Below are positions 1 through 64,000 of a stretch of DNA of 64,000 bases, one piece after another (position 1 is the first letter of the stretch; every line of letters begins with the position of its first letter). This DNA is from Utricularia gibba (lineage: Eukaryota > Streptophyta > Magnoliopsida > Lamiales > Lentibulariaceae). Location: NCBI GenBank assembly GCA_002189035.1, contig NEEC01000007.1, positions 2,294,001-2,358,000 on the forward strand, read 5' to 3'. The notes under the pieces were generated by a model, which saw only the letters and a program-made list of their open reading frames with translations, made no database searches and was not told the origin of the DNA. The position numbers and the translations under genes are program-made.

Positions 1-965
1 GTCTGCATGGTTGGGTGGGTGAACAGATCGACACTAAAACAAAAAACTACGCAGAGCAGCACATGCTTGACATCGTTGCTTGTGTGTCTCCAGGCTAGAC
101 CCATTTTAAAACGAGGAGATGTAAAGCAGGTGGTTGATCCAAGGTTAGGACCCCATTACAACGTGGCTCAACTCACAAAACTCGCTTTCGCTGCCTCCCT
201 TTGCATTCGACCATCTCCGGTCTGCCGGCCGGCAATCAGCAAGGTGACTATTAGCGCTTTTTGGTTGCTGATTTCAGAAAATTACTCTGCTTTCAGGAAT
301 TTGAAGTCCCATTAGTGAGTGTGCAAGCAGTCTGAGTTGTGCCATTATTTTATCAGTAGCATTATTGTGTGTGTAATTTAGTGCAAGCATAGCCATATCA
401 GATGGGGACTAGTATTGATGCGAAGCAAGTGGAACTGGTATGAGTGGGTGAGACGACAGTGATATCACTGTGAGCAAGTTGATTATTTTATAGCGACAAT
501 ACGATACTTTTAGATAGACATTGGCATGCATGTGAACTTCCAGCTCGGATTGTTGGAAGAACTTGGTTGTAGTTGAAGAGTCCCCGCCCGTGTCTTGTTT
601 TTTTGCTTCTCGAACTGTTCCTGTCATCACCACTTGCGTGTGGATGTACGCAGTCTGATGGCATTCGCCCCACCTCATCTGAGCAAGTTGAGATTTATAG
701 GTGTCATTGTGTTAAGAAAACGAGAAATCCCAGGTGTTGGGTGAAGGATTTGATAAGGTTGGCGTGTCATGGTTCATAGGTATTGGAGATAATTGAGATG
801 GAAGAAGAGATTGTGATGGATGCGCAGAGATGGAAATCCCAAGTAGAAGGAGAAGAAGAGGAAGAAGAAGAAGAGGAAGAAGATGCATGGGTGTGGGGGC
901 TGGAGCTCGGAGATGAAGATTATGATTGGGACACGTGTTCAACCATTTCTCGTGGATCTAATTAG
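1..965 (+). CDS. Receptor-like cytoplasmic kinase class VI, 3' end (partial)
   Basis: The 5' part lies outside the window. Two exons can be read: 94-243, after an acceptor AG at 92-93, and 780-965. The first gives the end of a kinase domain, with VVDPRLG, then LAFAASLCIRPSPVCRPAIS, the C-terminal subdomain XI in which a conserved Arg closes the fold. The second begins VLEIIEMEEE, where relatives have the 'VVELL' helix, and ends in a long Glu-rich tail and DYDWDTCSTISRGSN. The intron (244-779) is GT-AG and phase 0. The family (RBK1/RBK2-like RLCK VI) binds ROP GTPases in the cytoplasm; that role is inferred from similarity only. Bases 1-93 are intron. Confidence 0.75.
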
Positions 966-1768
966 TATCATGCATTTTGTAAAAAAAAAAAAAATCTGTG
1001 AAATTGAATAAGATTCTTTTTTTAGAATATATTATTTATTCAATATTTCCAACTACATTGTATTAGTGTTTTAATTTTCCAAATATTTAATTTGATGTAA
1101 CATACATAGAGTTGATTTAACTTTGATTATATTGGAAATCAGTGTTTTAAAAATGAGTTGAATCCATTTCACCTAGTGTTGCGCCAAAGAAGCAACTATA
1201 GTATATTTTTTGAGTTGAATCTAATCCAACATTGGATTAAATTCATGATTTTAAATCAATACTACAAAATACTATTCATTTATATGCTAATTTTGTATGT
1301 TTTATTTTTAGAACTCCATCTAAATGTTTTACATATTCTTAATTTGGTTATAAAGAAAATATTCTAATACATTATGTTTCATATAATAATTGTGAGACAA
1401 ATGCCTTGTTTAGTATTTTTGTTATTTAGGTTTGTATTATATTTTTTTATTTATTTTTCATTAATAATTGCATATTGCAATTATAAGGGAAAACTAGCAC
1501 TTACGGATATTGATGTACATAAATAGTAATTGTTTGACTATTATTAAAATAAATGAAAATTACTTCAGCTGATATTGTTTTTAATGGCGCCGGGAAAGAA
1601 GGGATGGCATCTGGGCGACGGCGATGTTGAATGAATCATCCGGCAAGCACGCACCACCGTCTATTGTTGCGTCTGTATTTTATTGGGTTGACTTTCACGG
1701 TATCTTAATGGCAGTTGGGTTTCATAAAACCCCCCGATCTCGGATTCTCCGCTGACTCCAGGGCAGCG
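966..1768. other. AT-rich intergenic region
   Basis: About 600 bp of very AT-rich DNA follows the kinase stop codon, then GC content rises from about 1585 towards the next gene. A poly(A) tract lies at about 980-993. No coding similarity was recognised. The last 150 bp presumably holds the promoter and leader of the hydrolase gene; no clear TATA box was chosen. Confidence 0.5.
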
Positions 1769-3088
1769 ATGGCGATGGCGAAGCACGCGCACCCTGTTTC
1801 TGAAGCAAACGAGAGCAGCCCATTTGGTGGCTTAACCGCTGAGGAATTCTACGCCCGTCACTCGGTCACCCACTCCTCCGACTACATCACAAGCCGCACT
1901 CTGAAACTCAAGCTCTTCACTCAATGGTGGCTTCCCGAGAGCAGTCCACGCTGCTCAAAGGTATGGTCTGCGTCGTCCATGGCTACACCGGCGAGTCCAG
2001 CTGGTTCGTGCAACTAACCGCCGTTCACTTCGCGAAACATGGGTTCGCCGTCTGCGCTATCGACCTCATGGGCCACGGGTTCTCCGAGGGACTGATCTCG
2101 CATATCCCGGATATCAATACGGTGGTGGATGACACCATTCTGTTTTTCAATAGCTTCCGTGCCAAATACTCACATTTGCCGGCGTTTCTATATGGGGAGT
2201 CGCTGGGAGGGGCGATCGCGTTGCTGATAACTCTTCGCCGTGAGGGGATCGTACCAGATAGGAAGTTCGACGGCGTCGTTTTGAGCGGCGCTATGTGTGG
2301 TGTTAGTGACAAGTTTAAGCCCCCATGGCCTTTGGAGCATCTGCTTTCGGTTGCAGCCTTCTTGGCTCCAACTTGGCGCCTGGTTCCAATCCGAGGATTC
2401 TTGCCTGAGGTTCTCAAGGTTCGCGCTTTCTCGCTTCTCAATGCGTTCATCTGTGTTGATCACAAACTGTCTTCTGGTAATTTTGCCATTGCTTCTTCTC
2501 TCTTTGATGGGGGGATTCAAACTTCTGAGAAATTACTTCCAACTTTCCGGATTAGTCCTACAATTCGCTTGAGTTTCTTGCACTGAGAAGTAAATGCATG
2601 TTTTCTAAAGGGGATTCTGCTGTATGCTGTCTGTCTTCATTTTTCAACAGCATGTATGGACAAACATGTGTCTTTTTAGCCCTTTGATTTACCCTGTTTG
2701 ACCTAAAAAGAAAAATGGGATGGTGTGATCCTTGAAGATGGAGTGGAAGCGCAAGTTGGCACTCGCCAGCCCCAGGAGACGAGCTCATGGCCATGGGCCC
2801 CGAGCAGCGACAGCGCAGGAGCTGCTGAGAGTGTGCAGAGAACTGCAAGGGAAGTTTGATCAAATAGAGGTGCCTCTCCTGATCGTCCACGGCGGCGATG
2901 ATGCTCTTTGCGATCCGGCATGCGCGGAGGAGCTCTACCTCCGTGCTGCCAGCGCCGACAAGACCCTCAAAATCTTCCCTGGGCTATGGCACCTCCTTGT
3001 CGGAGAATCGGACGAGGACGTGGACCTCGTCTTTGGGCTGGTTGTCCAATGGCTTCTAACCAGAGCCGACGACGTGGGGATTTTCTAA
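1769..3088 (+). CDS. Monoacylglycerol lipase / caffeoylshikimate esterase-like alpha/beta hydrolase, with a 1-bp frameshift
   Basis: Two exons, 1769-2418 and 2738-3088, are joined by a phase-0 GT-AG intron. The reading follows plant MAGL-like serine hydrolases: FTQWW, VHGYTGESSW (oxyanion-hole HG), nucleophile elbow GESLGG, FKPPWPLEHL, WKRKLALASPRR, then the acid VHGGDD and the histidine in GLWHLL. The catalytic triad therefore looks complete. The family cleaves monoacylglycerol, lysophospholipid or caffeoyl-shikimate esters; the substrate here is unknown. The reading must change frame between about 1924 and 1978: the front part lies in one frame and everything from GMVCVVHGYTG in another. 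One extra C in the CCC at 1934-1936 would restore it. No intron signal explains the shift. An in-frame ATG at 1715 is possible, but 1769 gives a normal N-terminus. Confidence 0.85.
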
Positions 3089-3965
3089 TATGCGTATTAA
3101 AAAACTTATCTTTTTTAAAAAAATATAATAAATTTTAAAATAATTATTTAGTATAAAAATTGGGCTAGTTTAGGATATTTAAAAATTGTAAGATCATATT
3201 TACCCGTTTTCGGAAATACTGATGTGGCATTTCCGAAAACAGGGTAAACATTTCTGAAAATCAGTAGTTAATATTCTTCATTTTTCCTGAAACTAAAAAG
3301 TGGAAAGACATTTTACTTTTAAAAACAGAATAAAGTATCTTTCGATTCAAAAAGATAGAAACATACTCCAAAGTTTGACAGAAAAGATGCAAAATATGAC
3401 ACGTAAAAAATCGTCGCGATTCAAAGAAGACGGCATATGAAGAACATAGATGACATGGATGTATGTATCATATTACATAATATGATTGTAAAAGATAAAT
3501 GTCATGTTATTTATGAAGATAACATTATGGATGAATATGAAATATATACAACTATTGAACCACTGAATATGTTGGAATCAATATGCAAAATCATTTTGAT
3601 CAAATAGACCATTCACGTAATAACGTCATCCATCGACGACTTAAAAATGATTTGATAAGACATATTTGGATAAATTTTAATTGATTTTTAGATTTTTTAA
3701 TAATTTCATTTTATGATTTTGTAATTTTATTTATCAATTTCAATGTTTAAAATTGAAATATATTTTAAAATCTTTATTTTAATATAATGATTTTTGGAAA
3801 TAAATACAAACATAAAGTAAATTTAATAACGTAAATTAAATAATTCAATTTATGCCATGTCAGCATTTTAGTAAATTGATAAAGATGCTTTAACGACGAG
3901 ACTTTCAATTGGGCCTGTTGTTCATCTTGGGATTCTGTTAAAGGGCGTGGCCCATTCGTATCTTG
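3089..3965. other. AT-rich intergenic region
   Basis: Apart from the hairpin at 3199-3248, nothing coding or repeated was recognised. The first part is likely the 3' UTR of the hydrolase gene. Confidence 0.5.
3199..3248. repeat. 50-bp hairpin (inverted repeat)
   Basis: The left arm 3199-3217 (tttacccgttttcggaaat) pairs with the right arm 3229-3248 with a single bulged base and an 11-base loop. It lies 110 bp past the hydrolase stop codon in AT-rich DNA. It may be a remnant of a small foldback element or a structured 3' UTR; the sequence does not decide. Confidence 0.7.
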
Positions 3966-3972
3966 TATATAA
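3966..3972 (+). promoter_or_regulatory. TATA box of the PORR gene
   Basis: TATATAA lies about 235 bp upstream of the PORR start codon, in the first TATA-like context upstream of a leader with balanced base composition. Transcription would start near 4000, giving a leader of about 200 bases that holds a short upstream ORF. Confidence 0.45.
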
Positions 3973-4085
3973 TGATTTTCAACCCGTAACGGAACTCATT
4001 TCTTGAACTCAGTTACCCAACCCTCTCGCTTCCACTTTTGTTCTTCAGTTGTTTCTTGGAGAGTTTTAGTGAGGAGTGTGTTCCG

Positions 4086-4193
4086 ATGCTATTGTTCCTC
4101 AGAGGAGAGTTCACCTTCCACCGTGAAGTCGTGTGGGATATGATTTTCTGTTGTGTTCGCTGTGCAGTTTTGGGGATGATGTTCATCTGCTAG
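4086..4193 (+). CDS. Upstream ORF in the leader of the PORR gene (35 codons)
   Basis: ATG at 4086 opens a 35-codon frame ending in TAG at 4191-4193, eight bases before the main ATG at 4202, and in a different frame. Such a position can lower translation of the main ORF through reinitiation or leaky scanning. The peptide itself resembles nothing I know. Confidence 0.4.
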   Translation: MLLFLRGEFTFHREVVWDMIFCCVRCAVLGMMFIC

Positions 4194-4201
4194 CGGAGGA
4201 T

Positions 4202-5542
4202 ATGATTGCAATGCGGTTGATTTCAAGTTGTCGGCATGATTTGTTGAAACGCGATTTCAATTGTGGGCTTTACTTTCAACGGCGATGGATGACGTCCAGC
4301 AAGAGAGTCCAGGACCGTAGCAGAAAGAAAAGGATTCATGACCTCGAAATCGCGACTGAGAAGCACAAGGTAGTCTCCAAAATACTCTATTTGTTTGAAC
4401 TTATCAAACGGGAACCGGAAAACGTAATGACCATTAGAGATCTTAATCAGAATCGAAACCAAATCAATCTTCCTAAGCCACATAAGGTATCAGATTTCAT
4501 CCGGAAATCACCCAAGCTCTTTGAGCTCTACAAGGATCAAAGGGGTGTTGTGTGGTGTGGGATGACTGATGTCGCTGAGGAATTGGTGAGGGAGGAGGAA
4601 CAGATCATTGAGAGAAATAGTGATAAGTCTGCAGAATATGTTACTAGAATGCTGATGATGTCCGTAGATAGGAGACTTCGACTTGATAAGATTGCACATT
4701 TTAGAAGGGACTTGGGATTGCCAATGGATTTTAGGAAGTGCTGGGTAAATAGTTATCCTGATTTATTCAAGGTCATTCAGCCATTGAAGCCTCGTGATGA
4801 TGCAGAGTACCTGGAGCTTGTTTCCTGGAAGCCTCATTGGGCGATCACTGAACTTGAGGAAATGAAACTAGGCATTCATGAATTGAAGGATAACAATGGT
4901 TATGTCCCTGGAAGTCTTTCTTTGGAGTTTCCTCTAAAGTTCCCTGCTACATACAAGAAGATTTACAGATACGGAGGCAAAATTGAGCATTTTCAGAAGA
5001 CTGAGTACTTATCACCTTATGCTGATGCTAGTAGCTTGAAGGCCGGTTCTGTCGAGTTTGATAAGAGGGCAGTTGCGGTGATGCATGAATTACTTAGCTT
5101 CACCATTGAGAAGCGCCTAGTTACTGACTATTTAACTCATTTCAGGAGGGAATTTAACATGCCACAGAAGCTGATGAGGCTTCTACTGAAGCACTTTGGG
5201 ATTTTTTATGTTTCTGAGAGAGGAAAGAGGTTTAGTGTTTTCTTGAATCACGCCTATAATGGATCAAATTTAATTGAGAAGTATCAGCATCCTTTGGTAG
5301 TTTGGAGAGAGAAGGTCCTGAGTCTCGCTGGTCATCGGGGCAAGAAGAAGCCAATTGCAACCTTTGAAGATATATCAGAATTGGAGGATAAGTTTTCTCT
5401 GGACAGTGATACCGAAGATGAGCACATAAATCTTGAAGACCAGCATAGTGATATCTTAGATGGTTTTGAAAACACGCTCATTTCAGATGGACCTGAATTG
5501 GAGCTAGAGCCTGTCCACGTGGACTATCGCAAGCCCACTTAA
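4202..5542 (+). CDS. PORR-domain organelle RNA-binding protein (WTF1-type)
   Basis: One intronless frame of 446 residues. The frame extends upstream to 4133, but that position is a GTG; the first ATG is 4202 (MIAMRLISS), which begins a mitochondrial-type presequence with basic residues and no acidic ones. The PORR domain starts near residue 45 (SRKKRIHDLEIATEKHKVV) and continues through FIRKSPKLFELY, VDRRLRLDKIAHFRRDLGLP, WKPHWAI and a C-terminal block ending FYVSERGKRFSVFL. The tail is acidic. PORR proteins bind single-stranded RNA and promote group II intron splicing in mitochondria or plastids; an organelle role is established for the family, while the target intron here is unknown. Confidence 0.9.
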   Translation: MIAMRLISSCRHDLLKRDFNCGLYFQRRWMTSSKRVQDRSRKKRIHDLEIATEKHKVVSKILYLFELIKREPENVMTIRDLNQNRNQINLPKPHKVSDFIRKSPKLFELYKDQRGVVWCGMTDVAEELVREEEQIIERNSDKSAEYVTRMLMMSVDRRLRLDKIAHFRRDLGLPMDFRKCWVNSYPDLFKVIQPLKPRDDAEYLELVSWKPHWAITELEEMKLGIHELKDNNGYVPGSLSLEFPLKFPATYKKIYRYGGKIEHFQKTEYLSPYADASSLKAGSVEFDKRAVAVMHELLSFTIEKRLVTDYLTHFRREFNMPQKLMRLLLKHFGIFYVSERGKRFSVFLNHAYNGSNLIEKYQHPLVVWREKVLSLAGHRGKKKPIATFEDISELEDKFSLDSDTEDEHINLEDQHSDILDGFENTLISDGPELELEPVHVDYRKPT

Positions 5543-6849
5543 GGTCTTCTTCTTTTCATACCCCCAGGTTAACCTGTGTTCTTCCTAGCGTTATTCATCT
5601 GAGTTGCTAGTGCAATTTTTTGATGTTTTTCACATTACAGTTGCAGCCTGATTTATCAGTAGGAAGTTCTTAACAAGACAAACACTCGCTCGCACAGTAT
5701 TCTTTGATGGAATTACAGAGGTAGATGGAGGACTTTTATTTTTATTGTCCAACGACAAAATATCATACACTGCATTTCCTTCCATGCCAACTGTCTGTAA
5801 ATGAATTCGCAGAGAATACTCATGATATTGAAGTAGCAGAGTAGGAGCAGGAATGAAGGCATCATTATTCCATTATCATGATGTTTGTATTTTTAGGTAC
5901 GTTCTGTCTGAGTCTCCTATATAGGTTCGATCGATGATCCTTATTGTTAATTTCAGGTTCGGGATCTGCACGGGGGTGTGCATCCATCAAAAGAAGCTGA
6001 TGGTTAGCCTAGAAAAAAGAATCAATGCCATGGGATTCACTCCGAGAAAACTTCAACTGATATGTGAACTATCTGAGAGAAGGAACGAGATCCTCATATT
6101 CGTGCTTGAAACCCCTTCAAGAACGATGCATCAAGTCTAATGATCCTGCAACAAATGAAGCTGGAAAAACCAGCTGAAGAGGAATCTTACGTAGAAGTAG
6201 TACTCATACGAGGCACTGCACAATGCTTAAGAGAACAAGGATCTGAAGATCCCAGAGGTGCCTCCTTGTATCAATCCGAGTGATGCTGAATCCATTCAAC
6301 CTGCTGAGCTAGCATTGCTGGAACCACTTTGTTAAAAGTAGTACGTCCTTCAACCTTGCCTAGATATGAATGCTTGAATGCTTCGTTCAAATGTAGTTCA
6401 ACTTTTCATTCGTGCGGTTTTGGACCCGGTCATCTTCCTATTTAACTCAGAATTGCTTCTAAAAAAGCATGATACCTGTTGATTTCATGAATCAAATTGT
6501 CGTAGTGAGTGTTAACAGGATGAACGATCACATGCACAGAGTTTGGATTCCTCCTCTCTATGTGTTGCTTGTTTTCTTTGCCAAAATCGATTCCACATGT
6601 GTCAAGTGTATGATCATCAATTGATCATGGATGAAAATGCAAGTAGAAGTAGAGGAGCCCCTCTATTAAAGTAAAGAAATGCAGCATGTTAATCACAAAG
6701 CAAGGCATTTGATGCCATGTTTTTTGCTTTGGAGCCAAAAAAGGAGAACTAATAATTAGAGAGACGGGCAGAATTTGTTGTCCACTATCCAGAACACCGA
6801 TTATTGACTGAGGTCTTCTCACTGAAGCAAGCACTTGCTGCATGCACAA
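5543..6849. other. 3' flanks of two convergent genes, no clear gene
   Basis: This 1.3-kb stretch lies between the PORR stop codon and the H+-ATPase stop codon, which face each other, so it should hold both 3' UTRs. A 68-residue frame at 5934-6140 (+) has no recognised similarity. Nothing else could be supported. Confidence 0.4.
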
Positions 6850-9800
6850 TCACACGGTGTAATGCTGCTGCATCGTCTCGATATCAAGACCCTTGAGCTT
6901 CACCACTGATTCAACATGGCCTTTGAGTGTGTGGAGCTCACGAAGCCTGAATAGATGAAGGAGAATCAGTTAGCTTAACTACTCCCGCATTCTGTTGGAA
7001 TTATGCTGCTGTACCTAGCCTGTTCAGCTCTCCTCCTGGCTTGTTCAGCAATCTCAGAGAGTTCTCTGTAGCTGCTCCGTTCATTGAAGAGAGTACTTGA
7101 TTCTGGTGCTTGGAGGCCATGCAGAGTCCTCTGTGCAACAGCCCATTGTGCCTCTCTTTCCCCTCTTCCATAGTCACTTGTTGAAGTGAAGGCAATCTAC
7201 CATTGCAAAATGCAGTGTTAACCATGAGATTTTGCAAAGAGTTAGTCATGTCAGATGCTAGAAAACAACTCATACTTTGCTTTCAAACAAGTGCCTCCAA
7301 GCAGTTCCACTTAGGATGTAGCGGATGGCAAACTTCATGAAGTCGAGAGGGATGTAGGAGACGATGCTGTACAGCCATATTACCGCAGCCCATCCCCAAC
7401 CACATCCTTGGATTCTTGCAAATCGCATGCTTGCATACACAGCTATTAACGTTGCAACCTAAAAATGTTAGTCAAGTCTTTTGCATTAGCAATCTTGAGC
7501 CTAGTGTCAATCTAATGAATATCCAGAGGTGTAGAAGGGATACCAGTTGTGCTATCAGAAAAGCAGTCACCAGAAGAAGGCCAGGGCGTTCCATGAAGGA
7601 CCAGCTGCGCGATCTTGTCACAAAGATAAGAGCTTGGCTAACTATGCTGACTTGCAAATAAAGAGTAGCCATCATTTCACCTTCGTTATTCCTTATGCTT
7701 CTAACTCCAAATGTGCGCTGCAAATTACAGTTAACATGAGGATTACTTTATAAAAAAAACAGCAATTTGTAAGAGGTGTGTACTTGATCAAGTAAAACTT
7801 ACAGAGAAGAAGTCTGTGTCGTGCATCACCCAAAAGAATATAACAGTCATGATGGCCAAATAACCACCAAGAACTATCCCTGTAGCAAAAATTTCCTTCA
7901 GTTTCCAGCTATCTGGTGTTGGAGATGGTTTCACTCTATCCTTCGAAATAGTCATAATTGTACCTATTGGGCACATCGTAGTTAGCAATCTATAGTTCCT
8001 TGTAACAACTGAAAGACACAATAGGAGAAAGAGATATTACCATCATTCAGAATGGCTATGATCAAAACCATAAATGGTGAGAAGTCAAATTTCCAAATCA
8101 AAGCAATCAGCATGAACCCAAACTGAAAAAGAACAAAAGGCAATAAACAAGTACTCGAAAACATATGGGGAAAAGCATTTTATTGAAGATAAAAAAAAAA
8201 AAAAAAAAAACTTACGACAATACGGATTGTGATGGAGACTGCATATATCTGTTGAACAAACACATAATGAATGTCATTATCAACGCTGAACAAAAATACC
8301 CAAAAAAAGATAAGGAAAAAGAGCCAACTGTGTAGTTCTTCATTCTCTGGAAAATAGCCCTACTGGTTAAAACAGCACTAATGATGACACTGAGCCCTGG
8401 TTCAGTGAGCACAATGTCAGAGGCAGCTCTAGCAGCATCAGTAGCATCAGCAACAGCAATTCCTATGTCTGCTTTCTTTAAAGCAGGGGCATCATTTACA
8501 CCATCTCCAGTCATTCCAACGATGTGCTTCCTTTCTTGCAACTTCTTAACTATTTCATACTTGTGCTCTAAAACAGAAAGAATGAAATCAAATTTCCTCA
8601 TACAAGTGGAAGAAACAGGGGATTACACTGGATTTCGAGAGGAAAAAAAGGCACCATAATTTTAGAAAGGTAACCTGGAAATACTCCAGCAAACCCATCA
8701 GCCTTCTCAATCAGTTCCTCAACCGGAACGCCTACTGTAGCCTCATCACTGTGTTGACCAAGCAAAGTAGCAGATGGATACATATTCACGCCCATGCCAA
8801 GTCTCCGACCAGTTTCCTTAGCAATTGCAAGTTGATCACCTGATAGATAGTTGGGAAGTAAGGACAATGTAGCAGTATGAGTCCATTCAGAATGTAACTA
8901 ATTTAAGGACAAAAGGAGTGCTCAAAACAAACTGATGATGTAGTTACCAGTGATCATTTTGACATTCACACCAAGGTTTAAAGCCCTTCGTATGGTTTCT
9001 GCACTGTCATGCCTAGGAGGGTCAAAGAGAGATAAGACTCCAACAAACTGCCAGGGTCCACCAGGGCTATCCTTAGATTTACTCGGAACTTCCTAAAAAA
9101 TGCATTGATAAATAGTGAATCAGTCTTGGTGCGAACAATAAAAAGAAATGTGGTAGGCCATAGAAAACATCATAAAATAGGTAAGTTAGAATCATTCTAT
9201 AGATATTAAACCTGTCTTGCAACAGCCAATGAACGGAGACCTTTCTCAGCAAATTTGCTAATAACAGCATGAACTCTTTTCTTCAGATCATCACTGCAGT
9301 TGCATAGTGCAAGTATCTAAATAACAGAAAAAAAGTAGCAATCAGTTCAATTGAAGCTATTACGGCGTTCATGTAAGAAACAGGCAAATGAAACCATACC
9401 TGCTCAGGAGCTCCCTTGCTAGCTCTATGCCAATTGCCATCAGAGTCTATGTATGTCAAAGCAGTTCGTTTATCAACGGGATTAAATGGTAAGAAATGGA
9501 CCTCCGTGATACCAGCGCGTGCCTAGCAACCAGTAACAAATCAACTCAACAATGAAGATCTAAAAAGCGATTTGTATGAGCTAGGCACTAGAAGAGAAGC
9601 AGGCAAAAGTTCCTACCTCCCGTGGATCAGCAAGTGTACCAACAATAGCAGCATCAATAGCATCTTGGTTTTCAGTTCTAGATGCTCTTGCTGCGAGAAG
9701 CAATACATGAAGAGGATCCACACCTTTGGCAAATACCTCAATCACAGCCTTGTCAACAGTTAGTTTGTTTAGCGTTAAGGTCCCTGTTTTGTCACTGCAT

Positions 9801-11690
9801 AAGACATCCATTCCCGCCATTTCCTCAATCGCAGTCATTCTCTTGGTAATAGCACCCTGCTGTGACAATCTGTGGGAACCAATAGCCATTGTGACAGACA
9901 ACACCGTAGGCATGGCTATGGGAATGCCTCCAATCAAGAGAACCAATATATTATCTATTCCACTTCTGTACTCTCGACGTTGTATTGGGTACATCACAAT
10001 TACCTCAATCACTATACCAACAGCAATAGAGCAAATACAGAAATTCCCAATTTGTGTGAGCACTTTCTGGAAATGCCCAACCTGGTTGGTGTTTTCAACT
10101 AGATGAGCAGCCTTCCCGAGGAATGTATGAACCCCAGTGGCAATGACTATCGCTTCAATCTCACCTTGCTTGCAAGTCGAACCAGAAAAAACTTCCTCGT
10201 GCGGATTCTTGGTCACGGGCAGAGATTCACCAGTGAGAGCTGATTGATCAACCTTCAACGGATCACCTTCAAGAAGGCGAGCATCAGCGGGAATAATGTC
10301 ACCAAGTTTAATGCTGATTATGTCTCCGGGAACAAGGATTGCAGCTTCCTGCTCACGCCACTGCCCATCCCTGAGCACCTGCAAGTGAAGTTCAATCACA
10401 GTTGAAGACAAGTGACAGGTGCACAAGCCATACAACATACGATACCTTTGTTTTCGGAGCCAGACCAGCCATAAGTGCAGCAGCAGCATTTCCAGCGTTG
10501 TTCTCTTCAACGAAACTAATGGTTGAGTTGATGAGGAGCAAGCAAATAATACCAACGAAGTCTTGCCAATCCGGGGGCTTCCCACCTCCATTAGACATAA
10601 CAATGGCCACTATCGCAGCAGCTTCCATGACCCACGAAAGTGGGTTCCACATAAAACCAAGAAACTTGAGTATTTTGCTTTCCTGTTCACCACAGCCCAA
10701 ATAAACAAACAAATTTAACACTCAGAAATGTAAAAGGATGCCTCTTGTCTTGTTCCTTCACCTTCTTCTCTTCCAACTTGTTGGGTCCAAACACCTGCAA
10801 CCTCGTGGCTCCTTCCTCGGAGCTCAACCCTTCCCGGCTGCATCTCAACTTTTCAAACACTTCCTCTATCGGCACAGTTTCCTGTCAATTTGTCGACCTC
10901 GAAATCAGTTTCCGAAAAACAGAAAACCCAGTCTCATCGTCACCCCAACGCTCTGAAAATTCCGTACTTTCTACATTTACAAATCTATGCATTTTAATTT
11001 TCCCTCTCAATACATAAAAAATTATTTAATATTAAAAAAGTAATTTTTTAAATACATATAAAATATATTTATTATATTACTCGAATTACTTTTTCACATA
11101 CTTTATCAAGGATACTCACATCTGTAATACACCCCCTTCCCTCGACTTCAGTTACTATTTATTTATTGACATTTTCCGTAATATTGTTCTCCTAAAAATA
11201 TTCAACTGAAATAAGCAAACTCACCTAAAAAAAATATCTCCCATAAATCACGCCCTGGGCCCCACACCACATTCTACACAAACGTATTTAAAAGCTATAA
11301 AAAAAATCAATTTTAATACTCGAATTTATACGAAGATCATGAAGCTGCACAAATTTTGAGAAATTGAAGAAGATGAAAAGCGTAGGGGATTTGAATTAGG
11401 AAAACCAACGTAGACGAGAATGGGAAAAAAATGGAGCGATTGCGCGTAATGAATGCAGTTAATCTTGTTTCCCTTATCGAAAGATGGTAAGCGGAAGAAG
11501 AAGCAGAAGAGGAGGAGCATCGCCCGCCGCCATGGGAGATGGTTGGCTGTATGGTGTACCGGAATGAATCCCAAACCCCGACGGCGGAGAGGCGAAGGCG
11601 CAGGCAGACTGACAAGGGAGAATACGAAGAAGAAGAAGAAGAAGAAGAAGCACTCACCAGATCGACGGTCTCGTTGCGGATCTCCTCCAT
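6850..11690 (-). CDS. Plasma-membrane proton-pumping P-type ATPase (P3A, 946 aa)
   Basis: Sixteen exons: 11658-11690, 10762-10881, 10446-10682, 9617-10378, 9400-9522, 9212-9316, 8948-9092, 8675-8839, 8329-8567, 8216-8248, 8041-8122, 7803-7963, 7544-7717, 7276-7458, 7015-7196, 6850-6946. Together they make 2841 coding bases, or 946 residues, the usual length. The protein starts [11 protein letters not shown]. It has the actuator motif TGES, the phosphorylated Asp in CSDKTGT (near residue 326), the hinge [18 protein letters not shown] and a C-terminal autoinhibitory domain ([33 protein letters not shown]) ending QQHYTV. The penultimate Thr is the known phosphorylation site for 14-3-3 activation. 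It exports protons from the cytosol and energises transport. One 33-base exon encodes only [11 protein letters not shown]. The first intron is 776 bp. Confidence 0.97.
11626..11650. repeat. GAA microsatellite beside exon 1 of the H+-ATPase
   Basis: A run of GAA triplets sits in the first intron of the H+-ATPase gene, a few bases from its 5' splice site. On the coding strand it is a TTC/CTT-rich tract. Confidence 0.8.
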
Positions 11691-14468
11691 GGCGAGAGAA
11701 GAGGGGAGCGAACGGCAAGGGTTTTATTTCCCTACTCCCTCCTCCTCAAACCCTCCCTCCCAGATTTGGATGATATATATATATACATACATTCCATGGC
11801 ATGCGGTTCCCGATTATAAGCAATCCCTCCACCCACAGTCAACACACACCAACTCTCCATCTATATATACCACCTATATTTTTTTAATTATTTAATTTTT
11901 ATAATATATATTTTTTCAAAAAAAAAAGGCATCTTACAAAATTAGAATAGTCATTCATCTCCTCTTCATCCCATGTGACTGAATTTGTTGTATATATATT
12001 TATATATATTGACATACCCATGAATGAATATGCATGCAAAAAGAAAAAAAAAAGTATTCTTTTATTTAATCTAGGAGGAGGTGTTGAACCGGTTTTGAAA
12101 ACACCGGTCTGGTCTGGTCTGGACCCTCCCTCCCTCCAGCTTTGCTTTATTTGATCTGATCCTGGGTTGGTTTTCAAGGGAAGTGATTTATTATTGATTT
12201 GGGAGGAGAACATGTTCCCCTCCTCATGGGGCGACTTCCCGAGAATAAACGAATGAATGCCAACCAGAAATGAAATGCTTCCTACTTTTTGGACCAACCA
12301 AAGAGGAGAAGAACATGTTCTCCGATCCAGTTTTTTGACTTCAATCTTCTCCTCTTCTGTAGGGGGTATTTGTAGAAATGACCCCCTGCAGTGGCAAATC
12401 AAAGAAAAAAACTATTTAATTGTCTTTTAACTGCAGTGGCAAAAGTAATATATTCCCAACAGATGTATTAGAAAAGTAACTATAATTTCTTTAGTATATG
12501 AAAAAATAATCATAATATATATATATATAAAATTGATCTTAATGTATAAAAGAGAAAGTTAAGATGAGTATTTTTCAAAATGACCCATCTCCAACCGGGT
12601 GATGAGAGTCATGGAGTAAAATTGCAGTCGTTGGTTTTTTAACCCTAGTTGGAAATCATCTATATATCTTACGGAGCATAAAGCGGCGGCATCCTCGTCG
12701 CATTATTTATTCCATGTGTCCATCAACCGAGAATCTTTACCCTGCACCTTCCGTCGCGGATCTTTACTCTTCTACCCGCGTCCCCACGCCCCCACCCAAA
12801 CCATGCACCCATCATCAGAAAAAAAAGAAAAAAAATGGTTAAATAATTCATGATTTATTAAATATTGGTTATAAAGAAACCAACCCATTTATTTATACAT
12901 TTTCCTTATTTTATAGTCGTTTTTTATGAGTAATCACAGTTATTAAAAGAATAACCATTAAAAGGTAAAAGGTACCCAACCTGATTCCTTTTCTTCTAAT
13001 TCTTCTATTTGTTGTGCGTTACTGGGCAGGCCGGAAGTCATCCAAGTAAACTTGTGGGCCGACGCCCATCGTACGATCCTAATGCACAAATTTGTAACAA
13101 ATCAATTTATTCTTATATAATATTATTCATTTTGAATATTCAATTTTCATGATTTAATATTCTATTATTTTTTTAAAAAAGTCTTATACAATATTATAAA
13201 AATATTTTTCTACATAAATTGTCTCTGTATTTTATTTGTAAGGATGTAAGATTCAACTAAAGTTATTATACATAAAGCTTGACATTACGGAATTGCCACC
13301 AATTGATAATAGCATGCATGTTTTGTATAACACATGTAATATCTTATGGCAGTAGTGCAGCCAAAATTTGAAATCAATGGTATCATTTGCATTTTGCCTG
13401 TGTCTTGTAAACATGGACCTAAACATAGAATTTTTTTTTATTTTTTTCTATTTTATTATTTTAAACGTAGATACCATTTTAAATAAATATATATATATAT
13501 ATATAGCTAAAATTATGTATCAAATAAATTTATAATTTTGATTGTATAATATATGTTTATTAAAATACAAATAATTCAAATACATGATTAATTAAACTAT
13601 ACTATTGCACTTTATTTTACAGTGTTGCTGACTCCTTAGTTAAATTTGGAGAATTGAAGTTTTTAATAGTATCTATGGCAATTCCAAGTTTTTTTTAATA
13701 TTTTGTCATATTTTTAATTTCCATTTGTAATTAATCTAAAAGTTCATATATTTGAATAATAATATTAGTCATTCTTGGACAGCATGATGCAATGCTGGGC
13801 AAAAGGGGATCACGAAGAATTTAAAAAAAATTAAAAAATTTGAAATCTTAGATTTATTTAGACAATTTTCTTATTTTCCTTATATTTATATTTTATAATA
13901 AATATAATTAAACATTAATAAACTAAAAAAATGAGTTGAACCCGTTAATAAATAATTTACTTTATTAAATTAAATGGTAAGAAGGGATGGCAAAAGGGAG
14001 GGGAGGGCCCCATTTATTACATCGTCCAACCGAACCCAGCACCACGCAACATACTAATGACGCTTCGCCAGATATAAATCCCCACTAATTGCGTACTTTG
14101 ACCGGCTTAACAACCGCCATTATTGCTCTAACCCAAGCGATTAACCGCGCACTTATTCTCTTAAACACACATCATTACGTGTCAACCATGACCACAATAT
14201 ATGTATTATATAAGACATGCATGATTTATTTGACGTGTGTGTGATTGGTTGATAGATTTTATTAAAATAAATAAATTTATTAAATTTATTAAATAATAAT
14301 AAATTTATTTTTACATCATGATTCTTGCATTTTGGACCTATTATTATTTTTAGTGTGTTTGGGGGAGTTTGTGATTGTAATTAGAGGTGGTTAATTATGA
14401 TTATAAAGGGTGCTTAGATTGCCTCCTCCTATCCCCTCCTCTCCAACGTGAGACCTTTGATTCCGGCG
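11691..14468. other. AT-rich intergenic region between divergent promoters
   Basis: The H+-ATPase is transcribed leftward and the HD-ZIP gene rightward, so this 2.8 kb holds both promoters. An alternating TA tract at about 11771-11784 may serve the ATPase. A 13-bp direct repeat (ctgcagtggcaaa) occurs at 12386-12398 and 12431-12443. TA repeats lie near 12517-12528 and 13488-13504. A 167-residue frame at 11899-12402 (-) has no ATG near its start and is not supported as a gene. Confidence 0.5.
14402..14408 (+). promoter_or_regulatory. TATA box of the HD-ZIP gene
   Basis: TATAAAG lies 61 bases upstream of the HD-ZIP ATG at 14469, directly before a CT-rich leader. This fits a start site near 14435 and a leader of about 35 bases. 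Confidence 0.45.
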
Positions 14469-15226
14469 ATGGCCATGGGAGAAGACGAGCTCCAGCTGGA
14501 GCTGGGACTGGGTCTCGGATTTGCGAAGACGGAAGCTCGCCGACCCAAGAAACGAGTGTTCCTTGTTGATATCCCCACTCCCAATTCGAGCCACAGGCTG
14601 CTTCAAGACTGCAAGGACAGCGGGCTGTTGATGGAGGAGGAGGACGATGACTACTGCGACCGCAATTTTTCATCCGAATTCGGGAGAAAGAAACTCAGGC
14701 TCACCAGAGAGCAAACCACTCTGCTGGAGGACAGCTTCAGGAAGCAAACCACTCTTAACACTGTGAGAAATCCTTCGCTCCTGATGCTTCTAGACATTTA
14801 TGATCAGAAACCGTCTGAAAATCAGAGTTTCAACTCGCGCAGGCTGAGAAACAGGCGCTGGCCGAGAAACTGAAACTTAAACCCAGACAAGTGGAAGTAT
14901 GGTTTCAAAACAGACGAGCAAGGTATGAGGAATCCGGGCTTCATGGCCACGCCTTCATGCTTGGCTTCTCATGTGTTCCACTGTTACACTGCAGGAACAA
15001 ATTGAAGCAAACCGAAGTTGACTACGAGTTTCTGAAGAGAAGCCACGAGAGATTGCTAGACGAGAACCGCAGGTTAAACGAGGAGCTGGCGAAACTGCGA
15101 TCGCACGACATCAAAAAGCTCGATCCGCTCCCGGGGTTTCTCAACGATCGGAAGGCGGCGCCGGAGGAGACCTGCGAGCGTAGAGGCTGCGCTGCGGTGG
15201 GCCTGGAACCCCCTACCCTAACCTAA
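14469..15226 (+). CDS. HD-ZIP class II homeobox-leucine zipper transcription factor (201 aa)
   Basis: Three exons, 14469-14762, 14843-14922 and 14995-15226, give 201 residues. The N-terminus carries an LxLxL repression-type motif ([11 protein letters not shown]). The homeodomain runs [17 protein letters not shown] ... [16 protein letters not shown] to [11 protein letters not shown] (recognition helix). Its last codon is split by intron 2, and the leucine zipper follows at once ([13 protein letters not shown] ... [15 protein letters not shown]). The pattern matches the HD-ZIP II branch of ATHB17/18, which are nuclear repressors. The homeodomain introns fall at class II positions. The usual C-terminal CPSCE redox motif is absent; only TCERRGC remains near the end, and the tail is short. 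Confidence 0.9.
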
Positions 15227-16803
15227 TGATCACCCATTTTTCTTCTTCTTCTTATTTTTTTACAAGGAAATCATAGAAGACAAATGCATGGTGCATTAAC
15301 TAGACAAGCCTCCTACACAGAAGTCATATAAAATACACACAGTTGCACCCTCTAGACTTAAAAAAACTCATTTCTCACCCAATAATTAACGAATATTGCA
15401 TTTTGACCCACTCCAGTCGCCCCCCCCCCCCCCTTCAATTTGCAATTATTTGAGTTTGATTAATAAAAAATACCATAACGAAATTCGATGTGATTAATTC
15501 AATCCCGATCACAAATAATTCATAGTTCAAAACGATTCAATCGTGATTTTTTTAAGGTGGATGGATTAGGGGTAATCATGGAGTAGTTGTTCACTAATTT
15601 AGGATATTTGATTTATTAATAGAAGCGTGAGGGAATCTTGTGCGGCTACACTATGATTTAATTAATAATTATGGATGTGATAAATAAATGCATTTTCCCT
15701 AACCCTACTCTTATCTTTGACTTCTCCCTGCCCTGCCCTCACCATCATTTTCTTTTTATGGAAAATAATTTAATGCCTCATATGGCAACTGATTAATGTC
15801 ATTTATTGCCCCCATTCTTCTTACATTGTCTTCTCCTTCCCCTTCTCTCCAACCCTATTCCATAGTACTCGATGACGTGGAATTCTGCACTATGTTTGGT
15901 AAGTTTGTGTTATTCAAGAAAAAGTTGGAATCCCGATAATAATTTTTAAATATAATTGAACTTATTAACAATTAGTGATGTTTGAAATAAAGAATAAGTT
16001 CCTGTCTGAGCATGTAACTATGTTTTCGAGAGGTATAATTCAAGAGGTTGTTTGCTAAGATAGTATAATTAATAATATATTGGAGTTATTTGTATTTAAT
16101 ACGCGATTAAGTTTAAAGTTTGTTTGATATATAAATTTTGAATATATCTTTCTAAGATAATATTATATTTGATAAATTTTATAAATTGAATTGTTTAAAT
16201 TAGTACAGGCCCGATTGGAGGCCCAGTAGAGTACTTTCCCCAGCAGCTCCAGTCGACAGTCGACACGATGGAGATGCACAAACTACAGAAGAAGATTCGT
16301 GCGACAGTTGGTGATTCGTCTGTTTCATTTCATGGAGTTCTTAGCACTTTTGGTTCCTAGTTTGTTCGTTGTTGAATAACAAAAGGCTCTGTCCGGATTA
16401 ATTCTTAACTGTTTTGCGGGGCAGACTCGAGCGTTGGCACGGCAAATGTTCGATGAAATGTCTATACGGGTTGATGGTCGTGTGGGATATGTGAAATGTT
16501 GATGAGAGGCAGAGTGTTCTCCACCCGCTTTCTTGGTGTTGTTTACAGTTTCACTTTCTAGAACCTGGACCACTCTGAGTAGTGAGCAGGCATTCCGTGG
16601 ACCAAATGTGGTTTACTGTTCCTTCTAACTCTGATAATGTTTGTAACGAAATGCTTTACATTTTTGAGTTCTTGGATTGGATTCGATTTGGCCATTTAAG
16701 CTTTCATGTTCATGGTTCCCGTATCCGTATAACCGGCTAAACTCTTTCTGATATCGGTGCTTTCATTAGAAGGATTGCAAGTTTAACAAGGTCGTTGAGA
16801 GGA
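15227..16803. other. Intergenic region with a C14 tract
   Basis: Fourteen C in a row occupy 15420-15433. The rest is AT-rich up to about 16200, where base composition changes to that of a transcribed leader. A short ATG frame at 16268 and the bases up to 16803 are probably the 5' UTR of the Obg gene, perhaps with an intron that I could not define. Confidence 0.45.
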
Positions 16804-18884
16804 ATGTGGTTGCAGCGGAAGGGTGGGGTTGCTTCTTTGGAAGCAGTTATTGAAATCTCTAGAAAGAAATGGTTTTTCCAAACCTGCTCATGTTCAAGCA
16901 TTTCCCAAAAGAAAACAAAATTGGCACCACTGCAGGTAAACAGGGCCATATGTTTGCGCCTCCCCTATTTCATATTTTCGAATGTTTAGCCTAAGCTTTT
17001 GTAATATGCTTTATGTAGGAGCGAAAAATGATAGATAGATTCAAGCTGTGGGCTAAAGGAGGTGATGGAGGAAATGGTTGTTCAAGCTTTCGCCGTAGTC
17101 GTCATGATCGCCGTGGAAGACCTGATGGTATTCCTTTGCTACAAACTGGTCAAAGTGAACCCATCTTGATAGATAGAGAAAGGCGTGCAATAATGTCATA
17201 TGATAAGCCTAGGTCTCTTTTCTTATGTTGTTTTTCTGATGCATGCCACAAATGTTTCATTCTTTCTGGATATTGGGATCTTGGTTTCACACTCATTCCT
17301 TGGGTAGGGAAGGCAGAGTCTTGATCTAAGACATGGGATTCCTGGATTTTGCTTACGGTGTTACTTTTAAATGCAGGCGGTAATGGTGGAAAAGGAGGTG
17401 ATGTTATCTTAGAATGCTCAACAACAGTGTGGGATTTTAGTGGTCTGCAACATCATATAGTGGGTAACACATCCTTTCTGTTAACATGTGGTGACTTACT
17501 CTTTCTGTTTATTTTTGTCCTTCCCGATCATTCACAACATTAGGAGTGATTTTGTTATCTTCTGCATTGCTGGACGAGCGATTTGAAAACCTCTTCTATT
17601 TTCCAGAATGCGAAAAGAGGAGGAAATGGCGCTCCCAAAAATATGATAGGCAGCCGAGGAGCTGATAAGGTGGCATTTTAAAATGGTCTCCCCCATTGAA
17701 ATTCATTTTTTCCTGAAACAAAAATGGCCGGATTTCAATTACAGGTTGTTCAAGTACCTATTGGGACTGTTATCCATCTACTTCAAGGTGAAGCTCCTAC
17801 ATACGTCGAGAAGAAACCTTCTGGATCCCTGGATCCTTGGGAGATTCCTGATAAACTCGACTCTGGGTTTTCTGAGTTCTGTGAACCATCTCTCACAGAG
17901 GGAACGCGGAAGTTGGCTATTAAGAAGGCAAGAGGAGCCGAAAAATTCACATTATCTGCTCGGAAACTTGATCAACATGAGGCAGCAATTTTTCTCGAAG
18001 ATGAAATCCTTAATGAACCCGAAGCACATTCTTGGACAGGAGGAAATAGAAAATATTCAACTTCAGGCAACGAGACTAGCACGTCTGAACCAGAGCACGA
18101 GGAAGATTTATTGGACATACAGGAAGTCGTTGAACTTACTGCACCTGGTGAACAAGTAATTGTTGCTCGAGGAGGGTGTGGAGGTTTGGGCAATATGCAC
18201 ACTGCAAAGGGTCTCAGTATCTCGAGCCCTAGCAACGATAATGCAACTGGTGAGCCTGCTCTAGACAATCTCGGCCAACCGGGGTCAGAAACACTTGTTC
18301 TATTGGAACTGAAAACTATTGCTGATGTGGGCCTTGTTGGCTTGCCAAATGCTGGGAAAAGCACCCTTCTTGGTGCTCTATCAAGGGCCAAACCGAGAGT
18401 TGGCCACTATGCCTTCACCACACTGAGGCCGAATCTAGGAAATTTAAACTATGATGATATCTCCATCACTGTGGCTGATGTCCCTGGTCTCATAAGAGGA
18501 GCTCATGAAAACCGGGGCCTTGGACATGCTTTTCTACGCCATATCGAGCGTACGAAAGTGTTGGCCTACGTAGTGGATCTAGGCAGAAAGGATACACCTC
18601 CATGGGAGCAACTCAGAGACCTGGTATTAGAACTCGAGATGTACAACAATGGCTTGTCCAATCGGCCCTCTTTGGTGGTCGCAAACAAGATCGATGAGGA
18701 GGGTGCTGAAGATGCGTTACAACAACTGAAAAGAAGGGTGGCTCATGTTCCCATTTTCCCAGTTTGTGCTGTTCTTGAAGAAGGAATACAAGAGCTGAAG
18801 GCTGGCCTCAAGGAGCTGGTAAGGCCCCTGGATGTGGAACAACACGCCCTCAGCCTGAAACTAGACCATATTCTCCTTGACTAG
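16804..18884 (+). CDS. Obg-family GTPase, mitochondrial type (ObgM, 508 aa)
   Basis: Five exons: 16804-16935, 17019-17127, 17377-17459, 17607-17669, 17745-18884. The sum is 1527 bases. The N-terminal 44 residues are basic and hydroxylated, as in a mitochondrial presequence. The glycine-rich Obg fold follows (MIDRFKLWAKGGDGGNGCSS, GGNGGKGGDVILEC, NAKRGGNGAPKNMIG, VPIGTVIHL), interrupted by an acidic insertion of about 130 residues. The G domain has G1 GLPNAGKST, switch regions HYAFTTLRPNLG, G3 DVPGLI and G4 NKID. Obg proteins bind GTP and assist assembly of the large ribosomal subunit; the organelle assignment rests on the presequence and on resemblance to plant ObgM. The start is the first ATG in frame with exon 2. 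Confidence 0.93.
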
Positions 18885-19865
18885 GGGATCCTTCTCAGTT
18901 CTTTACAGTTAATTATGAATTGGTATTTTACGTAGTTTTTTATTTTAATAATAAGATAATGATTTTGTTTGAAATAAATTCTGTTTTTGAAAAAATGTTT
19001 TAATATTAATTGTATTATTAAATACAAATAAATTGTATTCCAAGATCTGTTTGAAGTTTTTTCAATCCATATATTCATTATACTTGATTTTGTAGTTTTT
19101 TGGGTGAGGAATAAATTGAATTTAATATTTTGAAAATTCATAATTCTTTGAATTAGTGTACTTGAGTTCAATTTAATTGTTTTGTTATATATTCTATTTT
19201 ATTGTTTATTTCAAATTTCATAATAATAATTAGAAAATTAAAATTATGAAAGTAATGAAATTTAAATATAAACAGAAAATCATTGTATTAGATGTATCAT
19301 AAAATTAATATATTAACTTGATTTTGAATTTTATATTATATAATAATTTAATATAAACGGCAAATCATCGGAACCGGGGAGGGGAGGAGTGGCTGGCTGG
19401 CTGGTTGCATGGGAGCTAAAGTTTTATTATTATTATTATTATTTTTCTTCTGGGATTCTTCGCATTCGCGTGGATAGTTTGATTCCCATTTGAATTTGCT
19501 GAATCAGTTTATTTCTAGCTGGATTCTTTGCAAATGGATTGATGCACTCCTCCTCCTGATTGTTCTTTTCGTTTCTTGCTTTGTGATTTTAGAAATTTGG
19601 GATTTATGTAGACCTTTTGAAATTTAACCGGATAGGTTCTTTCTCCTCCTGGATTCTTCTCAGTCTGGTGGATATATTGATTTCCCAGTCGATTCTAGTT
19701 GAATTTTCTGAGTCCGGTTTTTTGTACCGCGATTTCGGTGCAAATGGATTTATGCCCTTTTCTTTTCTTGCTTTTTGGTTCCTTAAATATGGGATGCATG
19801 CAGACCTTTCAAGGTGAGGAATTTGTTCGGTGCTGTGGATTATTAGCTGAATGGTTGCTCGGAGA
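18885..19865. other. AT-rich intergenic region and leader of the bZIP gene
   Basis: Bases 18885-19370 are AT-rich without coding signal. A CTGG repeat (about 19391-19406) and an ATT repeat (about 19423-19442) precede a T-rich leader. The leader continues to the ATG at 19866. An in-frame upstream ATG at 19851 exists. Confidence 0.45.
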
Positions 19866-21098
19866 ATGGGGTCTCAGGATGGTGGGACGAATGCTAATGA
19901 AGGGAACCAAACTGAAACACAAATGGTGCAGAATCAAATGACTGATTTATTGGGGCCTTTAAGTAGCATGGATCTTGATGAGCTTCTCATGTCTGTGTGG
20001 ACGCCTGAGATGGATAATAATCAAGTGATAGAATGTGATGGGTATCAGACTGCCACTCCCCAACCAGCTCCATCGTCTGGTTTGTCTTTGGATAACAACC
20101 CTCCTCTTCCTCAACCAGAGGAGCTAAGCCAGAAGACGGTTGATGAGGTGTGGCAGGGCATTCAGGATGGGCAGAAATGGAGTAATCATGACAGGGAGTC
20201 TGCTCAGGGAGAAACATCTTTTGACGACTTCTTGATTAAAGCTGGATTTTTTTCTGAGCCAACCCGTGAAAACATAACTTTGTGCTCTGTTACTGATCCT
20301 GTAGGGTTGCCCCAAGAAGCTCGGTGGATGAGTTATCAGGCCCTTCCAGTGCATTCTCAGCCGCAACTCCCCATTATCACACCCGGCCATCACGAGTTTG
20401 CCCTCCCCGCCTTCCCTGATACTCAAATGTTCATGTCCTCTTCCTCTTTGATAGGTACCTCCTCTGGTGCTCAGATGCCTGGAAGGAAAAGGGGTACTCC
20501 CGATAACCTAGCTAGAAGGCGTGAAAGGAGGCAGAAGAGGTTGATTAAAAACCGTGAGTCCGCAGCACGATCACGAGCTAGGAAGATGGTACTCTTTACT
20601 TCGCAATTGTACCAGCTACTATGACTTCCATTTTTAGCCGGTGATTCTGAATGCATTCTGTGTTTTCATTCTTCAATACTACCGAATGGTTGATGCTTTT
20701 TACTTCAGTTATATACACATAAGCTGGAGAGTATGGTCTCACGTCTGGAGGAGGAGAACAAAAACCTTAAGAGACAACAGGTACTTTGTGCTTGTCTTTT
20801 CTTGAATAACTGCCTCACTCCCTGCTTCCTTGCCATTTTCATAAAAAATATAGTGTCATTCTACGTTGTCGTTACCATTTATTACCATCCTAGATATTGA
20901 TCTAGTTATGGGGTGTTTGGCACCTGTGCACACAAACACTAGGCCACGCTTTTTCTGTTGGTTTCCCAATCCGCAATATATCTACACTCTTCATTGCTGT
21001 GGGTGACCTTATAGGAAATGGAGAAGGTGCTGCACAGCGTTTCACGACCGGTGCCAAGATATAGTCAGCTGCGCAGGACAAGGTCATCGCCACCGTGA
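19866..21098 (+). CDS. Group A bZIP transcription factor (ABI5/DPBF/AREB-like, 292 aa)
   Basis: Three exons: 19866-20588, 20709-20780 and 21015-21098. The N-terminal half shows the conserved kinase-target blocks of ABA-responsive bZIPs: LGPLSSMDLDELLMSVW, LSQKTVDEVWQGIQ and SFDDFLIKAGF. The basic region is RRQKRLIKNRESAARSRARK (N-x7-R intact), followed by a short leucine zipper that starts in exon 2 (YTHKLESMVSRLEEENKNL). The end, SQLRRTRSSPP, resembles the C-terminal RRTxS block that binds 14-3-3 in AREBs. Members bind ABRE (ACGTG) sites in ABA and seed responses. The compact size suggests the DPBF3/4 or EEL side of the family rather than ABI5 itself. Starting at 19851 would add five residues. 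Confidence 0.9.
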
Positions 21099-21487
21099 AA
21101 ATCTGATAGTCTTTACGACCTGGTTTGTCCATGTTGCAGCAACAGAACCTTATGATGAAGATGTCTGTGAATTTGTGCCCACTGATCTTTACATATATAT
21201 ATCAATAAACGTACCTTCATGGTCTTTTAATGGCCTGCTGTAGATAACCCCAGCAACAAACATATTGGCTTGTGGGCGTCGTGTTTGATTTTCTGATATA
21301 GAAATATGAAGTTTCCTCTGGCACATACGATTTGAACTGCAGGCTTGATGGCAGAAGCTCCTTCCTCCGTCTAGCGGTGCCAGAGCATTTGCCCTCCCAG
21401 AGGGATAGCCTGAGGAAGGAGATGGTGTTGCTGGTCTGTTCCGTTTAACTATTGTAACAAGTTGATCCCCAATACTCAGCATGATAC

Positions 21488-21495
<8 letters not shown>

Positions 21496-21540
<45 letters not shown>
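21496..21540. repeat. (AG)n microsatellite, 45 bp
   Basis: Uninterrupted AG dinucleotides about 400 bp past the bZIP stop codon. Confidence 0.95.
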
Positions 21541-21544
<4 letters not shown>

Positions 21545-21714
21545 GTACATGAAGAAGCAACAAAAGTTGTAATGTAGAATGTTGTGTATGTTTCTTACAA
21601 ATGATGGAAATTGACTAAAGGGCAGCAAAACTGTTCTTTGTTGGCGCTGGTTCACTGCCCCGATTTTCACATGCCTTTCCAAACTACTGTTCCCTCCTGA
21701 AAGATTCATTTGCA

Positions 21715-21849
21715 GTGATATCAACCTCATGTCCGAGCCTCGAATTTGCAAAACAACGTGCTGATGATCTAGAGAAGATATACTTCGAAGTACTTGAATC
21801 CCAAGATAGAAAGCGTCAGAAGTTAGAGGAAACTGAAATAAGAAATAAG
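21715..21849 (+). pseudogene. Short coding-like fragment, unknown origin
   Basis: About 45 residues with ordinary plant codon use (SLEFAKQRADDLEKIYFEVL, then ESQDRKRQKLEE) form an amphipathic, likely coiled-coil helix. The frame then runs into AT-rich sequence (YTTYFINSIYEYW) that looks noncoding. No start codon or second exon was found. I do not recognise the parent gene. Confidence 0.3.
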
Positions 21850-22843
21850 GATATAGTCTACACCACTTATTTTATAAATTCTATTTATGAATATTGGATA
21901 AGTAAAACTCAAATAATTAGTTGTGGTATTTTCAACTTATTATTTATTTATGAAGAAACAAATGTATTTCGATTTTGTACAGATTTGATTTATTGGAAGC
22001 AAATACATTTGTTAGAATAAGTTAGTGACTTATTTTGATAAGTAAGTTAATGTAACTTATTAAATAAGTTGAGTTTTAAATATAAATATAGGCAAATTTA
22101 AAATAAATAAAAGTTAAGTATAAATTTGAGTAAAAATTACAAATAAATAAAAATCATGTGGTTATGTCATAAGTAATTTTAACGTATATTTAAAGTAATA
22201 AGTTGAAAAATAAGTCGTGCAGACTATATACTAATAGTTCATCAACTTCAAGAATCTATGAATAGGTACCCACAAGTCTTGTAAACTATCATTGTACTTG
22301 TTTCTTCTACAACCAAGTTCGTTTTCATCATGGTATGGAATATTGTCATACGTTTGTAGACATATATACACTATGTGCTGTTTAGTTAATAGTCAACCTT
22401 ATATCCTTCATAAATAAAAAAAATCTAAGGTAGCTCTATATACAATAAAAAAAAACTTATAGAAAAACAGCTCGATTATTAAAATATTTATATAAATGAT
22501 TTGAAGCAAGAACAACAAGGCTATTATTCATTATTTTTGATATATATCCCCATTCCCTTGATGGTGATTTTTGAGTTGATTTCATTACTTTTTAAAGAAC
22601 TTCTTGATATTAATAAAATATTTTTTGGGTAATTATTTGATTCACATGATATTAAAAAGACAAATCAATTGATTGTAGATTTAATTGGCACACAAATTAA
22701 TCCCCAACAAAAGAAAAGGTCTTCGCGAAATTGAAAAAATAATATTTAGAATTTTCAAGAGGGAGAAGTTTACAATTCTTGCTATGTTGAAAAAAAAAAA
22801 TCAAAGAATGAATTCAGAAGCTGAAAAGATCAGTTTTGATTCC

Positions 22844-24148
22844 TCAGGAGAAGGCGGTTGGCAGGGCTGTGCAGTTGAGAGCTTGGAGGGTGGGGATGAT
22901 GAGGCTTTGCTCGATGCGGACGGCGATCTCCTGTGTGAAGTGAATTCCATCCCAGAACATGTGGCGTTCGGGATGGGAGCATGCGGGCACTCCGGCGCTG
23001 CCGCAGAATCTGTTGCTGCTGTAGTTGTACGCGCCTCCGATCCCGCAGCAGGCTCTCAGGGCGGTGGCTGCATGACCCTCTGTGCACGAATCAATGGTAA
23101 ATAAATGATGAGCATCTCTGCCGACTACAGGTGGAGAATGAATGCGAGGGCTTGCCTTGATTCAATCTGTCGAGGATTTGGAGGAAGCCCTCGTCGAAGG
23201 CGCCGTAGATGAGGGTGACGTTGGGGAACTCCCTGCCCAACTCGTTGATGGCTTGCCGGAGGTAGTTGTTCTTCATGGTGATGAGCCTGTTGACGCTGCT
23301 GAGGCATCCCAGGCGATCGTAGGCGGTGGGGTCGCCGGAGGGCATTGCGGTCAGGATGTAGGGGAAGCAACCCAGAGGGGCGCTGCCCGGGATGACGATG
23401 AGCCTTGCTCCCATCCCGATGAGTTGCTGCAAGTAGGGAGATTATATCAGTATGAAGGAATGGCCACAACTGGTATTTTTTTTGTGACAAAAAGGGGATC
23501 GATTAGTTACCCTGGTGGCCTGGATCTGTTCTCTGGTGATGGGGCCGACGTAAGACTGCGCTTCCTGAAGGGTCTTTCCCTGCGTGAGGGCGTACCCGAT
23601 GTCGTTGGCCTCGAGGTCTCCCAGCAGCACCAGCGAATTGGCGAGCCTGTCGGCGATGCAGTCGGAGGCGTTTGCGCCGCCGCAGACGGACCGGAGGTGG
23701 GTTTGGAACCATTCGAGTTGGGTGGCGAGGGAAGTGGCGTAGCGTGGGATCCGGATGCCTCTCCGCGAGAAGAAGCCGTGGTCCATCACCGGACTCCTGG
23801 CGACCGAGAAGATGACGCCGTTGCTGGAGTTGGCCCTTTCGGAGAGAGAAGGAACGATATCCGGGAAGCCGAAGTCGAAAGCCGCGAAGTCGAAGTCGAC
23901 GAGGCCGTCAGACCATCGCCCGTTGGGGTGCCGGGATACGTCCGCCCGTAGGGTGCACGTGTGGGCGGGAGTGACTCCTGAATGAGGACGGAGTTTCCGA
24001 CGTCGGTGGCGCCGTCCCCGAAGTGGTAGAGGTAGGGAAATGGGCACACGGGATTGCCACCAGTCCGTGAAGAAGCAACCGCAGCGCTACTACAAGCACT
24101 CGCAGCAACGATCGCGAAGAGGAGGAGCTGAGAGGAGAAACCCATCAT
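22844..24148 (-). pseudogene. GDSL esterase/lipase copy 1, frameshifted
   Basis: It has the same structure as the right-hand copy: exons 23511-24148, 23156-23426 and 22844-23079 in mirror positions. One base is missing in the G-run 23925-23928, near residue 75, so translation leaves the frame right after RTYPGTP and stops at 23786. If the base loss is real, only the signal peptide and first block would be made. If it is a base-calling error, this copy encodes the same 381-382 residues as the other. It has a plausible own promoter in the spacer. The other sequence features are described at the right-hand copy. Confidence 0.85.
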
Positions 24149-24226
24149 CACCTGAACTGAACTGATCTGATCTGATCTGCCGTTGGTTGTTGAGCTTGAA
24201 TTATGGAGATGAACTGGGGTGCGTGG

Positions 24227-24235
24227 AATTTATAG
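24227..24235 (-). promoter_or_regulatory. TATA box in the palindrome spacer, reading into copy 1
   Basis: CTATAAATT on the minus strand is followed after about 30 bases by a purine-poor leader and then by CAGATCAGATCAGATCAG before the ATG at 24148. This is a normal TATA-to-ATG arrangement for the left copy. In the other direction the same site reads tttatagta about 30 bases before the ATG of the right copy, so that copy would have almost no leader. The flanking bases 24223-24243 are themselves a 7-bp-stem inverted repeat (gtggaat ... attccac). Confidence 0.5.
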
Positions 24236-24261
24236 TATTCCACAGAAAGGCTTTTCCTCGG

Positions 24262-25570
24262 ATGATGATGGGTTTCTCCTCTCAGCTCCTCCTCTTCGCG
24301 ATCGTTGCTGCGAGTGCTTGTAGTAGCGCTGCGGTTGCTTCTTCACGGACTGGTGGCAATCCCGTGTGCCCATTTCCCTACCTCTACCACTTCGGGGACG
24401 GCGCCACCGACGTCGGAAACTCCGTCCTCATTCAGGAGTCACTCCCGCCCACACGTGCACCCTACGGGCGGACGTATCCCGGCACCCCCAACGGGCGATG
24501 GTCTGACGGCCTCGTCGACTTCGACTTCGCGGCTTTCGACTTCGGCTTCCCGGATATCGTTCCTTCTCTCTCCGAAAGGGCCAACTCCAGCAACGGCGTC
24601 ATCTTCTCGGTCGCCAGGAGTCCGGTGATGGACCACGGCTTCTTCTCGCGGAGAGGCATCCGGATCCCACGCTACGCCACTTCCCTCGCCACCCAACTCG
24701 AATGGTTCCAAACCCACCTCCGGTCCGTCTGCGGCGGCGCAAACGCCTCCGACTGCATCGCCGACAGGCTCGCCAATTCGCTGGTGCTGCTGGGAGACCT
24801 CGAGGCCAACGACATCGGGTACGCCCTCACGCAGGGAAAGACCCTTCAGGAAGCGCAGTCTTACGTCGGCCCCATCACCAGAGAACAGATCCAGGCCACC
24901 AGGGTAACTAATCGATCCCCTTTTTGTCACAAAAAAAATACCAGTTGTGGCCATTCCTTCATACTGATATAATCTCCCTACTTGCAGCAACTCATCGGGA
25001 TGGGAGCAAGGCTCATCGTCATCCCGGGCAGCGCCCCTCTGGGTTGCTTCCCCTACATCCTGACCGCAATGCCCTCCGGCGACCCCACCGCCTACGATCG
25101 CCTGGGATGCCTCAGCAGCGTCAACAGGCTCATCACCATGAAGAACAACTACCTCCGGCAAGCCATCAACGAGTTGGGCAGGGAGTTCCCCAACGTCACC
25201 CTCATCTACGGCGCCTTCGACGAGGGCTTCCTCCAAATCCTCGACAGATTGAATCAAGGCAAGCCCTCGCATTCATTCTCCACCTGTAGTCGGCAGAGAT
25301 GCTCATCATTTATTTACCATTGATTCGTGCACAGAGGGTCATGCAGCCACCGCCCTGAGAGCCTGCTGCGGGATCGGAGGCGCGTACAACTACAGCAGCA
25401 ACAGATTCTGCGGCAGCGCCGGAGTGCCCGCATGCTCCCATCCCGAACGCCACATGTTCTGGGATGGAATTCACTTCACACAGGAGATCGCCGTCCGCAT
25501 CGAGCAAAGCCTCATCATCCCCACCCTCCAAGCTCTCAACTGCACAGCCCTGCCAACCGCCTTCTCCTGA
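24262..25570 (+). CDS. GDSL esterase/lipase copy 2, intact frame, nucleophile Ser replaced by Gly (382 aa)
   Basis: Three exons: 24262-24903, 24988-25258 and 25335-25570. The protein starts with a signal peptide (MMMGFSSQLLLFAIVAASAC), so it should enter the secretory pathway. Block I reads YHFGDGATDVGNS: the catalytic Ser of the usual GDSxxDTGN is Gly 47 (codon GGC). Later blocks are kept: GDLEANDIGYAL with the block III Asn, VIPGSAPLGCFP, and FWDGIHFTQ with the Asp-His pair. The family hydrolyses lipids, cutin monomers or acetylated sugars; without the Ser this protein may be inactive. Intron 2 begins with GC (AAG|GCAAG), a known minor donor type. The first of three tandem ATG codons was taken as start; the left copy aligns only from the second. 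Confidence 0.9.
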
Positions 25571-25859
25571 GGAATCACACCATTGTTTCCTTCTTCTCTT
25601 TAACCATTCTTTCATTAGTTCTAATGTAAAGTGACGTGCTTAATGTCATCCACTGGGAATGCATTCATTCACATGTTTGAGTTGCCCTGTTCCCATTCCA
25701 AACAAACTGTCACAAGACATGTCTAATCCAGGACTAGATCCATAACCCCAAGGAAAAAGATGCACACAAATTCCATCACGAGGGGTAGCAGCAGCAACGA
25801 TGTTCGTACGAAAACTGAAAACGATAAACCAACTGGGAGTTGGGGGCGAACCGGTCGAA

Positions 25860-26045
25860 ATTTAAATACCGATCGAAGGAAGGTGGCCGGCCTCCTCTTC
25901 TTGGGCGGTCGTATGGACCAGGTCTCTCCCTGTAGTTTCTGCCTTCGTATCTCGGAGGTCCACCGGCACTGCCTCGGGCGCCTCCGTCACGGTCGTAACC
26001 CCTCTCCTAGCCATATCCATTCTGTGGGTATCCTTGAAATTCATA
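25860..26045 (-). pseudogene. Arg/Gly/Tyr-rich fragment with an in-frame stop
   Basis: Read leftward, the frame gives YEFQGYPQNGYG, a TAG at 26010-26008, then RGYDRDGGARGSAGGPPRYE and GRNYRERPGPYDRPRRGG. This low-complexity composition is that of RGG/RNA-binding protein tails. It lies just past the stop codon of the aldolase gene, within its likely 3' UTR. No RNA-recognition domain is attached. It may be a decayed gene end or a real exon of a gene I cannot resolve. Confidence 0.4.
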
Positions 26046-26150
26046 GGAAATTTTACTGTTTTGGGGCGTATCTCTTGACATCCTGTGCAATGAACAGACA
26101 GCAGCAAAACTGTACTAGGGAGGGCAAGATGCACCTCAAATACATGCAGA

Positions 26151-27736
26151 TTATAAACCTCCATTTCTCCTTAGCACTGCTGAGGAGGCAAGTTGTGTTA
26201 TACGATCAAAGTCTAACTTCACCATTGCCTTTTTGTCAAATATGGCATCTGATAAGACAACTGCGGATGCACCCCGAGAAATGTATTCATCCAAGGACTC
26301 TGTAATACAAGATAGTTTGAAGTTTGACTATCAATATGTTAGTTGAAGTTTTAAGCCTTTGCAGCTAACCTAATGTGATGCCCTGGGATGCAACCAATGG
26401 GATATGAGGAAATGGTTTCTTTATCGCAGCTATGTAACTCACCCCACCCAATGCAGATACAGGATATACCTAAAATTGTGACAGCAAAAAACCAACATAT
26501 TAGGTACACGTACAACTAAAGGTACAGCAAAAAACCACAAGCAAACAATGCACGGCACAGGTTTAGGGTAAGGAGTTCACCTTGCCAATCTGGATATCAA
26601 GTTAAATAGAACGGAAATAGCTCCGAGAACATATGAAACTTAAACAAAAAAGAAGAAGACGCCGCTTACCTTGACTATCTTGGCACCAGCATTGAAAGCA
26701 GAAAATATCTGCAGAACTATAGAGAAATGAGTAGCATCATCAGATAATGTGTTAGAAGAAAGAAAGAAAAGGGGGATCTGCATACCTCCCCCGGAGTCAT
26801 TGCTCCTGGGATGAACAAAGCATTGTCAGACGTAATCCCAAGAATCTCCTAAGATCATCAAAGTCCTCAGTGAATATTCAAAACAATGACTATCAGCAAA
26901 TTTAGTCGGAGATAAGTTACCTGTATCATTACAGGACTCATGAGGAACTTAGCTCCTAAATCCAATGCCTTTTCAGCATCTGATACTTGCAAAATGGTTC
27001 CAACCTATTTGGGATGTAGCTTGCGTGAGCTGTTTATGTAGTAATGGTCAATTCAAATTAATCCCCTCCCATCACACTTACTCCTATTGATGCTGAAGGA
27101 TATTCTTGAACCAAATAGTCCAAAACCTGAAAGGAATAAGGAATGACGTCAGCTTACAAATTTCCAAGAATGATTATATAAAGACGTGTAAGCCTTCAAA
27201 TTTTCACCTCAAAAACACCAGGGGTAGACATGGTAACCTCTAACTGCAAATTGTTGCAAAACAAAAATGCATCAGCGAAGCTAAGATCAAGATGTTTGCA
27301 AGAATACATCCTTCAGCAGCCCAGTTTCCAAACCAAAGAGAAATCAACTTACAACCGAGACTCCTCCAGAAAATGCTGCTTTAGCAGCCTGAACTGCCGT
27401 TTCTGCACTAAACAGAAGAGTGGCCAAAGTGCTGTAGACAATCACCACTAGAAACAAAACAGTTGAAGGAATGCATATTCAAACGGTACCTGGGGCTCGA
27501 AGACACGCAATCACGCCTGAATCTTGAATATCCCTTAACACTTCCTCACCAACACCAACTCGAGTGTTTCTCTTAGCATATTCCTGGTTGCAGCTCCTGA
27601 TGTTGTTGTTAGAGAGGAGCGGCTTAAAGCGGCAACAATGCCATAGGGGTGTCGTGGGTGAGTGACTCGCTTTAAGAATTGAGAAAGGGAGAGTTTGCGA
27701 CCAGACGCCGCTGCCGCCGGCGACAGCCACAGCCAT
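26151..27736 (-). CDS. KDPG/KHG aldolase-like protein, plastid-type leader (270 aa)
   Basis: Nine exons: 27490-27736, 27353-27402, 27208-27243, 27082-27126, 26921-27004, 26786-26848, 26670-26708, 26370-26469 and 26151-26299, together 813 bases. After about 65 residues of transit-peptide character the class I aldolase barrel begins (EEVLRDIQDSGVIACLRA). The general acid-base Glu is E101 in LEVTMSTPG, and the Schiff-base Lys is K188 in AKIVKVYPVSALGG, where bacterial enzymes have KFFP. PHIPLVASQGI forms the phosphate loop. Bacterial relatives split 2-keto-3-deoxy-6-phosphogluconate into pyruvate and glyceraldehyde-3-phosphate; a plastid Entner-Doudoroff role has been proposed for plant homologues. 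That role, and the location, are inferred here. Confidence 0.92.
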
Positions 27737-28141
27737 GAGTCTATCGCCTCCTCCTTCCACGAAACATGTGGGCGAGCCCCGATTCCGCACGGAAAAGATA
27801 TGATACATTGGACACAGCCCAATTTCATGGGCCGAGTTTCACTTATTAAAAAATATTATTTTTTTATAGAAATTATTGAAGTAAATTATGAATTTAAATT
27901 GAATATTCTAACATCAAATTCAACTAGGAATTTTAAAACTCTTGCACACGAATCAAAAGTTGATTTATCGGGCAGGGAAAGTATGATGTCAGTTCCACCG
28001 GCCAACAAATGGACTCTCAAATCCCATCAATTGTTCATCACCACGTGGCATTTTGGCCAATGAGCGAGCACCGCCCTGGCGCGTATTGGAGGAATCTCTG
28101 CAAAATGTGGCTACAAAACGACAATACAGAAGCTCCCTCCC
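27737..28141. other. Intergenic region between tandem minus-strand genes
   Basis: This 405-bp stretch must hold the promoter of the aldolase gene and the 3' UTR of the MATE gene. An AT-rich block (27840-27940) is the only notable feature. Confidence 0.4.
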
Positions 28142-30156
28142 TCAGGCGTCACCGGAAACTCCATGGTTCTGTCTCTCTTCCTCCTCCGGCGACTTCAGGT
28201 ACCATTTCTTCAGGCGGCTCGAGGTTTTCAGCACCTGATGGAGATGATCAATCAGTTATCGATCCACAAAACGAACCAAAAAATGTCAAAGTTGGGGAGG
28301 AAGGAGATGCTTACCTCCTCATCCCAGTTGGTTCTCCACATCATGAGGCTGAGGGCAAGAGTCACCAGCACCACCCCACTCAGCATTCCTATCCAAATTC
28401 CCTTCATCCCCATTGATCGGAAAATAGGTGAGTTTTCTTCTGTTCGGGCATGTGTCTAACTAAGCAGAATGAAAGCAGTTACCTTGACTTGGAGGTGAGC
28501 AGCGTATCCAAGAATGATCCCAAGCGGCAATCCGACCACATAGAAGCACCCGAAGTTGATCACCGCAACCGTCGCTTGCAGCCCGGCTCCGACCGCCACT
28601 CCTGTCGGATCATTAGGATGGCATGGGACGCTCGTGGTTGTTGTGGAACCAGAAACCAGTATAGCGTGTTGTGGAATTACCTGAGAAAACTGGGTATATG
28701 CTGTTGAACAGCATGGAGAATCCGAGGAGAAGGGATAGATCAGCAATGCTCTCTCCGACCGCCGCATCTTCGCTGAAGAATTGGCCAATTTTTCTCCCAA
28801 AGACGAAGCACAGGATGCTGAATACCAGCCCTATGGTGATGGAGTTTGACAGGATGACTTTGATGGAGAACTTCACAGCCTCGGCGTCGCCCCGTCCGAG
28901 CTCATTCGCAACACGGACACTGTCAAGCAACTGGTGTTAAACACTCTCCAGAACATCTTCAGAAAATGAGATTACAGTTGCTTTAAGCATACCATGCAGC
29001 TCCAAGGAGACCTAAGCAGGCCATCAGCTCCCATGCATTGATGTTCAGACTGTAATGCACTTGCTCGTCATGTTCAAAGAGGAGCTGGAGATTAGATAAT
29101 GGAGATCTATGAGAATTACACAGAGCTCTCACCATACTGAGAAGGCTGATATTGCAACTTCTGCATCTTTCATGTATCCGGCCAGTAAAACGAGAATGGC
29201 AGTGTACCATAACTCCAAGCTGAATGAAAAGGGATGAATCATATCTTGTTTTTTAAGAAAAAGTGAACGTAGAGGCTTACCAGATCATGAAACCAGAAGA
29301 TATGGAGAGTCTAACGACAGGGAAAATATCGTTGAATGCAGCTGTGCTAAAGCCTTTCCATGTATCAGGGCACCACCCACCAAAAATGTACACGAATTCA
29401 GAGATCACAACAAACCAGGAGGATATGTTGAGGGCAATCATAGCTCCTTCAACTCCCCACCCAAGCATGAAGACAAAGCTCCAAGACAAAAGGAGATGGA
29501 GAGCAAACTGGATAATGGATAAGTAAGCAATGATGGAGTTTCTCTGCTGTGCTTGTAGGTACATTTGAATTGTCAAGCTAAAAACCAGAGAGTAGTCGAA
29601 AGGAATGAACCAGACTGAAATGCGGCCCGCAGCTGCTGCAATGGGATGCTGCTCACCAAGCAGACGGAATAACGAGCCCCCGAATACAAAAAATGGAATA
29701 AAGATTGTTAAAGTAACAAGATCCACTATCCATGATCTTTGCAAGAAAATACCCATCATGTGGTACTGCTTGGCCCCAAAGGCTTGCCCACAGAGGGTTT
29801 CTGTGGCACTTGACATTCCAATCTATTGAACAGGAAAAACATATAAACTAAACATTCCAACGAAGCCCATATATAAGCAAATCTATCCCAGATATGTGAG
29901 GCAAGATTACCAAGACTCCATTGATGAAACGAACAAGCAGAGTTTGAACAAGGGCATATCCAGCAAGATCCTCTGAACCAATATGGCCAAGAAGCGACTG
30001 GGTCACGATTAATGTTCCGAATGAACAGACTCTCGCAATAACACTCGGCAAAGCAATCCTCCATATTTTCTTTGTTTCTTCACAAAAACGTGCCTTCAAA
30101 TTCCCCTCTTGACCACTCCCTGAATCAAGCAGCCTCTGCTGCAAGTCGTTCGCCAT
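28142..30156 (-). CDS. MATE/DTX efflux transporter (489 aa)
   Basis: Eight exons: 29911-30156, 29281-29822, 29133-29219, 28993-29049, 28681-28919, 28483-28601, 28315-28401 and 28142-28234 (1470 bases). The protein begins MANDLQQRLL, then a soluble start (EETKKIWRIALPSVIARV) and twelve predicted membrane helices. Family marks are visible: SSATETLCGQAFGAKQYHMM, CPDTW before the middle loop, LELWYTAILVLLAGY in helix 7 and VRVANELGRGDAEAVKFS in the second repeat. MATE proteins exchange protons or sodium for flavonoids, alkaloids or hormones at the vacuole or plasma membrane; the cargo cannot be read from sequence. The soluble tail is short (KTSSRLKKWYLKSPEEEE). Confidence 0.94.
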
Positions 30157-30941
30157 TTCTGGAAGAAGAAGAATTAGCAAATGTGAATAGAAGGAGTGCT
30201 TGGTCCACTATTCTAGTCTAGTCCCAATAGAATGATTAGACCTTTAAGGCTAAACCTACCCGCAGAAACTCCAAAAGTCAGAATACAGAGTGCAAGTTCT
30301 TCGAAGATGAGCTTGATTTTAATCCACCTGTTATTACCCAATGAAAGAATCTTTCTAGCTGAACCTCACGGTTACCGGAATCAACAATTTCAAAACGATG
30401 CGATATCCCAGAAGAGAAGAAAGATTGGACAGAAACGAGTCCTCTTGCAGCAAATTCTTGCCGCAGTGGTACACACACGTCACCACCCACGCTAACTACT
30501 GCATTTAATGCCTATGCCGTTCCCTAAACCACATGTCTAGGGGAACCCGCCATCTTTATATACAGTTTTTTTTTTTTTTTTTTTTTTTGTGGAGCCATCG
30601 CCGACGGTTGAACGGCCACCCACTGAAGAGCGCCAGCCTCGTCATTCTTCTTCTTCCACGGCAGCTGGCACGTGATGGTAAGTTACCTAATTTTGATTGG
30701 TGGATGGGATTCGTTACAACCAACTAGATTTCCCGGCCGTCCCTTTTTGGACAAATCTATTCGAAAAGTTAAATTATATTATAATTTTCTGACATCTGGA
30801 AAACAACACCACGAACGAAGAAGTGAAGAAGAGAACTGGGGTGAAGAGAGACAAAAGTGTCAATGCTTTGTGGGCATTATTTGTGTTCCTTCAAATCGCA
30901 AACAACAGAAGAACAGAAACACGGAGAAGACCAGGAGAACT
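30157..30941. other. MATE promoter and 3' flank of UBC22
   Basis: Both neighbouring genes run leftward. A T-tract at about 30566-30588 is the only repeat. No gene was recognised. Confidence 0.45.
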
Positions 30942-32443
30942 TCACAGCCTCTTCAAGCTTTTCTTTCTTGAATCCATCTTCTTTTTGTCCGCTGGAACTT
31001 TAGATAGCCCTGTTTCCTTCTTCACAACCGATGATGCGGCCGCCTTGGATTCGCTCACTCCCATCTCGGGTGCTGCTGCAAGGTGGGGGTCTTGGCAGTT
31101 TTCGGTTTTTGGAGCCAAGGGAGAAGGCAATGGTGTCGCAGCTGCAGCTGGAGCGATTGCAGCACTCTTTGCATCTGTGCACTTGGTTGAAGTGTTTGTC
31201 TGCTCTGTGTTTACAGCGGTAGGGAAATCTGAGATGGCCCCTGTTTTGGGTTTTGGCTTCGCCTTGAGAGCATGTATTCCTGTGTATAGCCTGAACATTT
31301 GTATCAAATAGTTAGGACTGCCGAAGCCTGGCTTTCATATGCTAGACAAATTCATGATGCCCAGATATTAACATCAATCCAAATAACAAGAAAATAACAT
31401 CAATCCGAAGGATAAGAATCCGCACAGTTTTGTTTTTGATTTCGGAACAAGGCGGCAAGGCAGGTCTTACCTAGCATGTCTTGCATACTCATCGTAATTA
31501 TCAAGCAGCATCTTGCCCGCCTGCTCATTGAGGGCGGATTCAGGAAATGGTTCAATGAGTAAGCATCTGATGACCTGTTTTTCAGCAATGTGCAAGATGA
31601 TGATCAACAGCATGATGAGCCATCATGCGCTTATGGATAAAAGTCATAACAACTGAAAAGACTTACTGTTAGAACATGGCGCAATCCAAGAGTTGGGTTC
31701 CAATCCTTCTTTAATGCGTTCACGCAAATCTCACCATTGGTTGAGATGTTGGGATGAAATATTTTGGTCAGGAAAAAACCTTGAAATATGATTCTCAGTG
31801 AGTTTAAAATGGATACAGGTTCTAAGTAGCTCATTCAATACAGAAAAGATTATGCTTCCCATGTAGAGGAAATCAAAACTGATCTAAAGGAATTAAATGT
31901 AAACTAGAGAATTTTTTTCTTTGATCAGTAATAAACTACAGAATTTATTTTACCTTTTGGAGGTGACTGAGGAAAATCGTGAGACAGAGTCAATTTCATT
32001 CGAAAGATGCCATTTTCATATGGGGTCCCAGCTGCAGGAACTCAGAGTTTATCAGTAAAAAAACTCAACCATGAAGAACGGTTACTAAGCTTAAGAGATC
32101 ACTACCTGGGCCTTCAATGTCAGCATAAATAGTGGAGAAGTTATCCTCATTTATGCGTACTTTGATGCCTTCGGGAGGCACGTCATTGAGATTCTTAAGT
32201 TCCCTTGCCAGTTGCTTAACAACATTTGGAGGAAGATTCTCGTTCGTTGCCTAAAATCATATGGGCAATTTCAAGTCATGAGAGTTTTTTTTTTTTTTTT
32301 CTGCCTATAGAAGATAAAAATCAAAATACTGTTTATCTGTTCCTAATGAAAAGGTGTGCAAAAGACTATGTTCATCTGATCATGGAATAGTGCATACGGT
32401 AAAGAGAAGAGGATTCATGCAGGATGAACCAACAAAATTACCA
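30942..32443 (-). CDS. UBC22: Ubiquitin-conjugating enzyme E2, UBC22/UBE2S type (263 aa)
   Basis: Six coding exons: 32441-32443, 32106-32250, 31954-32031, 31667-31779, 31471-31574 and 30942-31290 (792 bases). The first supplies only the ATG, after which the intron starts (ATG|GTAATT); the next exon opens [19 protein letters not shown], exactly as in plant UBC22. The UBC fold has HPNIS, the active Cys94 in [15 protein letters not shown], and [18 protein letters not shown]. After the fold comes a Lys-rich tail of about 100 residues ending KKSLKRL. Arabidopsis UBC22 makes Lys11-linked chains and is related to the APC/C-associated UBE2S; the cell-cycle role here is inferred. Confidence 0.93.
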
Positions 32444-34621
32444 TGGTACAGGCTGTAGCGAATCACAAGATACTTTCTTGACTGTGAACGGAAATGGAAT
32501 TCACCAAACGGCCAGCAATATTGGGATAGAAGACTTTGAAGCCACAAATCTACGGTACTGCAAATACAAAGGGGATAAATAATCACGAAAATCTCATAGA
32601 GAGAGCTTTCCCAAGGAAGACATTAGCATAAACCCCAGGCAAGAAACTTTGAAAAGAGACAGCATATGATAAGGACTATATCAAAAAACTCCTATTACTT
32701 CATAAGTCAAAAATGATCCACCTCAATATCAATAGTTTAAAAAAAACAGCTAATAATTGCGATAAGGTACACAACACTACTCTCTGAGGCTTTCCAGACT
32801 CTGAATAAAGCACTTTCGAAATCTACTCTGCACCTAAAGAACTAGGCCTGAGGATAACTCAACTAAGCAACCAATTCGGAATTTGGCAAAAAACATTTCT
32901 TTGCTCAAAATGCAACGCGATCATGAGAGTAAAAAACAATACGCGTCAAACCCAGTCCGGATGCGAAAGCTGGTAGCCCACGTTACACAAACCTCACAGG
33001 ATCTCCCGAAGTGGCAAGAACCCAACACAGAAATCAGACGGAAAAATAACAAATCCTCAAAAATTACGGCATTGTAGGAAAAAATTCGTATTCATCAAAA
33101 GAAACCCGTCGACTTCACCCCATGCTGACCTAAATATAAAAAGAAAGGAGAAAAAAAACCCAGTTCAGAATAACCTTCAAGAAATGGCTCCTCGGGCTTC
33201 AGAATTTCCCAAATTCAGCCACAACTGGAATCCAGCAACGTATCTGTGCCCTCAAACTGACCCAGGAATTGATTTACCGTTTTCTATCGGCGAGACAGAG
33301 AGCGTAGGGAGAGAGAGAAGTCTCGAGAAATCGCCAGTATTAGGACAGAAGAGGGATGGAGGCCCAGATATGGCTGTCACCACTCCCGACTTGCTTTCGC
33401 CACTCCGATATTACCGTTACACTTGCACCTTCAGCCGTATCCACCCGCTTCATAAAGCTGTCGGCAATTCAAAAATCAAATTCCAAATAAAACAATCTAT
33501 AATGAGACATGAAATCTGAACCGTTCCTCACTTCAAACTTATATCTCCACCGTTCATTTTTGCCCCCAACACCCCTTAAGCGGCTGTCTCTCGCCCCCAG
33601 CTCTATTTAATTTAAGACTTTAAATAGTGAAATATAAATCATACAAAATACTAATTTAATAAAATATTTATTATAGAAAATTAAACCACCAATTACTTTA
33701 GAGCATGTGTTGCTAAAAAAACATTGACACTATTTGAAAAATTGTGATTAAATTGTTTTGAATTATAAATCGTAGAATTAAATTTAAACTAAAAAATTGA
33801 ATTATAATTCATTCATAATTGTATCAAGTTTTATGATCCAGTTTTGGATAGTTAATCAAACCCGGAAAAGTACTGTTGGTGGGACAAGAGGATTCTTAGC
33901 AAGGAATTTGAGTATTTAAGAGAGCAAAAATTTAAATCGGTTAGTGATATTATCTCATATTACTTATGGATAATGGAAGTGATATGTTTAGATAGAGAGA
34001 TAATATTAATATTATATGAGATTTTTTTTTTCAAAAATGAAAAACATAAAATCATAAAAATTGGATATTCAGAACAAATAATATCATATAATGAGAATAT
34101 TGATTATTTTTTTATTTTAATTTTGTAATTAAAATATCAAATAATTTTTTAACATAAAATTAATGATTTAATTATGATATGAATCACGATTGAACTATTT
34201 AAATCACAAATTACTCATAAACAGTTCATAGTTTTTTTAACCATTTAAAATAATGATTTCTTCTTAAATGATATAAATTTTCATAGATTTTTTCAACTTT
34301 TTTAGTTAAACAAGTAATAGAAAATCAAATTAAATAATAAATAGAATTTTCAGTTTTTGGAGATAGTTACTATACTGAATAACTTTCATGCCAAATTACA
34401 GAAAATTTACGATTCCATTTGAAATTTTATGTATAAAATAATTATAAAAATATGTTTACAAAACGCGCAAAATATATATTATTTAAAAATGTTTAAAAAT
34501 AAGATGTACTCAAAGGCCTTGTTCCAGAAACAGCACAGGTGTGTTTAGTCTGCTGATGGTGGTAGCTTTTACACAGGAAGAAGCTGCTCAGCGCTGAGAT
34601 GAGAAGGGGGTAAAGATCAGC
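32444..34621. other. UBC22 leader and promoter, AT-rich intergenic DNA, CHL27 3' flank
   Basis: About 32444-33350 is likely UBC22 5' UTR plus promoter, with leader introns possible because the coding start sits at an exon end. From 33600 to 34500 the DNA is AT-rich and featureless. No gene was recognised. Confidence 0.4.
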
Positions 34622-36210
34622 TTAGTAAACCATCTGTGGCTCAAACTCGGCGAAGTCGACGGAGCCCGATTCGACGGGTTTCATGAGGTACGCAGCCAGT
34701 ATCTCAGAAAGCAGAGCAGCAACAAGGGGATTCTCTTCAAGGCCTTGACGAAAGGTATGTCGTCAGACTCCCCTAGTGCTAGGAGTTGCTCGTTGATGAC
34801 CACCATCCTGTCCAGCTTCCTCTTGAATTCTGGGTTCTCCACATCCAGCACCGCTGGGAAGATCCTCGCAGTTGTGCGGTTGGTCTGTGAGTGAACTAAC
34901 TACTGGTTAGAGGCACAGTTTGCATTGATCTAGTGTAAGGGGATGGAATAGAGCATTGCCTCTATGATGACATGCATGTCGAATTCCTTTGTGTTGAGGC
35001 CAATGCCCTCGTAGAAAGCAGTTCTCTGGCAGTCATTGAGGTACATGGTCACATACACCTGTGTGGAGCAACAGCCATGGAAGACAGGGGAGGTTTAGTC
35101 TACGATATGCTCTGCAGTTTAAGACAGAGGAATGTGTTGAGTGGTTACCGAAAGGCAGAAGAAACGAGCCCAGAGCTTGGCCTTCCAGTCATTCAGGAAC
35201 TGGGGCTGTGCCTTCAGCAATGCGGTGAAGAAATCACCGTGCCGGTTCTCATCTTGGCACCAGTTCTCAAAGTACTTGAAGATGGGGTAGCACTGAAACT
35301 CAGGGTTCTGTTTCAGATGTCTGTATATGGTGATGTATCTCCAGTATCCTATCTTCTCAGACAAGTATGTTGCATAGAAGATGAACTTTGGCTTGAAAAA
35401 AGTGTACTTTCTGGCCTTTGTCAAGAACCCCAAGTCCAAAGCTAAGTTGAAGTCAGAAAGTCCCTTGTTCAGGAAGCTGATTCGTTATCAAGAAACAAGA
35501 TCAGGCCATCTCTAGGATAAGGCAACAAGGGCAAAGTCTTAACTTGAAGCAGCACTTACCCAGCATGACGAGCTTCATCCCTTGACATTAGGGAGAAAAT
35601 TTCAGCTACCACAGGGTTTGTTTTCTACACAGGCAACAATAATGTAGACTCAATTAGCAGACACATACAGCTTTTAGTTCAAAGTTCTACTAATTGGAGA
35701 TAAGGTACATGAGTTAGTATGTTTTGTGGTGATAAGAAATGGAATGTGAAATGGGGATACCTTGAGTCTCCTCCCAAGCTCTTTGTAAAGAAGAAAACCA
35801 GAGAATTCAGCAGTGCAAGATCTCTCCAAGAACTCAACAAAAATCTGCCTCAAGGGGCCCTCGAGTTTATCAGCAGCTTCCTTGAACTCCTTATTCCTGA
35901 CAAAATGGGTTTGATTGAAATCCGTCTTGAACTCCTGTAAACAAGCCTCGAAATCAGCGAGATTGAGGTTCTTGTTGATCTCCGTGCTGAAAAGCCTCTC
36001 CATTTCATCGAAATCGGTAGTGTAGAATCGTGGGGTCAAAAGGGTCTCCTTGATTTCCTGCTTTTGGTTCTTCTTCTTGCCGGCGACGGCGGATGCTGGC
36101 GGAGGCGGAGTCACGGTGCCTGACATTCGGACCGTGAAAGTTCTCGAAGTTGGGGCTCTGGGGACGCCGAATTTGATGAGGGGTTTCACCAATGCCATTT
36201 CTGCCGCCAT
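34622..36210 (-). CDS. CHL27: Mg-protoporphyrin IX monomethyl ester cyclase, aerobic (CHL27/CRD1), with a 1-bp frameshift
   Basis: Five exons: 35761-36210, 35560-35624, 35149-35476, 34960-35058 and 34622-34884. The start [10 protein letters not shown] is the same as in Arabidopsis and opens a chloroplast transit peptide. The mature protein is strongly conserved, with di-iron ligands in [11 protein letters not shown] and [11 protein letters not shown]. It forms the fifth (isocyclic) ring of chlorophyll in plastid membranes. In the last exon the frame breaks after [12 protein letters not shown]. The expected end ([19 protein letters not shown] ... EFEPQMVY) lies in the next frame. One base is missing at the run of four G at 34726-34729 (plus strand). 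With it the gene would have 401 residues. Intron 4 starts with GC (GAG|GCAATG). Confidence 0.93.
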
Positions 36211-36359
36211 TTTCCAAGGTGCCAGCAATCACTTCAGCAGCAGAACCTTCAGCCTCGTCTACAAAACATCCATCGGAGCAGTGGAGTGCCGCATATAAAT
36301 GAGTGATGCCTGATGGCAGGGAAGAAATCTAATCTCATCCAAGAACGTAATGCGTATGA

Positions 36360-36365
36360 CACGTG
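36360..36365. promoter_or_regulatory. G-box (CACGTG) upstream of CHL27
   Basis: CACGTG, inside CACGTGGC, lies 150 bases upstream of the CHL27 ATG. A TATA-like ATTTATATG (minus strand) occurs at about 36292-36300 between them. G-boxes bound by PIF, HY5 and related factors are common in chlorophyll-synthesis promoters. Use here is inferred. Confidence 0.5.
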
Positions 36366-36774
36366 GCGTCCTGTTATGGGCCACCTTGATTACCCCGAAG
36401 GCTGTCATGGCCGGTCGTTTCAGTCGAGTTCCGGTGGCCTGAAACTCTCCACATAATCTACGAAACCTTGAAAAGATGATATTTTGAGGGGGAATTATGG
36501 AAGTTGAAACCCATCCTCGTTCCTTTGGATAACTACTCTACAGAAGTTGCTCGAATTTCAGGACAAAATGACCAGTCCGATAACAGTAGACAGCAGTTCA
36601 TGGCTTACTACTAGATACTGACAACAACACAGTACCCCAAGCAGGAGTTGAAGTACCAAAAAGCAACAATGCAACACACACAGCTTGGTCTAATCTGTAC
36701 TTCCTAACAAAAGTTCATCATATCCTAGACACAGAATCCAGCAATTTCTGCTGAAACTTCAAAAGGGTGATTCA

Positions 36775-38838
36775 TCATCCATAGAAATACCCCCTGCAGA
36801 CATCAGATCCACACAGGCATTGCCTCCTACCTTGGTCTGGAGATACGGTGCCGTAGTCATATGTCAGCTCCTGCATAAGAGGGATGTGGCGGATAGCGAA
36901 GAAGGCTACATGGAAATATGAATCGTGATTGCTCTCGCTTATAACAGGTTGCCAGAATACATTTGGGGAGCAGCTATGGTTCATGAACCGGGCGACATTT
37001 CCTGTGTCTTTTGAACTTATGATGAGCGGTAAAGGAGCCTTCCCGGCAGTGGGAGAGCTCCGTGCAGGTTCTAAAGGTTCATAGGAACGTGTGGAGTCAA
37101 AGACGTACTCATCATCTTCACTCCCAGACTCATTTCTGCTTATGATGTCCCCAGCGTACACACAGATGAAAGCACCTGCACGAATGGGATCCCAGGACCT
37201 CAGGCCCCAACCTCTGTTCTTTGTCTTGAAAACTTCAAGACGAACCTTCAAGCCGGCTTGTGACATGCGATTCCGGCAGCTTGGAGGGCAAGAACAAGAC
37301 TCCCCACACTCATATATGGGAGATTTGCTGAACAAGAGAACTCCATTCGAGGAGTAGGGGATAAATCCACCATTTTTCGCATTGCAAGAGCAGCTAGTGT
37401 CACCCGGTTGACATCCCCCTGGGCAGCGGCAACCCAAATAAGGCTTCGACAAAGGGAATGGCTTTGTGTACCTAAGATATGGGGTATAAATGAAATGAGC
37501 CGGTCCCTTTTCACGATCAACATCATTCACAAGAGATATTGGTTGAATCTCAGCTCCTGAAGTCAGGTCTGGAAGAATAACACCAGGTCGTGAAGCTGTG
37601 CCATCTTTCCACTGTTGAATTGATTTCCACAATGAGAAAGCTTCAGGCTGCCCAGGTAACCTCTCAAGCTTATACTTAAAAACACTGCAACCAGCTGCAT
37701 TTTTCTCCGTCCATGAATGCTTAATTTTATACAGCCCGTCATAAACATAAATCTTACCAGTTGCATTAGCTGGATCCTTTACCCCCCTTACAACTCTTAC
37801 CTCGTTACCACGATGAAAACTTTTCTCTAGAGCAAGATTTCCCCTTACTAGCTTCTGATCAGACATGGCACCATCCCTCTGAAGGCCTCCCTGGCCACTG
37901 TAAATCAGCACATCTGCATCATCACCATCATCATCATATCCTCCGGATGACACAATGCTGACAGCAATAGGTTCTTCATCTGCACTAATTTTAAAGCTCA
38001 TATAGTCTATCCCAGCCATGCTCGGAGCATGTAATCCCACAAGGCACAGTTCCATCCGAAATAAAAATATATCACCAACCTCAACTCCCCCAACATGCCC
38101 AACTCTTTTTGTACAATTCGTCCGTATTCCTTTTGACATCAAAAGGTTGCCAACTTTCAGGTCTGGGCGTTTAGTAACAGACCTTTCATTGGTTTCTTCC
38201 ATCTGGGTCAGCCGCTTCCTTATCAAATCGTAGACCAAGAGTAAGGTGGCAACTGTACCCCTGTCGCCTTTTGCTCTTCTAAAGTCATCAAACTGCTGAA
38301 GCTTAAAGGCAGATAGGTAGCCATTGACTAGAGAATCACTATCAAATTCCCCACTTTTCGCAGTTTCTTTCCTCAAACGACCCTTTCGCCTCTCAGAGCT
38401 ACTTGCAACGGCTGCAGTGAACCCACTATCATATTGATCATCTTGATTTAATGAACCACTGCATCCATCTACCTCCACAGACACACGGGTTCTAGATGCT
38501 CTCTTACGGGGACCAGTGCCACCATTTTCTTGTGATGTTGGTGTTCTAAAAGAATTCAAAGGAACAGGAGCTGGTATATTTTCATGCACCCCAGAATTAG
38601 AAGTTGGATTCTCTGCAGCGGTGTAAGCTCCACAAGGGCCAACAAATGGGTAAAACGGTTGAATTCCTGAGGGAAAAGGGCCTGTAGGGGAGACGCAAAC
38701 GAAGGGTGTAGGCTGAGGAGATGAAACGGAAGAAAGGGTTGGAGGGTTTGGGAATACTGGGACAAGACATCTGATTGGCTTTACATCCAACACCCTAGAT
38801 TTATCAATTGTTCCATTGGAACTTTGAGCTTGCTCCAT
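36775..38838 (-). CDS. SUVH-type histone H3K9 methyltransferase (SUVH1/SUVH3 group, 687 aa)
   Basis: A single uninterrupted frame, as is usual for this group. The first ATG of the open frame is 38838 (MEQAQSSNGTIDKSRVLDVK); the upstream part of the frame uses no ATG. After a Pro-rich N-terminus with RKRASRTR comes the SRA/YDG domain (VGHVGGVEVGDIFLFRMELC through YVYDGLYKIKHSW), which reads methylated cytosine. The pre-SET Cys cluster follows (CRCPGGCQPGDTSCSC ... CGESCSCPPSCRNR), then SET with RGWGLRSWDPIRAGAFICVY, NHSCSPNV and LTYDYG, and a post-SET CLCGSDVCRGYFYG at the very end. SUVH1 and SUVH3 bind methylated promoters and support transcription, while other members silence; which applies here is not visible. 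Confidence 0.95.
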   Translation of the reverse strand: MEQAQSSNGTIDKSRVLDVKPIRCLVPVFPNPPTLSSVSSPQPTPFVCVSPTGPFPSGIQPFYPFVGPCGAYTAAENPTSNSGVHENIPAPVPLNSFRTPTSQENGGTGPRKRASRTRVSVEVDGCSGSLNQDDQYDSGFTAAVASSSERRKGRLRKETAKSGEFDSDSLVNGYLSAFKLQQFDDFRRAKGDRGTVATLLLVYDLIRKRLTQMEETNERSVTKRPDLKVGNLLMSKGIRTNCTKRVGHVGGVEVGDIFLFRMELCLVGLHAPSMAGIDYMSFKISADEEPIAVSIVSSGGYDDDGDDADVLIYSGQGGLQRDGAMSDQKLVRGNLALEKSFHRGNEVRVVRGVKDPANATGKIYVYDGLYKIKHSWTEKNAAGCSVFKYKLERLPGQPEAFSLWKSIQQWKDGTASRPGVILPDLTSGAEIQPISLVNDVDREKGPAHFIYTPYLRYTKPFPLSKPYLGCRCPGGCQPGDTSCSCNAKNGGFIPYSSNGVLLFSKSPIYECGESCSCPPSCRNRMSQAGLKVRLEVFKTKNRGWGLRSWDPIRAGAFICVYAGDIISRNESGSEDDEYVFDSTRSYEPLEPARSSPTAGKAPLPLIISSKDTGNVARFMNHSCSPNVFWQPVISESNHDSYFHVAFFAIRHIPLMQELTYDYGTVSPDQGRRQCLCGSDVCRGYFYG

Positions 38839-40727
38839 GCAAACAACAACCAGAAGAAACACAACAAACACTCTTCAAAACCTCGTAACAGATAAATTAG
38901 CAGTTGAGCAAGAGCTACACGTTCTGTTAATGCCAAGGGAGTTCTCCGGCAGACTTGAAACTCTCATTCCAAATCACGAACAACAACATATGACCTGCAA
39001 TAAGAAAAACGCATACTAAGCTTGGGAAGTAAAGTGGCATGCACCCAAATAATAAACTAATAACAAACTTTGCTTTCAGACTGATAAATGCAGTCTACAA
39101 TGAGAGAGGCGAAAAACAAAACTCAGGCAAAGAACCGATTTTGCTCGTTCGAATGGGTGCAAACTCTTGAGCACAAGTGAAACATAGAAAAAAAAAGGGT
39201 AAAGCAAAATGAGTACAAAGTGATCCCACAATTCCAGCAGACAGAAAAGTGGGTGAACGCGAATTCGAAGCAAAATTGAGAACTACCGCAGCAAACCCAA
39301 AAGTGAGAAACCCTCGAGTTTAACGAAATTCTGGCCAGTCTAGTATGTGAAGAAGAAGAAGCATTAATCTGTTAAATGACAGAACCACACTGGCAAACTC
39401 CAAACCCCAAAAAGTGATGAAGGAAAGGTAGTTACCCCTTGTTATTACGAAAGCTCGAAACTTTTACTCTTCCAAGGTGGTGGAATTTCAAGATGCACTC
39501 TGTGGGTTCTTTTGCCGTCTCTTTGAAACATCAAGTATACGTTACTTCAAAATCCCCCCTTTGTCGCTTTTGTTCATCCTTATCATTTCTTTTTTGTGAT
39601 GATTGTGATCCACTTAATGCGAAATTATCATCTTTAATGAACCCAAATCTGAAATTTCCACCTGCTCATCCTAATGATTTCGGGCTTGGAGGTGGGACAA
39701 TGAATGGGCTATGTAAGGCATTCTTTATGTCCTCTTTTCAGTTATCTGCTTCCTATTCCCCGCATTCACAGCGAAGAGACGTTAATGATGTACCTCTATC
39801 TGTATTGGATTACGCTATTTGACAAGCGTGATGCTTAAAGGAAGGTCGACTGGTTGGTTTGCACGAAAGGGAGAAATCTGCTTGCTTCAAGGCAAAGATA
39901 AGATCATCATGCTTCCCGATGTTCAGCAACTTCAAGCAATTTGAAGGCGCAAGTGTGATGACAGAACAAGCTTGCTTGTTATGATTTCAGACATGTTCAC
40001 TGCATAGTCTCATTCCTATCGCTCCTGCACTACGCTGAAAATTTATCTGGGATTTCATTGTATACATATGAAACACTGAGGAGACTCCCCTTCGCTGGTC
40101 CATCCATCTGTTTTTCAGGTAGAAGACCTTCAATAAATAACTTTGTTAGTAGTTTTTTTGTCTTGCCCACAAAGAAATAACGTTTCTTTTTGGATTTCGA
40201 CATATTTTCTTTTGATGATTTTCCATTTTGAATGAGCTAGTGTTGGCTGTTTCTTTCGTAGTTGTTTCTTCGATTTGCTTCTAACTCCAGCCAAGCACCT
40301 CATGGGACGAATGTTGGATGGTTTTGCGTGCAAGGCCCTGACATTATGTCATCTATGTCAGCTATTTAACAAAAGGCGTGATCTTACTCCTTGAAATGCT
40401 CATCTTGAATGAATGAATGAATGAAGCATGGTAGGACATCTAACAGAAGAACGCTACATAATCCTCTTTTTGCTTGCATTGTTGGACTTATAACAGCTAA
40501 CAGAAGGATGCGTGCACAATAGAAACAAGCTGTTACAAAAACTTGGGATATACAGTCGGGGTCTATATTTCTGTGCTTTGGTGGTGGTTGAGTTCAAAAG
40601 GAAGCTTTTTCGATTTATAGAGCTTACACCTACGAAAACATTTCTACCTTTCCATAGGCAAAGATACTTGATTTGCGTGGATGCTCGGTTCCTAACAGGT
40701 TCTGAGAGTCTTAGCTCAGAGGAAGAA
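38839..40727. other. Divergent promoter region between SUVH and arabinofuranosidase
   Basis: Apart from the hypothetical frame at 39493-39822, no gene was recognised. The SUVH leader probably extends to about 39430 on the minus strand. A GAAT repeat lies at about 40407-40424. Bases from about 40500 on are likely leader or promoter of the arabinofuranosidase gene. Confidence 0.4.
39493..39822 (+). CDS. Hypothetical protein, 109 aa
   Basis: An ATG frame (MHSVGSFAVSLKHQVYVTSK) with several Cys residues (PLCRFCSSLSFLFCDDC) and no recognised domain. It lies in the divergent region between the SUVH gene (left) and the arabinofuranosidase (right), where the leader of the SUVH transcript may overlap it on the other strand. 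It could be a short gene with a transit-like N-terminus, a first exon, or chance. Confidence 0.25.
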   Translation: MHSVGSFAVSLKHQVYVTSKSPLCRFCSSLSFLFCDDCDPLNAKLSSLMNPNLKFPPAHPNDFGLGGGTMNGLCKAFFMSSFQLSASYSPHSQRRDVNDVPLSVLDYAI

Positions 40728-43700
40728 ATGGTTGCATTTACACGGTTGCTCAGCACTCTGCTGCTGTTTTTTATTCTTCTGATTCATGGGCATCATTCAT
40801 CATCGGCTGATGCAATTGAAGCTGATCAGACTGTTGCGCTTTTTATAAATGCGTCTGAAGCATTGGCAAAGAAAATACCAGAGACCATGCTTGGTGTATT
40901 TTTTGAGGTGTGTGTTTTCTGACTCTGTAGATGTGTGTAATGGTTCATATAGCATCCATTTTTTCAGTGTTCAATGAAAAAACTTTTCGTTATTTATCCA
41001 CATTGAAGCTTGAAACATTGTTGTTAAAACGCACACAGGAAATCAACCATGCTGGAGCTGGAGGATTATGGGCTGAGTTGGTCAACAACAGAGGTCATCT
41101 TAAAAATATTTTACCTTTTCATTATGTGTTGTATTGAACTTACCATCATTTTTTTTCTTACCCCTTAATATTCATCCCTGTATGAAAATGTAAAAGAAGC
41201 CCCATTCTTGATCCTTCAAGATCCTATCGACAACTCATGCTTGTGCTTGATTATCACTAAACACCTTTTAGATCCTGTTATACTTATTTAACTTTATTTT
41301 TTAAAAGCCTGTCATCGTTTTATGTGTATGGGTACAAATTTCCACCGTACATGGAATACATAAGAATCTTCTTTGTAAGTGTTCATATGCTTTCATGTGG
41401 GATTCATCTCATGCATCCATGTCATTCCCATTTCCGCAGGCTTTGAGGCTGGTGGCCCAAATGTTCCTTCGAATATTGACCCTTGGTCTATTATTGGAGA
41501 TGACAGTTCATTAATCGTATCAACAGATCGTACCTCATGCTTTGACCGAAATAAGATTGCATTAAAAGTAGATGTGCTTTGTGACCAGGAAGGTCCCAAC
41601 ATTTGCCCTGCTGGAGGAGTAGGAATATATAATCCTGGCTTCTGGGGAATGGTATATTCTTATTCTGCTTTTTAGCTGCTATTAAGATTATAAAGGAAAG
41701 TAACTAGATGTTTTCCATTCGTTTCTAGTTTTTAGTTCATCTTGCTTTTCTTAAAGCATTTCCCTCGGAAATATGATGAATTTCGTGCCAGTATGAAAAA
41801 GTTCTTCGTCAAGTGATGCAGTTTTCAGATATTGTACTGTTGTTTAATAAGAAGAGTTGTCCTTTTGGTTACCTGTAATGACTGACTGCAAGGAGAACAC
41901 GTTTTTGTGTTTCTTGCAGAATATTGAAAAAGAAAAGAGTTACAAGTTGGTTTTTTACACTCGCTCATCCGGCTCATTTGATTTGACCGCATCATTAACT
42001 GACTCAACAGGATCACGGACATTGGCTGTCAAAACCATCTCGTGCGGCTGCTCAATATCCTGATTATTCTTTTCGTTAAACAGTGCTCTGTGGGTTTTGA
42101 TGTTTAAGCCTGTCTCCTTGCAGATCTTCTGGTTTTTCCAACTGGACGAAGATAGAACTTACTTTAAAAGCAAATGAGACTAATACAAACTCAAGGCTTC
42201 AACTTGTAACAGCTAGAAAATGTGTCATTTGGTTCGACCAAGTATCATTGATGCCAACTGACACACATAATGTAAGCACTGAAATACTGTCATTTACTAC
42301 TCTTGGCTGCATTTTTTCCCCAGTGCTGAAAAATGAGAGTTTCCTGATTCCTTTTTCCACTGCAGGGCCATGGCTTTCGGAAAGATCTATTTGATATGGT
42401 GAAAAATTTAAGGCCTGCATTTCTGAGATTTCCAGGTATCCAAAGTAACATTTTTTGGTCAAAGAATAGACTCACAACCACCTAATCTGATCAACATGAC
42501 GTTTGGTTATTGATTGGCTTGCATTCAACTTAATCTTCACAGTCTGGATTGAAATCTCCAGTTTTATTTTTAAGCTTCGTGATTCTATCCAGGAAGCCTC
42601 AACTTTTTTACTTCCAAAGTAACAATAAACACGTTCTCTTTGTTGGAAGATTGGGAGCTCGAACACTCTTTACATACACTTTGGCAGGTGGGTGCTTTGT
42701 GGAAGGTGAATGGCTAAGGAATGCATTTCGCTGGAAAGAAACGATTGGGCCATGGGAGGAGAGACCAGGCCATTTCGGTGATGTTTGGATGTACTGGACA
42801 GATGATGGTCTGGGTCACTTTGAGTTCCTTCAGGTAATTTTTCTTCTTTGTAGTTGTTGTCATCCGCTAGTCTCAGCCAGGCATGTAAATTTCCTTGATA
42901 GTATAATATCCTTGAGCACTTGTATCCTCAGCTTGCAGAGGATTTGGGTGCATTGCCAGTGTGGGTTTTCAACAATGGTACTGTATGTTACCTCTTTTGG
43001 CACTATATTCTCATTTGGAGCCTCAGTATCTTTCCAGGTTTATTCTTTTTTCATTGTAATGTCCAATGGTTTTAGGGATCAGCCATACAGATGAAGTTGA
43101 GACATCAAACATCGCACCTTTTATACAAGTATTTTTTTTCCTCATACTTTTAGAGATCAACATCATCGAAGCTTATGTAGCATATTGGTTGTAAATTTAG
43201 TGATCATCTTTCTAATTGCTGAAATTTCCAAAAAATGTTAGGAAGTTCTTGATGGCATTGAGTTCAGCAAAGGTGATGCTAGCACAAAATGGGGTTCTGT
43301 TCGAAAAGCTATGGGGCACCCTGAACCGTTTAATTTGCAGTATGTAGCTGTGGGAAATGAAGATTGTGGCAAGCCAAACTACGTAGGTATAGAATGTGTA
43401 TTCATTTTGGATTACGTTATTAGCTCTGTGATGATGATGATGATAGTAGTGCAGTAATACATTACCGTCGTTATAGAATATGAAAAATGAATGTAATGTT
43501 CTGTTGTTCTTCCAACGCAGGAAACTACCTAAAATTCCACTCTGCCATCAAGCAAGCATATCCTGAAATCAAAATAATATCCAATTGTGATGCTTCATCC
43601 CGGCCACTTGATCATCCAGCTGATCTATACGATTTTCATGTAAGGAATTTGTATGATTGTTAGAAGGCCCTTGTGTTTTCCAGGCTATCAATTGCTTGTA

Positions 43701-44843
43701 TATTTTTGGGGTAATAGATTTATAGCAGTGCAAGTAACGTCTTTGATGCTGCACGCCGTTTTCATGGAAAATCTTCAGATCCTCCAAAGGTCCATCAGTT
43801 GTTGTTTTTGCTTGGAAACTTTACTATTGTGGCTGGTAAATGTGATGCATGATGAAATGGTGCAGGCTTTTGTGAGTGAATATGCTGTCACTGGAGATAA
43901 TGCTGGTAAAGGAAGCCTTCTAGCAGCTCTGGGTGAAGCTGGTTTTCTCATTGGGCTCGAAACAAACAGGTTTTACTGCGATTGATCTGTTCTAGTTTCT
44001 TCCCAGAATGCCATTGATTTCTTCTTTTCCCTTGCTCGCAGCCACGCCATTGAAATGGCAAGTTATGCACCATTGTTTGTGAATAGCAATGACAGGAGGT
44101 ATATTACATTGCATATCCTTTTTTCTTGTCAGTGTCTGTGTCTCTGCTTGCATCAAACTCATGCTGCTCTGTGCAATAGATGGAACCCGGATGCAATAGT
44201 TTTCAACTCTTACCAGTCCTATGGAACTCCAAGCTACTGGATGCAACGCTTTTTCGTCGAATCCAATGGTGCCATGGTTCACAATGTTACTCTTGAATCC
44301 AATCTTTTAAATACTCTTACTGCATCTGCTATTACATGGAAGGATGCAGAGGGTAAACAGCACCTGAAAGTGAAAGTATGTACCTGTTTCCTGGCTTCCA
44401 CACTATGTATTTGTTCATGCTTGCCTTCAACTTCAAGTTTTGGTCTTCAGGTGGTGAATATCGGTTCGAATGTCGTGAAACTTCAAATATCTATCGAGGG
44501 CCTGGAGTTGAACTCATTACAACAATTTGGAGCAACGAGGACAGAGCTGAAATCTGATCATGTGATGGATGAAAATTCTTTTGAAGTACCGAATAAGGTA
44601 CTTGCTTCTATACCATATCCCCTTCCCCTTAGTGTTTCATTTCTGGCAAATGGAAATCCTCTCGACTTCTGCGGTTTCGATCAGGTTGTGCCGTCGGAGA
44701 GTCGGCTGGACGATGTTGGAGATCAGATGGATGTTGTAGTGTTTCCGCACTCCTTGACCTCGTTTGATATGTTGATTAGCTCCAGCAGCATGAAACTCAG
44801 GAGTGTGGGATCAGGTTCTGTGGGGCTTGAAGCCTCTCGTTGA
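40728..44843 (+). CDS. Alpha-L-arabinofuranosidase, GH51 (ASD1-like, 705 aa)
   Basis: Sixteen exons: 40728-40907, 41039-41093, 41440-41651, 41920-42041, 42124-42271, 42366-42435, 42688-42833, 42932-42977, 43076-43128, 43242-43386, 43521-43639, 43718-43789, 43866-43969, 44042-44098, 44180-44375 and 44451-44843 (2118 bases). A signal peptide (MVAFTRLLSTLLLFFILLIHG) sends it to the cell wall. A carbohydrate-binding-like N-terminal domain precedes the GH51 barrel: GHGFRKDLFDMVKNL, FPGGCFVEGEW, acid/base E384 in AVGNEDCGKPNY and nucleophile E461 in AFVSEYAVTG. A beta-sandwich closes the protein. It removes arabinofuranosyl side chains from arabinoxylan and pectic arabinan. An alternative ATG upstream in the open frame is less likely because it would bury the signal peptide. 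Confidence 0.95.
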
Positions 44844-45344
44844 AACTATGGGCGCCTTGGATGTACTGTGGCACCTGCAACTGCTGGTTCAGTGTCATCA
44901 GCTTGTTCATCTGTTGCATTGTGTCCATTAATGAAGCATCTGTTGTCTTCTGAAACTTTTTCAATCAACTAAAACATGGTTGTCTTGTGGACTATAAAGT
45001 TCCAAGTTGCAACTCTTCCGGATAGAGCTCTAAAGTTCCAAGTTCCCAAGAACACAAACGCTCCTAAGCTATGACAGACATCGTTGTAAACAGGCAGCCA
45101 CGCACAGGGACTCATGTAGTAGCAAGGAAGACCTTCAGAACTCGATGAAAGTTCGCAATGTGGTGGAAATTGAACCCCCAAATTCGGACATGGTGCGTCC
45201 TGACGACCAAGAACAGGGTGCCGGCGCCGGCGCTTAAGATGGAATGTGCAGGAAATTGTCCTGCACTAAATGGAAGGTTAGTGGTCAACTGGAGGAGTAA
45301 CACTACAGATAATGACATAACCTGGAGGAAGACACTCACCGTGG
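44844..45344. other. Shared 3' region of convergent genes
   Basis: This 500-bp stretch lies between the stop codons of the arabinofuranosidase (+) and ALADIN (-). It contains only their 3' UTRs as far as can be seen. Confidence 0.5.
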
Positions 45345-48300
45345 TTATGGAACAATATTGGAGTGGAAGATGAGTGGGTAAGTGCAGCAGATGCCACTGC
45401 TCCAACACTGCAAAGTTCAAAACATCAAGCCTATTGAGAGAAATAATGTGCATGTTTTACCAAGTCCACGGCATGTTCACTGGCACCTGTTTCTTCATCG
45501 AATTTATGAACTGGGTACTCACCACAGATAGCAGCGGGCCTTGTTTGTATTTGCCGTGGAATGAAAAAGCTAGGGGCTTTGGAGAATCTCCGGGACCTCT
45601 AATGAATCCACTGAATTTCCAGAAAGAAATCAGGAACAAAAAAAGAGGTGACAAAGTATGACAAGTAACACGAGCTATAAAACGGAAAGATTGGCACCCA
45701 CATCAACGATGCTGAGATTAAAGGAGCTCTTTTTACATCATATATGGCAACTAGGCCTCTGTATAACTCATGGCCATCTCTATATGATACTGCAAGACGT
45801 TCTCCAGAAGCATCCCAAGCTATCCTCTCAATTTTCTGGCTGCAGGAAGGCAGATAACGTAACCTAAATATTCTCTTAAAAAGTGCCATACATCACAGTG
45901 CACGACCTTCCTAGTAGATAGGCTATACAAAAAAAAAAAAAATCAAGGTAATAATAAATGGAGGCAACAGAATATTCCAGGATCCAATGAATTAACAATA
46001 AAAACATAAAGAGACACCTACATAAGGTATTCCAAACATATCAATCTAGTACATGCAGTCCGCTGAAAGAGGACTGGAAAATCCTCAGACACTTGAAATC
46101 GGGTTTGCCTACCTGCCAATCAAGGTTTTGATCTCTGGCAACTCAACCGGAAGCAGATGCGCATCTGAAATGGAAACCATGACTGCATATCAAAATGATG
46201 TTTTTGGGGGCGTTGGCGGGAAATCATGCAAAGGAGGTGACGAGGTTAACCCACAATGATAACAGAGGCCATTATTGTTCAACTTAGAAGAAATTATATC
46301 TCAGAACTACAATTAAATAGGCATTCAGAAAAATTGAGATAAACCTAGTGATGGCGGTCTGGATGCAAAGTGAATTGAACCTAATGTACACGATTCCAAG
46401 AATGAAAGGAGTAGCATACGCCCATCAGGATCCCACGTAGCTCCCTGTCATTAGATATATGAACCTTCAACTCAACATGCCAAAATAATCTTCATCAAAC
46501 ATGGTGAAATAATCAGGATTTTCACCTGTAGTGACTTTCATTAAACATGGTGTAGAAGACAGTGTCAATGAAAGATGGAAAACTTATAAGCAGGACATCA
46601 ACTTAGAAATTCAATTTTCTATATGCAAGCCACAGAAATGAATATGCAATTCACAAGGAAATAACGTCAAGTACAAGGAATAACAATACGGGGCTCTGAA
46701 GAGCTTGACTTAAGTACAAAGAATTATATGTTCAATCATATATGAATACAAGCAGCATACACAGCAAAGACAGTTAGGACTTTTGTACTGGACAATACTG
46801 AATCTACATAATAATCTAGAACTTCATATCTTATTTTTCATAATGGCACAAACTATCTTCTCGAAAATACAAAGAGCATTGTGCAATCTCTAGTGTGAAA
46901 TAAAAATGGACACACCGTAACAATTCCATTTTTTGAAGACCACAACTCTGATGTCCATGTGGTTGTCTCCCAAAGGTAAAACGTTCCATCACTGCAAAAA
47001 ATATGATGACACAGTTATCCAGATTATGGGATCTCTGCTCATCAAAGTAATTGCATGATTGTATGAAACGTCTGATTAGTTGAAGTACAGTTTTGCAGCA
47101 AGAAAATAATCGCCTGATGGAGACCACTTCAGCAATGATACACCACCAAAACCTCTCCGAATAGGTGTGGCAACGCCTGTGAAATATCAATGACGAGAAA
47201 AAGATGAAGCAAAATGAGAATTAATTTAGTGGGCGCAAGACCAAGCATTTACCTTGTGCAACATCCCAGATGGTGAAAGAAGAGTTTGCAAATGAAGCTG
47301 AAGCTAAATATGTAAAACCAAGTCAAGGAAAACTTCACAAAGAACTGGTTATTTTCATCATCAATCAATGATTTGTTTGCAACTAGGTCAAAAAAGTGAG
47401 ATTTCAAGCCAATAGAATGAAATAAAAATCATTCATAAAGTTGTTGCGAGCATTCCAACATGACAATGTCACATAGTTTGACACACTTGCAATAAGCTTC
47501 GTTAGTGACACATAAATAAGCCAAGACCTAAAGATGAGGAGAGAATCAAATGATATCACCAATCCCAAAAGCTCAACTTGTTTCAGTACCAATTTAAAAT
47601 AAGTTAAACAAGACGAGCATTGAAAATTACCAGGAAGCAAGGTGTGTAGAAATGTGTACTAAGGGACAGACGTATGCAGCTGATAAGAGACATAAAAATT
47701 ATTATCTTGAAAAGTGCCAAGATGGCTAAGGTTAATATGAGGTTTATGTGGATATCTTCCATCAGGACTCCATGATAGTGCAGTTACTTGCTCATCCGAA
47801 GTTACAAGAAAATCTACCAAGGTCCAACTAGTTCCACATGTGCGTGAAAATATACTGAAACTTCGCCCACTTCGAACTGATGCCACATTGCCAGAGCAGG
47901 AGGCAGCCCAGATGCAAATTCCACCCCTATCAAAAAGAACCAAAACTTTGTGTCCAAGTACAGAATTTATAAGGCCACTCGTAAAACCAAAAACTAGGTA
48001 TCAATCAATGAATCAAGGGCTGTCTAGAAGAGAATAAATATTGAGGGTTATAATATACTAACTTGCATGCAACAGAAAGTGCTCTTCCTCCATTTGGTCT
48101 CCATTCAAGACATCTCACGTCTTTCTGGGCATCATTTGACAGGATAAAAGGAGACTTTCCTTCTTAAACATGCATGAGCAAAGAATCACCTCAGAATAAA
48201 CGACGAAGACCATGCAAAACAAATAAAGAGAGCATTGGTGATTGGTATCACCTGAGTCTTCATTGTAGTCACAAATTATCACGTGATTAGGCCCAGAAAT

Positions 48301-49028
48301 GAATGCTAGAATCTGTTTTTGCTTATGCCAACTCACACCTTGAAGGTCAATGTTCTTCAACAGTTTCACCTGCAAAATTCATATCCAAAAGAGTCAGCAC
48401 CTACATGCCTCTCTTGTTCCTATAAAATCTCAATGCTTCTTTGAATATCTGATGCTCTCTTGGCTAAACTGGTCAAGCTGCAACCCAGAGTAAAACTCCA
48501 AACACGAAACCAACTTAATAAAATTAAATCTTGCAGAGTCAGCAACACACACATCAAAAAACTAAAGCAAATCGTTGAGTAGAGTAATTACATCAGCAGG
48601 CTGGAAAAGCGGTTTCAAAGACCGACTCAAAGCAGCTTGATAGACTGCGGATAAAACGCCTACATCTCCCTGCCCAAGTAAAGCAGCATCCTGTTCCTCT
48701 ACTGCATCCGCTGGATTATCTACTTCAAAAGGTACGGGACTAAATACAGTTCCCTGCAATCATTTCTTTCATCACCACCACTACGACAACCCGCGACCCG
48801 GAAAAAAAAAAAGAATCAAAACATTCAAATCAGAGAATTACGAGTATTTTTCCATATGTATTTCGTGCTTGATCATTACTAAGGCTGTCCGCAGTAACTG
48901 AACAGAAGAGCATTTCACATAAGATTCAATCGAGGCGGATTCGTGAAAATACTGAAATGAAGCGGCATACCAAACTCTCTGTTGATTTCGCAGATAGTAA
49001 CGCTGCCTGGCTGCGGGAATGAAGGCAT
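45345..49028 (-). CDS. AAAS: Nucleoporin ALADIN (AAAS), WD40 protein (442 aa)
   Basis: Fourteen exons: 48971-49028, 48842-48897, 48592-48753, 48252-48369, 48063-48162, 47756-47926, 47253-47311, 47089-47176, 46916-46991, 46345-46444, 46113-46164, 45702-45839, 45523-45610 and 45345-45407 (1329 bases). The N-terminus MPSFPQPGSVTICEINRE and the end CCTYPLIFHSNIVP are those of plant ALADIN. WD-type repeats can be followed: GVSWHKQKQILAFISG, VRCLEWRPNGGRALSVACKG, VTALSWSPDGRYLASASF, SLLKWSPSGDYFLAAKLDG, GATWDPDGRMLLLSF and IAWDASGERLAVSYRDG. ALADIN sits on the cytoplasmic ring of the nuclear pore, where NDC1 anchors it in animals. Intron 6 is an AT-AC intron, listed separately. Confidence 0.95.
47312..47755 (-). 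other. U12-type AT-AC intron in ALADIN
   Basis: The 5' end reads GGAAG|ATATCCACAT and the 3' end TTTTAC|ATATTTAGC, so the termini are AT and AC. A branch-site match TTCCTTGAC (plus-strand 47322-47330) puts the branch A 12 bases from the exon, inside the narrow U12 spacing. Removing these 444 bases joins SPDGR to YLASASF in frame, as in other ALADIN proteins. No GT-AG alternative gives that junction. Confidence 0.9.
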
Positions 49029-49989
49029 CTCTGCGCCGAGGTCTCTTATCGGACTGTAGAACTGAGAATCGGAGCGCAGTCGAAGGGGGTGAGTGGCGGC
49101 ATGTTTATATATAAATTTAAAAATTAACAAAATTAAATTAAAAATTCACGGTGCCCATTTTAAAATCAATATCATTAAAATAACTCAAAAAAATATTATT
49201 CGAATAAAAACAATAACTATATTTAAAAATTAACTTAAAATATTAATTTTAAATAAAATGTTTTATTATATTACAATTCTAATTCCAGATAATATAAAAA
49301 CTGATTCAGAATTTTTATTTACATTTTCGAATAGTTTAGAATTTAAAAACTATTCATTTATTTTTTTCCATTCTCAATATCGTGACCAAAATATGCATTG
49401 CATGAGTTGGGCCCCTGACGGGCAAGACAAACGAGACAAACAAGGTGACAAGGACAAGTATTGTATTATAAAATTGGTCATTGTATTTTAAATATATGAA
49501 AAAAAATATTTTATATATAAAAATTTATTTTTAGTATGTGATAAAGAATGATAAACCCGGTCCAACTTGCACCCAGCAACGCCATGTGAAGCTGAAAAAT
49601 AGGCGCAAACTTCGTTGCCGGCGGCTTCGTCAAATCGCCCTGCTGCTCCCAATTTTTCATCCAGGATTTGTGCGCTTCAAGGGGCTTGATCTGTTGATGA
49701 ATGCGAGTGAGTTAGTGAGTTCCAAGGAGAGTGGAGACCAAGTGGGTTGGATTAGACTTGTGTGTATATCAGGTAACTGACTTGTACAACAAATCCCTTA
49801 GGACCAAATGCTGCTGTTGAATCAATGAATTGGAGAGTTGGGCATGAAATTCAAGCGAACAAGAGGAGAATGGATCATCTTGGGACAGAAACAAGAATCA
49901 TTTTCCTGTAAAAGATTGTGTTCTAAGTGTGGCTTCATCCAAAACAAAGGAGAGGAGTTTTTGTGTCCCTTAATGCGAACAGCAATCGA
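49029..49989. other. ALADIN promoter and AT-rich intergenic DNA
   Basis: AT-rich between 49100 and 49540. No gene was supported; the plus-strand frame from 49838 to 50785 is antisense to the transcription-factor gene. Confidence 0.45.
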
Positions 49990-50807
49990 CTATGAATCAT
50001 CACCACCGCCTGGAAAAAGATTTAGAAGTTTTGTCTCTTTCTTTGGTTCCAAATCTTCATTGGACGCCGGCTGCTGTATGAGTGTCGCAGTACCAGTAGG
50101 AGATATCATCGGGACTTGTGCGGGTGACTGGGAGTGGGGATGCTTCAACTGCCCTTTTGGAGGGGACCCACTTCCGAGCTGCCGGAAATGGTGCGGCAAC
50201 GGAGGCAAAGCTCGCATCTGGGTGTGGTGTGGCCTCGGCACCGGCACAGACGGGCTGAAACGATCGGAATTAGCCGGCGGCACCGGCGAGCTAGCGAATG
50301 AGGGATCAGTTGTGGCTGGCTCCATCGCCATCACAGGGCTACTACCAGCGCTGTTGGGCATCTCCTCCATTCGTTTCAAATATAGCCTATACTTCTGCAA
50401 GTGGCTCGAAACATGTTCCCTAGTCAACCCATCAACGTCCATCAACTCCACAATCGCCCTCGGGACAGCGGTCTTAACCCCCAACTGCGTCACCGCGTCA
50501 ACGAATTTCGTATGCAGCTCAGGTGTCCAAATCAGGCGGGAGCGCTTCGATGTCCTCAGCAATTCATCAGACCCTGATCCGCCACTGGGTCCGTCGGCGA
50601 CGACACCGGCCTCCGGCGAGTCAAGTTCAGCGGAGGAGACACGCGGCGGCGGAGCGGGAGTTTGCGTTTCTTGGGACCCGGAATGTCGAAAGCTGATGCG
50701 AGTTCTGGAGTTATTAGAGATTGGGAAATGGGTACAAGTTCCTCAGGCGACGGTAGCTCCTCTTCCCATTCAGAAAACCAATTAGCATTGCAATCCTCTT
50801 CCTTCAT
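49990..50807 (-). CDS. GARP/MYB-like transcription factor (MYBC1/LUX-like), with a 1-bp frameshift
   Basis: An intronless gene that begins MKEEDCNANWFSEWEEELPS and continues PEELVPISQSLITPELASAF, the signature N-terminus of the MYBC1/LUX group. The single-MYB GARP domain is SKRSRLIWTPELHTKFVDAV ... AVPRAIVELMDVDGLTREHV, then SSHLQKYRLYLKRM, which binds DNA. The end KLLNLFPGGGDD matches the MYBC1 tail. The N-terminal part and the GARP part lie in different frames; the change must occur close to the gggaccc at 50673-50679, where one added G or C would give a continuous protein of about 272 residues. MYBC1 affects cold response and LUX acts in the evening complex of the clock; which one this resembles more is unclear. 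Confidence 0.88.
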
Positions 50808-51546
50808 TTTCTTGTACACTCCCCTGTTTTTCAGAATGAAAGAATATACTGCTGCGATGGATCAAGATTTCTTCTGCTACCGAGACAAGAAAGCAACACC
50901 AGAGAAATCAGAATCCCCACTCTAGAGTTTCACCATAACCCAGTAGAGAAAAATGGCGAACTCAACCAAAAAGAATGAATCATTCAGACTGTGGGCACCC
51001 TCCCTCCCTCCCACTCATCCAAATCAAGAAAAGTGTAAACCCCAATGAAGAAAGAAAACGGAAGAAAACGATAGAGATGATGCGACGCTGTTTTGATTCG
51101 TCCAACACAAACTCCCATTATAATAGGATTGTTCCTTCCTCTCGGAGTCTCATCATGTGGAAGATTCTATTTTCTGGGAATCGAGTGACCGACCCCCCAT
51201 TCGAAAGACAGCAACTTCAATGCCACCCCATCCCATCCCCTAACCGTCATTTTTGGATGTCGTCGTCGAAGTCATCGGAAGGTTCGAATTGCTTACGTAC
51301 CGATAACCGTCGGAACCCTAACGATAGCGTCCCCGGCGGCAAGAGCGCCACCCTCGCCAATTCACTCATTTTCATTCGATTTTTTTTTAAAACAAAAACT
51401 ATTTTTATTATCAAAATTTAATTTTATTATTAATTATTTTGCAATTTCAATCAGAAATTGGCATATCAGATTGGCCTTAAAAAGGGCCCAACTACAGACA
51501 ACGTCAACGGTCAAGTCAGGTTTTCTTTGAGAATCAAGGAAGGGAT
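50808..51546. other. Promoter of GARP gene and 3' flank of cyclin
   Basis: Both neighbours run leftward. A 20-bp segment at 51333-51352 repeats the last coding exon of the cyclin at 51573-51592. No other feature was seen. Confidence 0.45.
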
Positions 51547-53635
51547 TCAGGAAACCGGTAAGAGAAACCTCGCCGGCGGCAAGAGCGCCACCGCGCCTCG
51601 TTCGGAGGAACAATATTTTTTGTAAACCCCTCTCAGTGATTGATCCGGTGCCGCGGCCTTGCGATGTAAGCTCACCAGTAGCTTTGCGGAGTCCCTGCTC
51701 CAAAAGAATATTGTGTGACCCAAACAACAACGAAGGATTACAGAAAACGATATTGTAGTTCACTCACATGAGTTGATCCTCGGAGAATCCCGTGTGGCAT
51801 TTGAGCGTTTCTGTCCAATAGGGCGTCACTTCGAGCGTGCAACGAGCGGCGTAGACTGCCGAGGCAGCAATCAGGGAGGGAGAATGCATGAGGATCCGGT
51901 AGTTCATCATTCCGAGCTCAGCAAGAAAATGTACCATCTTCGCCACCTGTTCGATGAAAGGTCAGGATGAATCCTCTCAATCACGTATTGCCCTTTCTCT
52001 TACATTCCATTGAATGTTTAATACTACTACTTACATCTGATCCAGTGATGGACGCCTTGATGAAACGAACCAGAAATACATACGGGGTAGGGACAGTTAG
52101 TCGCCATTCCAATTCTCCAAGTATTGTTTTCTCCATTGCGCGAACTTGATGGTGCGCGTAAGCTCCATCTGCTATGGAAACTAGTTCATCCACCTGCACT
52201 CAGGATCAAAGCACACACTTAGTGTTAAATTATCAGTACCCCCCCCCCCCCCTGTTTCTGAACAATGTCGGTACCTCAGGTGCCCAGATTTCCTCATACT
52301 TGGAAGCTAGAAGCAGTGAAGCTAAGCCCACCAACTGAAGTTCTTTTCTTGTTGTTTTTCTAACAGCAAGGTATCTATCAATAATGTTGATTGTGAGGTA
52401 AAAGGTCTCCATGGATAGCTCGAGCCTTTCGTGAACTTGTACCAGCCAGTCGACCAGAATGGCTCTTACTTTTTCGTTTAGTTCTGGCTGAGAATCCATG
52501 TAGTTCTGAACACGGCCTTCATTCTGCAGTACAAAGGAAACTCCGAGTCAAAAAAAGATGTACTTATGTTGCTATTTACTTTCTTGTTTATTGTACTAAA
52601 CATTTACCTCTGCTGACTTGTAGAACTTGTGCATCTCTTCAATGTATTCCACTACAGCCAAGTCATTCTCCAAATCTGCGGCATCGATATCAACTACTTG
52701 CTCCTTGGGCTTACTGCTCATCCCGCAGGCAGCCTGCAGAACAAAATCCCATAAAGAAACCAGCAAACAAAAGCAGGGCATTCACTTTCAATATCAACCA
52801 GTTTCAGGGCTGCAGTGAGACCTTGCTTCTTGCAGTGAGGGCTGCAGAGAAAGTTTTAGTCTTGGTTTTAGAAGATTTCTCCTTGTTCAATGGCTTCTCC
52901 TTAAGCTGTACTTCTCCGGAATCTGAGCCTATTTCAATGATCTCCTCTGTTTTCGGCTTAACAGCATCCTTCTTCTTGGCCGGTTTCCGGGCTACAACTT
53001 TCTTCTTTGGAGGGACTACACCAGCCTTATTTTCAGCTGCGGTTACAGTCACAGCAGCTTGCCCATCGGCTAGCAACTGAGCACAAAAACCCCTGAAACA
53101 AAACGGCCCTAAGACGCCTCATTCGCAGTTGAATGTGAATCAACTCTGAGAGACTTGAAGTACCTTGTAATAGGACGAGATACTTGAGGAAGAGTTTTGC
53201 CATCAACTTCACGAATTACGACCAGATTTCCGATGTCTCCGAGAGCACGCCTACTTTTTCTCTCTACACCAATCTTCTTCACCTTGTTTACTCCCAGTGC
53301 TACTTCTTCTCCTGTAAATCAGTTTCAGTAACAGAACAAGAGTGGAAACTTGGACAAGAAAACATTCGATCAAATTTTCATTACAAAAGCATTAGCGGTT
53401 CTTCTGGGTCGGAGTAAACAACACCCATCCTCACAAAAAATTCTCTGTTTTTTTTCAGGCAGATCTTTAACAGGAAGAATGAAGCGAAAATGCATGAAAA
53501 CGACTTTCTCCAATTCAACGCAATGAATCGCTTCAAAACCACCCAACAAATCCTTCAATTCAACGGAAACAAAAAAGGATCAGAAACATAAAACATACCC
53601 TTTTCGTTCACTTGGGCAACGTTTCTTGACGCCAT
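51547..53635 (-). CDS. B-type cyclin (438 aa)
   Basis: Eight exons: 53599-53635, 53164-53311, 52822-53092, 52608-52733, 52275-52523, 52035-52193, 51768-51946 and 51547-51694 (1317 bases). The destruction box is RRALGDIGN near residue 35, the signal for APC/C-driven degradation at anaphase. A Lys-rich linker ([14 protein letters not shown]) may help nuclear entry. The cyclin N box starts at [20 protein letters not shown] and contains [20 protein letters not shown], which contacts CDK; the C box has [20 protein letters not shown]. The protein ends [20 protein letters not shown]. It should activate CDKs at G2/M. The last exon had to be read in a different frame from the longest open frame, through the acceptor at 51695-51696. 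Confidence 0.93.
52239..52252. repeat. C14 homopolymer in a cyclin intron
   Basis: Fourteen C on the plus strand between two coding exons of the cyclin gene. A tract of the same length occurs at 15420-15433. Confidence 0.9.
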
Positions 53636-54746
53636 GGATCACTTCGTTGCAACAACAACTGGATGGAAGGGGAGAAAGAAAATGGCGTAAGAGCGGAGAG
53701 GGGGGCTTTTTAAAACTCAAGACAATTGGATGATCCGATGGCCTCCTCCAACGGTCAGTTTCTCCTTGATTCCCAGCCGTTGGATCTCCTTTCGAAACTT
53801 CTCTTCGTATCTAGCCCCTTCAATTGCCGGAAAGTTACCGTTGGGGTTATTCGAAACCGGGATACAATTGTCTGCGAGCGAGCGCACCGTAGGGTAGAAC
53901 TCCTTTCATTAAAAGTTTTTATTTATTATATTTCTAGTTGTATTGCCATTATTAATTATTTAAAATTTTGCACAAAAAGATTATTTATAAAGCTTTTTAT
54001 TTCAACTTTTCAAATATGCACATATTACATTTTTTAATTTTTTATATATTTTAAATATATTTATCAAATATAATTTTAATTTTAGTGGTTTTGAAATAAA
54101 TGAAATTTATCAATGTCAATTTAAAAATATGTTATAAGTTCTTTAATTTAATTTTTTATAAATAATATATTTCGAATTTATAAAATTATATATTTTATAT
54201 TTTATATTATCAAAATTAACTGATTTTAACTTTAATATTATTATAATAATGCATCATATTAAACAGTATTTATAATTTACATGCATCTTCTTCTTATAAT
54301 TATATTCTCACTAAATTCCAAAAATCACAAAACACAAATACGATATGACTCTAATAAGGAATTTTAATTCACCTAACTTTATATGCGAATGTGTAAAATC
54401 CTAATACAAAATTTTGTTGGATGTAAAATCAAAATTTTGAAAATTGTTTTGATCTTCATTATATGGTTTTGATAACTTTAGGTTTTTTTTTTTGTAATTT
54501 TGAAAGTCAGATTATTAAACTTTTATAAAACTTGAAATATTTTTCTTGTAATTTTCTGATTTCGAAATAGACACATTCCACCTTGAAGTATAATTGGGAC
54601 TAAATGAATATGTTTCAAGTTTAACACAACACACAGTATAAATGTCATGTATGGGCGGGCCACAGCAGCACCATCATCAATCTTCTTCAGATCAGGACAT
54701 CGTCCTCCGGGCCGGCGAGGAACACCTGCCATTTTCATGTCAAACT
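53636..54746. other. Cyclin promoter, AT-rich DNA, 3' flank of SCAB gene
   Basis: The first 250 bp are GC-balanced (promoter side). Bases 53920-54550 are very AT-rich. Nothing coding was recognised. Confidence 0.45.
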
Positions 54747-56943
54747 TCAACAAACTGCAAGTGACAGTTCAAAAGCAAGGAAACGACATTCCAAACTCCC
54801 TACGTTGCATTCAGAAGCGTATTTCCTTGCAAGAATCAGAGCCCCATTTCGCTGTAGCTCAGACTCAAAGACTAGTACAAAGCTCTGTCCTTTCCGGGCT
54901 ACCCAAAACAACGACTTGGCAGCATAGATTCCACCTCCTCTGAATCCGCATAACTGTAGAAAAAAGGTTCAAGCTTTGTGACTTTTGATACACTGTCAAG
55001 AGCAGATGCAGATTGTGTTCTGTGGTGGATTACCTGCATGGAGTTTGAGTATGAATCTCTGGCCTTTGTGATCCATCCTCTCGCAAGCTTGATCTTTGTT
55101 CTTCCCACGTGAAAGGAGTGCATTGAATTCGAAGAATAATTCCGGCCATTCATTTGAGAGATGACTACCTGTGGAACAGGACTTCATTTCAGGAGCCAGA
55201 CTTGACATCAGAGTTTAGTGAAAAAGATCTTTCATACAGTGAAGTCACTGCTTGTCTTTCTGAGAAGTGTGTCCAAATAGCTTTCCAATTCCAAGGCTGT
55301 GTATCAACCAAAACGCATGATCAATCTGCAACATCAATAGCACAGAAGATGGCGGTGAATGTGAGGAGGAAGGAACCTTGCAAAATCGGCTCTCGTGTAC
55401 TGAGGGTAAGCTTAGTCCCATTGGAGGAAATCACCACTTGGAGAACTCGGCCAATGTCAATCGGCTCAGGAGCATAAACAGACTTGGTGGCACCTGAAAT
55501 GACAAGGAACTGAAGTTCAGCATGTTCACAAGATTCATATTAAATGGCCAAAGGTGAGTACCTAAAATAGGTTCTACCCGGCTGCATTGAGATGATAACC
55601 TGAACCACTGGAATGAACATTTTTCGAGCTCTATAGCTGCATCTGGCCGTGGCTGGATCTGCAGAATCGACCCTAATCTCATTGAGCCAATCAGCTCACA
55701 AACTGAGGACATGGTGTTATCAGATGTCCTGCTCATTACCAGCTGCATAGAATGAAAAACGATCAGAAGTATGTGGCACTTTTCATGCTACAGCTTAGGT
55801 GCTTTCTGACCTCATTCTGAAGATTCATTGAAGTAATGCTCTTCATCTTGATCAAGTGTCTGAGCTCTTGAAGCTCGCTTTCCATGTCAGCAACCTGTGA
55901 ACCAAGTACTAGAACTAAAAATGGTGCTCATGTTTTTCAAAAGAACCCTTCAGCTTCCATGCAAACCTTCCAAGGCTGGTGCTTTAGCTTTATTTTCCTG
56001 GCCTGTTGGACCTCCTCGATCAGTTCCTCCAATTCCTACCATGAAAAATCCCTTCAGTTTCATATGAGAGTTCAAGCTTATTGAGAGCATTGGAAATCCT
56101 CCTTGCCTGCTTCTTTCCTGAACCCTGGCTCAGCTCTTGCTCCTCCAGTGCCTCTCGGATTCGTAGTACGACTGCCCTTGCACTCTCTATCTCAGCGCAA
56201 GCGAAAGATTTTTCTCTGCTCACCAACTTTTTAGCATCCTCTGAAGCCTGAAAAACCAACTCCGGTTTTCCAGAATCATATTGCAGCTTAGCTCAGCTAA
56301 ACAGAGTTGGCTCACGGACCTGCTTAAGAAAGTTTACTAGTCTGTTCACTTCAGACTTGGCCTGAATCAGCTCTCCTTCCTTCTGAGTCAACTTGACTGC
56401 CAGAGCCTCAACCTGAACAACTCAGGATTGAAGAAGTGAACTTTAGAGTTGTGAGTTCCTGACAAAAAAATAAGGCTTACCATTGCAATGGCTTTCTGCA
56501 CATCATCTCTGTTATGACGAGGTAATTTTCCCTTCAAACTTTCAAGTGCATCTCTAAGCTTCTTCAGGAGCAAATATCCATCAAAAGATGCCACTTCCTT
56601 GATCTTGCTTTGGTACTGAAGTTATGAAAGAAAGCTTCCAAAACTCGCAAATACAAAAAGACTAGAGATGCTTCATTACAAGCAACATGCAAACTACTAC
56701 CTTCCCAGATAACTTCGCAGCAGAAGCCAAATTCTGGTCGAATTTGCTAGCGAGATCACGAACGGAGAGGCGGCTGTGCTGCTCATTCAGCTGCTTTAAT
56801 TCATGTTCAACTACTAGTGCAAGAGTTGGCCCCTTGAAGTCCTGGTTGATCTCCTCCAAAACTTGGTTATCAGCTCCAAGATTATACTTTGGAAAGTGAT
56901 CAAACTTGAATTTCACATCAACAGAGACACTAATCCTCGTCAT
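54747..56943 (-). CDS. Stomatal closure-related actin-binding protein (SCAB family, 487 aa)
   Basis: Eleven exons: 56701-56943, 56481-56615, 56320-56412, 56107-56247, 55967-56035, 55811-55894, 55562-55742, 55377-55493, 55238-55296, 55034-55168 and 54747-54953 (1464 bases). The order matches SCAB1: actin-binding N-terminus (RLSVRDLASKFDQNLASAAK), a long coiled coil (LLLKKLRDALESLKGKL ... ASEDAKKLVSREKSFA), an Ig-like part (CSFQWFRLSS, ATKSVYAPEPIDIGRVLQ) and a PH-like C-terminus (CGFRGGGIYAAKSLFWVARK). SCAB1 bundles and stabilises actin filaments during stomatal closure. The N-terminus lacks the DFRDSLQKE stretch known from SCAB1, so an upstream exon may be missing from my model. Intron 4 is GC-AG (CAG|GCAAGG). 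Confidence 0.92.
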
Positions 56944-59609
56944 CAGGCCGAGTTCACAGCTCAAGAATCTGCTCCACAGAAAAAGCAAATGCCTGTTGCT
57001 CTCAGAAATGATCCCTGAAGCAAAAGGGCATTCCCCTTTTCTTCATCATCAGCAACTGATTCTGATATCACAAAAAGACGTATCTTTTCATGTGCCTCTT
57101 GACATACAACTGGGAAATGAAGCAAAAAAGCTGCAGAAACTTAACGACCATTGGCAGAAGAAAATGCAGTAGGACCCCTAACACAAACAAAGGATAACAA
57201 CAAGACGGAAGAAACCCCATGTGCTAGCTTTGAAAAATGCCAACTACAAAGTTTCAAAAAACAAAAAAAAAATAAAAAATAAAACCTTCTCTCCATCACC
57301 CACCTCTGCTTCTCCATTGCTCATTACAACACACAGTCTTTTCACAATCCCCTTCATACAATTCTCCATGACAGCACTCAAATAATCTGAATCCAATTCA
57401 TGCCAACCTTCTGCTGCTACAATGGGTGCTCTCCATACCCTCAAATCTGAGCACATACGCAGGCGGAGCATGCACCCGTATCATGGGAACATTGCACATG
57501 CAAGCAATGACTTTGGATAAAGTGTGTGGGCATTCAGATTCAGAAATGCTTGGTCTTTCTTTCTCTTTAATGTATTTGGGGAAAGACAACCAACCTCGCA
57601 AATAATAATAATACGCAATGGCGTTGAAGTGACCACATGGGTCTAAATTGCGACAAGGACCGGACACCCCACCACCGTTTCATCGTTAGTCTGTAGTTAT
57701 CCATGGGATCAAGGTGAAACGCGTCACAAAAAAGGGTATATACGTAATTCACTTGTTCTTTCTGTCCTAAAGAGCTTGGAATTGTGGCTGATGTGTCACT
57801 AACGGTATTAATATCATTCAACCATATATAATTGATTTATTTAATATACATTTATTTTTAAATAACTTTATCAAAAAATTATCATAACTCTATACGTAAT
57901 TAGTATTAATGTTTTAAAAATTATAATTCAACTGCTTTGAATAATAAACCACTTATAATAAGGATTTGATTATTGTAACAAACAAATTTTACATCAGTAT
58001 TTATAAATAAAAAAATAATTATATAAAAAATTTCAAATAATTAGTAATTAATTAGATCTAATTTTTTTTAATAATGTTATCTAAATTTATTATATATTTG
58101 AAAAACATGTATTCATGCGATTTATCGAATCACTAATTTCAATATTGATGAAACTATTTTAAGATATAAAAAAATAAATTATAATTCAATCATGATTTAA
58201 TTATTAGTTGAGCTATAATTAGATCATGATCTAATGATTCAAATTTTATTTTATTTTTTAAAAAACGAAAAAGTTCAATTACAGTTTGAATTACAGTTAA
58301 ATTGTTCAAAATGTAAAAAGCTCATACGAGAGCGGTTGACGGTTCATTTTACATTTTATAACATAGGTCAATATACATTTTATATCTCCCACAATGAAAT
58401 AAACACTAACAATAACATAGTGAAAAACTAAAATGTTGTTAGAAAATCTCGGTCGTTGTTTTGAAAGAGGGAACGAACTGGACAAGCCCATTTGTAAAAC
58501 AGGATGCAATCGTGAATGGGCTGAGGTTTTCAGGCCCAAAAGAGAAATGGGAAGCAAACCCAATGACGTGATAAATAAGAGAATTTTTTTTTCATTCTCG
58601 TTTTATTTTTTTATTTAATTGTCGTTTTTCATTGATTGCATGGCTTTTTTAAAATCAATAAATAGAACGGGCCATGTTTGTTGGAGGATCAATGTGATAT
58701 CAATTGATGTTTGATTTTTCTTTTTAAATATAAATATATATATTCTTGTTGTACATAGTATTTCATTTCGAAGCTGTTAGTAGTATTGAATATTTCTATA
58801 ATTTATATAAATCATTATTAAATATTTCTACACATTTCTCTAAAATTTTGATTAAATATTGATGAATTGTTTTTTCATTTCATTATCAAATAATAATTAT
58901 TTTTTAAAACGCAAGGGCCGGGGCCGCCTTACCAACAATGGACATTCCACCTGACAAGGGCAATATCGACCTTTTACGAATTTCATACCGTTAGGTGAGG
59001 ACACGCTTGTCTCTACTCAATTTGCTTGCTAATCTCATCCTTGTTCCACTCCTCTGCTCCTCACTGCGATCTGCACTGTAGGGCTGAGCAGATCCCTCTC
59101 TATCTCTCAGTCCAGTGTTCGTTTCAAACGCTCAGGGAGGTAATCTTTATGTCAGATGTCCCGTTTTTGAATGCGTGTGTGAACTTTGTTTTGATTTTCC
59201 GTAGATCGAGTTTTTGCAATGAGTGAATCTACATGATTTTTGAAAAGAATATTGATGTCGGTGAATGTATATGTTCCTGTATATGGATGTGTGTAGATCC
59301 GGAATATTTCTGAAACTGGTGTGCAGATCTGAGTTGGATCTGAGATGGGAACTCAGCACTTGGAGGGATTGTGATTTTTGGTGACTGCACATTATGGAAT
59401 TTGTTTGATGTGTCTGCATGAGTATTTTTATGGGTTAAATTCTCCACTTCTTGTTAGAACTTATGTTGCCGTTGTTGATTCGGTGATCTTGATCATGATG
59501 ATGCATTCTTCTTCGGATTTTATCTTCTGCCACAAATGAAAAGTATGCTTTGTTTTGCAATGCCTGTTCTTAAAATGGTTGTGTGCCTTTTTGCTGAGAT
59601 GCAGAGAAA
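56944..59609. other. SCAB leader and promoter, AT-rich DNA, beta-tubulin promoter and leader
   Basis: Between 56944 and 57830 lies probable 5' UTR or promoter of the SCAB gene. Bases 57830-58900 are AT-rich without features. From about 59000 the tubulin promoter and leader begin. A leader intron is likely from 59140 (GAG|GTAATC) to 59604 (gcag), ending five bases before the ATG. Confidence 0.5.
59140..59604 (+). other. Probable intron in the 5' leader of beta-tubulin
   Basis: A good donor (GAG|GTAATCTTTATG) and an acceptor (TGAGATGCAG) enclose T-rich sequence directly before the ATG. Leader introns that raise expression are common in plant tubulin genes. No transcript was available to confirm it. 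Confidence 0.55.
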
Positions 59610-61396
59610 ATGAGAGAGATCCTTCACGTTCAGGGAGGGCAATGTGGCAACCAGATTGGTTCGAAGTTCTGGGAGGTTGTCTGTGATGAACATGGCATTG
59701 ATCCAACAGGAAGATATGTCGGAACTTCTGATTTGCAGTTGGAGCGTGTTAATGTTTACTACAATGAAGCTTCATGTGGTAGGTTTGTGCCACGTGCGGT
59801 GCTCATGGATCTGGAGCCTGGAACAATGGACAGCGTCCGCACTGGTCCTTATGGCCAAATATTCCGTCCAGATAACTTCGTCTTTGGTCAGTCTGGTGCT
59901 GGTAACAATTGGGCTAAAGGGCATTACACTGAGGGTGCTGAGCTGATTGACGCAGTTCTTGATGTTGTGAGGAAGGAAGCAGAGAATTGTGATTGTCTTC
60001 AAGGTGAGTACATTCAATTGAAGTATTCACTATCATATGTTGAATTGGAGAAATAAATCTGATCTATCATTTTTTTCTTGCACTTTTTGCTTATAGAAAT
60101 TTCATCTAATCAAACTTTCCTCTATATGCTGTAGAAATTTCATGTATTCTACCTCTCCCTGTGTTTCAGGTTTCCAAGTTTGCCACTCTCTTGGTGGAGG
60201 AACTGGTTCTGGAATGGGGACCTTACTTATCTCTAAGATCAGGGAAGAATACCCTGATAGGATGATGCTTACATTCTCGGTGTTCCCCTCTCCAAAGGTT
60301 TCAGATACAGTTGTTGAGCCATATAATGCTACCCTTTCTGTGCATCAGCTTGTTGAGAATGCAGATGAGTGCATGGTTCTTGACAATGAAGCTTTATATG
60401 ATATCTGCTTTAGGACCCTCAAGCTCACCACCCCTAGCTGTGAGTGTATAGTGTGCCTTGGAAATGTTTTCTTTTTTCTCGTTGTTAACTTATTGTGAAT
60501 TCCCTGCATAGTATGATCTTGTCAGACATATAATTACACACAAAATTGATTGTTTTTCATCCTCGCTAATGCTTGGAAGAGCAGTTCGTTTCTGTTACTT
60601 TCTATATTATGGTTTTGAATGTTGCTGATGGCATGAGGGTCATCAACCTTCGATTAAACCTCTTTGACATGTTTATTTCCACTAAATCATGTTTCTGATT
60701 TCTTGTTTTCTTGCTCATCCAGTTGGTGATCTGAATCATTTGATCTCTGCTACCATGAGTGGAGTGACATGCTGTCTCCGCTTCCCTGGACAACTCAACT
60801 CAGATCTGCGAAAGCTTGCAGTGAACTTGATTCCATTTCCTAGACTGCACTTCTTTATGGTTGGTTTCGCACCGCTGACGTCCCGTGGCTCTCAGCAGTA
60901 CCGTGCCCTCACTGTACCAGAACTCACCCAACAAATGTGGGACTCCAAAAACATGATGTGTGCAGCTGATCCTCGCCATGGACGCTATCTCACTGCATCA
61001 GCCATGTTCAGAGGCAAAATGAGCACCAAGGAAGTAGACGAACAGATGATCAATGTCCAGAACAAGAACTCATCATACTTCGTCGAGTGGATCCCAAACA
61101 ACGTGAAATCCAGTGTCTGTGATATACCACCAAGAGGACTCTCCATGGCATCCACCTTCATAGGCAACTCCACCTCAATCCAAGAAATGTTCAGACGTGT
61201 GAGCGAGCAGTTCACTGCTATGTTCAGGAGGAAGGCTTTCTTGCACTGGTACACCAGTGAAGGTATGGATGAAATGGAGTTCACTGAAGCGGAGAGCAAC
61301 ATGAATGATCTTGTTTCGGAGTACCAGCAATACCAGGATGCTACCGCTGATGATGACGCTGAGTATGAAGAGGAGGAGGAAGAGCCTGTGGCCTGA
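59610..61396 (+). CDS. Beta-tubulin (445 aa)
   Basis: Three exons, 59610-60003, 60170-60439 and 60723-61396, with introns at the two positions typical of plant beta-tubulin genes. The protein starts [20 protein letters not shown]; the MREI tetrapeptide is the known signal for co-translational autoregulation of tubulin mRNA. The GTP-binding tubulin signature GGGTGSGMG and the C-terminal acidic tail ([15 protein letters not shown]) are present. It forms alpha/beta dimers that build microtubules. Nothing departs from the family length. Confidence 0.98.
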
Positions 61397-61768
61397 GCAC
61401 CGGGAATGCTCTTCCCCTGCAGTAAATCTTCATGTGGTACTCTTATCTTATGTTTCTTTTCTGGTATGCAATTACACTTGTGGAACTCATCCCTCTCGTT
61501 GTGTTTCTTGTGTTGTACTACCTGTGGATTCTTGTCACGAGTGTTGTTGGCGGAGTTTGTTTCTCATTGGCGCAGAAACAAAGTCACAGTAAAGCAAGAA
61601 GAAACACATGAATATAAAAATGGCGAGCATTAGCATAGATATGAGAGTCCTAATTTTTTTTTTTTTTTTGAGCAGTTAAAATAAGAGCCCCAAGCAACTT
61701 CCCATCTGAGGTGCGTTACTGTTACACAAGTAAAAAGAAAAATTACCCGAATATTCAACCAGTACACA
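61397..61768. other. Shared 3' region of convergent tubulin and SLD5 genes
   Basis: A stretch of 372 bp between facing stop codons, with an A/T tract near 61657-61670. Only 3' UTRs are expected here. Confidence 0.5.
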
Positions 61769-62998
61769 TCACACGAGATCAATTTGCCCAGTTTCGACGA
61801 GTGGCTTGATGGATTTGTAGGGCAACGCGTACAAGTCGTCAGCCTCAATGTTAATAGGCTCCTCCATGCTGTGAACAATCCAAACATTAGCAAATACACA
61901 GAGGCAGTGACTATACATGAAGAGTAAAAAGAATGGCCTTTGATTACCCATCGTCCAGCTGAAAGGCTCCCAAAAACGTCTTGCTTCTGCAAATTACATA
62001 GACATCCAGCTTTGGCTCGGATACTGGCATAAATGTGAGAAGAAAACTGAGGTTACCAATCTGAGAGTTCATGTCCCATGTGTAAAGAAAGAAAGGTGAT
62101 AATGCTGCTTGTGATGTCTCACCCATATCATCCTCTTCACTGGCGGCAGATTGTCTCAAATGGGACTGGTACTGATCAGGCAACTTCGAGAGGACAGATG
62201 CTTCCAAGTGATGTTTTAGATCTGCAGCACATCTAAGACAAATATCAAGTTTCATTGTGAGCGAAGCCGCAAAAGTATATATCTTGAAATGAATGAGTAA
62301 AGCATCCAAACCTTCGGGCAAATTCTTGCTCATGGCTTGAAAGCCGGCTTCGTAGCTCTGCAGTTTTCTCTATGTGGAATGCATACTTCTCGATCTGCTA
62401 CGGCATGAATTACATGTGAGACATCAAACTATTTGGGGTGGGGGGACACAAAAAATTCCTATACACCCTGATACGTAAATCATTAGTGATTTGTTCTCAA
62501 CACTCCAAGATTAGGACATCCAATCATGATTACCTTTAGAAGACGAGTCCGGAGATATGATCGCAGGAGATACATGGTCCTGTCCATGTCCATCTGATAG
62601 AGGGAAACGGTAAGGGGATCAATACCACTTTTGTTAAACTCATCCACCATCTCTTCCTGAAAGCAGGAAAGAAATGTTACAGAAAGAAAGAATATACAGT
62701 AATGCGAGAAATTGGATCAATACACTTTTCTCAAGCACATTTTTATTAAATCAAACTAGCTCTCCCTGCAACATCCCTACCCATCCCCAGAGCATAGTGG
62801 ATTTGCTGGCACAAGCAAACAACTCACCATTAACTGGATTTGCTGGCGGGATCTGAGCACTAAGTCAGAGTCAAACTTTAAAATCTCAGGTGCAGCCTTC
62901 TCGTTCCTCCATGCATTTTTCAAGATCTCAACATCTGTCGTCAACATTAAGGAATCATAATCTTCAGCATTAGAGCCCTCTCCGCCAACTGAATCCAT
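61769..62998 (-). CDS. SLD5: GINS complex subunit SLD5 (220 aa)
   Basis: Six exons: 62828-62998, 62534-62656, 62312-62394, 62123-62232, 61948-62023 and 61769-61868 (663 bases). The A domain has SLMLTTDVEILKNAWRNEKA, APEILKFDSDLV, and LYQMDMDRTMYLLRSYLRTR; the B domain ends KPLVETGQIDLV, the classic SLD5 end. GINS (SLD5, PSF1, PSF2, PSF3) joins MCM2-7 and CDC45 to form the replicative helicase. The longer open frame starts with GTG at 63031; the first ATG is 62998 (MDSVGGEGSNAEDYD), the position taken here. An upstream coding exon cannot be excluded. Confidence 0.93.
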
Positions 62999-64000
62999 GG
63001 AGCACCTCTCGTTCTTTTTGTTATCTCCCACCTCCCTAATATCAAAAGGTTTTCTGGCAACATGATTCAGGCTTTAAAAAGAGCAGCGATATCTACATGT
63101 TAGAAGTTAACACATGCCTCTGTGAACAAACCATCATTGAAAATGGGAATGAAGAAAAATAACCAACCTTAGAGGTTCACGTGAGTTGATCACAATATAC
63201 TCCTGGGATAGTATTTTGCGCTGGCAGACTCAAAGATCTGCAAGCATTTAGAACAACAAATTACAAAAAAAAAAAAAAAAAAAAAAAAACCAAGAGCCAA
63301 AACTCTTTCCAGGAACATTGTCTAAATAAGGGGACACAACCAAGCTAGCAGACACATTTAATAGTAGAAAGCCGAAGATTCAGCAATAGCATTTTGAATC
63401 AGAAAATCAGTAAGACATCTTTTATCTCCATTATCTGCAAAACTCACATATTCTGAAAGTGCGAATCAACCACATTTTGCTTCCGCAGAGTTTAAGTGGC
63501 AGCACAGGGATGCAAAGTCTGAAACAGAAAATTTAGTAACAGATGAGGCGAACATTTCCATAAATGGCCGGGTAGATAAAGTGGAAACGATTAACCACCG
63601 AAAAAAGATGAGCCCAATCTTGTGCCTCTGGTTTCGATCGGCTGACTGGCGGCTCCACCTTGAGATGAGATGAACGCTGATTGCGAGCTTGCTTTCCCGT
63701 CTTCTTACTCCCTGTGTTGCTACACAAAAGGAACAAGATTTGGGGGGAGAAAACTTTGATTTTCAAAGAGGCCCTTGTCATGGACTGGAAACAAAATTAG
63801 GCCCAACTTATCACATATGATTGATGGGCTGCAATTTCACTTAATATTGGGCTTAGTTCCCAAATTTTAGAAACATTTAGGAAAATATTTTAAAATATTT
63901 TGAAAAATGTATTTTGTTGATTAATTGAGAATAATTTAAAACATTCTTCAAATATTATTTCTTTTTTTTAAAGACAAAAAAAATTGAAAGTCTGAACAAA
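62999..64000. other. SLD5 leader and promoter, window end
   Basis: Bases 62999-63250 are likely 5' UTR. An A-tract lies at about 63265-63289. A minus-strand frame of 82 residues with an ATG at 63781 has no recognised similarity and might be a leader ORF or chance. The end of the window is AT-rich. Confidence 0.4.

Follow-up and report, generated by a model that had tools for sequence, protein, structure and literature searches.

A palindromic pair of GDSL-like genes in Utricularia gibba that is probably kept identical by gene conversion between its arms

Background

Two neighbouring genes that face apart and are identical along almost their entire length, introns included, raise the question of whether the pair is newly born or is old and has been corrected, one copy against the other, ever since. 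Such a pair lies in the 64,000-nucleotide stretch of U. gibba DNA analysed here (hereafter the window). The first-pass annotation of this stretch, made from the letters alone, described head-to-head GDSL genes forming a near-perfect palindrome, offered three explanations for their likeness, i.e. a very recent inverted duplication, ongoing gene conversion between the arms and an assembly artefact, and raised a possible role in RNA silencing. To our knowledge, well-described plant nuclear cases of arm-to-arm conversion seem to be few. In this paper, we have searched the genome (100.1 Mb in 516 contigs) with the left arm of the palindrome and compared the copies so found, all comparisons being made within one assembly.

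Results and discussion

Anatomy of the palindrome

When the window was compared with itself by BLAST, the sole repeat pair was 22837-24150 against 25577-24263 reversed (palindrome A), the alignment of which has 1315 columns, no mismatch and one gap; the described near-perfect palindrome with a 112-bp spacer and one single-base difference is thus confirmed. In the lone difference, a homopolymer has lost 1 nt: the run reads GGGG at 23925-23928 in the left arm and CCCCC at 24485-24489 in the right arm. As controls, two 50-kb stretches from elsewhere in the genome were searched at the same sensitivity and had no repeat of at least 200 bp, and it is because of this 100 kb of repeat-free control sequence that we rule out chance as the source of the palindrome. 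The remainder of the window and of the 28.5-kb region around a second palindrome (B, described below) also contained no repeat of at least 200 bp, all of which is a small sample for judging how prone the genome is to palindromes. The features of the locus are as follows.

22837..24150, minus strand: left arm of palindrome A; GDSL-like gene, coding sequence from about 24148 to 22844, put out of frame by the 1-nt deletion at 23925-23928
24151..24262: spacer, 112 bp, with the 5'UTR and TATA box of the left gene
24263..25577, plus strand: right arm of palindrome A; the same gene with an intact coding sequence, from the ATG at 24262 to the TGA at 25568-25570
24904-24987 and 25259-25334, plus strand: introns of the right-arm gene, the second being GC-AG
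22530..22836: outer flank on the left side, with a homologue on the left side of palindrome B
25578..26035: outer flank on the right side, with a homologue on the right side of palindrome B
25714-26035: 3' fragment of an RRM/zinc-knuckle gene that has a longer counterpart in B
21743..22391: left end of the duplicated block, as fragments 21743-21843 and 22232-22391, which in B are contiguous and lie beside the myosin gene

Each arm of A is one three-exon gene, the introns of which measure 84 and 76 nt, the pair stands head to head and reads outwards, and the arms span almost exactly the distance from the start codon to 7 nt beyond the stop codon. Both introns are present in each arm, as had been stated, and the same three-exon gene indeed occupies each side; what does not hold of the annotated gene pair is that the left reading frame, as assembled, is broken. 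The left and right outer flanks are unrelated in sequence, bar a family 3'UTR motif at 22799 (see below).

A second copy of the palindrome

The search with the left arm returned, on the contig of the window itself, two more sites at a distance of about 486 kb; they are 97% identical to the arm and face apart.

C213:1827260-1830378: palindrome B, its left and right outer flanks each homologous to those of A

The outer breakpoints of A and B fall at the same base on both sides, 7 nt past the stop codon. Beyond them, the flanks of the two loci are 87-91% identical left to left and 85-93% identical right to right, while left and right 3' flanks are only about 40% alike and essentially unalignable. 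As both the breakpoints and the flanking homology are shared on both sides, the palindrome predates the duplication that gave rise to A and B, and the neutral divergence between the two loci amounts to about 6% (dS 0.060, introns about 0.06, flanks somewhat higher).

The neighbours of B carry motifs for a myosin, a class 3 lipase and an RRM/zinc-knuckle protein; around A there are short pieces matching the myosin side and the 3' part of the RRM gene, with no homology beyond, and Pfam, using short frames, gave no name to the right-hand neighbour exons. Since A carries only truncated pieces of the neighbour genes of B, we infer, from these truncated genes only, that the simplest origin of A is by copying of the B block, the copy having later been shortened. 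An origin of A and B in a whole-genome duplication was rejected, because the homology extends over only a few kb and both loci are on one contig. Between the two left-end fragments of A a dispersed repeat, about 390 bp long, has been inserted; this AT-rich element (21844-22231) has some 30 or more partial or full relatives genome-wide, 71-86% identical.

The 3' ends of the genes bear on the age of the pair itself. A 12-base motif, CATTCTTTSATT, of the form CATTCTTT[C/G]ATT, lies shortly 3' of the stop codon in every member of the gene subfamily but the C3 copy, which has a close variant. It occurs at exactly two sites in the window, 25605 (plus strand) and 22799 (minus strand), one per stop codon, and in about 250 kb of examined sequence it was seen nowhere but at subfamily 3' ends. 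The remaining 3'UTR sequence of the two genes of A is unalignable, and the coding parts between are identical. That the motif follows both stop codons while the 3'UTRs have diverged beyond alignment indicates that the pair is old and that both 3'UTRs descend from the family 3'UTR. The motif is possibly a 3'-end or RNA-stability element.

Evidence for arm-to-arm gene conversion

If the arms had evolved independently since the duplication, each arm of A should be closest to the corresponding arm of B. The opposite was found: at 26 sites the two arms of A agree with each other and differ from the two arms of B, there is no site at which the left arms agree against the right arms, and there is none with the crosswise pattern; two locus-specific arm indels, of 3 and 5 nt, also separate A from B. 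The 3' flanks group strictly by side, opposite to the arms. In AU tests, both alternative topologies were rejected for the arms at p ~1e-64; for the flanks the rejected topologies had p values of at most 2e-4, and the arm topology was among those rejected (p 1.6e-4).

Within A, there are 0 differences in about 437 neutral sites, for which about 26 would be expected without homogenisation since the A/B split (Poisson P ~4e-12), and the last full homogenisation of A falls within roughly the most recent 11% of the time since that split (upper 95% limit). The arms of B have no substitution in their first 987 bp, and all 9 of their differences lie in the last 333 bp (P ~4e-6), a clustering as expected of the edge of a conversion tract. 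The homogenised tract is made up of the coding region and its introns; identity ends 7 nt beyond the stop codon, and the flanks are independent. The paralogues are thus tightly linked and inverted, copies within a locus are each other's closest relatives, and the split against which this is seen is a duplication of the locus rather than a speciation, which is the pattern of concerted evolution.

As the arms group by locus and the flanks by side, on a palindrome older than the A/B split, it is very probable that the arms of A and of B have been kept identical by arm-to-arm gene conversion in an old head-to-head GDSL-like pair, each locus having been homogenised separately after the block was copied. 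Of the three origins first offered, it is therefore ongoing gene conversion that the site patterns and the switch of topology at the second palindrome, about 486 kb away, support. An old head-to-head pair would have had its copies kept alike by conversion between the palindrome arms, and homogenisation would end where the copies lose homology, just past the stop codon and near the start codon; a block of a few kb holding the palindrome would later have been duplicated to another site of the same contig or chromosome arm, after which A and B would each have been homogenised on its own. The underlying process may be double-strand-break repair in which the other arm, or the sister arm, serves as the template. 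The exact identity of the arms of A could partly reflect consensus polishing, though B kept its 9 differences. With regard to GC-biased conversion, the A/B differences that could be polarised with three agreeing outgroups numbered only five, two W>S and three S>W.

Synonymous divergence within such pairs is useless for dating, for this pair looks newborn and yet predates a duplication of about 6% divergence. Because one genome holds the palindrome twice, arm conversion can be read without a second species, and the two loci thus form a compact natural experiment.

The encoded protein and selection on it

The right-arm protein is intact, with 380 residues from the third ATG, and matches Pfam Lipase_GDSL (PF00657) over residues 40-353 with 54.3 bits against a cut-off of 23.6. 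In block I the catalytic Ser is replaced by Gly (HFGDG), the readable copies having FGDGATDVGN, compared with FGDSLSDIGN in 5xtu; the GDS serine nucleophile of an active SGNH/GDSL hydrolase was found in none of the readable copies. The block V Asp-His is kept in these copies, as WDGIH or WDGYH. Two more distant genes, C414 and C508, likewise have Gly for Ser, the motif of C508 reading FGDGVTDVGN, and keep the block V residues.

The coding sequences of A and B differ by 5 nonsynonymous and 15 synonymous changes (P 3e-6; dN/dS 0.097), and are clearly under purifying selection. Since it is the coding sequence that is constrained, a protein function is favoured over a role of the RNA, and we infer that selection acts on the former and not on the latter. 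In Arabidopsis, the GDSL protein ERMO3/MVP1/GOLD36 has Gly (G59) where the catalytic Ser would stand, and it has been described as a pseudoenzyme; its function is unaffected when the Ser is restored, and it apparently works as a protein partner (PMC3498303). The subfamily resembles ERMO3/MVP1/GOLD36 in being of the GDSL family with Gly at the catalytic Ser position, and differs in that it may have lost the Ser independently. By this analogy, the Ser-less proteins of the subfamily probably act by binding. A conserved GDSL lineage that has no catalytic Ser and is expanding in palindromes merits functional interest.

The spacer, the promoter and alternative explanations

Once inverted, the spacer of A aligns along its full length with the right-hand half of the B spacer, at 94.6% identity; in direct orientation the match is limited to 49 bp that are common to both halves of the B spacer. 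Judged from the sequence, this inversion relative to B is a trace of recombination between the arms. It may have arisen by a crossing over between the arms that inverted the spacer, a deletion following afterwards, or by a conversion tract that extended into the promoter. The TATA box of the left gene of A (24230-24235, minus strand) belongs to a promoter that in B serves the right gene, and the right gene of A has had its 5'UTR and core promoter deleted, both of which its counterpart in B retains. The picture of two equal genes accordingly needs amending.

This arrangement bears on the proposal that A is a hairpin-RNA locus of the soybean I locus type, in which read-through of both arms gives a long dsRNA and hence small RNAs that silence paralogues. 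The DNA could form such a hairpin, having perfect arms of 1.3 kb, a short loop and paralogues elsewhere that are 76-79% identical. However, the sole intact core promoter is that in the spacer, and it faces outwards. The transcripts of two genes that are both read away from the spacer have the same sense and do not pair with each other, so that a hairpin would need read-through from outside. A dN/dS of 0.10 in the coding sequence also speaks against it, and the identity of the arms is accounted for by conversion, in B too. The silencing role is thus not favoured by what can be read in the DNA, and we regard it as improbable. U. gibba has a truncated DCL3 and few 24-nt small RNAs (PMC8333044).

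The broken frame of the left gene has to be seen beside the other copies. Both of the located differences between the arms of another subfamily palindrome (C244, described below) are, like the lone difference in A, 1-nt deletions in G/C runs, and a similar one is found in the left arm of B. Such deletions are a signature of long-read consensus error, and those in A, C244 and B look like residual error of this kind; because all three show them, the left-gene frameshift of A is doubted. Should it be genuine, one side of locus A would have a promoter but no intact gene, and the other side an intact gene but no promoter. The same deletions are what could be cited for an assembly artefact in a wider sense, i.e. 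that the palindrome arose from, or was made perfect by, fold-back (missed-adaptor) reads or consensus error. Against this, the outer flanks differ between left and right, which a fold-back read would not yield; two diverged loci have the same anatomy, with spacers that differ between them; the arms of B retain clustered substitutions; and the entire palindrome is less than 3 kb, which is short for long reads. Symmetry running to the end of a read or template, with no independent copy, was not found at A, and an artefact is very unlikely.

The least credible explanation is a very recent inverted duplication in A that would make conversion unnecessary: the arms are identical but for 1 nt, as it would predict, but the same palindrome with the same outer breakpoints is present in B, which has diverged from A by 6-9% in its flanks and neutral sites, so that the structure, with both breakpoints, predates a duplication of about 6% neutral divergence, and two independent events would need identical breakpoints on both sides together with the same outer flanks.

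Relation to known systems

Palindromes A and B are a clean plant case of an already known kind, that of the Drosophila Hsp70 (Hsp70Aa/Ab, Ba/Bb) and Amylase (Amy-p/Amy-d) genes, palindromic pairs in which the coding region is homogenised and the flanks are independent (PMC3924832). They share with these the linked mirror-image protein genes, copies that are closer within a locus than orthologous copies are, and homogenisation confined to the coding region. They differ in being found in a plant, in having introns that are homogenised as well, in resting on a locus duplicated within one genome rather than on a cross-species comparison, in arms nearly without substitution, and in the inversion of the spacer between loci.

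The palindromes on the W chromosome of Salix purpurea were called the first seen on a plant sex chromosome (PMC7023750). There, as in those of the mammalian Y and X (PMC3723533, PMC8981503), conversion was shown by arms that are alike and lineages that are different, and more than one palindrome shares arms, as in the present case. Those palindromes have arms of about 20 kb and more and lie on sex chromosomes, whereas ours have arms of 1.3 kb with one gene each and show no sign of a sex chromosome. The IAN (AIG1-like) family of Arabidopsis likewise offers tandem duplicates in a plant that stand head to head and have palindromic sequence in the interval between them; they are presented as a mechanism of origin, apparently without a description of homogenised 1.3-kb arms (PMC12845241). 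The soybean I locus (CHS1-3-4) similarly consists of a plant enzyme gene repeated in inverted orientation, to which genes at other sites are related; it differs in that siRNAs and silencing were demonstrated there (PMC3804491).

Other copies of the subfamily

Close copies of the subfamily number 13 (two in A, two in B, five in C244, three in C451 and one in C3), and 10 of the 13 lie within four separate palindromes, two of which are additional to A and B.

C244:1903255-1919898: palindrome with 5.35-kb arms, 99.94% identical; nested, with a head-to-head GDSL pair in each arm
C451:5638375-5663974: palindrome with 11.3-kb arms, 99.97% identical, and a 3-kb spacer

Four of the C244 copies are in the palindrome and one truncated copy is alongside; of those in C451, two are in the palindrome and one lies 34 kb away. 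The head-to-head copies of C244 have a patchy identity: their exons differ at few sites and their first introns strongly, a pattern that partial conversion would fit as well. Given that so many of the copies lie in palindromes and that the coding region is just what the conversion tract of the window covers, one may ask whether the palindromic layout itself is maintained because it allows the copies of a Ser-less GDSL family to be repaired and kept identical, in a plant genome without a sex chromosome; we hold this to be a tentative and rather unlikely reading.

The copies of C213 and C244 have a GC3 of 0.78-0.80, those of C451 and C3 one of 0.67-0.70; GC3 was ruled out as a tracker of palindromes, since the C451 copies, with their low GC3, are also in a palindrome. 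The C451 palindrome also holds, as judged by eye, gag-like retrotransposon reading frames, and part of another GDSL-like frame. The second intron of the subfamily (e.g. 25259-25334) is GC-AG in the C213, C451 and C3 copies and GT-AG in the C244 copies.
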